NCBI GenBank assembly: GCA_016779485.1
Contig: JADHNN010000001.1
Coordinates: forward strand, 223,885 to 279,235
Direction: 5' to 3'
Length of the DNA: 55,351 nucleotides
Source of the DNA: Gammaproteobacteria bacterium
Lineage (GTDB): Bacteria > Pseudomonadota > Gammaproteobacteria > GCA-002705445 > GCA-002716945
Part shown: piece by piece, positions 1 to 55,351 of the stretch
Layout: every line of letters starts with the position of its first letter
Numbering within the stretch: the first letter of the stretch is position 1
The notes under the pieces: model-generated
What the model was told of the DNA's origin: nothing
The model's input: only the letters and a program-made list of their open reading frames with translations
The model's database searches: none
Made by a program: the position numbers and the translations under genes

Positions 1-328
1 TGGACCTACCCATGTGTATTTTCTTACCTAGTTCACCAACTTCTTTTGTAAGAGCCTGTTCAATATTCATATGTACATCTTCGTATTTAATAGACAAAGA
101 AAGTTTTCCTGAATTATATTTTTTTTGAACGGCATTCAGCCCTTTGACAAGAGACCTCGATTCTTTTTTAGAAATTATCTTACAATCAGAAAGCATTTCT
201 GCATGAGCAATGCAAACTTTTATATCACAATCAAACAGAAGATGGTCGATACTAATGCTCTCAGAAAACTCAAGTACGTCTTCATCAAGCCCTTTTTTAA
301 ATCTTCCTGACCATGTTGAGTTTTTCAT
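1..328 (-). CDS. argH: argininosuccinate lyase, N-terminal part (runs off window)
   Basis: This is the first 109 codons of an argininosuccinate lyase, which splits argininosuccinate into arginine and fumarate in the last step of arginine synthesis. The visible part begins MKNSTWSGRFKKG, matching the WGGRF-type start of the family, and carries EDVHMNIE, the family's conserved segment around residue 85. The remaining ~350 residues lie beyond the window edge. It is transcribed away from hemC across a 75-base gap. An argH-hemC neighbourhood is known from Pseudomonas-type gammaproteobacteria, which supports the call. Confidence 0.9.
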   Translation of the reverse strand, partial: MKNSTWSGRFKKGLDEDVLEFSESISIDHLLFDCDIKVCIAHAEMLSDCKIISKKESRSLVKGLNAVQKKYNSGKLSLSIKYEDVHMNIEQALTKEVGELGKKIHMGRS

Positions 329-368
329 AATAAATTCATTGAAGTTTTAATATATGTCATATTGCAAG

Positions 369-374
369 TATACT
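369..374 (+). promoter_or_regulatory. candidate -10 element of the hemC promoter
   Basis: TATACT lies 29 bases before the ATG at 404. No good -35 hexamer is visible at 16-18 bases. It would start transcription near 381. That places the upstream TTG at 362 outside the mRNA and favours ATG 404 as the hemC start. Confidence 0.4.
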
Positions 375-403
375 ATAACTGGAAAGTTGGTAATGCAATA
401 ATC

Positions 404-1312
404 ATGAATAAAATTAAACTGGCGACTCGAAAAAGCCCTTTAGCGCTAAAACAGGCAAATATGGTCAGAGATTATCTAATAGATAATAAAACTTTCAGCG
501 AAATTATTCTTGTGCCTATGACAACCGCGGGTGACAAAGTTGACAGCCAAACATTCAAAAGAGACGGAGGAAAAGGTCTTTTTTTAAAAGAGCTTGAGAG
601 TTGTTTGATCAGCGGAAAAGCAGACATAGCAATACATTCTATGAAAGATGTTCCTGCAAAAGTTGATACTAGATTTGCTGTTAGCACAATAATGAAAAGA
701 GAAGATCCTAGAGATATATTCATTTCGGAAAAATATAAGAGATTAGCAGATGTTCAGAAAGGCACAATAGGTTCGTCTAGCCCAAGAAGGCAGGCAATGA
801 TAAAAAACAAATACAGTAAACTAGAGACAAAAGAAATAAGGGGCAACATTCAAACAAGACTTAAGAAGCTTAAAGAAGATAATTTAGACGGTATAATACT
901 TGCTAAAGCAGGACTCAAAAGAATGGGCATCTCTGATGTAATTACAGAAAATTTAGACTTAAATGATTTTTTACCGTCGCCAGGACAAGGAATCTTATGT
1001 CTAGAGTGTTTGTCTACAAATGAGACAATAATAAAAAAAATAAAAAAAGTTATAGATAAAAACACTGAAATTTGTAGCATCACTGAAAGGTTGTTTGTAG
1101 AAAATATTGATGGCGACTGCTTGTCCCCTATTGGAGCGCATGCTGTGATTAAAAATAATTTATTAACACTGACCGGTTATGTGGGGTCTTTAGATGGTAA
1201 AGATTTTATAAAAAATAAAGTTTCAGGAAAAAAAGATGATCATATTCAGCTTGCAAACAAACTATCTGATGTATTTATAAAACTAGGAGCAAAAAGGATG
1301 TTGAAATGCTAG
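404..1312 (+). CDS. hemC: porphobilinogen deaminase (hydroxymethylbilane synthase)
   Basis: A 302-residue enzyme that joins four porphobilinogen molecules into hydroxymethylbilane, early in haem synthesis in the cytoplasm. The N-terminus MNKIKLATRKSPLALKQA is the classic RxSxLAxxQ substrate-binding start. The middle has HSMKDVP and GSSSPRRQA. Cys239, in ENIDGDCLSPIGAHA, is the expected attachment point of the dipyrromethane cofactor. I chose ATG 404 because an in-frame TTG at 362 would add 14 unconserved residues and precede a plausible -10 box. The gene overlaps hemD by 7 bases, so the two are probably translated together. Confidence 0.96.
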   Translation: MNKIKLATRKSPLALKQANMVRDYLIDNKTFSEIILVPMTTAGDKVDSQTFKRDGGKGLFLKELESCLISGKADIAIHSMKDVPAKVDTRFAVSTIMKREDPRDIFISEKYKRLADVQKGTIGSSSPRRQAMIKNKYSKLETKEIRGNIQTRLKKLKEDNLDGIILAKAGLKRMGISDVITENLDLNDFLPSPGQGILCLECLSTNETIIKKIKKVIDKNTEICSITERLFVENIDGDCLSPIGAHAVIKNNLLTLTGYVGSLDGKDFIKNKVSGKKDDHIQLANKLSDVFIKLGAKRMLKC

Positions 1313-2010
1313 ATGTGATACTTGTATCTAACTTCTCGATGAAGGATGAGCTCTCTGAGTTATTAAATAATAGTGGTTTTGATTTTCATGATTGTCTTAT
1401 ACAGGATATACAACATATCGAGAGGTATCCTATCGATGATGAGTATAAAACTATTATTATCCAAAGTGCCAATGCTATTAAGAAAATAGACTCAAGCAAT
1501 AACCATATATACAACACAGAGCGAGTATATGGTATTGGGCCAAACTGCAAAAACTGGGCGGAGAAGAAGTTTGGGATAAAATGTCTTATTCCGGATGAAG
1601 AGTATTCAAGTGTAGGTTTAATAAAAAAAATAGAATCAGATATGTACAGCCTTGGTAAAACATTACTTCTCAAGGGTATCGGCGGAAAAGAAACAATAAT
1701 CAATTATCTTAAAGAGAAAGATATGAAATTTAATGTCTGTGATGTGTACGAACGTGTTCTAAATCTTGATAACTTAGCTAAAGTAGCTGAGATGACATCT
1801 AAAGAATGCATAATAATTGCGTTTAGTAAAAGTAGTATAGAGCCTCTAATAAATGAAAAAAAAGCTGATTTAAAAAAAATACATTTTTTTATTCTTGATA
1901 AGTCTGATGAACAAATTTTAAACAGGAATGATGTAGCGTCGATTACTATGATTGATGATATCTATGATATCAAATCGTTAGCTAATAAAATACGCGAGAT
2001 AAATGGATAG
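1306..2010 (+). CDS. hemD: uroporphyrinogen-III synthase
   Basis: A 234-residue protein that would close and invert ring D of hydroxymethylbilane to give uroporphyrinogen III. The family is poorly conserved. Here the VYGIGPNCKNWAEKKFGI stretch (vGpaTaxalxxxG type), the following EEYSSVGLIKKI, and the GIGGKETI and IIIAFSKSSIEPL segments fit the two-domain HemD fold. Position strongly supports the call: it overlaps the end of hemC and is followed by another overlapping gene. The length is close to the usual 245 residues. Confidence 0.85.
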   Translation: MLDVILVSNFSMKDELSELLNNSGFDFHDCLIQDIQHIERYPIDDEYKTIIIQSANAIKKIDSSNNHIYNTERVYGIGPNCKNWAEKKFGIKCLIPDEEYSSVGLIKKIESDMYSLGKTLLLKGIGGKETIINYLKEKDMKFNVCDVYERVLNLDNLAKVAEMTSKECIIIAFSKSSIEPLINEKKADLKKIHFFILDKSDEQILNRNDVASITMIDDIYDIKSLANKIREING

Positions 2011-2842
2011 AGTATATTTAATAGGTAATGGGTATGTGTGTAATTTTATAACTGCTAAATTCAGCAGTAAATATGATTTTGTAGGAATCTGCAGGTCAAA
2101 AAAAGATAATTGTGCTCATAATTATTCCATAGATGTATCCAATGACAGCGGGATGTTAAAAGAAATTATAGATAAGGATGGTTATGTTGTTTATCTAGCT
2201 CCTCCACAAAACACAGGTCTTAAAGATCAGATATTGGTTAAATTTTTATCCTCAATTGTAAAAAGAAAGGTCAAAAAGATTATTTATATAAGTACTAGTG
2301 GTGTTTATGGTGACAAAAAAGATGCGCTAGTAAGTGAAAACGAGAAAATAATGCCCCTTACTGAGAGAGCACAAAGAAGAGCTGATGCCGAATATCAAAT
2401 TAAAAATAGTGGCATCAAGTATACAATACTTAGAGTTCCTGGCATATACGGCAAAGGGCGTCTACCTTTGAAGAGAGTAAACGATAGATTGCCGCTAATT
2501 AAAAACGAGATCTGTAAACACACAAACCTAATTAATGCTAAAGATTTATCAAATATAATCATACAAACATTAACAAATAATAATACAGACAACATAATAA
2601 TGAATGTTAGTGATGGCACACCAATTAAAACAACAGAATATTATCTACATATATATGATCAATTAAATATGAAATATCCAGAATTCATAGACTACGAAAA
2701 AGCTAACAAAACTTATGACTCGAAGAGAAAGAGTTTCATAAATGAATCAAGGATATTAGACGTGTCGTTAATGAATGAGATTTTTCCAGATATTATTGAA
2801 TACAAGGACATAAAAGAAGGTATCAAAGACAGCTTAGGATAA
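2003..2842 (+). CDS. NAD(P)-dependent atypical SDR / epimerase-like protein (YeeZ-like)
   Basis: A 279-residue Rossmann-fold protein. The N-terminus MDRVYLIGNGYV gives a GxGxxG-like loop. YISTSGVYGDKKDALVSE near residue 95 is the signature of the YeeZ-like atypical SDR/epimerase group, and LRVPGIYGKGRLPLKR near residue 147 is the matching later motif. The usual YxxxK pair is not seen: after PLTERAQRRADAEYQIK the arrangement is atypical. The substrate is unknown. It overlaps hemD by 8 bases and so belongs to the hem operon, but nothing in the sequence ties it to tetrapyrrole chemistry. It ends 2 bases from the convergent ParA-like gene. Confidence 0.75.
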   Translation: MDRVYLIGNGYVCNFITAKFSSKYDFVGICRSKKDNCAHNYSIDVSNDSGMLKEIIDKDGYVVYLAPPQNTGLKDQILVKFLSSIVKRKVKKIIYISTSGVYGDKKDALVSENEKIMPLTERAQRRADAEYQIKNSGIKYTILRVPGIYGKGRLPLKRVNDRLPLIKNEICKHTNLINAKDLSNIIIQTLTNNNTDNIIMNVSDGTPIKTTEYYLHIYDQLNMKYPEFIDYEKANKTYDSKRKSFINESRILDVSLMNEIFPDIIEYKDIKEGIKDSLG

Positions 2843-2844
2843 AG

Positions 2845-3474
2845 TTATTTTCTTTTAGTTTTGAGCCACGATATCAAAGGTTTCCACTCTTCTCTATCTT
2901 GTGCGGTCATAGATTGGCCCATCTCAAATATACCAATACCTTTTTTTGCAGCATTTATATAATTGGTATTGTCGCGAAAAGCGCTAACATACCTTATCCC
3001 CCTCTCATTCACAAGGTAATCATCTAACTCTTCAAATATATTTGTATTAGCTCTACATCTGTTTGCCACAAGACAAATATCTGTTCTGTTTCTGACAACG
3101 CTACCAAGATTTCTTATGGATTTAAGAAAGTCCCTCGCAGCAGACATATCTATGGGAGATGGAAGCACGGGTATAATTATTTTCCTTGCTTTTTTTATGT
3201 ATGTTTCTAATCTAGCGCCATATATTGCTGCAGGCACATCAATAATCGTAATATCATTTACTTTAGACGATGTTTTGTTGGGAAGCGATGACAATCCTTT
3301 GATTTTAGCCTTTGTTATTGGCCTTGATGAAAGCCAATTTAATGAAGATGCTTGAGGATCTAAATCGACAAGAGTGACATTAAATGAATTTACTGCATAA
3401 TATGCAGCAAGATTAGTGGATATTGTTGTTTTGCCTGAACCGCCTTTAGCGTTTATTACCATTATGCTAGACAT
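2845..3474 (-). CDS. orphan ParA-family ATPase
   Basis: A 209-residue deviant Walker A ATPase: MVINAKGGSGKTTISTNLAA carries the signature lysine near residue 11, VDLDPQASSLNWLSSR follows, and DITIIDVPAA is the Walker B region. It is shorter than the ParA at 16527 and has no ParB-type partner beside it. Short ParA/MIPZ-like ATPases position plasmids, chromosomes or large protein assemblies; which of these applies cannot be told here. The ATG is preceded by AGAGG. It is co-directional with xthA-gyrB-recF-dnaN-dnaA but separated from xthA by 41 bases. Confidence 0.8.
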   Translation of the reverse strand: MSSIMVINAKGGSGKTTISTNLAAYYAVNSFNVTLVDLDPQASSLNWLSSRPITKAKIKGLSSLPNKTSSKVNDITIIDVPAAIYGARLETYIKKARKIIIPVLPSPIDMSAARDFLKSIRNLGSVVRNRTDICLVANRCRANTNIFEELDDYLVNERGIRYVSAFRDNTNYINAAKKGIGIFEMGQSMTAQDREEWKPLISWLKTKRK

Positions 3475-3515
3475 ATATACCTCTATTATAAATATAGCAG
3501 ACTATGCCTATTAGT

Positions 3516-4297
3516 CTAGATATGATTTTCTATCTCTATCATAACTGGTGCATGGTCAGATGTTTTTGGCTGTTCTTTGCACCATGATTTGTGCCTTGTG
3601 TCCTTATGGACTTCATATTTTTTGATAGATTTATATGTTATTTGGCTTGCTAAAAAAAGATCAATTCTATACCCAATATCCCTATGAAAAGCTCCGCCAC
3701 GATAATCCCACCATGTGTAAGGAGATTCATTTGTTTTATCATTGTAACAATCGTTTAAACCTAGGTTTATAATAGATTGAAGCGCATCTCTTTCTTTGTC
3801 AGAACATAAAATATCGTCTGCCGAAAAGTTATAAGCATCTTTTTTCCTCGGCACAATATTAAAATCTCCCAGGACAATGAGCTTAGGATGCAGTTTAAGT
3901 TGTTCGCTAATATACTTAGATGCCTTATCGAGCCAATTGAGCTTATGTAGATATTTGTCAGAATTAATAGCCTGACCATTGACAACATAGAAATTAATGA
4001 CTCGTACACCATGGTAGGTTCCAGCTATAGACCTCTTCTCATCATCTGTTATGTTCACAGGATTAAGCTCTATATTTTGTCCTTTTATTTTTGAAATTAT
4101 TGAAACACCATTGTATGTTTTCTGGCATGTTTGAACGCTTTCATACCCAGCGTTATGCAGTGCTTCTAACGGATACTTTTCATCTAAACATTTAAGTTCT
4201 TGCAGACACAAGACATCTGGCTTGTATTCGTTTAAATATTTTAAGATGTTTGGTAGTCTTACGTTTATTGAGTTAACGTTCCAAGTGACAATTTTCA

Positions 4298-4298
<1 letters not shown>
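3516..4298 (-). CDS. xthA: exodeoxyribonuclease III (AP endonuclease)
   Basis: A 260-residue member of the Mg2+-dependent exonuclease/endonuclease/phosphatase family, which cuts DNA at abasic sites and degrades 3' ends in base-excision repair. The motifs occur in order: KIVTWNVNSINVR at the start, CLQELKC (catalytic Glu), GDFNIVP (Asp/Asn pair) near residue 150, and the terminal SDHAPVMIEI (Asp-His). The length is typical. The ATG shares one base with the gyrB stop codon (TAATG), so it is probably translated by re-initiation from gyrB mRNA. Confidence 0.95.
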
Positions 4299-7789
<3,491 letters not shown>

Positions 7790-7797
<8 letters not shown>

Positions 7798-8896
7798 GCA
7801 TAGGCATTATTACAAATATTGATTCATTGGCGTTTTCATCAAGTAATGTGCAACCTGAATTTTGATCATTAATACAGATATCTAATGTATCACCATCAAT
7901 TACATCTATGACGTCTTGAAGGTAAGATATGTTGAACCCTATTGAAATTTCATCCCCATCATAAATTGCATCTACAACATCTTCACCAACCTCGCTTTCT
8001 GTATTGCTTGAAATAAGATGTAAAGAACTAGGTGATGGTGTTAGCTTAACACCTTTATATTGTTGATTGACAACTTTAGAAATAATGTTGAGTGAATTTT
8101 TAAGAGTTTGTTTGTTAATTCTAATTTTAGATTGAATTTTTTCCGGTATAACTTTATTAAAATTAGGATATGTCCCTTCTATGAGTTTTGATATTAATAT
8201 AAATTCACCAATTGTAAACATAACCATATTGTTAGTAACATTAATTTCTACTACTTGTTCTTTATTGTTGTTAAATGTACTTATAATCCTATTAATTTCA
8301 GTTATTGCTTTTCTTGGTATGATAATAGATATATCTAAGTCGCTTTTTATTAATGATGTGTACTTTGCAAGTCTATGACCATCTGTACATACAGCAACTA
8401 TCATGCCTTCCTGTGTACAAATATGGAGCCCGTTTAAAAAATGTCTAGCATCCTGGTAGGCCATAGCAAATGATGTCTTTGTTATTATTTTTAATAGCTC
8501 TTCATTTGTAATAGTTATAGAGTTTGATCCTTTGTCTGTGCTCATATGAGGATAATCTGAAGCATCTAGTGTTTGAAGTGAGACTTTACTCTTACCAGCT
8601 GTTATATCAACCTTCTTACCATCATAATATAGTGTTATTTCGTCATAAGCTGATAGTGCACTACATATCTCTAATAGTTTTTTAGCTGGAGCTGTAAACA
8701 ATCCGTTTTCATCAGATACACATGCCACTGTAGTAGTAACTTGTATCTCTAAGTCAGAAGTTGTAAATGTAGCTATATTATCAGCTATACTAACCTTAAC
8801 GTTTCCAAGTACCACAAGCGTTTGTTTAGCTTCAGCGGTAGGCACTATATTTTTTAATTTGTCTAGAAGCTCCTTTGTTTTAAATATTAATTTCAT
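7790..8896 (-). CDS. dnaN: DNA polymerase III subunit beta (sliding clamp)
   Basis: A 368-residue clamp that encircles DNA and tethers DNA polymerase III. The start MKLIFKTKELLDKLKNIVPTA, the ATFTTSDLEIQVTTTV segment, the mid-protein VCTDGHRLAKYT signature and the C-terminal FVIMPMRV (canonical YVVMPMRL) place it firmly. Three similar domains of ~120 residues fit the length of 366 in E. coli. It is second in the dnaA-dnaN-recF-gyrB block, 149 bases after dnaA, and overlaps recF by 8 bases. Confidence 0.97.
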
Positions 8897-9008
8897 ATAT
8901 ATATTATATGTTATTTTTATATATTCTTTTTATTATTTTTTATGAGGAACGCGCTGTGCTTTCTTCTTTATAAAGAGTGAATTTCTATTTAGAAAGTAGT
9001 TCAAAAGC

Positions 9009-9017
9009 TGTGGATAA
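9009..9017 (-). promoter_or_regulatory. perfect DnaA box in the dnaN-dnaA gap
   Basis: The plus strand reads TGTGGATAA, so the minus strand carries the consensus TTATCCACA. A weaker relative, TTATTAACA, lies at 9033-9041. The surrounding 149-base gap is very AT-rich. The site may be part of oriC or an autoregulatory site between dnaA and dnaN; one strong box alone does not define an origin. Confidence 0.6.
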
Positions 9018-9045
9018 ATTTTAGGTTTTTATTTATTAACAGGTT

Positions 9046-10341
9046 TTACCCGTTATTTAGTATATGTACTATATTTATATAGTCTTGTGCTATTTGAGCA
9101 TCTTCTTTTTTTAATTTACTTATTTTTTTATTAGCGTGAATAACTGTGGTGTGGTCTCTCCCTCCAAACCCATCCCCTATTGAAGGCAGACTGTTATTGG
9201 TTAAGTCTTTACACAATGCCATAGCCATGTGCCTCGGAAGTGTTATTTTTTTGTCTCTCTTGCTCGATAAAATATCACTCACCCTGGTTTTATAATAATT
9301 TGCTGTAATTTTTTGAATTTGGTCTATTGTAATCATTCTTTGGTTAAGAGATAAAAGATCAGCTAATGTTTCTTTTGTAAATTCTAATGTAATATCACAT
9401 TTCTTAAATCGAGACGTAGCTATAACACGCCTTAGGTTACCCTCCAGCTCTCTAACATTTGAATTTATATTCTTTGCTAAGAAAAAAGCTACTTCATTCG
9501 TTATTGATGATCCTAAAGCCTCTGATTTAGCCTGAAGAATTGCAACCCTTGTTTCTAAATCTGGCGGATCTATAGACACATTCATACCCCAAACTAACCG
9601 AGACTTAATTCTATCCTCTAATCCACTAATTTCTTTCGGATATTTATCACATGTTAAAACAACTTGTTTTTTATATTCAAACAACGCGTTAAATGTATGG
9701 AAAAACTCTTCTTGAGATCTCTCTTTACCAGCAAAAAATTGTATATCATCTATTAGAAGCACATCTAAGTTTCTATAAAATCTCTTAAACTCTTCCATTT
9801 GACTATTTCTCAAAGCAGTTACCATATTCTGTACAAACTTTTCGGAATGCAAATACACTACTTTTTTGTTTGCCTTGCTTAGCAGGTTCCCTATTGAATG
9901 TAGCAGGTGGGTTTTGCCTAGCCCAACACCACCATAAATATAGAGCGGATTAAACATGCCTGGTTCGTTTACTACAGATAGACAGGCCGCTTTTGCTAGC
10001 TGATTTGACTTACCCTCTACAAATGTATCGAAAGTCATTTCTTTATTAAGATTAGTCCTAAAGCCTCTTGGGGTTACTATCGATTGACCGTGCTTAACCT
10101 TGCTTTCTACACTCAAATCCACAACTAGATTAGAATGTAGCTGACCCACAACAAACATAATTTTATCTAAAAAATTTCTCTCAACTTCTTCTTTCATAAA
10201 CTTGTTTGGAGCTAAAAGGCTTATGCCAGATTCACTGTATTTTACCCCTAAAGGTTTAATCCATGTTCTCATTTCTTTTTCAGACAAAACCTTAGATAAT
10301 TCTTGGGTACATTTAATCCATATATTGCTTTCTTTAATCAT
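9046..10341 (-). CDS. dnaA: chromosomal replication initiator DnaA
   Basis: This AAA+ initiator binds DnaA boxes and melts the origin. Domain I begins MIKESNIWIKCTQEL with the conserved MRTWIKPL. Domain II is very short. Domain III carries Walker A GGVGLGKTHLLHSIGN and Walker B LLIDDIQFFAGKERSQEEFF. Domain IV ends with the DnaA-box reading signature GGRDHTTVIHANKKI. At 431 residues it is shorter than the E. coli protein (467), mainly in the linker. I prefer ATG 10341; a TTG at 10353 (435 residues) is possible and has a weak GAG ahead of it. It diverges from rpmH. Confidence 0.96.
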   Translation of the reverse strand: MIKESNIWIKCTQELSKVLSEKEMRTWIKPLGVKYSESGISLLAPNKFMKEEVERNFLDKIMFVVGQLHSNLVVDLSVESKVKHGQSIVTPRGFRTNLNKEMTFDTFVEGKSNQLAKAACLSVVNEPGMFNPLYIYGGVGLGKTHLLHSIGNLLSKANKKVVYLHSEKFVQNMVTALRNSQMEEFKRFYRNLDVLLIDDIQFFAGKERSQEEFFHTFNALFEYKKQVVLTCDKYPKEISGLEDRIKSRLVWGMNVSIDPPDLETRVAILQAKSEALGSSITNEVAFFLAKNINSNVRELEGNLRRVIATSRFKKCDITLEFTKETLADLLSLNQRMITIDQIQKITANYYKTRVSDILSSKRDKKITLPRHMAMALCKDLTNNSLPSIGDGFGGRDHTTVIHANKKISKLKKEDAQIAQDYINIVHILNNG

Positions 10342-10382
10342 TTGGACGTTCAATATCTCATGAAAAAAGTTAAATTAATATA

Positions 10383-10411
10383 TTGACATAATGATTATAT
10401 CGAATCATTAT
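10383..10411 (+). promoter_or_regulatory. rpmH promoter (TTGACA, 17 bases, CATTAT)
   Basis: A perfect -35 (10383-10388) and a fair -10 (10406-10411) are separated by 17 bases. The rpmH ATG follows the -10 by only 7 bases, and no Shine-Dalgarno sequence is visible. If this promoter is used, the transcript would have almost no leader. Confidence 0.6.
10388..10411. repeat. inverted repeat across the dnaA/rpmH divergent promoter
   Basis: The arms ATAATGATT (10388-10396) and AATCATTAT (10403-10411) are perfect reverse complements separated by ATATCG. The repeat includes the rpmH -10, and on the minus strand it contains a perfect TATAAT (10399-10394) suited to dnaA. It could be an operator or simply two face-to-face promoters. 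Confidence 0.6.
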
Positions 10412-10418
10412 GCTCTCC

Positions 10419-10553
10419 ATGAAACGTACTTTTCAACCAAGCAACATTAAACGCAAGAGAACTCACGGGTTTAGAGCAAGAATGAAAACCGCTGCAGGTC
10501 GTGCGGTATTAAGCTCAAGAAGGGCTAAAGGTCGCGCCGTACTCTGTCCATAA
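10419..10553 (+). CDS. rpmH: 50S ribosomal protein L34
   Basis: A 44-residue protein beginning [20 protein letters not shown] and ending in [13 protein letters not shown]. This is a full match to L34, a small basic protein of the large ribosomal subunit that is needed for assembly. The usual length is 44-46. An in-frame ATG three codons earlier (10410) is unlikely because it overlaps the -10 box. The gene opens the conserved rpmH-rnpA-yidD-yidC-mnmE series, and its stop is one base before the rnpA start. Confidence 0.97.
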
Positions 10554-10554
10554 T

Positions 10555-10896
10555 TTGTTTTCTTCTAAAAAAGACCTAATAGTGATATCAAAAGACTCGC
10601 TTACTTTTTTTCGTAAGCAGATGCAATTATCGTCATCTAATATTCTTATGTATTACTGTTTTTACACTAAACCCATGATCGGGATAAAAATTTCAAAAAA
10701 AGCACTGCCGCTTGCCGTTTCTAGGAATTCATTAAGGAGATGTTTAATAGAGAAATTTAGAAGTATTGAATTTAAATCAGAGCACTATGCAATCCTTTTG
10801 TCTATAAGTAATAAAATACAAGCTGAAAAAAAAGATATAAATGATATTCTATTGCGAGAATGGACATCATTATTAAACCAATTACACTTGCTCTGA
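10555..10896 (+). CDS. rnpA: ribonuclease P protein component
   Basis: A 113-residue basic protein that assists the catalytic RNase P RNA in maturing tRNA 5' ends. The signature is KKALPLAVSRNSLRRCLIEKFR near residues 46-66 (the RNR motif, with RNSLRR for RNRIKR). The N-terminal half is strongly diverged. The start taken is TTG 10555, one base after the rpmH stop; GTG 10582 is an alternative, and neither has a clear ribosome-binding site. It overlaps yidD by 37 bases, as is common. Confidence 0.88.
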   Translation: MFSSKKDLIVISKDSLTFFRKQMQLSSSNILMYYCFYTKPMIGIKISKKALPLAVSRNSLRRCLIEKFRSIEFKSEHYAILLSISNKIQAEKKDINDILLREWTSLLNQLHLL

Positions 10897-11111
10897 TAGG
10901 CTTAGTTAAGCTTTATCAAATTGTTTTTTCTCCAATTCTTCCTATGACCTGTAGATACTCACCTACATGCTCTGAATACTTTATACAATCGTTACGGCTA
11001 TTTGGGATACTTAAAGGGATAAACCTAACCATTAAAAGAGTCGTTAGTTGCCGGCCTGGAGGCGGTAGCGGGTATGATCCGGTGCCTAAAAAAGAGGACA
11101 CGCGCAAGTGA
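10860..11111 (+). CDS. yidD: membrane protein insertion efficiency factor YidD
   Basis: An 83-residue protein with the family hallmark: an amphipathic N-terminus (IKPITLALIGLVKLYQ), then FSPILPMTCRYSPTCSEY with its three cysteines, and VVSCRPGGGSGYDPVP. YidD helps YidC-dependent membrane insertion and sits on the cytoplasmic face of the inner membrane. The gene lies in its standard place between rnpA and yidC, overlapping both (37 and 4 bases). Confidence 0.96.
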   Translation: MDIIIKPITLALIGLVKLYQIVFSPILPMTCRYSPTCSEYFIQSLRLFGILKGINLTIKRVVSCRPGGGSGYDPVPKKEDTRK

Positions 11112-12670
11112 ATAGACTTTTTTTATATAGCGGGCTTCTTTTTATACTAATTCTTATGTTTGATGCATATGACCGGGATTATAATCAAGCCGAATCAATA
11201 AACGCTGAACAAAATAAAAATACTTCATCTTCAAGCTCAAAACAGCCTCCGCAAGCAACAATAACAACAAAAGCGTTACCTGTAGATGTTGCGTCGGCAC
11301 CCAAAAAAATAGCAACGATAGAAAACTCTAAGTTATTAGTAAAATATGACGGTAACAGTGGAGAGCTTTTATATGCAGAACTTAAAGATTATTCTGTAGG
11401 CCTAGGATCTAAAGATAATATTATTATTTTAGATTTTGATAATAAAAAATACTCTGCCTCATCCGATGTACAAGTAATGAATTCAAGCATAATGCCTACG
11501 TTCGAAATAGCTAATACCACGAAGAATGAAGTTACTCTAGTAGCTAGTAACATTAACGATATAGTTCTAAGGAAGACAATCAAACTTTTAGATAACACAC
11601 ATCAATTAAGCATCGCCAACATGATTACAAACAACAGCAATAAAGATATCCGTGTGCGCAACTATGAAACTATATCCAGAGACAATAACAGTCAAGCAAG
11701 TATTATGCTGCCGACTTTTACGGGCGGCGCATATTATGATGAAACAAATAAATTCTCTAAACTGTCTTTTGAGGATATTGCTGAAAATACAGAGACCGTA
11801 CAAGCTAAAAATAGTTGGATTAGTATGATAGAGCACTATTTTTTCTCAGCATGGTTACCTACAACAGACTTAGAGAAGACAATATATACTGACTATCAAA
11901 ATAGTATTTATACCATAGGAAGCTCAACAAATTATATTACTTTAAATCCTGGCAATAGCATTAGCTACGACTCTCTCATGTTTGTTGGGCCAAAACTCCA
12001 ATCTGAAATTTCTAACCTTACAGAAGGTTTGGATCTTACTGTTGATTATGGAGTGTTGACATTCTTATCTGCGCCATTATTCTGGATACTCGAGTCTATT
12101 AATAAGATATTTGGAAACTGGGGCTTTTCTATCATAGCTCTTACTCTATTAATAAAAGCAGTCTTTTTTAAATTATCTGAAACCAGCTATCGATCTATGG
12201 CAGAAATGAAAAAACTAACACCGAGGATGCAAGCCTTAAAAGAGAGATATTCAGAAGACAAGAAAAAATTCAGCGAAGCGTTGATGCGTATGTATAAGGA
12301 GGAAAAAGTAAATCCCCTGGGAGGCTGCCTACCAATATTAATTCAAATACCAGTATTTATTGCTTTATATTGGGTGCTTGTTGAGAGTATTGAAATTAGA
12401 CACGCACCATTTATTGGATGGATACAAGACTTGTCGTCAGCTGACCCGCTTTTTATTCTCCCAATTGCTATGGGAGCTTCTATGTATGTTCAGCAAAAAC
12501 TTAATCCAGCGCCGACCGACCCAATGCAACAAAAAATATTTTTATTCTTGCCGTTCATATTCACAGCTTTATTTGCGACATTTCCATCCGGACTTGTCTT
12601 ATATTGGTTAACAAATAATATTTTGTCTATTGCGCAGCAATACGTAATTAATAAAAGAATCGTCGGCTAG
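11108..12670 (+). CDS. yidC: membrane protein insertase YidC
   Basis: A 520-residue insertase that places inner-membrane proteins alone or with SecYEG; in other bacteria it is known to insert subunits a and c of Fo ATP synthase. It has an N-terminal membrane anchor (residues ~3-20), a periplasmic domain of ~300 residues and a C-terminal five-helix core. The core has NWGFSIIALTLLIKAVFF, then the cytoplasmic hairpin YRSMAEMKKLTPRMQALKE, and NPLGGCLPILIQIPVFIALY. It starts with GTG overlapping yidD by 4 bases. The arrangement matches the Gram-negative form with the large periplasmic insert. Confidence 0.97.
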   Translation: MNRLFLYSGLLFILILMFDAYDRDYNQAESINAEQNKNTSSSSSKQPPQATITTKALPVDVASAPKKIATIENSKLLVKYDGNSGELLYAELKDYSVGLGSKDNIIILDFDNKKYSASSDVQVMNSSIMPTFEIANTTKNEVTLVASNINDIVLRKTIKLLDNTHQLSIANMITNNSNKDIRVRNYETISRDNNSQASIMLPTFTGGAYYDETNKFSKLSFEDIAENTETVQAKNSWISMIEHYFFSAWLPTTDLEKTIYTDYQNSIYTIGSSTNYITLNPGNSISYDSLMFVGPKLQSEISNLTEGLDLTVDYGVLTFLSAPLFWILESINKIFGNWGFSIIALTLLIKAVFFKLSETSYRSMAEMKKLTPRMQALKERYSEDKKKFSEALMRMYKEEKVNPLGGCLPILIQIPVFIALYWVLVESIEIRHAPFIGWIQDLSSADPLFILPIAMGASMYVQQKLNPAPTDPMQQKIFLFLPFIFTALFATFPSGLVLYWLTNNILSIAQQYVINKRIVG

Positions 12671-12673
12671 TAT

Positions 12674-14011
12674 ATGATTAATGAAGCAATATGTGCTATT
12701 GCAACGCCCCCCGGCACATCAGCTTTAGGTATAATAAGAGTTAGCGGCTCTAACATTAAAAAATTATTGAGCCCCATTTTTTCTAAAAGGTTGAAAGATA
12801 GAGCAGCGATATTAACAGATATATATGACGGCAGCGAGCTTATAGACAATGTCATATCAATATATTATGCATCACCAAGGTCATATACAGGTGAAGATAT
12901 TATAGAAATTATTTGTCATGGCAATCAAATAATATTGAATACAATCATACAGCTTTTAAATAAGTGTGGGGTTCGAACCGCAGAACCAGGAGAATTCACA
13001 AAAAGAGCTTTTTTTAATAACAAATTAAGTCTAGTTCAGGCTGAAGCTGTTGCAGATTTGATCAGTGCGAGCAACAAAAAAGCTCTAACAGCTGCTAACA
13101 ACTCATTAAGCGGAAAATTTCTGAATGAAATTAATTCAATATGTGAAGATATATTAAGAATACGATCTGAGGTGGAGTCTATTATAAATTTTCCAGAGGA
13201 CGATGACGCGCCTATTTTAAACCAAAAAAAATTACTGAAAAATATCGTTAATATTCTGTCTAATCTAGAATCTTTGATTAATAATTCTGAACAAGGTATG
13301 GCATTGAATGTTAGACCGTCATATGCCGTTATAGGTAAACCAAATTCTGGAAAATCTTCTTTTATAAACAATCTTCTTCGAACGGATGCATCTATCGTGA
13401 CAAGCAAGAAAGGCACGACGCGTGACTCGATAACTTATGAACTTACAGTTGATGATATGGTGATTAACATAATAGATACGGCAGGTATTCATGCAACTGA
13501 TGATGAAATAGAAAGAGAAGGGATTTCAAGATCTCTAAAATCAGCAAGTTCTTCAGATAATATTATTTATCTTATTGATGATACGGTTGGTCTAACACTA
13601 GAAGACCAAGCGTTCATCAAGGATAATAACTTCTCAAATTATATCCTAGTCTTTAATAAAATAGATTTAACAAAAAATTCTCCCGAGATTGTTACCGGCG
13701 CTCCTAGAAGTGTTTATGTGTCTGCTAAAACTGGGGACGGAATGAATTTAATAAAGGAAGTTATCAAGGACTCATATCAGTGTGCTGATACATCAGAAAA
13801 TATTTTTCTTGCTAGAAATAGACATTTACAGCATCTTCGAGACGGTCAAGCTTATTTATTTAACTCTAAACACCTAATCAACGAAGACGCGTTTGATCTG
13901 CTTGCTGAGGATCTTAGGCTGGCCCATCTAGCAATATCTGCAATTATAGGGCAAAATCCAACAGAGGATTTATTGAATGAAATCTTTACTAGTTTTTGTA
14001 TAGGTAAATAA
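12674..14011 (+). CDS. mnmE: tRNA modification GTPase MnmE
   Basis: A 445-residue GTPase that works with MnmG to add a carboxymethylaminomethyl group to U34 of some tRNAs. The N-terminal folate-binding domain begins [20 protein letters not shown]. The G domain has [12 protein letters not shown] (P-loop), [16 protein letters not shown] and NKID. The protein ends with FTSFCIGK, containing the essential C-terminal Cys of CIGK. Its last base is the first of the mnmG start, so the two partners are translationally coupled. Confidence 0.97.
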
Positions 14012-15888
14012 TGCAATCTTTTGAAGTTATTGTAGTTGGCGGTGGGCATGCAGGATGCGAGGCAGCTCATGCATCAGCTCGTCTTGGCGCTAGAACACTT
14101 CTGATTACAATGAAGCTTGACGGAATAGGTCAAATGAGTTGTAACCCCGCTGTTGGAGGTATTGGCAAATCCCATTTAGCAAGGGAAGTTGATGCGCTTG
14201 ACGGTTTAATTTGTAAAGCCGCTGACAAAGCATCCCTACAGTCAAGGGTTTTGAATTTAAGTAAAGGTCCAGCAGTTAGAGCAACCAGAGTTCAAACATG
14301 TAGAGATGCTTATAAAAAAGCTATTCAACAAGAAATTATGAACCATGATGATCTTACAGTCTTACAGTCAACTGTAAAGAGTATAAAGTTTGAAGTGGAT
14401 GAAGTTACGGGTGTTATGCTCGACACGGGTGAAACAATAGAAGCTCCCACTGTAATTTTAACCGTAGGCACTTTTCTTGATGGCGTGGTACACATGGGAG
14501 AGAAAACATTTTCTGCAGGAAGAAATGGCGATCAAGCTTCCATTGAATTGGAAAATTTTTTTAGAGAAAAAGGCTTTAACATCCAAAGGCTTAAAACCGG
14601 AACCCCACCTCGTATAAAGACACAATCCATAGACTTTAAAAATCTGCAAAAGCAAGATAGCGATAATCCAATACCTATGCTTTCATATTTATATGACCAC
14701 TACAAAGAACCCATTAAGAGCATCAATAAACTACCATGCTATATAACGTACACAAATACCAGTACACACGATATAATTACAAAAGCTAAAAAACTCTCGC
14801 CGTTATTTAATGGAAAAATAAACTCGGTAGGGCCAAGATATTGCCCGTCCATCGAAGATAAGGTTTATAGATTTGCAGATAAAGAAAGCCATCAAATTTT
14901 TCTAGAACCTGAAACTTCTGATAATTTAGAAATATATCCTAATGGTTTATCTACTAGCTTACCTCTAGAGATACAAAAAGAATTTTTGAAAACTATTCCT
15001 GGCCTAGAAAACTGTGAGATTACTCAGCCAGGATATGCTATTGAGTATAGTTATTTTGATCCAAGGAATCTAAAGTCAAATCTTGAGACGAAAAATATTA
15101 AAGGTCTTTTTATGGCCGGCCAAATCAACGGTACAACTGGGTACGAAGAAGCAGCTGCCCAAGGAATAATCGCAGGAATCAATGCCGCGCTTAAAGTTCA
15201 AAATAAACCATCATGGTCACCTAAAAGACATGAATCATACATAGGTGTTCTTATAGATGACCTTATAACCCAGGGCGTGACAGAACCATACAGAATGTTC
15301 ACTAGTAGAGCAGAATATCGACTGAGACTAAGAGATGATAATGCAGATATACGATTGACGGAACAGGGCTATAGCATTGGAGCGGTTAGCGATTCTCGAT
15401 ACCATCTTTATTGTAAAAAAATGCAGCGCATAGCAGCAGAGAAAGAAAGACTAGAAAGTATTAAAGTACAGCTTGAAACAGATTCTCATAAATTATTAGA
15501 ACAAAACTTTAATCTAACACTCAAAGAAAACAAATCACTTGCATCGCTCCTGAAGATATCTAATATTACCTATCCTGACCTTATGAGGTTGCCGACATTT
15601 GGAGTAACTGCAAATTCTGATATAGGGCATCTTGTTGCATCAGACATTAGATACGAGGGATATCTTGCTAGACAAGATAAAGAAATAGAGTCATTAATAG
15701 CAAGCTACAAAACAGTCATACCAAAAAATATTGACTATCAAACTATTAAAGGGTTATCTAATGAAGCAATTGAAAGGCTCGAAAATGCACGACCAGAAAA
15801 TATAGGACAAGCGGCCAATATCCCAGGTATAACTTCAACCATGGTCACATTAATAAAGATCTACCTAAAAAAAAATAAATACACCTAA
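14011..15888 (+). CDS. mnmG: tRNA uridine-5-carboxymethylaminomethyl enzyme MnmG (GidA)
   Basis: A 625-residue FAD protein that partners MnmE in U34 modification. The N-terminal dinucleotide fold is [42 protein letters not shown] is the first family signature, and [21 protein letters not shown], binding FAD, is the second. The C-terminal helical region includes [19 protein letters not shown]. Length and order (mnmE-mnmG-rsmG) are typical of Gammaproteobacteria. Confidence 0.97.
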
Positions 15889-15889
15889 A

Positions 15890-16549
15890 ATGTCTTCTAA
15901 TATTGAAGAATTAGTCGGGAATATTTTTACTAAAGAAGATATCAGTATACAGAGAACAATCTCAAAATACATGAAGCTGCTTTTCAAATGGCATGAGACA
16001 AATAATATAGTGTCATCATCAAATATTGACTACGTCATTAAACGAGAAATATATGATTCATATCAATTAAATAACGCGTTATCGGGCAACTCTTTTTCAG
16101 ATATTGGCACAGGCGGCGGAATTCCAGGAATAATTATGGCTATTTTAAAACCAAATATGAGAGTAGACCTTATAGATAGAAAAACAACTTTTATAAATTT
16201 TCTCTCGCTTGTAAAAGCTGAGCTTAGGCTCGAAAATGTAACAGTTATAAAAAAAGATGTGCTGGGTCCAAATATATTTTTTGATACAGACACCGTTGTT
16301 ATAAAGAACTTTAGTAATAAAAAAATATCTAAAATGAAGTTTGAAGAGAAATTTTCATTTATGATGAATATTATAAAAAATAATGGAACAGCGTCAAAAG
16401 CATATATGTTGACAGGCAGTCCAGTGTTAGAGTTAAGTGAAGAGTGTGTAAGTAAATTTTCGCTCAGTACGACTAAAATTTCTTCACCTTTTTTTAGCAC
16501 AAGTCGTTATATTGCAGAGGTTAGATTTGAAGATACTATCGATAGTTAA
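15890..16549 (+). CDS. rsmG: 16S rRNA (guanine-527-N7) methyltransferase
   Basis: A 219-residue S-adenosylmethionine-dependent methyltransferase that modifies G527 of 16S rRNA. The SAM-binding loop is FSDIGTGGGIPGIIMAI near residues 66-82, followed by the acidic strand VDLIDRKTTFINFL. KWHETNNIVSS in the N-terminal helical part fits the family (KWNxxxNLTS type). It starts one base after mnmG, and its 3' end overlaps parA by 23 bases. Confidence 0.93.
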   Translation: MSSNIEELVGNIFTKEDISIQRTISKYMKLLFKWHETNNIVSSSNIDYVIKREIYDSYQLNNALSGNSFSDIGTGGGIPGIIMAILKPNMRVDLIDRKTTFINFLSLVKAELRLENVTVIKKDVLGPNIFFDTDTVVIKNFSNKKISKMKFEEKFSFMMNIIKNNGTASKAYMLTGSPVLELSEECVSKFSLSTTKISSPFFSTSRYIAEVRFEDTIDS

Positions 16550-17285
16550 TCAAAAAGGAGGTGTTGGCAAAACAACTACGAGCATCAACCTGTCAGCTTG
16601 TCTACACAAAATGAAGAGGAGAGTGTTGTTAATCGATCTTGATCCACAATCTAATGCTTCAAGAGGGTCTGGTATAGATTCAGAATCATTAGAATATTCA
16701 GTTAATGACGTGCTACTAGGAAGAGCACTTGCATCACAGACTATTGTGACAACAATTAATGATGGATATGATTTACTTCCCGCTACGCCTGCATTAACAG
16801 AAAGTGAGGTCAGTTTAGTTACAAAAGATAACCGTGAGTATGTGTTAAAAAATATTCTAAATGATATATCTGCTTCTTATGACTATATTCTAATGGACTG
16901 CCCTCCGTCATTAAACATACTTACTGTGAATTCTCTAGTTTCTGCGACAGGCGTTCTAATACCCGTTCAGTGTGAATTTTATGCACTACAAGGCTTAAGT
17001 GAATTAATAAACACAATAAATCAAATACAAGAATCATCAAATGCAAACCTTAAGATAGAAGGAATTCTAAGAACCATGTTTGATACAAGAAATAATTTAT
17101 CTAATGATGTTAGCGATCAGCTATCTGAATACTTTCCAAATGAACTTTATAAAACAAAGATTCCAAGAAATATAAGAATGGCAGAAGCTCCAAGCCATGG
17201 AAAATCAATATTGGAATATGATGGATTATCTAAAGGCTCTCTGTCTTACTATTCACTAGCTGGCGAAATCATAAAAGACGAATAG
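16527..17285 (+). CDS. parA: chromosome partitioning ATPase ParA (Soj)
   Basis: A 252-residue deviant Walker A ATPase that drives segregation of ParB-parS complexes. The N-terminus reads MKILSIVNQKGGVGKTTTSI, followed by LIDLDPQSNASRGSG and, further on, DYILMDCPPSLNILTVN. I prefer the TTG at 16527, which has AGAGG six bases upstream and gives the family's normal start; a TTG at 16512 would add five residues. It lies in the standard rsmG-parA-parB order. This is the full-length ParA, distinct from the 209-residue orphan at 2845. Confidence 0.95.
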   Translation: MKILSIVNQKGGVGKTTTSINLSACLHKMKRRVLLIDLDPQSNASRGSGIDSESLEYSVNDVLLGRALASQTIVTTINDGYDLLPATPALTESEVSLVTKDNREYVLKNILNDISASYDYILMDCPPSLNILTVNSLVSATGVLIPVQCEFYALQGLSELINTINQIQESSNANLKIEGILRTMFDTRNNLSNDVSDQLSEYFPNELYKTKIPRNIRMAEAPSHGKSILEYDGLSKGSLSYYSLAGEIIKDE

Positions 17286-17327
17286 ACAGATATGTACAAA
17301 CAAAACCAGTAAGGTTATATTTGGACC

Positions 17328-18173
17328 ATGACCAAACGTAAGGCACTAGGCTCAGGACTTGATTCTCTTCTAAGCAGCACAAGACAAGTACAACAGCCTT
17401 CTGGTCAAGTCGAGAACAATTTACCAACAAAAATTGATGTTCATAAAATTGTTAGAAACAAACATCAGCCTAGGAAACTTTTCAAGCAAGATGAGATAGC
17501 TCAACTAGCCGAATCAATAAGAGAGAACGGACAAATTGCACCTATAGTTGTTAGAAAAGTTAATGATAATTTTGAATTAATCGTGGGCGAAAGAAGATGG
17601 AGAGCGACTCAGCTTTTAAAGAAGACAAAGATTGATGCTGTCATTATAGACGCTGACGAGAAAACATCCGCAGTATTGTCAATTGTAGAGAACGTGCAAA
17701 GAGAAGATCTAAATGCTATGGAAGAGGCTGAATCACTCGACCGGCTCATCAAAGAATTCAATATGAGTCACGATGATGTGTCCAAATACATTAGTAAATC
17801 AAGAGCACATGTAACAAACATAATTAGGCTAAACGAGTTATGTGATTATGTAAAAAACCAGCTTCGTCAGGGGAATATTACAATGGGCCATGCAAGAGCG
17901 GTAATTACATGTGGACATGATAAACAAGCAAAAATCATCCGAGAAGCTATACATAAAAGATTATCTGTACGGTCTGTAGAAAATCTGACCAAAACTCAGA
18001 AGAACCGCATTGAACCAACGAAGAAAGATCAAGACACCCTGGCTTTGGAGAGAACACTTTCAGATGTACTAGGTGCCAAGACAACAATTTCCCATAACAA
18101 AAGCGGCGGGCAAGTTAATATTCGATATTCTAGTATTGAAGAGTTACAAGGAATTATTGAAAAGATCAAGTAA
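17328..18173 (+). CDS. parB: chromosome partitioning protein ParB (Spo0J)
   Basis: A 281-residue CTPase and parS-binding protein that spreads along DNA to form the partition complex. It begins KRKALGSGLDSLLSS, the ParA-interacting start. The ParB/Srx domain has NKHQPRKLFKQDEI, GERRWRATQLL (box with the arginine patch) and ENVQREDLNAMEEAE. A helix-turn-helix follows (SHDDVSKYISKSRAHVTNIIRL), and the dimerisation domain is C-terminal. The two parS-like sites in recF are its likely targets. Confidence 0.96.
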   Translation: MTKRKALGSGLDSLLSSTRQVQQPSGQVENNLPTKIDVHKIVRNKHQPRKLFKQDEIAQLAESIRENGQIAPIVVRKVNDNFELIVGERRWRATQLLKKTKIDAVIIDADEKTSAVLSIVENVQREDLNAMEEAESLDRLIKEFNMSHDDVSKYISKSRAHVTNIIRLNELCDYVKNQLRQGNITMGHARAVITCGHDKQAKIIREAIHKRLSVRSVENLTKTQKNRIEPTKKDQDTLALERTLSDVLGAKTTISHNKSGGQVNIRYSSIEELQGIIEKIK

Positions 18174-18216
18174 TCTATCTAGAATCATCCATTTTTAGGT
18201 TTTTTTAGTATATAAA

Positions 18217-18245
18217 TTGAATACATAGCCAGACTAAACTATACT
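18217..18245 (+). promoter_or_regulatory. promoter of the atp operon
   Basis: TTGAAT (18217-18222) and TATACT (18240-18245) are separated by exactly 17 bases and lie 47 bases before the atpI GTG. This is the best promoter in the parB-atpI gap (18174-18292). A T-rich stretch at 18193-18206 has no clear stem before it, so I do not call a terminator for parB. Confidence 0.6.
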
Positions 18246-18292
18246 AACCGTGACTAAAAATTGGTCTAAATTGCTCATGGTGAACATCTAAA

Positions 18293-18643
18293 GTGAGAAG
18301 AGTAATTGCCTTTCAAGGTATTATAGCTGTTGTTATAGCGCTGGTATTTATGAATATGGGCTACCAAAAAATAGAATCATCTTTGTTTGGCGGCGTCATA
18401 TCGATAGTAAATACTTTGCTTCTTGCAAGAAGTGTAAATCAGGCAGGGAATGTTGCAGTTGGGCAAAATATTAGCGGAGGCACATTGGTACTGTTTAAGA
18501 GCCTTTTAATTAGAATAGCTCTTGTATTGATTGGCTTCTATGTAGGAATTGTAACGCTTAGCTTGGATGCCCTACAGATGCTTGTTGCATTTGCTGTTAC
18601 ACAGATTGGATATGTATTTAATAAAAATAAAACTATTTACTAG
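18293..18643 (+). CDS. atpI: ATP synthase protein I
   Basis: A 116-residue membrane protein with four predicted transmembrane helices (about residues 5-22, 30-46, 62-82 and 88-108). The MGYQKIESSLFGGVISIVNTLLLARSV stretch is typical of gammaproteobacterial AtpI. AtpI helps assemble the c-ring and is not essential. It is first in the atp operon, seven bases before atpB. The start is GTG; the ATG upstream at 18277 ends at once in a stop. Confidence 0.85.
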   Translation: MRRVIAFQGIIAVVIALVFMNMGYQKIESSLFGGVISIVNTLLLARSVNQAGNVAVGQNISGGTLVLFKSLLIRIALVLIGFYVGIVTLSLDALQMLVAFAVTQIGYVFNKNKTIY

Positions 18644-18647
18644 GTAA

Positions 18648-19430
<783 letters not shown>

Positions 19431-19451
19431 CTAAAAAAAAGAGGAAAAATA

Positions 19452-19745
19452 ATGGAAACACTAACACCAGATATGATTACGCAAATTTACTCATCTACAA
19501 GTTTGGGCGTCTCTATCATGCTAGCTGCAGCTGGACTAGGCTCTGCTCTGGGATGGGGCTTAATTTGCATGAAGTATATTGAAGGTATAGCGCGACAACC
19601 TGAAATGTTACCCGCACTAAGAACGCAGATGTTCATTACAGCAGGCTTAATGGAATCATTCCCATTCATCGTGTTGGCATTCGCAATGTTCTTTGTATTT
19701 GCTAACCCGTTTGTTGGTGCTGCAAAAGCTGCACTAGGCGCATAA
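19452..19745 (+). CDS. atpE: ATP synthase Fo subunit c
   Basis: A 97-residue two-helix hairpin that forms the rotor ring. The polar loop is EGIARQPEMLPALRTQMF. The ion-binding carboxylate is Glu68 in AGLMESFPFI, whereas E. coli has Asp. The Pro and Gln that sodium-type c subunits use in helix 1 are replaced here by Ser31 and Trp35, so protons are the likely coupling ion. The C-terminus is about 15 residues longer than in E. coli (NPFVGAAKAALGA). GAGGA precedes the ATG. Confidence 0.95.
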   Translation: METLTPDMITQIYSSTSLGVSIMLAAAGLGSALGWGLICMKYIEGIARQPEMLPALRTQMFITAGLMESFPFIVLAFAMFFVFANPFVGAAKAALGA

Positions 19746-19759
19746 GGAGAGAAACTTTA

Positions 19760-20227
19760 ATGAACGTAACAGCAACATTATTCGGACAGATGATCACATT
19801 TATTGTATTTGTCTGGTTTATTAAAGCTTACCTATGGGAGCCTCTTACAGATGCTATGGACAGTCGCACGAAGAAAATATCAGATGGGCTTGCTGCAGCT
19901 GAACAGGGTCAAAAGAAAATTGAACAGGCTACTATTGAGTTTTCTACTCGTATTGATGAAGCAAAAACAAAGGCGTCAGTTATTATTACTGATGCAGAAT
20001 CTAAATCCAAAACAATTGTGGAAGAAGCAAGGGTATCAGCACGAGAAGAGGCACAAAAGATTGCAAAGACATCAGCTCAACAACTAGAGCAAGAAGTCAA
20101 TGCGGCAAGAGAAAAACTAAAATCGGATATTGCGGCGTTATCACTTTTGTGTGCAGAAAAAATTATCACAAAAGAAGTTGATAAGAACATGCATGATCAA
20201 ATTATCAACGAGGTAATTAATAAGTGA
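19760..20227 (+). CDS. atpF: ATP synthase Fo subunit b
   Basis: A 155-residue peripheral stalk subunit: one N-terminal membrane helix (LFGQMITFIVFVWFIKAYLW) followed by a long charged coiled coil rich in Glu, Lys and Ala that reaches F1. Length and organisation match E. coli b (156). It overlaps atpH by 4 bases (GTGA junction), and GGAG precedes its ATG. Confidence 0.95.
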   Translation: MNVTATLFGQMITFIVFVWFIKAYLWEPLTDAMDSRTKKISDGLAAAEQGQKKIEQATIEFSTRIDEAKTKASVIITDAESKSKTIVEEARVSAREEAQKIAKTSAQQLEQEVNAAREKLKSDIAALSLLCAEKIITKEVDKNMHDQIINEVINK

Positions 20228-20763
20228 CTGATAGTGTTACATATTCTAGACCATATGCTGAAGCTGCATATAAAATTGCGGTTGAAACCAATGAGCTCGA
20301 TATGTGGACGGACAACCTTTCAATGATGTCTCATGTAATATGTAGTGGTGACGTAAAAGCAATTATTGCTAGTCCAAAAATTGATTCAGAAAAAACACTA
20401 GGTTTTTTAAATAGCTTCCTTCCTCGAGAAAATCTAATGTTTAGTAAATTTATTGCAATTATGATTGAAAATAAAAAAGTCTACTTTTTAGATGAGGTCT
20501 ACCATCTATTTAGAGAAATGATACTGGATGAGCAAAATACTACGATAGCAGAAGTTCAGACCGCTTACCCGCTATCGATTGAACAAAAGAACTCCTTAAT
20601 TAAAAACCTTGAAAAACAACACAATAAAAAGATTAAAATCGATGAGATAATTAATGACTCTCTTCTAGCTGGTATTAAAATCTCTATCAATAATGAAGTA
20701 ACAGATTATAGCGTAAGGTATAAATTGAATTCTATGAAAGAACAAATCACAAACAACAGGTAA
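20224..20763 (+). CDS. atpH: ATP synthase F1 subunit delta
   Basis: A 179-residue protein linking the b stalk to the top of F1. It begins [14 protein letters not shown], the usual ARPYAxAxFExA-type start, and ends with [25 protein letters not shown] (canonical GGxxIxxGDxVxDxSxxxxLxxL). The start is GTG, overlapping atpF. Position in the operon makes the call secure. Confidence 0.94.
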
Positions 20764-20768
20764 TTATA

Positions 20769-22310
20769 ATGACAATTAATCCAACAGAAATAAGCGATAT
20801 CATAAAAGATAAGATCAAGAATCTCGATATTAAAACTCAGTCCCATAATGAAGGTACAGTGGTATCTCTTACAGATGGTATAGCAAGAATCTATGGCATA
20901 ACAGATGCACTTCAAGGTGAAATGTTAGAGTTTCCAAATAATATTTATGGTCTTGCTCTTAACCTTGAGAGAGATTCTGTAGGAGCCGTGATTCTTGGAG
21001 ATTATAAATCTATTTCTGAAGGCGATACTGTAAAATGTACAGGTAATATTCTTGAAGTTCCTGTTGGAGAGGAATTACTTGGTAGAGTTGTGAATTCATT
21101 AGGAGAACCTATAGATAACAATGGGCCTATAACGTCTGAAAAAAAATCACCTATTGAAAAAATTGCACCTGGTGTTATTGAGAGAAAATCTGTGGATCAG
21201 CCAGTTCAAACGGGGCTTAAATCAATTGATGCTATGGTACCTATTGGTCGTGGACAACGTGAACTTATCATTGGAGATAGGCAAACTGGAAAAACTGCTG
21301 TAGCGATTGATGCAATTATCAATCAGAAAGATACAGGAGTTAAATGTATTTATGTTGCGATAGGCCAGAAAGCATCCTCAATCGCAGCGGTAGTTAGAAA
21401 GCTCGAAGAACATGATGCACTGAAACATACCATTATTGTAGCAGCATCAGCATCAGAATCAGCAGCTATGCAATACATAGCGCCATACTCAGGATGTGCC
21501 ATGGGAGAATATTTCAGAGACTTGGGACAAGATGCGCTGATTGTATATGATGATCTAACAAAGCAGGCATGGGCGTATAGACAAGTCTCATTACTGCTAA
21601 AAAGACCACCTGGACGTGAAGCTTATCCTGGCGATGTATTCTATTTACATTCAAGATTATTAGAAAGATCTGCGAGAATAAATGAAGCAGCGGTAGAGGA
21701 CATAACTAATGGAAAAGTCAAAGGTCAAACTGGTTCATTAACAGCGCTCCCTATCATAGAAACACAAGCTGGTGATGTGTCAGCATTTGTACCAACTAAT
21801 GTTATTTCTATCACTGATGGACAAATTTTTCTAGAAACTGATTTATTCAACGCCGGTATAAGACCCGCTATAAATGCTGGGCTTTCTGTATCACGTGTTG
21901 GTGGCGCTGCCCAAACTAAAATTATTAAAAAACTAGGTGGTGGTGTTAGATTAGCATTAGCACAATATAGAGAACTTGCAGCTTTCTCACAATTCGCATC
22001 TGACTTGGATGAAGCAACCAGGAAACAATTAGAACGAGGTAAGCGTGTAACAGAGCTTATGAAGCAAGCTCAGTATTCACCTTTATCTGTTGCAGGTATG
22101 GCAATTTCACTATTTGCAGCCAATGAAGGTTACTTAGATGAAGTACCCCTTGATAAAATTATAGCTTTTGAAAAATCATTACATGAATTTTCATCTGAAA
22201 AGTATTCAGAATTGGTAAGCGAAATAAACACAAATTGTGATTACAACGATGAAGTTGCAGCAAAACTTAAAACACTAATGGAAGACTTCAAAGACAAAGG
22301 AGTTTACTAG
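20769..22310 (+). CDS. atpA: ATP synthase F1 subunit alpha
   Basis: A 513-residue non-catalytic nucleotide-binding subunit (E. coli: 513). The Walker A is [15 protein letters not shown] near residues 169-183, and the alpha signature [17 protein letters not shown]-type reads [18 protein letters not shown]. The arginine finger lies in that segment. It follows atpH by five bases and precedes atpG by two. Confidence 0.98.
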
Positions 22311-22312
22311 AA

Positions 22313-23176
22313 ATGTCAGGCAGCCAAGAAATAAGATCACAGATTGCGAGTATACAAAATACTCAGAAAATCACTAAAGCTATGGAGATGGTAGCTGCCA
22401 GTAAAATGAAAAAAGCACAAGATCAAATGTCTAAAGCAAGACCATATGCTGAAAAAATCTCAAACGTAATATCGCATCTTGCTCATGCTCATCCTGAGTA
22501 TACCTCTGAATTTTTTGTTGCAAGAGAAGTTAAAAAAAAGGGGTACATAATAATTTCATCGGATCGCGGCCTATGCGGCGGATTAAATAATAATTTATTC
22601 AAGTTAGTTGTTGAATCTATAGAAGAAGATAAAAAAGTAGATATCAAACCTTCTTTTTCACTTATAGGCAGTAAAGCATTATCATTTTTTCAAAGAATTG
22701 GCGGTGACGTTATGGCACAAACTGCACAACTTGGGGATAAACCGAAAATAGAACAAGTATTAGGATTAATAAAAAGCACAATTGATAATTTTATCAACGG
22801 CGATATAGATGAAGTATATCTTGTGTACAATAAATTCTTGAACACTGTCAGTCAGGAGCCCGTAATCCAAAAAGTTCTACCCATAAAATCTGAAGAAAAA
22901 AATAGTGATTATGATTACTACTGGGACTATTTATATGAGCCTGATGCGGAAACTGTTTTAGAGTCATTGTTCACACGATATATAGAATCCCTAGTGTACC
23001 GAGGTTTAGTTGAGAATTTGGCATGTGAACAAGCATCAAGAATGGTGGCTATGAAAGCTGCTTCAGATAATGCAACAGATTTAATATCAGAATTACAATT
23101 AATATATAACAAAAACAGACAAGCAGCGATAACTCAGGAAATTTCAGAGATTATCTCTGGTGCTGCCGCATTATAA
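22313..23176 (+). CDS. atpG: ATP synthase F1 subunit gamma
   Basis: A 287-residue central-stalk subunit that rotates inside F1. The start has EIRSQIASIQNTQKITKAMEMVAASKMKKAQ and the middle SSDRGLCGGLNNNLF. The C-terminal helix MVAMKAASDNATDLISELQLIYNKNRQAAITQEI carries the family signature. The length equals that of E. coli (287). Confidence 0.97.
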   Translation: MSGSQEIRSQIASIQNTQKITKAMEMVAASKMKKAQDQMSKARPYAEKISNVISHLAHAHPEYTSEFFVAREVKKKGYIIISSDRGLCGGLNNNLFKLVVESIEEDKKVDIKPSFSLIGSKALSFFQRIGGDVMAQTAQLGDKPKIEQVLGLIKSTIDNFINGDIDEVYLVYNKFLNTVSQEPVIQKVLPIKSEEKNSDYDYYWDYLYEPDAETVLESLFTRYIESLVYRGLVENLACEQASRMVAMKAASDNATDLISELQLIYNKNRQAAITQEISEIISGAAAL

Positions 23177-23181
23177 GATAG

Positions 23182-24569
<1,388 letters not shown>

Positions 24570-24570
<1 letters not shown>

Positions 24571-24995
24571 TGTCAGATAAAATAAAGCTTGAAATTGTAA
24601 GTGCTGAAGAGGAGCTTTTTTCAGAAGAAGTTGAAATGGTCTATGCTCCTGCAGAAATGGGAGAAGTTGGGATTTCTCCAAAACACACCCCTTTGATTAC
24701 AAAGCTGAAGCCAGGTGACATCCGAGCTCAAATTAACAAAGATCAAATGAAGACCTTTTATGTAAGTGGTGGTATATTGGAAATACAACCTAATGAGGTA
24801 ACGATATTGTCAGATACTGCATTAAGAGAAGATGATTTAGACGAGGAAAGAGCTTTAGAAGCAGAAAGATTAGCACAAGAAGCTATGAAAAATAGCGCTA
24901 ACGAAGTTGATGCAACAAAAGCTAAGTCGGAGTTATTACAAGCAGCTGCTCAATTGCGTCTCATTAAAAAACTGAGAAGTAATAGTAAAAAATAA
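24570..24995 (+). CDS. atpC: ATP synthase F1 subunit epsilon
   Basis: A 141-residue subunit linking the rotor to the c-ring and inhibiting hydrolysis. It has the N-terminal beta sandwich (LEIVSAEEELFSEEVEMVYAPAEMGEVGISPKHTPLI, then FYVSGGILEIQPNEVTILSDTA) and a C-terminal pair of helices rich in Ala and Glu. It closes the atp operon. glmU follows after 16 bases, as in many Gammaproteobacteria, and may be read from the same transcript. Confidence 0.95.
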
Positions 24996-25011
24996 GCAAG
25001 GGGTAGCTTGT

Positions 25012-26388
25012 ATGTTCACATCTGTGATTCTAGGTGCTGGTAAAAGCACTAGAATGAAAGCTGATAAGTCAAAACTGCTTTTTAATATTGCAGGAAAGCC
25101 TGTAATCAATCACATAATATCTTCACTAAAAAATGCTAAAGCAAAAAAAAATATCTGTGTAATTAATAAAAACTCATCCGGCCTAAAAAAACTCTTAGAT
25201 GAACAATCTATAGATTATGTATATCAAAATGTTCTTAATGGAACAGCAGGTGCAGTAAAAGCAGCGCTAAAGAAAAAAACAGTATCTAGTAATAAGCTAT
25301 TAATATTATGTGGGGATATTCCATTTATAAGCAGCGCTTCAATAAGAAAAATCATAAGTACGCTTAATAAAAACGATGCAGTTGTTGGTACAGTTGAACT
25401 TGAGAGTCCAAAAGGATATGGAAGAATTATAAGACAAAATAATAAAATTAAATCCATCATAGAAGAAAAAGAGACTACTCTTGATCAAAGGCAGATCAAA
25501 GAAGTAAACACTGGCGTCATAGCAATACATGAAAAAATACTAAGAAAATACATTTTTCTGATTAACAACAATAATCAAAAAAAAGAATATTATTTAACAG
25601 ATATCATAAAACTACTCATCGATAAAAATCATAAAGTTGCAACATTTAAATTTAAAAATGAATTAGAAGTAACCGGAGTAAATTCTAAAAATGACCTCGT
25701 TAATCTTGAACAAAAATATCTAAGACAAAAAGCAGAAAGATTACTTAAAGCAGGAACATTCATTAGAGATCCTTCAAGAACCGATATTCGTGGAAATTTA
25801 CGAGTAAGTAAAAATGTTGAAATAGATATTAATTGTGTTTTTGAGGACGATGTCAGCATAGGTGAAAACTCAACTATTGGGCACAACTGTTTTTTAAATA
25901 GATGTAAGATTGGAAAAAATGTATTTATTAAACCTAATACAATTATTTTTGGCGCTACGATTGGTGATAATTGTACAGTCGGTCCATTTGCACGTATTAG
26001 ACCAGGAACTAAAGTTAAAAACTCATGTAACATAGGTAATTTTGTTGAGATTAAGAACTCAATCATTGGAGATTTTACTAAAATTAATCATCTTAGCTAT
26101 ATCGGAGATGCAACACTTGGAAAAAATATTAATATTGGTGCAGGCGCAATTACCTGTAACTACGATGGCATCAATAAGAACAAAACAATCATAAAAAATA
26201 ATTCTTTTATTGGCTCTGGTTCTATGTTGGTAGCACCAGTTATAATTGGAGAAGGATCATTTATTGCGGCAGGATCTACGATTACAAAGGATACTACTGG
26301 TTCAGGAAATTTAACAATTGCAAGAAGTAAACAAATGACAATACGTAATTGGAAAACAAAAACATCTAAAACAAACAAGAAAAGATAA
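25012..26388 (+). CDS. glmU: bifunctional N-acetylglucosamine-1-phosphate uridylyltransferase / glucosamine-1-phosphate acetyltransferase
   Basis: A 458-residue enzyme that acetylates glucosamine-1-phosphate and couples it to UMP, giving UDP-GlcNAc for peptidoglycan and lipopolysaccharide. The N-terminal pyrophosphorylase has LGAGKSTRMKADKSKLL (an S in the usual GKGTRM loop) and NGTAGAVKAAL. From residue ~250 it is a left-handed beta helix of hexapeptide repeats, with PFARIRPGTKVKNSCNIGNFVEIK and GAGAITCNYDG. Its stop shares one base with glmS, the preceding step of the same pathway. Confidence 0.96.
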   Translation: MFTSVILGAGKSTRMKADKSKLLFNIAGKPVINHIISSLKNAKAKKNICVINKNSSGLKKLLDEQSIDYVYQNVLNGTAGAVKAALKKKTVSSNKLLILCGDIPFISSASIRKIISTLNKNDAVVGTVELESPKGYGRIIRQNNKIKSIIEEKETTLDQRQIKEVNTGVIAIHEKILRKYIFLINNNNQKKEYYLTDIIKLLIDKNHKVATFKFKNELEVTGVNSKNDLVNLEQKYLRQKAERLLKAGTFIRDPSRTDIRGNLRVSKNVEIDINCVFEDDVSIGENSTIGHNCFLNRCKIGKNVFIKPNTIIFGATIGDNCTVGPFARIRPGTKVKNSCNIGNFVEIKNSIIGDFTKINHLSYIGDATLGKNINIGAGAITCNYDGINKNKTIIKNNSFIGSGSMLVAPVIIGEGSFIAAGSTITKDTTGSGNLTIARSKQMTIRNWKTKTSKTNKKR

Positions 26389-28202
26389 TGTGTGGTATAT
26401 ACGGAATTACCTCAAAAAAAATTATTTCCAATAAACTATTTAATGGATTAAAGAAACTTGAATATCGAGGTTATGATTCATCAGGTATTGCAGGTCTATC
26501 CCAAGGTAATAAAAATCTTGTAATTAAATCAACAGGGCCCATCAATCATCTTAAAAAAAAGCTAAAAACCATTGCTAATATTTCAACAGGTATTGCGCAT
26601 ACACGGTGGGCAACTCATGGTGAGCCATTATTAAAAAATACCCATCCACATAATTCTGGAATTATAGACATAGTCCATAATGGCATTATTGAGAATTATG
26701 AAGACATTAAGCTATATTTAATAAAAAAGAAGTACGCTTTCAAAAGTGACACAGATTCTGAAGTTATAGCTCATCTCATTAATTATAATTATAATAAATG
26801 TAAAGACATGAGATCCGCTCTTATTAAGTCAGTTAAAATCCTCGAAGGTAGTTATGCAATTGGAGCTATTAACTCAGACTTACCCGATAAGTTGTTTGCA
26901 GCATCCAATGGTAGCCCATTAATTATTGCAAAAGGTACAAATGAAAATTACATCGCATCAGACATTAGCCCCGTACTCAAAGACACCCAAAAATATCTAA
27001 CACTTGGAGATGGTGAGTTTGCAGAATTATCTCCAGAAAAAGTTATAATTTTTGATAAAAAGAATAAATATCTTATCAAGAAAGTCATTACAACAAGTCT
27101 TAAAGACAGGCAAGTATCCTTAGCGGGCCACAAACATTTTATGCATAAAGAAATATATGAGCAAAAGGCAATATTAAATGAAATGATGAGTCGTTACGTA
27201 GGACAAGCTTCATTGTTGCCAAATATATTTGGTCCAAATACAGACAGGATACTTAGTAAAATTAAACACATTCATTTTGTTGCCTGCGGCACAAGTTACC
27301 ACGCATCTTTAGTTGCAAAAGACTGGATAGAACAACATTCAACAATTACTTGTACAGCTGAAGTTGCAAGTGAATACAAATATAAAAAAATTAATATTCT
27401 GCCTGATACTTTATTTGTATGTATATCACAGTCTGGAGAAACAGCAGATACAATTTCATCACTTAAGAAAGCAAAGAGGTTGGGTTACAAAGATACACTT
27501 GCTATATGCAACGTAGCTGAAAGTACTCTTACAAGACTGTCGAATTTGGTATTCCTTATGAATGCCGGTCCTGAAATTAGTGTAGCTTCAACTAAAGCAT
27601 TTACCTCTCAACTATTTTCATTATTATTGTTATCCATTATAGTTTCGAGAAGCACTGAAGAATCTGAGAAGAAAATGGTCTCTGATATGAAGCAGCTTGA
27701 TAAAATAATAAATTCAGTTTATAAACTTGAATCTGAAATAAAAAAAATATCATCTAAGTTTAAAAATAAAGACCATACATTATTTTTAGGCAAAGGTGGC
27801 ACTTATCCAATTGCACTAGAAGGAGCTCTTAAATTAAAAGAGATATCGTATATTCATGCATCTGCATATCATTCTGGCGAGCTTAAGCATGGACCTCTAG
27901 CACTTGTGGATAAAAAGATGCCTGTTGTTTGTTTTCTCCCGGATAATCATTTAGCAAAACTCGTGCTATCTAATCTTGCTGAGGTAGAAGCTAGACAAGG
28001 ACAAACATTCATATTTACAAATAAAAAAATTCCTAGAAAAAATAAGCAAGTAGAAATTATTAAAATGCCCGATTGCCCTGATCTTATTGTACCTATTCTA
28101 TATATTATACCTGCACAATTATTAAGCTATCACGTAGCTCTAAAGAAAAAGACTGATGTTGATAAGCCTAGGAATTTAGCAAAATCAGTCACAGTGGAGT
28201 AG
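26388..28202 (+). CDS. glmS: glutamine-fructose-6-phosphate aminotransferase
   Basis: A 604-residue enzyme that makes glucosamine-6-phosphate from fructose-6-phosphate and glutamine. The glutaminase domain starts MCGIYGIT, so Cys2 becomes the N-terminal nucleophile after Met removal, and HTRWATHGEP follows. Two SIS domains bind the sugar phosphate (ACGTSYHA, SQSGETADT). The C-terminus DKPRNLAKSVTVE is the conserved tail. No glmS riboswitch is expected or seen; the gene is fused by overlap to glmU. Confidence 0.97.
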   Translation: MCGIYGITSKKIISNKLFNGLKKLEYRGYDSSGIAGLSQGNKNLVIKSTGPINHLKKKLKTIANISTGIAHTRWATHGEPLLKNTHPHNSGIIDIVHNGIIENYEDIKLYLIKKKYAFKSDTDSEVIAHLINYNYNKCKDMRSALIKSVKILEGSYAIGAINSDLPDKLFAASNGSPLIIAKGTNENYIASDISPVLKDTQKYLTLGDGEFAELSPEKVIIFDKKNKYLIKKVITTSLKDRQVSLAGHKHFMHKEIYEQKAILNEMMSRYVGQASLLPNIFGPNTDRILSKIKHIHFVACGTSYHASLVAKDWIEQHSTITCTAEVASEYKYKKINILPDTLFVCISQSGETADTISSLKKAKRLGYKDTLAICNVAESTLTRLSNLVFLMNAGPEISVASTKAFTSQLFSLLLLSIIVSRSTEESEKKMVSDMKQLDKIINSVYKLESEIKKISSKFKNKDHTLFLGKGGTYPIALEGALKLKEISYIHASAYHSGELKHGPLALVDKKMPVVCFLPDNHLAKLVLSNLAEVEARQGQTFIFTNKKIPRKNKQVEIIKMPDCPDLIVPILYIIPAQLLSYHVALKKKTDVDKPRNLAKSVTVE

Positions 28203-28257
28203 TCAACAATTTCAATGAATTATTGCACTATAAAACACATTTCTGTATTGTTTAATT

Positions 28258-28599
28258 ATGATTTTTATTGCACTTGCTCTAGTCTTATTTGCATTATCAT
28301 GCCTTGGTATTCTGTTATCAAGAAAATATAAATTTATAGAAATATACACTTCAAAAAGTCACACTATTTTATTTGCTTTAATCTTATCAATCTTAGTATT
28401 TTCTTGGCGTATTGAGCAAAACGGATCAATTGCAGGAAGCATTGGCTATGTTATCGGCTATATTTATGCATTTTCAATTCCTGTCTCACTAAGCGCAGTG
28501 TATTTATTTAATAAATCAATATCAAATTCAAAAGATTTCTTTCATGCATTCTTTTTCTCATTAATTATTATTTTTATATTTATTCTAGACACTATTTGA
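28258..28599 (+). CDS. small four-helix membrane protein, unknown
   Basis: A 113-residue protein with four hydrophobic stretches (about residues 3-20, 35-50, 60-83 and 95-112) and short charged loops (SRKYKFIE, NKSISNSKD). I recognise no family. It lies 55 bases after glmS and 7 bases before the yhbY-like gene and could be in the same transcript. The ATG is preceded only by an AT-rich stretch without a clear Shine-Dalgarno sequence. Confidence 0.6.
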   Translation: MIFIALALVLFALSCLGILLSRKYKFIEIYTSKSHTILFALILSILVFSWRIEQNGSIAGSIGYVIGYIYAFSIPVSLSAVYLFNKSISNSKDFFHAFFFSLIIIFIFILDTI

Positions 28600-28606
28600 T
28601 TCAATT

Positions 28607-28891
28607 ATGAAAGAAATTATTTCAAATTTAAAAAGAAAGGAGTTAAAGAAAAAATCCTATTTATTAAAACCAATTATAATGATAGGTCAAAATGGTCTTA
28701 CAGATGCTGTCATAAATGAGATTGATATTGCGCTCAATGCACATGAACTAATAAAAGTGAGAGCTAAAGGTTCAGACAAAGATGAACGTACAGGACAATG
28801 CTTAAAAATTAAAGAAAAATTAAATGCTGATATCATTCATCGAATAGGTTTTATTACTGTACTGTATAGACCGGCGGCAAAAACATCTTAA
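28607..28891 (+). CDS. yhbY: YhbY family RNA-binding protein (CRM domain)
   Basis: A 94-residue CRS1/YhbY domain protein associated with pre-50S ribosomal particles. The pattern KRKELKKKSYLLKPIIMIGQ, NGLTDAVINEIDIALNAHELIKVR and IHRIGFITVLYRP covers the whole domain, including the GQNG loop in the family's GxxG position. The length compares with 97 in E. coli. It is the last plus-strand gene before the convergent ABC-F gene; the 27-base gap holds no recognisable terminator. Confidence 0.88.
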   Translation: MKEIISNLKRKELKKKSYLLKPIIMIGQNGLTDAVINEIDIALNAHELIKVRAKGSDKDERTGQCLKIKEKLNADIIHRIGFITVLYRPAAKTS

Positions 28892-28918
28892 GTAAGATTA
28901 TTAAAAAGATATATTAAA

Positions 28919-30412
28919 CTAATACTCATCAGTCCATCCAACCTTCTCTAAAAAGTCATTATATGTTCCTTCAAAAACACTCACGCGATTATCATCAAAT
29001 ACAATTAATTTATTAGCTACTTCTCGTAAAAAATATTCATCATGAGTGACCATCAATACAGCTCCATCAAAATCTTTGATTGCCGCAAGTAATGAATCAC
29101 ATGAATCTAAATCTAGATGGTTTGTGGGCTCATCAAGTAAAAGCAAGTTAGCAGGGTTAATTAAAATCTTACCTAGCATGACTCGACTTTTTTCACCACC
29201 AGACAGTACATTAATTTTTTTATTAGATAAATTATCTTGAAACATCATATTAGCGCAAATGCTTCGTACTTTTGATTCTGGCATATTAGGTACACATTTC
29301 TGAAGCTCCATATAAATACTATTTTTAGGATCTAACCTATCAATATTCATTTGTCCAAAATAACCAATCTTTGTTTTGATGTGTTTATTCGTATAACCTG
29401 TGACAGGCTCAAGATCACCAGTAATTAGTTTAAGTAAGGTTGATTTACCCTTGCCATTTTTCCCAATAATACAAATTTTATCAGTACTCTTTATGCTGAA
29501 TGATAACTTTTTAATGAGAGGTTTTTTTTGTTCATAATAAAATTCAAGTTTGCTCGAGTTAACTAAATTTTCTTTACTGTTATAAGGTTCGTAATTAAAT
29601 TTAAAATCCAGGTTAATAATTGCAGATAATTTCTTTCTCTTCTCTGTTTTTTCAAGCATTTTAATTTTAGATTGTGCACGTGTAGCCATACTTGCTTTAG
29701 ACTTAAATCTATTTATCCACGCTTCAGTCTTCTCTCTTTTTTTAGCTTCATTCTCAACAGTTTTATTGTAAATTTCCTCTTCGGCTTCTATTTTATCCAA
29801 CACTTTTTCTGTTGTACCAGAAGTTTTCTTAAACTCACCCCTATGAATATTAAGTGTATGACTAATGACATTATTCATAAAACTTCTATCATGAGTTACA
29901 AGCATTAGTTCGCCTCGCCAGTCATTTAGAAAACTCTCAAGCCATTTGATGGAATGTATATCAAGATAGTTTGTGGGCTCATCTAAGAGCAACATATCAG
30001 GCTCCTCTAATAAAAGTTTTGCTAAGTTAATTTTGACCTGATTACCTCCAGAAAAACCTTTTGGATCATTTGTCATTTCTTCTTCAGAAAATCCGAGACC
30101 TGTTAATATTGTCTCTCCTTTCCAAATTTCATATTCTCTGTCACCGCTTAGAACACTACATACTTCATCAACTACAGTATTGTGAGTAAATTTAATATGT
30201 TGATCTAGATAACCAATCTTATAGCCTTTTGGCATAATCACATCACCATCATCTTGTTCAATCTGACCAATAATAATTTTTAAGAACGTACTTTTCCCGC
30301 TTCCATTTTTGCCAATAAATCCAACTTTTTCTTTTTTATTAATGACGATATTAACGTTTTGAAATATCTTGTGTCCTGAAAATGAAATTCCTAGGTCTTT
30401 TGTTTTGATCAT
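28919..30412 (-). CDS. ABC-F family ATPase
   Basis: A 497-residue soluble protein with two ABC cassettes and no membrane part. The first has GFIGKNGSGKSTFLKII, FSGGNQVKINLAKLLLEEP and LLLDEPTNYLDI. The second has GKNGKGKSTLLKLITGD, LSGGEKSRVMLGKILINP and LLLDEPTNHLDL. Between them is a charged linker (about residues 205-265), the arm that contacts tRNA in translational ABC-F factors. Which subgroup (EttA, Uup, YheS, YbiT) is not certain. YbiT-like proteins lack long tails, as does this one. Convergent with yhbY. Confidence 0.9.
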   Translation of the reverse strand: MIKTKDLGISFSGHKIFQNVNIVINKKEKVGFIGKNGSGKSTFLKIIIGQIEQDDGDVIMPKGYKIGYLDQHIKFTHNTVVDEVCSVLSGDREYEIWKGETILTGLGFSEEEMTNDPKGFSGGNQVKINLAKLLLEEPDMLLLDEPTNYLDIHSIKWLESFLNDWRGELMLVTHDRSFMNNVISHTLNIHRGEFKKTSGTTEKVLDKIEAEEEIYNKTVENEAKKREKTEAWINRFKSKASMATRAQSKIKMLEKTEKRKKLSAIINLDFKFNYEPYNSKENLVNSSKLEFYYEQKKPLIKKLSFSIKSTDKICIIGKNGKGKSTLLKLITGDLEPVTGYTNKHIKTKIGYFGQMNIDRLDPKNSIYMELQKCVPNMPESKVRSICANMMFQDNLSNKKINVLSGGEKSRVMLGKILINPANLLLLDEPTNHLDLDSCDSLLAAIKDFDGAVLMVTHDEYFLREVANKLIVFDDNRVSVFEGTYNDFLEKVGWTDEY

Positions 30413-30562
30413 AGCGATTTATGTATTATTTATTATCATGAAGCATATTGTATTGTTTGAAACGAAGGAGTATCTATTCGTCTTACAATACTAAGCTATC
30501 AATTATGAGTTGCCATAGTACAGCATCAGTTAACATTGGCAAAGATACAAATGAAAATAATA

Positions 30563-31258
30563 TTAAGAAATATGTATTTTAGATATTAGCTCTTCAATAA
30601 TTTCTTCATTCTCTTTTTTAATTAGAAATGAATTCTTATCAGTCACAAAAGAAATTGATTTATACTGAGTATCATTTTTTATATGTAACGCACACCCACC
30701 ATCTATGGCATAACAATCACTGAGTGTATTTTCAGTAATAAATCTCGATAGGGATGGTTTTCTCTCAGCCTCTTCATCATAATGTGGGCAACAATTCCCT
30801 TTTGTAAAACTCAAACATTCCATTACGTTCAATTTATCTGCCCATGAGTCTGTAACTCCTTTCTCAAACCAACATATTGCGCCAGCACTCACGCCGCTCA
30901 TTATTGTTCCTCTCGCATATGCTTTCTTTAAAATAATATCTAGCCCCCATTCTCTCCAAACAGATAACATGCTCTTAGTATTACCTCCACCAACGAAGAT
31001 AATATCTTGATCAGCTATTGTCTCCTCTAAATCAGGCGTTCTTTTAAAAAAGTCTAGATGTATTGGATTACAATCTAATTTATTAAATGTGGAATAGTAA
31101 CTTACTTTATATGCATCATTATCACCTGTGGCTGTTGGTATGAAGCATATGTTTGGGAAACTTTTTTGCGATTGTTCTAATATATATTTTTCTATTGTTC
31201 CAACACCGGGGTTCCTGCCAAAACCCCCGCCACCAATAGCGATTATTTGTCTATCCAT
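30563..31258 (-). CDS. peptidase E / cyanophycinase-like protein (family S51)
   Basis: A 231-residue protein starting MDRQIIAIGGGGFGRNPG. VGGGNTKSMLSVWREWGL near residue 88 and GVSAGAICWFEKG near residue 125 (the nucleophile Ser in GxSAGA) define the S51 fold, a glutamine-amidotransferase-like hydrolase that usually cleaves Asp-containing dipeptides. I chose ATG 31258; a TTG at 31276 would add six residues. It diverges from ytoQ over a gap containing a perfect palindrome. The 150-base gap towards the ABC-F gene (30413-30562) holds no gene I can support. Confidence 0.85.
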   Translation of the reverse strand: MDRQIIAIGGGGFGRNPGVGTIEKYILEQSQKSFPNICFIPTATGDNDAYKVSYYSTFNKLDCNPIHLDFFKRTPDLEETIADQDIIFVGGGNTKSMLSVWREWGLDIILKKAYARGTIMSGVSAGAICWFEKGVTDSWADKLNVMECLSFTKGNCCPHYDEEAERKPSLSRFITENTLSDCYAIDGGCALHIKNDTQYKSISFVTDKNSFLIKKENEEIIEELISKIHIS

Positions 31259-31308
31259 ATTATTTTTCTTTTCCAAACTATCCCTTAATCATTCTAAAAA
31301 ACTTCCCA

Positions 31309-31324
31309 GTTATTATATAATAAC
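31309..31324. promoter_or_regulatory. perfect 16-bp palindrome in the S51-ytoQ divergent promoter region
   Basis: GTTATTATATAATAAC reads the same on both strands. It contains TATAAT (31316-31321) placed 26 bases before the ytoQ ATG, so it covers a likely -10 box. A dimeric repressor site or a symmetrical AT-rich promoter are both possible. Confidence 0.45.
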
Positions 31325-31346
31325 GTGCATCAATAAGGAGAAAAGA

Positions 31347-31793
31347 ATGTTAAACGTATATTTATCAGGGGAAATTCATACCGACTGGAGAAATGAAATT
31401 ATCAATAAATGTAATCAGGAAGGATTAGACATCAAATTTTCATCGCCTGTTACAAACCATGAGTTATCAGATAATTGCGGTGTTCAAATACTTGGAGCAG
31501 AAGACAGCAATTTTTGGAAAGATAATAAAGGTGCAAATATCAACTCAATTAGAACAAAGAAGGCTATTGAAGGTAGTGATGTTGTGATAGTTAAGTTTGG
31601 CGAAAAATACAAACAATGGAATGCAGCTTTTGATGCTGGATATGCATCTGCTTTGAATAAATCAATTATCGTTATCCATAGTGATGATAATCAACATCCA
31701 TTAAAAGAAGTTGATGCAGCTGCATGTGCCGTAACAAAAGATCAAGGCCAAGCTGTTAAAATTCTTAAATATATTTTAGAAGGGACCATTTAA
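31347..31793 (+). CDS. ytoQ: YtoQ family protein
   Basis: A 148-residue protein beginning MLNVYLSGEIHTDWRNEI, with SSPVTNHELSDNCGVQILG, SDVVIVKFGEKYKQWNAAFDAGYA and a C-terminal EVDAAACAVTKDQGQAVKIL. These match the YtoQ family, related in fold to nucleoside 2-deoxyribosyltransferases (SGE and AFDAGYA segments). The substrate is not known. I use the ATG at 31347, with AAGGAG at 31335-31340. It is the first of three small genes in a row upstream of proteorhodopsin. Confidence 0.82.
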   Translation: MLNVYLSGEIHTDWRNEIINKCNQEGLDIKFSSPVTNHELSDNCGVQILGAEDSNFWKDNKGANINSIRTKKAIEGSDVVIVKFGEKYKQWNAAFDAGYASALNKSIIVIHSDDNQHPLKEVDAAACAVTKDQGQAVKILKYILEGTI

Positions 31794-31801
31794 TTTTTTG
31801 T

Positions 31802-32020
31802 ATGACAAATAAAAAAATAAAACTTACTGAAAAAGAAATTGGAGAAATTATATATATGGCTCTGTCTGATGATGTGAGCTTTGATAGCATCAATGATCTT
31901 TATGGAATTGATAGCGATATGATTAAACGCATCATGAAACAAAATATCTCATTCGGTGCATATAAAAAATGGAGAGAACGCGTTAAACAATTCTCTCAAA
32001 GAAGAGAGCACTATAAATAA
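31802..32020 (+). CDS. DUF2805 (TIGR03643-type) small protein
   Basis: A 72-residue charged protein: LTEKEIGEIIYMALSDDVSFDSI, YGIDSDMIKRIMKQNISFGAYKKWRERV. It matches my memory of the DUF2805/TIGR03643 family, whose function is unknown and whose genes I recall occurring near photolyase or cryptochrome genes in marine bacteria. That recollection needs checking. It resembles a small helix-turn-helix protein. It starts eight bases after ytoQ, and its stop directly abuts the next ATG (TAAATG). Confidence 0.7.
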   Translation: MTNKKIKLTEKEIGEIIYMALSDDVSFDSINDLYGIDSDMIKRIMKQNISFGAYKKWRERVKQFSQRREHYK

Positions 32021-32293
32021 ATGAATGAAGATAAAATAATTATTAAACAATCTTCATCTGTTTATGGCTCACTAAGTATAGTATTCGGATTTATCGGAAT
32101 TTTTATTTTATCTCCCCTATTAAGCCCACTTGCTTTCATATTAGGATTACTCGCTTGTCTTCAAAAAGAATATACAGCAGGTGTTCTAGGAATATTGTTT
32201 GGTATTATAGGTATTCTGACATCACCTATTCTTATGGCATTAATACATTTGCCTACTATTGTGATTCACCAATATCAAGGAATTTCTATATAA
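32021..32293 (+). CDS. small glycine-rich membrane protein (DUF4190-like)
   Basis: A 90-residue protein with two or three hydrophobic segments (SLSIVFGFIGIFILSPLLSP, LAFILGLLACLQKEY, AGVLGILFGIIGILTSPILM). The repeating GIxFGxIGI pattern recalls DUF4190-type membrane proteins, a weak resemblance. The start abuts the preceding stop with no spacing. It ends 97 bases before the proteorhodopsin ATG; function unknown. Confidence 0.6.
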   Translation: MNEDKIIIKQSSSVYGSLSIVFGFIGIFILSPLLSPLAFILGLLACLQKEYTAGVLGILFGIIGILTSPILMALIHLPTIVIHQYQGISI

Positions 32294-32319
32294 TTCTTGT
32301 TATTTTTTAGTCAGTATTC

Positions 32320-32334
32320 CTAGATTATTTCTAG
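32320..32334. repeat. short inverted repeat upstream of proteorhodopsin
   Basis: CTAGA and TCTAG flank TTATT, just upstream of a TAATAT (32341-32346) that could be the -10 box of proteorhodopsin. No convincing -35 lies at 16-18 bases, so an activator or another sigma factor is possible. A GGAG ribosome-binding site lies at 32381-32384. Within 32294-32390 I see nothing else. Confidence 0.3.
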
Positions 32335-32390
32335 ATAACATAATATATTTAGAACGAGAATAATTATTATTTTACACACAGGAGTGAATT

Positions 32391-33152
32391 ATGAGAGGTT
32401 TGTTATCACGTGTAATACCAGCGGTACTAGTCTTTACGATGCCGTCACTTGTATTTGCAGGAGACTTAGCAGCTAATGACTACGTTGGCGTTACTTTCTG
32501 GATAATTTCAATTGCCATGGTAGCATCAACCGTCTTTTTCCTTGTTGAAAGAGATAGAGTTAATCCCAAATGGAAAACGTCATTAACAGTTACTGCACTT
32601 GTTACGCTTATTGCAGCTGTTCATTACTTTTATATGAGGGATGTTTGGGTCGCAACAGGCGATTCACCAACGGTATTTAGATATATTGATTGGCTACTCA
32701 CAGTTCCATTATTAATGATCGAATTCTATTTCATACTTGCAGCTGTTACAGCTGTGTCAGTAGGCATATTCTGGAGATTATTAATTGGTACTTTAGTGAT
32801 GCTAGTAGGTGGATACTTAGGCGAAGCTGGAATAATATCAGCAATGCTAGGATTCATTATCGGAATGGCTGGCTGGATATACATTCTATATGAAATCTTT
32901 GCTGGTGAAGCAGCGCAAAAATCTGAGTCTTGCGGAAGCGCAGGTGCTCAAATGGCATTCAATGCTTGTCGTACTATCGTATTAGTTGGCTGGGCGATTT
33001 ATCCATTAGGATATCTACTTGGATATCTAATGGGAGCCGCTGATGCAGCTAGTCTCAACTTAGTATATAACCTTGCTGATTTTGTTAACAAAATTGGATT
33101 TGGTATATTTATCTGGGCAGCAGCTGTAACAGATTCAGAAGAATCAGCTTAA
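32391..33152 (+). CDS. green-absorbing proteorhodopsin, light-driven proton pump
   Basis: A 253-residue seven-helix retinal protein. A signal peptide precedes GDLAAND, with cleavage likely after VFA at residue 23. His78 pairs with Asp100, the Schiff-base proton acceptor, in helix C (RYIDWLLTVPLLMIEF). Thr104 and Glu111 complete the D-T-E motif of proton pumps (97, 101 and 108 in the reference numbering). Leu108, equal to position 105, predicts green absorption; blue types have Gln. Lys234 in NLADFVNKIGFG binds retinal. It pumps protons outward across the inner membrane and is followed by the genes that make retinal. Confidence 0.98.
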   Translation: MRGLLSRVIPAVLVFTMPSLVFAGDLAANDYVGVTFWIISIAMVASTVFFLVERDRVNPKWKTSLTVTALVTLIAAVHYFYMRDVWVATGDSPTVFRYIDWLLTVPLLMIEFYFILAAVTAVSVGIFWRLLIGTLVMLVGGYLGEAGIISAMLGFIIGMAGWIYILYEIFAGEAAQKSESCGSAGAQMAFNACRTIVLVGWAIYPLGYLLGYLMGAADAASLNLVYNLADFVNKIGFGIFIWAAAVTDSEESA

Positions 33153-33171
33153 AAATAACTAAATAACATAA

Positions 33172-33199
33172 CATACAAGGAGTGAAAACTCCTTGTATG
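33172..33199 (+). promoter_or_regulatory. 12-bp stem with GAAA loop between proteorhodopsin and crtI
   Basis: CATACAAGGAGT and ACTCCTTGTATG pair perfectly around a GAAA tetraloop. The 5' arm includes AAGGAG (33177-33182), the only Shine-Dalgarno-like sequence before crtI. The hairpin ends seven bases before the crtI ATG, and there is no T-run, so it does not look like a plain intrinsic terminator. It could cap the abundant proteorhodopsin mRNA or limit translation of crtI. Confidence 0.85.
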
Positions 33200-33206
33200 A
33201 ACTCAA

Positions 33207-34676
33207 ATGAAAAAAGCAATTGTTATAGGCTCAGGCTTTGGCGGACTTGCTATTGCTTGCAGACTTAGAGCAATGCAATATGATGTTAAAGTATTAGAAA
33301 AACAACCGAATTTAGGTGGACGAGCAAGAACATTAAATCATAATGGTTTCGAATATGATGCCGGGCCAACAGTGATAACAGCTCCATATCTAATCAACGA
33401 ACTCTTTTCTTTGCATGAAGAGGACTCAAGAGACTATTTCAATTTGTTAAAAGTTGAACCGTTTTATAGATTCTTATTTAATGACGGATCATATTTTGAT
33501 TACGGCTCTTCATTAAAAAGAATGCTTACTGAGATGAAGACTAAATATTCTAAAGAAGACGCAACAGGGTATCTAAAACTTCTTAAGCATTCAAAAAGAA
33601 TATTTAACACAGCTTACTTAAAGTTATCAGACTATCCTTTTGAAACACTAAATAGTATGCTTCCTTATATTCCTGAGTTAATGAAAATAAAATTTTATAA
33701 ATCAGTGCACTCTTCTGTAAAAAGTTATCTAAATAATCCGCATCTTATACAAGCAATGAGCATGCACCCGCTCTTAGTTGGAGGCAATCCTTACACAACA
33801 ACTTCAATATATCTACTTATTCAGTATTTAGAATGGAAATGGGGAGTTTACTATGCCGAAGGTGGTACACGCTCTATTATTAATGGATTTGAAAAACTTT
33901 TTAAAAAGTTAAATATTGAGTATGAAACAAATTGTGAAGTAATTGGTATTGAGAACAAGAATAATAAAATTCACTCAGTGGTAACAAATAATAACGTTTA
34001 TGAAACAAACTTAGTTGTCAGCAATACTGACCCATCGTACTTCTATCCAGAGATTCTTAAAATTAAACCTAAAAAAATATTTAATAAACCCGCTATTTTG
34101 AAACATTCTATGGGTCTATTCGTCTTATATTTCTCAACAAAAAAACAGTACGATGATGTCAAACATCATACAATCATCTTTAATAAGAGACACAAAGAAT
34201 TATTAGAAGATATATTTGATAAAAAAGTTTTTATTGACGATCCAAGCTTATATTTACATAGACCAGCTGCTACAGATAAAAAAAATATTCAAAATAATTC
34301 AGATTCATTTTATGTTCTTGCACCAGTTGCTAACAATGAAAGCTCTATTGATTGGGACATTAAAGGGGAAGAGTTTTCATCTCATATTATTCAAATTTTA
34401 TCTGAAAAAATATTACCCAATCTTAAAAATGAAATTATTAATAAGTTCTTTATTACTCCTAACTATTTTGAATCTGATCTAAATTCATTTAAAGGTAGCG
34501 GTTTTGGCATACAACCAATTTTTAGACAATCAGCATATTTTAGATATTCTAATAAATCTAAAGAATTAAATAACTTATATTTTGTTGGAGCAGGAAGTCA
34601 TCCGGGCGCGGGTGTACCTGGTGTAATATCATCTGCAAAAGTTACAGAAAAGCTTATACTTAAATATAATGGATAG
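33207..34676 (+). CDS. crtI: phytoene desaturase (lycopene-forming)
   Basis: A 489-residue FAD-dependent enzyme converting phytoene to lycopene by four desaturations. The N-terminal FAD fold is VIGSGFGGLAIACRLRAMQ, followed by EKQPNLGGRARTL and YDAGPTVITAP. The C-terminal carotenoid-dehydrogenase signature is FVGAGSHPGAGVPGVISSAKV. It overlaps crtB by 8 bases. A hairpin seven bases upstream separates it from proteorhodopsin. The coding sequence is slightly more AT-rich than the atp genes. Confidence 0.96.
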   Translation: MKKAIVIGSGFGGLAIACRLRAMQYDVKVLEKQPNLGGRARTLNHNGFEYDAGPTVITAPYLINELFSLHEEDSRDYFNLLKVEPFYRFLFNDGSYFDYGSSLKRMLTEMKTKYSKEDATGYLKLLKHSKRIFNTAYLKLSDYPFETLNSMLPYIPELMKIKFYKSVHSSVKSYLNNPHLIQAMSMHPLLVGGNPYTTTSIYLLIQYLEWKWGVYYAEGGTRSIINGFEKLFKKLNIEYETNCEVIGIENKNNKIHSVVTNNNVYETNLVVSNTDPSYFYPEILKIKPKKIFNKPAILKHSMGLFVLYFSTKKQYDDVKHHTIIFNKRHKELLEDIFDKKVFIDDPSLYLHRPAATDKKNIQNNSDSFYVLAPVANNESSIDWDIKGEEFSSHIIQILSEKILPNLKNEIINKFFITPNYFESDLNSFKGSGFGIQPIFRQSAYFRYSNKSKELNNLYFVGAGSHPGAGVPGVISSAKVTEKLILKYNG

Positions 34677-35490
34677 TAATACAAACATACTGAAAAAAAA
34701 TAGTAAAACATTTTATATTGCATCACTATTTCTCCCAAAAAAAACTAGAAATAAGGTCTTAACTGTTTATGCATTCTGCCGTTTATATGATGACAATGTT
34801 GATTGCGAGCGATCTATAGATACGGAAGATCTAGAAAACAGTATTAAAAGGTATGGAGTCGAGACCCCTGTCATAAATCAGCTTAAAGAAGGCATTAGTT
34901 CAGATATGTATTCAGGGCACATCACATCATTTAATGATTTATTGAACTATTGTTATAAGGTTGCAGGATGTGTAGGTATTATGATGTGCGATGTCTTAGA
35001 TATAAAAAATAAAGAGGCAAAATATCATGCCATTGATCTTGGTATCGCCATGCAGATAACAAATATATGTAGAGATATAAATGAAGATCTTTTGATGAAT
35101 AGAGTTTATTTACCTAAAGACAGAATAAGTAAAGGTGAAATATTAAATCATGATAATGATAAAATATATAAGGTTACTTCAGATTTAATTAGATTGTCTA
35201 ATGATTATTATTCAAGTGCTTTAGAGGGCATAAAGTATATACCATTGGGTTCAAGATTCTCGATACTTTATGCATTACAACTGTACAAGGAAATTGGTCA
35301 AAAAATCTTGAAAAACAAGAAAACGTTTGTGCTAAATAAAGTCAATACTTCAAAGTTTGACAAAGTCAAGATTCTAGTAAAAACGTTTTATATGTTTGTT
35401 TCACAATATTTATTCTGTAGTCCTAAAAATCATAATCAATCTCTTCATTCTTCACTTAAAGGGTTACCAAATACTCATGAAAGAGTATGA
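34669..35490 (+). CDS. crtB: phytoene synthase
   Basis: A 273-residue prenyltransferase that joins two GGPP molecules head to head to give phytoene. SKTFYIASLFLPKK opens the domain. The first Asp-rich motif is YDDNVD near residue 41, and the second lies in ITNICRDINEDLLMNRVYLPKD near residue 130, with the usual GRxYLP replaced by NRVYLP. It overlaps crtI by 8 bases and crtY by 14, so crtIBY are translated together. No GGPP synthase gene (crtE) is visible in the window. Confidence 0.95.
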   Translation: MDSNTNILKKNSKTFYIASLFLPKKTRNKVLTVYAFCRLYDDNVDCERSIDTEDLENSIKRYGVETPVINQLKEGISSDMYSGHITSFNDLLNYCYKVAGCVGIMMCDVLDIKNKEAKYHAIDLGIAMQITNICRDINEDLLMNRVYLPKDRISKGEILNHDNDKIYKVTSDLIRLSNDYYSSALEGIKYIPLGSRFSILYALQLYKEIGQKILKNKKTFVLNKVNTSKFDKVKILVKTFYMFVSQYLFCSPKNHNQSLHSSLKGLPNTHERV

Positions 35491-36595
35491 CATTATAATT
35501 GTTGGAGCTGGCTGTTCCGGTCTCAGTCTTGCTTATAGATTAATTAATACAAAATACAAAGTTTGCGTGATAGATAATAATTCAAAAACAAATAGAATAA
35601 GGAAGACATGGTCTTATTGGGATACATACAAACACCCTTTCAAAGAACTTGCTAAATCATTTAACAATAACCTTTGTATATCAAATAACTTGAAGGTTAA
35701 TCTTGATTGTTCTAGGCACAACTATTCAAGTATAGATTCTTATGACTTTGATAAATTCATTTTTAAAAAAATAGATGACTCATCAAATATAGAAATAACT
35801 TTTGAAACAAAAATAATTGATATCTCTGAATATGAAGGAAGTTTTAAAATAAATATGCCGAATAAAAGTATACAATCAAAATATGTCTTTGATAGCAGAC
35901 CAGCTTCTAAACCTAGCAAAATGAAACAAGTTTTCAAGGGCCTATTTATTAAAACTGATGAGCAACTTAAAACGTTCAAACCCACTTTAATGGATTTTAG
36001 CGATAGCAATGAATTCCATTTTTTCTACTGTTTAGATATGGGGAATAACACATATTTATTTGAGTCAACTTATTATACCTCTTTAAAGAAAGAACAATCT
36101 GAAATGACGAAAGAGATTAATGAATATATCAAAGAAAACTATCAAATAAATTATTCAGTAATTAGAGAGGAATATGGCGAAATACCACTAACAACAAATA
36201 TTAGGATAAACAATAAAAATTCTAAGCTAACAAATATTGGCATTCCTGCTGGCTCAACTAGAGCATCTACAGGATATACTTTTTTGAATATACAAAAACA
36301 AGCAGATGAATATATTAAAAAACTTGCAGGTGAAGACTATAAAGAATATTCAAGAACGTTCAAAAATATTATCCTTAGAAAAATGGATAATATTTTATTA
36401 ATGATCATTAAAGATAGACCTGTATATAGTAAGTCTATTCTTTTTAGATTATTTGAACGTAATGAAGATAATAGAATTATTAGGTTTCTATCAGATACGC
36501 CGTCAATTATTGATATATTAATTATTATCTGGAATATGCCAAAAATAATATTTATAAAATATGCTATTAAATCACTTACAGCAAGAAATCTTTAG
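35477..36595 (+). CDS. crtY: lycopene beta-cyclase
   Basis: A 372-residue flavoprotein-like cyclase closing both ends of lycopene to beta-carotene. The N-terminus MKEYDIIIVGAGCSGLSLAYRL is the dinucleotide-binding fold. Further support is RKTWSYWDTY, LMDFSDSN, YLFESTYYT (the FLEET-type region) and GIPAGSTRASTGYTFLNIQKQA. I use the ATG at 35477; an upstream ATG in the same frame at 35396 would add 27 residues that lie wholly inside crtB. It overlaps blh by 35 bases. Confidence 0.93.
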   Translation: MKEYDIIIVGAGCSGLSLAYRLINTKYKVCVIDNNSKTNRIRKTWSYWDTYKHPFKELAKSFNNNLCISNNLKVNLDCSRHNYSSIDSYDFDKFIFKKIDDSSNIEITFETKIIDISEYEGSFKINMPNKSIQSKYVFDSRPASKPSKMKQVFKGLFIKTDEQLKTFKPTLMDFSDSNEFHFFYCLDMGNNTYLFESTYYTSLKKEQSEMTKEINEYIKENYQINYSVIREEYGEIPLTTNIRINNKNSKLTNIGIPAGSTRASTGYTFLNIQKQADEYIKKLAGEDYKEYSRTFKNIILRKMDNILLMIIKDRPVYSKSILFRLFERNEDNRIIRFLSDTPSIIDILIIIWNMPKIIFIKYAIKSLTARNL

Positions 36596-37454
36596 AAAAT
36601 ATCAGCTATTGCTATTAGCAAATTTAAGTGTCATTAGCTGGGTGTGCATGATTATCTTGCCAGAACTATTTGCAATTAATATTCAACTTACCCTACTTTT
36701 AATAACAGTATCGATAATAGGAATACCGCATGGGTACTTTGATTTTCTAATTGCAAAAAAACTTTTTAATAATTATAAATTATGGTTGATAAAATTTATC
36801 TTTTCATACTTATCCATATCACTAATTTATTTAATGGGCTGGCTGTATTACTCAGAAATTGCATTAATATTCTTTTTGATAACATCTATTTATCACTTTG
36901 GTATAGAAGAGACGGAAGAAATCGAAAAAAAGAATTATTTATTAATTTTTCTTCTTGGAAGTACCCCAATATTTGTACCAATACTATTTCATACTTCCGA
37001 AGTTTTTTCATTCTTCAGTATTCTCTTGAACTATAATTTTCAGCCATTATTTGTTTTGAATGAATTAAAATATATTTATGTAATTTTATTTCTATTATTT
37101 CTTATTAATTATAAAAAATTACTATTCCTATATATTTTACTTTTAATTAATTTCATCTTTCTGCCACCACTCATTTCCTTCATTCTCTACTTTTGTTTTC
37201 ATCACTCCTTAAGACATTATTTATATTCAATGAGTGATTCGAATATATATCCAAATAGTCTAAACTTAGGGAAGCTTGCGTTATTTTTTATAATTCTTAC
37301 TATTACGTTTACTGTTATAGCTATTATCTTAATGTTGAAACTAACCACATTCACTTTTCAACATGTAATAATCCAATATATTTTTATAACTCTTGCATGC
37401 CTAACATTGCCTCATTTAATTCTTAATATTTATTATGAAAATACTAGCAAGTAA
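36561..37454 (+). CDS. blh: beta-carotene 15,15'-dioxygenase (Blh/Brp family)
   Basis: A 297-residue very hydrophobic membrane enzyme that cleaves beta-carotene into two retinal molecules, the chromophore of the proteorhodopsin. Histidine-bearing motifs for iron recur through the helices: GIPHGYFDFLIAKK, TSIYHFGIEE, CFHHSLRHYLYS and LPHLILN. It closes the retinal cassette, overlapping crtY by 35 bases, so expression is likely coupled. Among the most AT-rich genes of the window. Family and position make the call secure. Confidence 0.94.
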   Translation: MLLNHLQQEIFRKYQLLLLANLSVISWVCMIILPELFAINIQLTLLLITVSIIGIPHGYFDFLIAKKLFNNYKLWLIKFIFSYLSISLIYLMGWLYYSEIALIFFLITSIYHFGIEETEEIEKKNYLLIFLLGSTPIFVPILFHTSEVFSFFSILLNYNFQPLFVLNELKYIYVILFLLFLINYKKLLFLYILLLINFIFLPPLISFILYFCFHHSLRHYLYSMSDSNIYPNSLNLGKLALFFIILTITFTVIAIILMLKLTTFTFQHVIIQYIFITLACLTLPHLILNIYYENTSK

Positions 37455-37540
37455 CTTACTACTAAATTAGATTATTATAATATTATTATCGTTCTTGATT
37501 TTATTTTTTAAAAGACGATACTCAGAAAAGAGGGGTGAAT

Positions 37541-37612
37541 ATGATATTATCAATATTAGCTTTTGTTGCGCTTATATGGCTATTTTGTTGTGGTTTCAAA
37601 AGTAGAAATTAA
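37541..37612 (+). CDS. possible 23-residue single-helix membrane peptide
   Basis: ATG at 37541 follows a strong GAGGGG/GGTGA-type ribosome-binding sequence and opens a frame of 23 codons: [19 protein letters not shown], then a basic tail KSRN. It would form one membrane helix with two cysteines. It sits in the 187-base gap between blh and acs. Short hydrophobic frames arise by chance in AT-rich DNA, so this stays tentative; the good ribosome-binding site is the main support. Confidence 0.35.
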
Positions 37613-37641
37613 AATATTTTATAAGGATATACATTTTCTGT

Positions 37642-39579
37642 ATGAGCATGGAAAAAGTTTATAAATCCAAAGATTGGATTAAAAAAACCGCATTAATTTC
37701 TAAAGACGAATATCAGAAGCTCTATCAGAAGTCTATAGAAGATCCTGTTCTATTCTGGGGAGAACAAGGAAAACGTATAGATTGGTATAAGCCATACACC
37801 AAAGTTAGCGGTTATTCGTTTGATTGCAAAAATCTATTCATTAAATGGTATGAAGATGGCGTACTTAATGCCTCATACAATTGTCTCGATAGACATTTAA
37901 AGGACAAATCAGATAAAGTGGCTGTAATTTGGGAAGGCGATAGCCCAGATCAAACAAAAAAAATAACATATGAGGAGTTACACCAAGAAGTTTGTAGATT
38001 CTCAAACGGACTTAAATTTTTAGGAATTAAAAAAGGTGATCGTGTAACAATATATATGCCCATGATTCCTGAAGCAGCTATTGCAATGTTGGCTTGTACA
38101 AGAATCGGAGCAATACACTCTGTTGTTTTTGGCGGATTTTCACCTGACGCACTTGCAGGCAGACTTAAAGATTGTGATTCAAAATATATTATTACTGCAG
38201 ATGAAGGAGTTAGAGGAGGTAAAGTTATTCCCTTAAAGGATAATGTTGATCAAGCAATTACTAAACTAAAAGATTCTATTAAATGCATTGTAGTAAAAAG
38301 AACAGGTAATCCTATAGCTTGGAATAAAAATGATTACTGGTACCATGAATTGACATCATCATCTTCTAGCCAATGCGAGCCAGAACCAATGTCTGCAGAA
38401 GATCCAATGTTTATTTTATACACATCCGGTTCAACTGGTAAGCCAAAAGGTGTTATCCACACAACAGGAGGGTATCTCGTCTATGCCTCTCTTACGCATC
38501 AATATGTTTTTGATTATCATGATGAGGATATTTATTGGTGTACCGCAGATGTGGGTTGGGTTACAGGTCACTCATATATTATATATGGGCCTTTGTGTAA
38601 TGGAGCAACAACTCTAATGTTTGAAGGGGTTCCAAACTACCCAACGTCGAGCAGGTTTTGGGAAATTGTAGATAAACATCAAGTTAATATTTTATATACC
38701 GCACCAACAGCAATAAGAGCATTGATGGCAGAAGGCGATGAAAATGTAAAAAAGACATCTAGGAAGTCACTACGAGTGCTAGGTAGTGTAGGAGAACCCA
38801 TTAATCCTGAAGCTTGGAGGTGGTACTATAATGTGGTCGGTAATTCTGAGTGCTCAATTGTTGATACATGGTGGCAGACAGAAACTGGAGGTATAATGAT
38901 AACTCCTTTAGTTGGAGCTATAGACATGAAGCCAGGATCTGCAACTTTACCCTTTTTTGGTATCAAACCCGTTCTTATTGATCAAAATAATGAGATAGTC
39001 ATAGGATCCGGAGAAGGAAGTTTATGTATTGATTCTTCATGGCCAGGACAGATGAGATCTGTATATGGAGATCACCAAAGATTTATTGATACATATTTTA
39101 CACAATATCAGGGCAGGTATTTTTCTGGAGATGGATGTAAGCGAGATGATGATGGTTATTATTGGATCACTGGTAGAGTAGATGATGTAATAAATATCTC
39201 AGGGCATAGGTTAGGTACAGCAGAAGTTGAATCAGCACTCGTTCTTCACACGGATGTTTCAGAAGCTGCAGTAGTCGGATACCCACATGATATAAAAGGA
39301 CAAGGGCTATATGCATACGTAACTTTAAATAAAGGAGTTGTTGCAACAGAAGAGCTTGAGAAAAACCTTCTTGAATGGATAAAAAAAGAAATTGGTTCAA
39401 TAGCAAAACCAGATTTTATTCAATTTACAAGCGATTTGCCAAAAACTCGATCTGGAAAAATAATGAGAAGAATCCTAAGGAAGATTTCTGTAAACGAACA
39501 TGATAACTTAGGAGATACGTCAACGCTTGCTGACCCTGCTGTTGTAGATGAGTTAATTAAGAGAAGAAAAAATAAGTAA
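37642..39579 (+). CDS. acs: acetyl-CoA synthetase
   Basis: A 645-residue AMP-forming ligase that activates acetate to acetyl-CoA. The N-terminus matches Acs ([22 protein letters not shown]). [19 protein letters not shown] is the AMP-binding P-loop, [11 protein letters not shown] the substrate pocket with Trp, [31 protein letters not shown] the hinge, and [13 protein letters not shown] contains the Lys that is acetylated in other bacteria to shut the enzyme off. ATG 37648 is an alternative start. Located straight after the retinal genes; a shared role in carbon-limited light physiology is only a suggestion. Confidence 0.96.
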
Positions 39580-39966
39580 ATGATTGATATTGTAAAGAAA
39601 AGAGTAATTGACTGGGATAACCAGTTACGCAAGGAGAAGCATTTTAATGAAAAGTTTGGAACGAATTTAACACCGAGTGAAGTTAAAGAATTAACAGGGT
39701 CATTCAGAAGGCTTACAGATAAAAGTAAAAGTAAAATAGGAGACGGCACTTTGGAGCCATCTGAGGAATTTTATCTCTCATTAGATATAATGAAAAAAAA
39801 TCAATACTCTCATATTTGCAAAAATAGAAGTGCAGCATTCTATAAAATAGGAGATGAACCTGACTCAGATAAAGATAATTCTGATAACCAGAATGACTTT
39901 AGAGAATGGGATCAGAAACTTGATGAGTTTAAATCACAAAATAATTGGGATAAATTTATTAAGTAA
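39580..39966 (+). CDS. hypothetical protein, acidic C-terminus
   Basis: A 128-residue soluble protein of no family I recognise. The first part (IDWDNQLRKEKHFNEKFGTNLTPSEVKELTGSFRRLTDKSKSKIG) is charged and probably helical. A middle section has the only Cys (HICKNRSAAFYKIGDEPDS), then a run of Asp, Ser and Asn, and a Trp-bearing tail. Its ATG directly abuts the acs stop (TAAATG), and YedK starts three bases after its end, so it is in their transcript. Codon use looks like that of its neighbours. Confidence 0.6.
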   Translation: MIDIVKKRVIDWDNQLRKEKHFNEKFGTNLTPSEVKELTGSFRRLTDKSKSKIGDGTLEPSEEFYLSLDIMKKNQYSHICKNRSAAFYKIGDEPDSDKDNSDNQNDFREWDQKLDEFKSQNNWDKFIK

Positions 39967-39968
39967 TA

Positions 39969-40547
39969 ATGTGTGGGAGATATACTCTAATTAACAAGGC
40001 AGCAGTCAAAAAAAAGTTTGACGTCGAGCTTAATGAAAATTTTAATGTATGTCCTAGTACGGATGTTGTAGTACTAACCAATGAAATAAGGAAAATTAAA
40101 TGGGGCTACTCGCCACACTGGGCAAAAGCTCCGATGAACTTAATAAATGCTAGATATGAAACTATCTATGAAAAGCCATCTTTTAAAGACTCAGAAAGAT
40201 GTGTATTTATTATGGACGGCTGGTATGAATGGAAAAGATATTTTGATTGGAAAAGAAGACAAAATGTTAAGGAACCATATTATCACCACTTAAACAGCGA
40301 CCTAATTTATGTTGGCGGTTTATATAACGACACAGGCTGTGTTTGTGTTACAAAAGAAGCAGTTAAGCCTATTTCTGATATTCATAATAGACAGCCTGTT
40401 CTGTTGGAAGAGAATCAGATTCAAAAATGGTTAAACGGTGATCATGTTATGAGAGATTCTATCTCTAAGAATGTTCTGATTCATAAAGTATCATCTCATG
40501 TAAATTCTACAAAAAATAACGATTACAAGTGTGTACAGCCTATTTAA
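39969..40547 (+). CDS. SOS response-associated peptidase / abasic-site crosslinking protein (YedK/HMCES)
   Basis: A 192-residue SRAP-domain protein. It begins MCGRYTL, so Cys2 is free after Met removal and can form a thiazolidine with abasic sites in single-stranded DNA. The other active-site parts are present: NARYETIYEKPSF (Asn), FIMDGWYEWKR (Glu) and DIHNRQPVLL (His). Slightly shorter than E. coli YedK (222). Its 3' end overlaps a convergent small gene by 8 bases. Confidence 0.93.
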   Translation: MCGRYTLINKAAVKKKFDVELNENFNVCPSTDVVVLTNEIRKIKWGYSPHWAKAPMNLINARYETIYEKPSFKDSERCVFIMDGWYEWKRYFDWKRRQNVKEPYYHHLNSDLIYVGGLYNDTGCVCVTKEAVKPISDIHNRQPVLLEENQIQKWLNGDHVMRDSISKNVLIHKVSSHVNSTKNNDYKCVQPI

Positions 40548-40677
40548 ACATTATGCTTGTAAATTTTGTAAAAAAAAATAGTATAACTGAAGCTATAACA
40601 TCATATAAAGGTTGTGCATCAGGGTAGCCATAGTTCCATAAAATTATCAAAACCAGCCAAATTAAAAAAAGAAACAT
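40540..40677 (-). CDS. 45-residue two-helix membrane protein
   Basis: A short frame beginning MFLFLIWLVLIILWNYGYPDA and ending DVIASVILFFFTKFTSIMFK. There are two hydrophobic helices joined by a polar turn (WNYGYPDAQPLYDV) that looks evolutionarily constrained rather than random. The ATG directly abuts the stop of the SHOCT gene (TAAATG), a junction also seen elsewhere in this window, so it is probably the last gene of the ctp transcript. The 3' end overlaps the YedK gene by 8 bases, convergently. Function unknown. Confidence 0.6.
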   Translation of the reverse strand: MFLFLIWLVLIILWNYGYPDAQPLYDVIASVILFFFTKFTSIMFK

Positions 40678-40977
40678 TTATTGGATTTTTTCAAGCAATA
40701 CAGACTTCTTATCTTTGAATTCATCATCTGTTATTATCCCACGCTTGTTAAGGTCTGCTAATTTCTCAATTTGTGATAATATTTGATCATTATTATTTTG
40801 ATCAGATGAACTAGAAAAATCAAGTTCATCATTGAAGAGTTTGTAGAAGAACCTATCTTTTTTTTGTTCGGCTGATTGTTTTGTATGCCCCATTTTATTG
40901 TGAGGGCCCGGTCTTACTTTTTCATCCGAATATGAATTAAAAGAGAGTAATATAATTAATAAAAAGAAATATTTCAC
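40678..40977 (-). CDS. secreted SHOCT-domain protein
   Basis: A 99-residue protein with an N-terminal signal peptide (MKYFFLLIILLSFNSYS, cleavage near residue 17) and a C-terminal SHOCT domain: ILSQIEKLADLNKRGIITDD, then EFKDKKSVLLEKI. SHOCT domains are short helical hairpins thought to promote oligomers. The linker (residues ~20-68) is polar and low in complexity. It lies between a lipoprotein hydrolase and a 45-residue membrane protein, suggesting an envelope role; nothing more specific is visible. Confidence 0.75.
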   Translation of the reverse strand: MKYFFLLIILLSFNSYSDEKVRPGPHNKMGHTKQSAEQKKDRFFYKLFNDELDFSSSSDQNNNDQILSQIEKLADLNKRGIITDDEFKDKKSVLLEKIQ

Positions 40978-41008
40978 ATATATATTATAATACTTATAGA
41001 AATTTAAA

Positions 41009-42016
41009 TCATTTATTTATAAGATTTTCATTGAAAAACTGTTTAACTTCATTGAGAGTTTTTTTAGTAGCTTGAGAATTATATTTCACTGTCACTCCTT
41101 TAAAAGAACACTTATTAAGAAAATACTCACTCATCTCTCGAGTATTTATAAGTACCCCTTCCATATTATTTATTTCTCCATTTTTATTAATTGTTAGTGT
41201 ACACTCTTTATTGATTATCTTTAAATTAGGTAATTTATCAAATGTAAAACCAAAATATAAAAATGGGTTATCAAATCCATGTCTAGCATTCTCCATTGAT
41301 ATAAATTTAATCTTTTTATCATTTCTAAAAAATTTTGAATAAATATTCCTACACGCAGCTTCCGGTGTCAGATCATCATCACTTCCAGTTATCATTAATA
41401 AAGGCGTTTCTGTTTCTGCATTATTTGGAAAGGTAAAACCACAGTAAGGATAAAGTGCAATGGATGCATGAAACCTTTCATCAAACGGTAGAATATCATT
41501 TATGAATTTAAAGTGAGATAAGATTGGCCCAACGCCACCTTGTGACCATCCTAAATAACCAACATTATTTATCACTGGATTTGTTTTAATAAGTTTTAAT
41601 GCAGCATATGCATCATTCATAAATGTTAAGCCAGAAACTTTAGAAAACTTTTTGTCATATTTTATATTCCTTGCGGAATAATGATCCAATTGAAATACAA
41701 CTAAACCCATATCAGTTAGTAATTCTATATATTTATTATGATATCTTCGTTGCCCACCAGAACCATGTGTCATGATTACAGCATTGTATGAATCTTGTTG
41801 TACATTTGGGTAGAATATATTGCCATTAATTATTATTTTATTTTTATTTGCATAATTTAAATCATAACTATCAACAGTTTCAAAACATACTAAGCCAATA
41901 TCCATCTGTGTAAGCTGGTCGGAAGGTTTTTTATTAGTACATGGATCTTGAATTTCTCTTGAACATGAAGACAGTATAGATAGACAAACAAGTATCAAAA
42001 ATAAACCTCTATACAT
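41009..42016 (-). CDS. alpha/beta hydrolase lipoprotein (dienelactone hydrolase-like)
   Basis: A 335-residue protein with a lipobox (LSILSSC, acylated Cys18). The hydrolase core has MTHGSGGQRRYHNK (oxyanion region), VGYLGWSQGGVGPIL with the nucleophile Ser in GWSQG, LLMITGSDDDLTP with the acid Asp, and ENARHGFDNP with the His. The triad looks complete, so it should be an active esterase or peptidase in the periplasm or anchored to a membrane. The substrate is unknown. It starts five bases after ctp. Confidence 0.82.
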   Translation of the reverse strand: MYRGLFLILVCLSILSSCSREIQDPCTNKKPSDQLTQMDIGLVCFETVDSYDLNYANKNKIIINGNIFYPNVQQDSYNAVIMTHGSGGQRRYHNKYIELLTDMGLVVFQLDHYSARNIKYDKKFSKVSGLTFMNDAYAALKLIKTNPVINNVGYLGWSQGGVGPILSHFKFINDILPFDERFHASIALYPYCGFTFPNNAETETPLLMITGSDDDLTPEAACRNIYSKFFRNDKKIKFISMENARHGFDNPFLYFGFTFDKLPNLKIINKECTLTINKNGEINNMEGVLINTREMSEYFLNKCSFKGVTVKYNSQATKKTLNEVKQFFNENLINK

Positions 42017-42021
42017 AGATA

Positions 42022-43206
42022 TTAGTTGGCTTTTGAATATTTATTTATATGATCTTCAATGACTGCAAGGATCTGATTATCTTTATTATACGGCTCTGGC
42101 ACTAGAGTACTTGGAGTTTCCATCTCTTTGAATTCAATTTTAATGTCAGGCTCAATCCCGTTCCCATGAATATTCCTATCATTAGGAGTGTAATATTTTG
42201 CTGTTGTAAGCTTTAAAGCAGAGCCATCAAACATTTCTTGTATAGATTGCACAGATGCTTTACCAAAGGATTTTTCACCATATATAATTGCTCTTTTGTG
42301 ATCCTGTAGTGCGCCTGCTACAATTTCAGATGCAGATGCAGAACCTCCATTGATTAAAATATATAAAGGTATTCCTTCAAGTATATCCTCACTATTAGCA
42401 ACGTATTCCAAATCAGAATTATTAGTTCTCCCTTTCGTATACACAATTTTTCCAGACTCCAAGAATAAATCAGAGATTCCAACTGCCGCTCCTAAAACTC
42501 CTCCAGGATTATTACGTAGATCAAGAATCAATGCCGACATCTTTTTGTTTGTCTCTTTTCTAAGTTCATATATTGCTTTTCTTACATTTGTTGTAGAGTT
42601 TGATTGAAAGCTTGATAATCTTAAATAACCAATATCTTCATTAAAAACTTTTGTTTTTATACCTTTAGAAACAATAATCTGTCTTGTTATCTCAAAGTCT
42701 AATGGTTGTTTCTCTTTTTCTCTTAAAATTTTTACTTTTACATTAGTACCGGGCTCACCTCTCATCAGCTTCACTGCATCATTGAGTGATTTATCTTTTA
42801 GTGAGACATCTTGGACTTCTATGACAAGGTCACCAGATTTCAGACCAGCTTTTTGTGCTGGCGTGTCATCTATAGGAGCAATAATTTTCACAAAACCATC
42901 TTCCATAGTAATCTCAATTCCTATTCCGCCAAATCTGCCAGTCGTGCCTATTTTGAGTTCTGAGAAGTCATCTTTTGATAGATAGTCAGAGTATGGATCA
43001 AGTTTCGACACCATACCCTCAATTGCATAATTAAATAATGTACCATCATCTACTTCATCAACATACTGGTCTTTAATTTTTTTATAAACATCAACAAATT
43101 GTTGTATTTTGTCAGAGGGGATTTCTGAATCATCTGCATGCAACGGCACACTTAAATGTATGAAAATTAGAAAAAAAGCTATATTTTTAAGGTTTTGAGT
43201 AAACAT
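42022..43206 (-). CDS. ctpA: C-terminal processing periplasmic protease (family S41)
   Basis: A 394-residue serine protease with a signal peptide (NIAFFLIFIHLSVPLHA). The PDZ domain (about residues 90-170) has GIGIEITMEDGFVKIIAPIDDTPAQKAGLKSGD. The S41 catalytic part has LILDLRNNPGGVLGAAV, the nucleophile Ser in NGGSASASEIVAGALQDH and the general-base Lys in GEKSFGKASVQ. I use ATG 43206, because upstream in-frame codons to 43362 encode an unconserved stretch lying over the arsR promoter and gene. It is first in a minus-strand operon of envelope proteins. Confidence 0.92.
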   Translation of the reverse strand: MFTQNLKNIAFFLIFIHLSVPLHADDSEIPSDKIQQFVDVYKKIKDQYVDEVDDGTLFNYAIEGMVSKLDPYSDYLSKDDFSELKIGTTGRFGGIGIEITMEDGFVKIIAPIDDTPAQKAGLKSGDLVIEVQDVSLKDKSLNDAVKLMRGEPGTNVKVKILREKEKQPLDFEITRQIIVSKGIKTKVFNEDIGYLRLSSFQSNSTTNVRKAIYELRKETNKKMSALILDLRNNPGGVLGAAVGISDLFLESGKIVYTKGRTNNSDLEYVANSEDILEGIPLYILINGGSASASEIVAGALQDHKRAIIYGEKSFGKASVQSIQEMFDGSALKLTTAKYYTPNDRNIHGNGIEPDIKIEFKEMETPSTLVPEPYNKDNQILAVIEDHINKYSKAN

Positions 43207-43208
43207 TT

Positions 43209-43253
43209 TTATTAAATTTAATAATAGCACTTTATTATTAAATTTATTATTAG
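43209..43253. promoter_or_regulatory. AT-rich palindrome and repeat between ctpA and arsR
   Basis: TTATTAAATTTAATAA (43209-43224) is a perfect 16-bp palindrome. A related block, ATTATTAAATTTATTATTAG (43234-43253), follows 9 bases later. They lie between the ctpA ATG and a TATAAT (43272-43277) just ahead of arsR. ArsR-type regulators bind AT-rich inverted repeats of this kind, so this may be an autoregulatory operator. Confidence 0.5.
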
Positions 43254-43283
43254 TTTTAGCTAATATAGGTATATAATAATAAA

Positions 43284-43625
43284 ATGGAAAACGAGCAACT
43301 ACATACTGAAGAGAGGATAGATTACTCCTCAACTGACCAACAAAAGGATATAGAAACTGCATCTAGGTCACTTAAGGCTATGTCACATCCTCTAAGGCTG
43401 ATGATACTCTGCAAGCTTGGGGAAGATGAATTTAGTGTCCAAGATATCGTAGATAATGTAGGGACATCACAAAGTAACATATCTCAACATTTAGCGATAT
43501 TAAGAGATAAAGGTATCTTGTCTGCTAGAAAAGATGCCAATAAGGTTTTCTATAAAGTAACTGACTTTAAAACACTAAAGCTCATTGATATGATGAGAGA
43601 AGTTTTCTGTTCAAAGCATAATTAA
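43284..43625 (+). CDS. ArsR-family regulator with BigR/SqrR-type cysteine pair
   Basis: A 113-residue winged helix-turn-helix repressor. SRSLKAMSHPLRLMILCKLGEDEFSVQDI leads into the recognition helix VGTSQSNISQHLAILRDKG and the wing ILSARKDANKVFYKV. Its only cysteines are Cys43 (helix 2) and Cys109 (last helix), 66 residues apart, the spacing of the persulfide-sensing pair in BigR and SqrR. No metal-site CxC motif is present. So a sulfide/persulfide sensor is more likely than an arsenic sensor. A TATAAT ends 6 bases before the ATG, so the mRNA may be leaderless. Adjacent to a rhodanese-fold gene. Confidence 0.85.
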   Translation: MENEQLHTEERIDYSSTDQQKDIETASRSLKAMSHPLRLMILCKLGEDEFSVQDIVDNVGTSQSNISQHLAILRDKGILSARKDANKVFYKVTDFKTLKLIDMMREVFCSKHN

Positions 43626-43632
43626 TCCATAG

Positions 43633-44040
43633 ATGGGTGACTCAATGGAATTTGTCTCTAATCACCCTGTATTATCCGTTGCTCTTTTTATATTTATTTA
43701 TTTAATTATTTCTTTCGAAATCAAAAATTTCACAAAAAAATATAAATCTATTAACTGTAATGACCTCGTAACTAAAATTAACGAAAATAGTGTTACCATT
43801 TTAGATACAAGAGAAAAATCAGATTTCAAAAAAGGTCATATTTCCAATGCTGTAAATTACGATGTATCATCTGGTAAGTCCATAGATAACAAGGATGTTG
43901 TAGTGTATGACAAAGATGAAATGGCAAGCGTTAGTAGTGCAGAAAAATTATCAGCTAATCAATCATTGAAAATCTATTACTTGGAAGGTGGCGTTCAATC
44001 TTGGATTGAAAATAACTTACCTTTATCGGAGAAAAAATGA
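43633..44040 (+). CDS. yibN: YibN-like membrane-anchored rhodanese-fold protein
   Basis: A 135-residue protein with one N-terminal membrane helix (NHPVLSVALFIFIYLIISFE) and a cytoplasmic rhodanese domain (VTILDTREKSDFKKGHISNAVNYD, LEGGVQSWIENNLPL). The position of the catalytic Cys reads VVVYDKDEMAS, so it is unlikely to transfer sulfur. E. coli YibN, as I recall it, likewise lacks this Cys and has been reported to interact with YidC. It overlaps secB by 4 bases (ATGA), in the conserved yibN-secB-gpsA arrangement. Confidence 0.85.
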   Translation: MGDSMEFVSNHPVLSVALFIFIYLIISFEIKNFTKKYKSINCNDLVTKINENSVTILDTREKSDFKKGHISNAVNYDVSSGKSIDNKDVVVYDKDEMASVSSAEKLSANQSLKIYYLEGGVQSWIENNLPLSEKK

Positions 44041-44474
44041 CAGATAATATAGTTCAGTTCAACATACAAAGAATTTATCTTAAAGATCTATCTTTCGAAT
44101 CACCTATGACACCTGAGATATTCACTAATATGTCATCTACGCCTAAAGTAGGATTCAACTTTGAATCAGGCATAAAAGAAATTAACACTGATACGCATGA
44201 GCTTACTCTCACTTTTAATGTCAAAGCTGAAGTAGAAAATGAAGTGATGTACCTAGTGGAACTTAAACAATGTGGAGTATTTACTGTCTCAATTGATGAT
44301 GCAGATTTAAAGAAAAAATTTTTAAATGTCCACTGTGCAGAAATAGTTTATCCATACGCAAGAGAAAATATTTCGTCTATTATTCAGAAGGGAGGATTCC
44401 CACCTTTATTTCTCTCTCCAATAGATTTTCACACTATCTATCAAAACGAATTAGATAAGCGAAAAAATGATTAA
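44037..44474 (+). CDS. secB: protein-export chaperone SecB
   Basis: A 145-residue chaperone that keeps precursors unfolded and hands them to SecA. FNIQRIYLKDLSFESPMTPEIF is the family start, YLVELKQCGVFTV the central strand region, and CAEIVYPYARENISSIIQKGGFPPLFLSPIDF the C-terminal signature. The length is near the usual 155. It sits between yibN and gpsA, overlapping both by 4 and 1 bases. Confidence 0.95.
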   Translation: MTDNIVQFNIQRIYLKDLSFESPMTPEIFTNMSSTPKVGFNFESGIKEINTDTHELTLTFNVKAEVENEVMYLVELKQCGVFTVSIDDADLKKKFLNVHCAEIVYPYARENISSIIQKGGFPPLFLSPIDFHTIYQNELDKRKND

Positions 44475-45445
44475 TGCCGCATAACTTTAGAGTCATTGGT
44501 GCTGGGGTTTGGGGATTAGCATTCTCTGACTACCTTATAAATAATGGTTGCGATGTTGAGATATTTTGTAGAGATTTCAATCTTGCTAACAAAAAACTAA
44601 ATAAGTTAAAATTTCAATCTAATCTCTCAAGTTATGTAAAACCTTTATCAGTCTTATCAAATTACGATTGTAATGATGCTATTAATATAATTGCTACAAA
44701 CAGCAACGGTTTTTCTGATTTATTTGACAATCAAAAAATATATTTTAATGACCTGAAAAAAATAGTCTGGTTGACTAAAGGACTAGATCATAAAACTGGA
44801 AAATTATTTAGTGAGTACCTTAATGAAAAATTTAATGGAGTAGAATTAGCATTAATATCCGGCCCCTCATTTGCAGAGGATTTATGTAATGGCCTTGATA
44901 TTACAATATCTTTAGCATCAAATTCTTCAAGTTTTAGCGACAAATTATTTGAATTAATGTCATCAAATTCATTGAAATTTAAACAAACTTCACACTTAGA
45001 GGCAATAGAAATTGCAAGCTTTTTAAAAAATATAACTGCAATACTTTGTGGAATTTCAGATAATACTTTTTCTGAAAGAAAATCAGATTTGCTTATTAAA
45101 ATCGCATGCGACGAAGTATTAAGTATGTATTGCTCGCTCAACAATATTCAGGAAGATGATTTAAGGAACGAGATAGTAAACTCTCCTGGGTGTATTGGAG
45201 ATATGAACCTTACATGTAAACAGTTAAAATCTAGAAATTATCAATTTGGTAAATCTATATCTGACAGCAGTTCTTCTATACAAGATGCATTGAACGAAAT
45301 TGGAACAGTGGAGGGATATGAATGTTGTATTACTTTAATAGAAAAATCAAAAACATTTCGCTCTACTATTGCTAGTACTCTTTATAAAATTTTATCTCAA
45401 CCAGCTAAAAGAAGTGATTATTTATTAAAATTATTTCAATCCTAA
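44474..45445 (+). CDS. gpsA: glycerol-3-phosphate dehydrogenase [NAD(P)+]
   Basis: A 323-residue enzyme making glycerol-3-phosphate for phospholipids. The N-terminal dinucleotide fold is FRVIGAGVWGLAFSDYLINNG (usually GxGSWGTALA), WLTKGLDHKTGKL and LISGPSFAEDL follow, and the catalytic Lys lies in EIASFLKNITAILCGISD. The C-terminus has NEIGTVEGYECCITL, matching the usual VEGxxTxxAV. The sequence is fairly diverged from E. coli GpsA but complete. It converges on glnG with a 15-base overlap. Confidence 0.88.
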   Translation: MPHNFRVIGAGVWGLAFSDYLINNGCDVEIFCRDFNLANKKLNKLKFQSNLSSYVKPLSVLSNYDCNDAINIIATNSNGFSDLFDNQKIYFNDLKKIVWLTKGLDHKTGKLFSEYLNEKFNGVELALISGPSFAEDLCNGLDITISLASNSSSFSDKLFELMSSNSLKFKQTSHLEAIEIASFLKNITAILCGISDNTFSERKSDLLIKIACDEVLSMYCSLNNIQEDDLRNEIVNSPGCIGDMNLTCKQLKSRNYQFGKSISDSSSSIQDALNEIGTVEGYECCITLIEKSKTFRSTIASTLYKILSQPAKRSDYLLKLFQS

Positions 45446-46831
45446 ATCTTTAATTTTACGAGTAATTGTATTCCTACCAAGACCAAGTATTTTAGCCGCA
45501 TCAATCCTTCTTCCTTTGCTTGCCTTTAATGCTTCTTGAAGTAAAAGCTTTTCAAGTTCTTTAGATAAGCGAGTTAAATCATTTTCGTCTGATAAAATAT
45601 TTTTTATATGACTGGAAAGAGACGCTTCCCATAAAGAGGTACCATCCATATTTACATTTACTGTATCAGAAACGTTACTATGATTATCATTTTTAATTTC
45701 ATCAGGAATATCATCTGCAGTAATACATGCTGATGGAGCCATAACTGTAATATATCGACAAGTATTCTCAAGCTGTCTAATATTTCCAGGCCAGTCATAA
45801 TCATTTAATATTTTCATTGCATTTTTATCTATACTTTTTTCATCACCTTTTATTTCAGCAGCACTTTTAGATAAAAAATGTTTAACTAACATAGGAATGT
45901 CCTCTTTTCTTTTTCGAAGAGGCGGCAGTCCTATCCTAAATACATTTAATCGATGATATAAATCCTCTCTAAATTTCCCTGTTTTTATAAGTTGTTCAAT
46001 ATTCTGGTTTGTAGCTGCAATTATTCTAACGTCAGATTTAATAGGTTTTTGTCCGCCCACTCTATAAAACTCATGACTTGATAAAACCCTAAGTAATCTA
46101 GTTTGTAATTCTGGATGCATATCTCCTATCTCATCAAGAAATAGAGTGCCTCCTAAAGCTTGTTCAAATCTTCCTATTCTTTGAGATTGTGCACCTGTAA
46201 ATGAACCTTTCTCGTGTCCAAAAAGCTCACTTTCAAGAAGTTCATGAGGTATTGCTGCAACATTTATTGCAATGAAAGGCTCTTTGTTTCTGGAACTATT
46301 AGCATGTACAGATTGTGCTATTAATTCTTTTCCTGTACCTGATTCTCCACGGATAAGGACTGTGATATCAGTTTTTGATATCTTGCCTATGGCCTTAAAT
46401 ACTTCTTGCATAGATCCTGCTCTACCTACAATCTTAGATTTTGATTCTTCCAAACCGTCTTGAAGATTAGTTTTTTTTGTTTTTGTAGCTTTAATAGCTA
46501 ACTTTCTAATTTCATTTATATCAAATGGTTTTGTAAGGTATTCAAAAGCACCACCTTTATATGCAGAAAGTGCATTATCCATGTTTGCGTGAGCTGTAAT
46601 TATTATTGTGGGGAGATCTGGATATTTCTCAGACACTTTGTCGAGGAACTCTAGACCAGACATACCAGGCATTTTAATGTCTGTAATTATAAGATCTGGC
46701 TTGCTAGAATTTAATGCAAGCAGAGCTTGTGACGCACTAGAGAAGGCTTCAATTTGAAATAAATCTTCTAGCGTACTTGTACAAATAGTTCTAATACTTT
46801 CTTCATCATCTATTATCCAAACATTAGTCAT
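45431..46831 (-). CDS. glnG: nitrogen regulation response regulator NtrC
   Basis: A 466-residue sigma-54 activator. The receiver domain has PDLIITDIKMPGMSG with the phospho-acceptor Asp near residue 54. The AAA+ domain has GESGTGKELIAQSVH (Walker A), the sigma-54 contact loop as GSFTGA (canonical GAFTGA), and GGTLFLDEIGDMHPELQTRLLRVL. The C-terminal Fis-type helix-turn-helix is KGRRIDAAKILGLGRNTITRKI. I chose ATG 46831, with AAGGAG eight bases upstream; the ATG at 46837 is too close to it. It overlaps glnL by 8 bases. Confidence 0.95.
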   Translation of the reverse strand: MTNVWIIDDEESIRTICTSTLEDLFQIEAFSSASQALLALNSSKPDLIITDIKMPGMSGLEFLDKVSEKYPDLPTIIITAHANMDNALSAYKGGAFEYLTKPFDINEIRKLAIKATKTKKTNLQDGLEESKSKIVGRAGSMQEVFKAIGKISKTDITVLIRGESGTGKELIAQSVHANSSRNKEPFIAINVAAIPHELLESELFGHEKGSFTGAQSQRIGRFEQALGGTLFLDEIGDMHPELQTRLLRVLSSHEFYRVGGQKPIKSDVRIIAATNQNIEQLIKTGKFREDLYHRLNVFRIGLPPLRKRKEDIPMLVKHFLSKSAAEIKGDEKSIDKNAMKILNDYDWPGNIRQLENTCRYITVMAPSACITADDIPDEIKNDNHSNVSDTVNVNMDGTSLWEASLSSHIKNILSDENDLTRLSKELEKLLLQEALKASKGRRIDAAKILGLGRNTITRKIKDLGLK

Positions 46832-47906
46832 TATCATAACTCCTTAAGGGAAGCACGATAGTAAAAATCGTTTCTCGATGTTTGCTCGAGCATTCTATAA
46901 GACCTGAATTTTGCATTATAATAGATTGAGCTATTGTAAGCCCTAAGCCCATTCCATCAGACTTAGTTGACACCATTGGGTAAAAAATTTCCTTAAGTTT
47001 CTCTTCTTTAATTCCAGGTCCGTTGTCAATGACATCAATTTTTACAACTAATGGATATTTTTGATTACCTATAGTATAGCTGGATTCAGATCTTGTTCGT
47101 ATTTCTACATAACCCTTAAACTCTAATGCCTGTATTGAGTTTCTAACTAGGTTTATCAATGCTTGAATTAATTGTTCTTTATTAGTGTACACATCAGGAA
47201 TACTTGGATCATAATTTTTTTTAAAATCTATTTTTTTATTTTTTATATCAAATTTGAATAAATCAATAACATGTTCGGTAGCTTCATGGATGTTAATATA
47301 TGATTTATCTATTGATGTAGCTGGTAAAGCCATATCATTTAAAAGATTTACCAGTCTATCTGTTTCTTTTTTAATAATGTCTGTGAATTTTTTGTAATCA
47401 TTGTCTAAAGACTTCTCAAGTATTTGTGCAGCACCTAAAATTCCGCCCAAAGGATTTTTTATTTCATGAGATAATCCTTTAATCATCTCTCTCGTAGCCC
47501 TCTCTTGTTCAATTAAGTTTTGTTCAAGAGAAATGCTATGCAGTCTGCCTGTTTCTGATAATTCAATAAGGATAATATTATCTTTATTAATATTTACTTG
47601 AGATATATTACAATCAACTATTTTTTCATCACCTTCAAAGTTTTTAAATTTAAAGTCTCTGATCATTTTAGAGTGATTGTCGGCGCACACGTCAGCAATA
47701 TGCTGACCAAGAGATTGATGTCCAATAGATGGTTTGAGTTGAGATAAAGGCGGGAACTTAGTGCTTATTCCTAACATATTTAATCCTGCAATATTAATAA
47801 AAAAGTATGAGCTATCTTCATTTAAAGCGACTACTGCTGTAGATATACTTTCTATTATCTCTAGGAGTAATTTAGAATCTAAAGTTGTTCTGCTTTTTAA
47901 TTCCAT
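46824..47906 (-). CDS. glnL: nitrogen regulation sensor kinase NtrB
   Basis: A 360-residue soluble histidine kinase that phosphorylates NtrC under nitrogen shortage, controlled by PII. A PAS domain (about residues 10-110: AVVALNEDSSYFFINIAGLNML) precedes the H box MIKGLSHEIKNPLGGILGAAQI and the ATPase core with NLVRNSIQAL, DNGPGIKEE and STKSDGMGLGLTIAQ. I start at ATG 47906, eight bases after a strong hairpin; an earlier in-frame start would lie inside that hairpin. There is no separate Shine-Dalgarno sequence. Confidence 0.93.
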   Translation of the reverse strand: MELKSRTTLDSKLLLEIIESISTAVVALNEDSSYFFINIAGLNMLGISTKFPPLSQLKPSIGHQSLGQHIADVCADNHSKMIRDFKFKNFEGDEKIVDCNISQVNINKDNIILIELSETGRLHSISLEQNLIEQERATREMIKGLSHEIKNPLGGILGAAQILEKSLDNDYKKFTDIIKKETDRLVNLLNDMALPATSIDKSYINIHEATEHVIDLFKFDIKNKKIDFKKNYDPSIPDVYTNKEQLIQALINLVRNSIQALEFKGYVEIRTRSESSYTIGNQKYPLVVKIDVIDNGPGIKEEKLKEIFYPMVSTKSDGMGLGLTIAQSIIMQNSGLIECSSKHRETIFTIVLPLRSYDND

Positions 47907-47914
47907 AATTGAAT

Positions 47915-47941
47915 ACACACCGCCTTATTTAGGCGGTGTGT
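47915..47941 (-). terminator. glnA-glnL intercistronic hairpin (attenuator-like)
   Basis: ACACACCGCC and GGCGGTGTGT pair perfectly around a 7-base loop, 7 bases after the glnA stop and 8 bases before the glnL ATG. There is no T-run on the minus strand, so termination would be weak or need Rho. In enteric bacteria a terminator at this junction lets only some glnA transcripts continue into glnLG; this hairpin may do the same or protect the glnA 3' end. Confidence 0.75.
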
Positions 47942-47948
47942 CTTTAGT

Positions 47949-49361
47949 TTATAGACTGTAGTACATTTCAAACTCACAAGGGTGAGTAGATTGTCGCAAT
48001 CTTTGTACTTCCTCTGTTTTAAGATCTATATACGAGTCGATCATTTTATTTGTAAAGACGTCGCCTGCATTTAGAAATTCTCTATCTTTATCAAGGGCGT
48101 CTAATGCAATCCACAGACCCTCTGCAACTGTTGGAAGCATTTTCTCTTCCTCAGCTGAAATAGAAAACAGATCCTTATCCATTGCTGGACCTGGATCAAT
48201 TTTATTTTTAATACCATCTAGCCCAGCCATCATCATTGCAGAAAATGCTAAATATGGGTTAGCAGTAGAATCTGGGAATCTTACCTCTATACGCCTAGCT
48301 TTATCAGACATCACATAAGGTATACGTATAGATGCTGATCTGTTACGAGCAGAGTATGTAAGAATTACAGGAGCTTCAAAGCCTGGAATTAAACGCTTGT
48401 AACTATTAGTGGATGCATTTGTAAATGCGTTAAGCGCACGAGCATGTTTTATTATTCCACCAATATACCAAAGAGCTTCTTGTGACATATTCCCATATAA
48501 ATCACCAGCAAAGATATTTTTTCCATCTTTAGCAAGGGACTGATGAACATGCATACCTGAGCCATTATCACCAACAACAGGCTTTGGCATGAAGGTTGCT
48601 GTTTTTCCAAATGCATGCGCTACATTTTGTACAACATATTTAAATTTTTGAACTTCATCTGCTTTTTTAACAAGCGTATTGAATAGTGTTCCAATTTCAC
48701 ACTGACCAGCTGTTGCTACTTCATGATGATGAACTTCACATTGGACACCTACCTCATGCAGTGTTGTAATCATCGCAGATCTACAATCCTGAAGTGCATC
48801 CACAGGTGGAACTGGGAAATAACCGCCTTTAACTACAGGTCTATGTCCCATATTACCATCATCATAATTCTTGCCACTGTTCCAGCAAGCTTCGGTAGAA
48901 TCTACTTTAAAAAAACAACTTCCTGTTTTATCTTCAAACTTAACATCATCAAATACAAAGAATTCGTTTTCAGGACCAAAGTAGGCTGTATCTGCAATGC
49001 CAGATTCTGAAAGAAATTTTTCGGCTTTCTTAGCAATACCTCTAGGATCTTTTTCATATGTTGAACCATCTTCAGGTTCAATTACATCACACGTTACATT
49101 AATCGTTGGTTCATCAAAAAATGGATCTGCAAAAGCTGTTGATGTGTCCGGCATAAGTATCATGTCAGACTCATTGATATCTTTCCAGCCAGCAATGGAT
49201 GATCCATCAAACATTTTTCCTTCTTCACAATCTGTAGCTATACCTTCATCGGTGGTTGTTACAGTAACGTGTTGTTCTTTACCTTGAGTATTGGTAAACC
49301 TATAGTCTATGAATTTGGCTTCTTTCTCATCAACCAATTTCTTTATGTCATTTGCGCTCAT
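47949..49361 (-). CDS. glnA: glutamine synthetase type I, lacking the adenylylation tyrosine
   Basis: A 470-residue GSI that condenses ammonia and glutamate using [60 protein letters not shown] and the length identify the GSI-beta form, normally controlled by GlnE adenylylation. The target tyrosine (DKNLYDLPPEE in E. coli) is Phe399 here ([13 protein letters not shown], codon TTT at 48165-48167), so this control should be lost. I start at ATG 49361, with AGGAAT upstream, not at 49412, because the sigma-54 promoter start site lies downstream of the latter. Confidence 0.97.
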
Positions 49362-49400
49362 TTTATTCCTCACTAGTGTTTTTATTCGCACATATACAAA

Positions 49401-49416
49401 TGCACATATCATGCCA
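49401..49416 (-). promoter_or_regulatory. sigma-54 promoter of glnA
   Basis: The minus strand reads TGGCATGATATGTGCA: GG at -24 and GC at -12 with correct spacing, differing from TGGCAC-N5-TTGCA at two positions. Transcription would start near 49390, leaving a leader of ~29 bases before ATG 49361. NtrC and NtrB are encoded in the same operon. Confidence 0.65.
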
Positions 49417-49496
49417 ACTTTACTAATAATATATATCTGCAGTATTCATTACGATAGCATAAAATGATTTATAATAATGCAATAATTGATCATAAA

Positions 49497-49525
49497 TAGT
49501 GCATATTCATAATAACAGTGCACTA
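49497..49525. promoter_or_regulatory. inverted repeat, candidate NtrC enhancer upstream of glnA
   Basis: TAGTGCA (49497-49503) and TGCACTA (49519-49525) form a 7-bp inverted repeat centred about 120 bases upstream of the sigma-54 start. Half-sites of NtrC contain TGCAC/GTGCA, and enhancers commonly sit at -100 to -140. The 15-base spacer is longer than in the enteric consensus, so the assignment is tentative. The rest of the 254-base gap up to glyS shows only AT-rich sequence. Confidence 0.4.
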
Positions 49526-49615
49526 TATTATTACAGTCTGATGTTAAAAAAATATAAAAAATATATGTCTTATCTCTTTATAGAAGTATAATTTCATTAT
49601 TCATAAGGAGCTAAA

Positions 49616-50974
49616 TTGACACATCACACCATGGAAGACATTGTAGCCCTCTGTAAAAGACGAGGTTTTATATTTCAATCTTCCGAAATCTATGGCGGCC
49701 TTCAGGGTATGTATGACTATGGCCCTCTGGGTGTGGAGTTAAAAAATAATTTAAAAAGTGCCTGGTGGAAATCTATTGTTTATGACAGGGATGATGTGGA
49801 GGGCTTAGATTCGTCAATTTTAACTCATCCTGACGTTTTGAAGTTTTCTGGACACGAGGATACATTTACCGACCCCATGATTGACTGTAAATCATGTAAA
49901 GCAAGATGGAGAGCAGATCAAATAGATGATAAATGTCCCAAATGCGGTTCTCAAGATCTTACAGAGCCAAGACCATTTAATTTAATGTTTAAGACTTCTG
50001 TTGGCCCTGTTACAGATGAATCCTCATATGCATATCTAAGACCTGAAACTGCACAACAAATTTTTGTTAATTTTAAAAATATAATTGATTCAACATCCAG
50101 AACACTTCCTTTTGGAATTGCTCAAATAGGAAAATCTTTTAGAAATGAAATTACGCCAAGGAACTTTATTTTTAGAGTTAGAGAATTTGAACAAATGGAA
50201 TTAGAATTTTTTGTCTTACCTGGTGATGATGATAATTGGCACAAATCTTGGGTAGAAATGAGAACTAAATGGTGGATTGAACAAGGTATTCCTAAAGATA
50301 AACTGAATGTACTTAATATCACTGGCGATGACCTAGCTCACTATTCAAAAGCTACAGCTGATATTATGTATTCCTTTCCTCATGGAGATGAAGAATTGGA
50401 GGGTATTGCGAATAGAACTGATTTTGATTTAGGCTCACATACAAAAAACCAAGACAGCTTGAACATCAAAGCAAATGTCAAAGATAATAATAAATCAAAT
50501 TCTAGATTAGCTGTTCAAAATGAAAATAAAGAATGGATAGTGCCATATATTATAGAACCATCTGCCGGCGTTGATAGAGGAGTTTTAGCAGTTTTAAATG
50601 AGGCTTTCACAAATGAAGATCTAGGAGATGGGAAAACCCGAATCGTTTTAAAATTGAAAAAACATTTATCACCAATTAAAGCTGCTGTTATTCCATTAAA
50701 AAGAAATAATGAAAATTTAGTGAATAAAGCTCATGAGGTAAAAAACCGCTTACAGAAATATCAGTTTGGAAGGGTGGTTGTTGAGAATACTGGAAATATT
50801 GGCAAAAGTTACAGAAAACATGATGAAGTTGGCACACCATTATGTTTGACAGTTGATTTTGACTCGCTCGAGAAGAATACAATTACTATCCGTGACAGAG
50901 ATACTATGAATCAAGAATCAATATCTCTGGACAAAATTGATAAATATTTTTCAGACTATTATTCCGATGCATAG
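49616..50974 (+). CDS. glyS: glycyl-tRNA synthetase, single-chain (alpha2) type
   Basis: A 452-residue class II synthetase charging tRNA-Gly. It begins [21 protein letters not shown] with [21 protein letters not shown] (motif 1 region). A zinc-type CKSCKARW...CPKCG lies at about 85-110, [17 protein letters not shown] near 140 holds motif 2 features, and [14 protein letters not shown] is motif 3. The anticodon domain follows. This is the homodimeric form, unlike the GlyQ/GlyS tetramer of most Gammaproteobacteria. The TTG start has AAGGAG five bases upstream; ATG 49631 is an alternative. Confidence 0.93.
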
Positions 50975-51527
50975 TGATAAATACATTATTTTAGACAGGG
51001 ATGGTGTTATCAATTATGATTCATCCTCATACATAAAAACTGTTGACGAGTGGGAACCTATCCCAAAAAGTTTAGAAGCAATCTCGTTGCTATCTAAATA
51101 TGATTATAAAATTATAATAATCTCTAATCAGTCTGGTGTAAGCAGAGGAATCATAAAATATCATAATCATCTTGAAATTCATAAGAAGCTAATAAATCTA
51201 TGTAAAAAATATTCAGGCAATATATTTGTCACATATTATTGTTATGATCATCCAGATCATAAAACTCAATTTAGAAAACCTAATCCAGGAATGTACTTAG
51301 ATATAGCAGAAAGGTTGAACATAAATTTATCTGAGGTATTTTCAATTGGAGATTCTCCAAGAGACATGAAAGCCGCATTATCATCTGGTTGTAATCCTTT
51401 AGGAGTCTTGACAGGTAATGGTAAAAAAATTAGTGAAGAAATGCCAAATATTGAATTATTTGACGACTTGTACCATGCCACACAATTTGTTATAGAATAT
51501 GATAAACAATTTATTCTTAATATTTAA
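50967..51527 (+). CDS. gmhB: D-glycero-D-manno-heptose 1,7-bisphosphate 7-phosphatase (HAD family)
   Basis: A 186-residue HAD phosphatase of the heptose pathway for lipopolysaccharide. [18 protein letters not shown] holds the nucleophile Asp pair, [12 protein letters not shown] motif [18 protein letters not shown] motif III Lys, and [17 protein letters not shown] motif IV. The zinc loop, usually CxHx..CxC before RKPxPG, reads [11 protein letters not shown] and has lost its last two cysteines. ATG 50967 overlaps glyS by 8 bases; an in-frame upstream start at 50937 would lie within glyS. Confidence 0.85.
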
Positions 51528-52185
51528 CTCTCTTATTTTTTGGATAAATCTTATTTTATCTGTATTACTTTTCGGTCCAATTGCCTTTTTATTTGGAATT
51601 ATCTCCTATCCTATTTGTCTTTACATCAGTAAATTATGGTGTCGGTATAATCTATTTATTCTTAAAAATATCTGCTCACTTAACTATGAAACAAATGGCC
51701 CTGATATTAATACACATAGTATAGTAATTTCTAGGCACCAGTCTGCATGGGAGACTATATTTCTTGCTGCATATATCAAGCGTCCAATTTTTATATTAAA
51801 AAGAGAACTCTTAATGATTCCGCTTTTTGGCTGGTGTTTATATTTATTGAAGAATATTTCAATAAATCGATCAGACGGGGTATCTTCTCTTAAAAAAATC
51901 ATGAAAGCTTGTGATGAACATATCGACAATGACAGAACTCTCATAATATTTCCTGAGGGAACAAGAGTAAATTACGGAAAAAATATTGAAATCAAAAAAG
52001 GCGTTTTAAGAATACTAGATGCATTAAAGCTTCCATCTATAATTATTAATCATAACGCAGGAAAGTTTTGGTCTAAAGACTCTTTTTTAATAAAACCAGG
52101 CACTGTTGTAATTGAAACTATATCGCTTCCATACAATACTGATCAGTTAATTTCAAAAAATAAGATTCAAAAGCACTTCTTATAA
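51499..52185 (+). CDS. plsC: 1-acylglycerol-3-phosphate acyltransferase (PlsC family)
   Basis: A 228-residue membrane acyltransferase of phospholipid synthesis. An N-terminal hydrophobic region (residues ~3-45) is followed by block I SRHQSAWETIF, an HX4E variant of the usual HX4D that is frequent in this subgroup, KRELLMIPLFGWCLYLLKNI (block II), LIIFPEGTRVNYG (block III) and a later LPSIIINHNAG region for block IV (usually VPVxPV). It overlaps gmhB by 29 bases. The gmhB-plsC pair is common in Gammaproteobacteria. Confidence 0.9.
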   Translation: MINNLFLIFNSLIFWINLILSVLLFGPIAFLFGIISYPICLYISKLWCRYNLFILKNICSLNYETNGPDINTHSIVISRHQSAWETIFLAAYIKRPIFILKRELLMIPLFGWCLYLLKNISINRSDGVSSLKKIMKACDEHIDNDRTLIIFPEGTRVNYGKNIEIKKGVLRILDALKLPSIIINHNAGKFWSKDSFLIKPGTVVIETISLPYNTDQLISKNKIQKHFL

Positions 52186-52203
52186 TATTATTTTTTACAT
52201 ACC

Positions 52204-53232
52204 CTATGGAGCTGGGTTTGGTTGAGAAGAATGAACTTGATTAATATCCTCTAGCATAGTTTCTGTAATCTCTATATTTACAGAATCTATATTTTCTTTG
52301 AGTTGTTCCATAGTTGTAGCACCAATAATGTTTGATGTCACAAAAGGTCTAGTATTTACAAATGCTAGTGCTAGATGAGTTAATGATAAATTGTATTTAT
52401 CAGCTATCTTTGAATATTTTCCAACAGCTCTTAAGCACTCTTCATTACTATAGCGAGTGAACCAATCACCAAATAATCCAAGCCTTGAATTTTTCTCTGT
52501 TTTATTAATATATTTGCCTGTGAGTTGACCAAATCCAAGAGGTGAATATGCGAGTAGACCTACATTTTCATGTTTAGAGATTTCAGCTAAACCAACTTCA
52601 TAAATCCTATTTAGTAGTGAATATGGATTTTGTATGGTTACAATTTTTTCCATAGATTTTTCTTTTGCAATATTTAGATATCTACTTGTTCCCCATGGCG
52701 TTTCATTAGAAATTCCAATATAACGAACTCTTCCGGATTTAACCAGATCAGTCATAGCCTCTAATGTTTCCTCTATTGACACACCCATCTCATCTGAATA
52801 TTCATATCCTAATCTGCCAAAATAGTTCGATTTTCTCTCTGGCCAATGTACTTGATATAGATCTATGTAATCCGTTTGTAATCTTTTAAGCGAATCATCT
52901 ACAGCTTGGAAAATCTGTTTTTTATCAAGGCGCGAACCTTCTCTTAAGTATTCCATACCAGGTCCTGCAACTTTTGTAGCAACATAAATCTTTTCTCTAT
53001 CTTTTCTTTTAGCCAACCACGTTCCAATAATTTTTTCAGTTAAACCTTGAGTTTCTTCTTTGGGTGGAATGGCATACATTTCTGCGGTATCAATTAAGTT
53101 GATACCATTCGCAATAGAATAGTCTAATTGTTCATGTGCTTCAGATTGAGTATTTTGCTCACCATAAGTCATAGTGCCTAGACAAATCACACTTACATCT
53201 AAATTAGTATTAGCAAGTTTTCTGTATTTCAT
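52204..53232 (-). CDS. aldo/keto reductase (Tas-like)
   Basis: A 342-residue NADPH-dependent aldo/keto reductase of unknown substrate. It begins MKYRKLANTNLDVSVICLGTMTYGEQ. NLIDTAEMYAIPPKEETQG gives the catalytic Asp and Tyr, VATKVAG the Lys and LYQVHWPER the His. The C-terminal part has SNIIGATTMEQLKENI for cofactor phosphate binding. The MYxxPPxxETxGxTE variant is the hallmark of the Tas subgroup. Its ATG overlaps the TGA of a small open frame upstream (ATGA). Confidence 0.92.
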   Translation of the reverse strand: MKYRKLANTNLDVSVICLGTMTYGEQNTQSEAHEQLDYSIANGINLIDTAEMYAIPPKEETQGLTEKIIGTWLAKRKDREKIYVATKVAGPGMEYLREGSRLDKKQIFQAVDDSLKRLQTDYIDLYQVHWPERKSNYFGRLGYEYSDEMGVSIEETLEAMTDLVKSGRVRYIGISNETPWGTSRYLNIAKEKSMEKIVTIQNPYSLLNRIYEVGLAEISKHENVGLLAYSPLGFGQLTGKYINKTEKNSRLGLFGDWFTRYSNEECLRAVGKYSKIADKYNLSLTHLALAFVNTRPFVTSNIIGATTMEQLKENIDSVNIEITETMLEDINQVHSSQPNPAP

Positions 53233-53369
53233 TTTTTATCTTCTTTTAATCTACCATAAATGTCTTGATATCTTATAATATCTTTTTCTGACAACTTTTC
53301 TCCTGTTTGTACTTCAATAATTTCTAATGTCTGATTTTCATTATTTATGGACCTGCATTTTCTACAAAA
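53229..53369 (-). pseudogene. 46-codon open frame, possible remnant of a small zinc-ribbon-like gene
   Basis: From an upstream stop at 53372-53370 the frame encodes FCRKCRSINNENQTLEIIEV, then QTGEKLSEKDIIRYQDIYGR and LKEDKK, and its TGA overlaps the aldo/keto reductase ATG, as in a coupled gene pair. Composition looks protein-like, with a CxxC pair. But no ATG, GTG or TTG starts it upstream of the conserved-looking part (only an internal TTG at 53294). It may be a decayed or frameshifted gene, or an unusual start. Unrecognised. Confidence 0.3.
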
Positions 53370-53512
53370 TTAAGTTGAGTTAACTCATGTGTAGACATTT
53401 ATGTTATAGACTATGTTTAGATAAATTGATTAACATGTTAGTTAAATGTCCTTGTAAATAACCGTTTATGTTTATACTATAGGCACATTTAATAAACCCA
53501 TGAGGTTCAGAA

Positions 53513-54889
53513 ATTAACTACTTACTATACATTCAATCTTTATTTTTCAATTTTACATCTTGGCTTCCTGATGCCATATCTAAAAAAGATTATTTAACTC
53601 GAGATATTATAGCCGGCACTACTATAGCTATGATAATAATTCCACAATCGATGGCCTACGCCACACTTGCAAATCTAGATCCAGTCTATGGACTTTATGC
53701 ATCTTTTATACCCGTAGCAATTGCTGCTTTTTTTGGTTCATCAAGATATCTTGCTACAGGCCCTGTAGCAATGGTTAGCTTACTTACAGCTGTAGCAGTA
53801 ACATCATTATCTTTAGGAGATAGTAGTCTTTATGTGCCTCTTGCAATTATGTTAGCGCTTAGTGTAGGAATATTTCAAATCACGCTTTCTTTGGCTAAAG
53901 TTGGGAAATTAATTGATGTAGTATTAAAAGAACATGTGATTCTAGGGTTTACTTCGGCGGCTGCGTTGATTATAGCAGGTTCTCAGTTAAGTAAGGTCTT
54001 TGGTTTAAGTAAAGTATCTCTCTCTGACTTACTTACTATTAATAATTTTCTAGATAGCACCCCAATTAATTTATATGCAGTTTCTATGTCATTTATAGCA
54101 CTGATAATTTTATATATATTTAAAAATAAACTTACAAGATACCAGTTTTTAGGTAACATCGCCGTGCTTACAGCTGTAGTTGTCACTATACTATTGTCAA
54201 AAAACTACGACTACAATGGTCCTGTCGTTGGAAGCATTCCTGATGGTTTGCCTAGTTTTTCATTTAAAGGGTTTGACCTTAATCCTAATCTTATTTTTAT
54301 GTTTGTAATACATACAGTAATCATAAGTTTTGTTGGATTCATGGAAGCTATTGCTATAGCACGTCAACTCGAGCAAAAAGAAGCAGTTAAGAATTCAAAG
54401 GGTGTTGAACTATATAAATATCCTACTCCAGTTAACTCTAATCAAGAATTATTTGGACAAGGATTGGGCAATATAGCATCTAGCATATCTGGTGCGTATC
54501 CAGTATCAGGTTCATTTTCTAGATCTGCAGTTAATGAATCTGTTGGCTCTTATAGCCCGGTATCTTCGATTACAACAACTTTAATCGTAATGTTGACACT
54601 ATTATATGCCACACCTCTATTATTCGATCTCCCTACAGCAACATTAGGGATTATTGTTATATTTGCAGTCGTGCCATTAATAAAAGTTAAAAAAATGAGA
54701 GAACTATTAGACAGAGATAAAAATAAAGGATTGGTTTGTTGGACAACATTTCTAAGTACACTAATATTTCCTATTTTATCTATTGAAATTTTTTCAGGTA
54801 TCAATACTCATATATGGACTGGCATAATATTTGGATTTTTATTTTCATTAATTATAGAAAAAAATCAGTCACCTCTTAATATAAATTAA
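53513..54889 (+). CDS. SulP-family anion transporter without STAS domain
   Basis: A membrane transporter of the SLC26/SulP family. DYLTRDIIAGTTIAMIIIPQSMAYA, LDPVYGLYASFIPV and FFGSSRYLATGPVAMVSLL are the family signatures. The substrate (sulfate, bicarbonate or another anion) cannot be told. The protein ends straight after the last membrane helix, so the usual STAS domain (~100 residues) is missing. The conserved N-terminus extends 39 codons before the first in-frame ATG (53630). The only good start is ATT 53513 with GAGG seven bases upstream, or ATG 53500 if one base of AAA is extra. Confidence 0.8.
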   Translation: MNYLLYIQSLFFNFTSWLPDAISKKDYLTRDIIAGTTIAMIIIPQSMAYATLANLDPVYGLYASFIPVAIAAFFGSSRYLATGPVAMVSLLTAVAVTSLSLGDSSLYVPLAIMLALSVGIFQITLSLAKVGKLIDVVLKEHVILGFTSAAALIIAGSQLSKVFGLSKVSLSDLLTINNFLDSTPINLYAVSMSFIALIILYIFKNKLTRYQFLGNIAVLTAVVVTILLSKNYDYNGPVVGSIPDGLPSFSFKGFDLNPNLIFMFVIHTVIISFVGFMEAIAIARQLEQKEAVKNSKGVELYKYPTPVNSNQELFGQGLGNIASSISGAYPVSGSFSRSAVNESVGSYSPVSSITTTLIVMLTLLYATPLLFDLPTATLGIIVIFAVVPLIKVKKMRELLDRDKNKGLVCWTTFLSTLIFPILSIEIFSGINTHIWTGIIFGFLFSLIIEKNQSPLNIN

Positions 54890-55351
54890 ATCAAAAACAA
54901 AGTTTTTTTTATCCTTTGCTTTAATTTCATATTTAGTTACAGGCCTCAACCCTCTATTGCTTGAGAAATTGACATTTTGAGATGCTTTATTATTTATTAT
55001 TTCTTTTACTTGAAAAGCATAGTTGATATTGTCTGTTGCAAAATGAAAGAGTCCACCATTTATGAGAATTTTATCAATTATTGAAAAAGAATAGTCATTA
55101 AGCAATCTTCTTTTTCTATGTTTAATTTTTTGCCAAGGATCTGGAAACAACATATATATCTTTGAAACAGACTTCGGGCTTATTGATTCTATTATTTCTA
55201 GAGCATCACCATACTTAACATTAATATTATTATCTATAAGTTTTTTTACACCTGGTTTATAACATTCAATTCCACAAACAATATCATCAATAAACATACT
55301 ACTGAGAGCAATAGTAGATTCACCGGTTCCAAAACCAATATCTATAACAAG
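54869..55351 (-). CDS. trmB: tRNA (guanine-46-N7) methyltransferase, partial (N-terminus beyond window)
   Basis: The C-terminal 160 codons of TrmB, which methylates G46 in tRNA variable loops using S-adenosylmethionine. The SAM loop appears at the very edge as LVIDIGFGTGESTIAL, then VKYGDALEII, and MLFPDPWQKIKHRKRRL is the hallmark motif (FPDPWxKxRHxKRR). It ends FVFDLIYIKR. The reading frame stays open to the last base, so the ATG at 55297 is not the true start. It overlaps the sulP 3' end by 21 bases, convergently. Confidence 0.93.
   Translation of the reverse strand, partial: LVIDIGFGTGESTIALSSMFIDDIVCGIECYKPGVKKLIDNNINVKYGDALEIIESISPKSVSKIYMLFPDPWQKIKHRKRRLLNDYSFSIIDKILINGGLFHFATDNINYAFQVKEIINNKASQNVNFSSNRGLRPVTKYEIKAKDKKNFVFDLIYIKR

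Follow-up and report, generated by a model that had tools for sequence, protein, structure and literature searches.

Proteorhodopsin (PR) is usually encoded beside the retinal genes, although the cell can be expected to require opsin in much larger amounts than the enzymes, and how one operon might deliver such unequal outputs is the question raised by the junction examined here. The window, that is, the whole stretch of 55,351 nucleotides of gammaproteobacterial DNA that was analysed, carries on its + strand an open reading frame for PR (32391-33152, stop codon 33150-33152) with a good Shine-Dalgarno sequence, AGGAG, 6 nt ahead of its ATG. Next come crtI (33207-34676), of the phytoene desaturase family (TIGR02734, 478 bits), and then crtB, crtY and blh (34669-37454, + strand), whose reading frames overlap, leave no hairpin gaps between them, and encode CrtB-, CrtY- and Blh-like proteins in that order. 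The gene names of the original prediction, proteorhodopsin and crtI, are correct, the latter by its profile match and the former through its relatives, 71-82% identical proteorhodopsins in genomes of the same family, on which the identity of PR rests.

Between PR and crtI, the first gene 3' of it, stands an intercistronic hairpin (33172-33199, + strand), CATACAAGGAGT-GAAA-ACTCCTTGTATG, in which arms at 33172-33183 and 33188-33199 form 12 perfect pairs around a GAAA loop (33184-33187). Both the sequence and folding bear out the perfect GAAA-capped stem that had been described there, while its placement needs a small correction: the stem does end 7 nt ahead of the crtI ATG, as stated, but starts 19 nt past the PR stop rather than 20. 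Its minimum free energy of -17.7 kcal/mol has a z score of -8.2 relative to shuffled sequences, and no other perfect stem in the window combines 12 or more pairs, 5 or more of them G-C, with a loop of 3-8 nt; 40 first-order randomised windows held no stem of that kind, which, together with the z score, puts the element far beyond chance. An Rfam search found no family above the gathering cut-off at the site, the best match being FinP, whose 18.3 bits fall short of the 45 required. A REP-like repeated element is likewise ruled out, as the window holds no second copy of the stem even when 3 mismatches are allowed.

The relatives show that the structure, and not its exact letters, is what is kept. 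In a family sample of 25 genomes that includes the window's own, of 0.91 Mb, all 17 genomes having the PR-crtI junction (again with the window's) carry a hairpin there that begins 7-19 nt past the PR stop. The 5' arms vary (AAGGAG, AAGGGGC, ACAGGGAGCG, ACATGGGGCTC, CACACGGGAGTT and others), and the 3' arm always matches. Conservation does not extend to the GAAA tetraloop, since loop sequences vary as well, and a function specific to it is ruled out. Within genus g6, whose junction alignment is gap-free in the stem and hence secure in register, 3 of 12 pairs have changed on both sides with pairing kept, a result reached by 10 of 500 shuffles; the window's genus, also aligned in secure register, adds 1 further compensated pair, and the family-wide consensus has compensated changes in 8 of 11 pairs. 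We rely on these genus alignments and this consensus. Counting pairs outward from the loop over the whole family agrees with compensation but overstates double changes, because stem registers differ (the arms of the window and of locus L039 are nearly identical but shifted), and MAFFT alignments of the bare 28-nt hairpins (A4, A5), in which the stems fell out of register, were excluded. The comparison of relatives proposed with the original prediction thus yields a conserved stem with compensatory changes, and a structure preserved while its sequence changes is a feature of decay-blocking hairpins. One genome of the sample, G015, holds at locus L018 a different rhodopsin, 54% identical, that has no crtI after it and is followed by a classic U-tailed terminator.

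Hairpins after PR extend well beyond this family. A scan of the genome collection by PR alignment gave 80 loci, mostly from gamma-, alpha- and betaproteobacteria. Of 82 PR junctions, family included, 72 have a hairpin of -12 kcal/mol or below after PR, compared with 10 of 101 control gaps, these being other same-strand gaps in the same loci. The hairpin is found both where crtI comes directly next and where crtI is some 1 kb farther away, as would be the case with crtE in first place. The count of 72 is probably too low, since a longer stem with a large loop, in Polynucleobacter-related loci, escapes the simple search for hairpins. By eye, the PR 3' region of these loci (L065, L066, L071 and L074) seems to hold such a stem, read as cgggcatatct..agatgtgcccg and then T-rich. 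A hairpin directly after PR, at so large a share of junctions, would be a simple and testable answer to the problem of unequal output from one operon.

What such a hairpin does is less plain than its presence. The original prediction had it hiding the crtI ribosome-binding site, and was right that the 5' arm contains AAGGAG (33177-33182, + strand) and that no other good Shine-Dalgarno match precedes crtI. The hiding itself is not borne out. The motif ends 24 nt ahead of the crtI ATG, whereas in the 279 kb contig (C7 of genome G000, window included) AGGA/GGAG peak 5-7 nt before starts; a hidden Shine-Dalgarno sequence is ruled out on this spacing. Genes without such a sequence are, moreover, the rule in this genome: an SD-like 4-mer at a spacing of 3-17 precedes just 68 of 290 contig genes (with gene starts approximate), and most appear to lack one. 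The arm of some relatives is itself no more than a weak match (CATAGGGC, CATGAGGC), and the recurrence of a G-rich 5' arm is no evidence for a hidden site, since changes between G-C and A-U pairs by way of G-U keep the purines on the same side. An influence on crtI translation is nonetheless possible, as the stem lies within the ribosome footprint. A throttle that blocks ribosome loading on crtI, whether through the AAGGAG inside the stem or through closeness to the start codon, is still distinctly improbable to us as the explanation of the element, for the distance between stem and crtI ATG itself drifts, from 7-16 nt in the family to as much as 22 nt in the sister group described below. More improbable again, to the point of being hardly credible, is a role at the level of DNA or of an antisense transcript. 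A perfect inverted repeat near the crtI start could serve as an operator for a crt regulator, and a terminator scan did call a terminator-like tail on the - strand; yet relatives preserve the pairing with other arm sequences, which is not how an operator behaves, PR and all the crt genes are on the + strand, and the tail called on the - strand is A/T-rich sequence of a generic kind. Promoter-like sites around the junction are no commoner than in shuffles, a result that weighs neither for nor against a separate crtI promoter.

The alternative that deserves most attention is partial intrinsic termination, in which most transcription would end just after PR and the crt genes would be expressed from read-through. 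The stem, with 5 of its 12 pairs G-C and the stability given above, would suffice for the G+C-rich stem of an intrinsic terminator, and terminator-like hairpins close to PR are common across proteobacteria. In a sister group with the same PR-crtI arrangement (nine loci: L043, L044, L047, L048, L050, L051, L053, L056 and L061, of which L047 belongs to family f40), a textbook intrinsic terminator occupies this position, typically of the form AAAGGCTCGCT..AGTGAGCCTTTTTTT, with stem energies similar to those here (-16 to -19 kcal/mol) and a U-tract directly after the stem (at least 6 T in 9/9, the tails having 7-8 T). Within the window's own family, genus g6 keeps tails of 6-7 T in three of five loci. 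The window hairpin, by contrast, is followed by AACTCAA, with no U-tract and nowhere more than 4 T per 8 nt in the tail region; no locus of its genus reaches 6 T (0/7, at most 5 T), nor does any in genus g2 (0/5). The terminator scan did not call the + strand site. U-tailed stems do occur elsewhere in this genome, for example after ftsZ. With the U-tract missing, termination in the window's genus is probably weak, and partial termination as the main role of the element seems to us possible but doubtful. The sequences suggest, most simply, that the element probably derives from a PR-proximal intrinsic terminator like that of the sister group, with the stem kept and the tail lost, if this is the direction in which change ran.

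We favour a block to decay over a weak intrinsic terminator, a translation throttle, or a DNA or antisense role, and hold with somewhat better than even confidence that the hairpin acts as the 3' boundary of the PR message, shielding it from exonucleases. PR and crtI-crtB-crtY-blh would probably be co-transcribed from a promoter assumed to lie upstream of PR; the crt part would be cleaved or would decay from its 3' end, with decay halting at the stem; and a stable PR-only mRNA would accumulate, from which opsin could be made in excess over the carotenoid enzymes. The boundary may perhaps also terminate weakly. A decay block and a weak terminator predict the same outcome, more PR mRNA than crt mRNA, and differ in whether it is the polymerase or decay that stops. 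The placement of the element accordingly suits the 3' stabiliser or attenuator part of the original prediction, in which an upstream stabiliser was paired with a downstream throttle; the part that fell away is the concealed ribosome-binding site, and the unequal expression that it presumed is one that we, too, infer.

The decay machinery of this genome is consistent with such a boundary. Stable stems make PNPase stall, and it is RNase R that unwinds them; in E. coli, PNPase with a helicase partner can pass stems. Profile searches of the window's genome (G000) found Rho, PNPase (1031 bits) and RNase E/G, and detected no RNB-domain exonuclease (RNase II/R) by PF00773. For TIGR00358 (NCBIfam), none of the 25 family genomes scored above the cut-off, weak matches being confined to the C-terminal end of the model and falling also in PNPase, whereas all 12 genomes of the sister family have an RNB domain. 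PNPase, an exonuclease of the kind stopped by stems, is the only processive 3' exonuclease found in this genome, and because it stalls at stems while RNase R is missing, a bare stem should serve effectively as a 3' end here.

Strong stems occur in few places in this compact genome: 14 of 178 co-directional gaps have one of -14 kcal/mol or below. The gene calls rest on a simple ORF rule (ATG starts, at least 60 codons), so some gene starts and gaps are approximate. The genes upstream of strong stems include glnA, groEL and those for isocitrate lyase, a PstS-type binding protein, FtsZ, FtsH, rubrerythrin, a methanethiol-oxidase-like protein and PR, the names glnA, groEL and FtsZ being assigned by eye. 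Several of these encode classically abundant proteins and precede a gene needed in smaller amount, if high expression may be assumed from identity. A comparison case within the window is the hairpin between glnA and an ntrB-like gene (47912-47944, - strand; glnA stop 47949-47951, ntrB-like ATG 47906). Among 23 family genomes checked (L164-L186), 20 have a stem of -14 kcal/mol or below between glnA and the next gene; these stems begin a few nt after glnA, vary in sequence, usually lack a U-tract, and end just before the next start. The exceptions are L172 and L183, without a good stem under the same scan, and L185, in which it is weaker.

A broader proposal can be built on these observations for the window's lineage, namely that in a streamlined genome the loss of RNase II/R left PNPase as sole processive 3' exonuclease, so that a bare stem would suffice to fix an mRNA 3' end, the U-tracts of former terminators would have eroded, and tail-less stems would now punctuate pairs of highly and lowly expressed genes (PR-crtI, glnA-ntrB, PstS and others). 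In keeping with it, long U-tracts are mostly missing from the PR hairpins of the family that lacks RNase II/R, and the RNB-bearing sister family has U-tract PR terminators, which amounts to a single evolutionary contrast. When U-tracts after strong stems were compared genome-wide between this genome, one relative from g6 and one from the sister family, tail-less stems were in excess here only as a weak trend (rank test p ~0.04, Fisher p ~0.2). We put the proposal forward tentatively and regard it as rather unlikely in this full form, but it poses a further question for this lineage, of how mRNA 3' ends form in small genomes that lack RNase II/R.

Hairpins that give the segments of one message different stabilities are an already known device; for its application to proteorhodopsin operons we found no report. 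The open-access literature searched held no description of a hairpin after PR, though key older PR-operon papers fall outside that coverage, which makes this weak evidence. Two known systems invite comparison. The malE-malF structure of E. coli is REP-based, unlike the single-copy PR stem, to which it is unrelated in sequence, and the two are alike in being 3' structures placed just after a first, abundant gene. In malE-malF and other E. coli operons, protective 3' structures stop 3'-to-5' exonucleases (PMC5927463). Closer still in setting is the Rhodobacter puf operon, with an intercistronic hairpin between pufBA and pufLMX, known to us as cited in later papers: the title of Klug 1987 speaks of a hairpin loop region affecting segmental mRNA stability, and Chen 1988 of an mRNA decay terminator (PMC11354728, PMC5927463). 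There, as here, a stem separates a light-harvesting gene needed in excess from downstream genes of the same light-energy operon, whereas genes and sequence are unrelated, and the PR element, described here from sequence, is a single short perfect stem whose distance to the next start is 7 nt, in a genome that lacks RNase II/R. Being a stable stem-loop between two co-directional genes, with the structural features of this kind of element, the PR hairpin probably works as the puf and malE-malF hairpins do.
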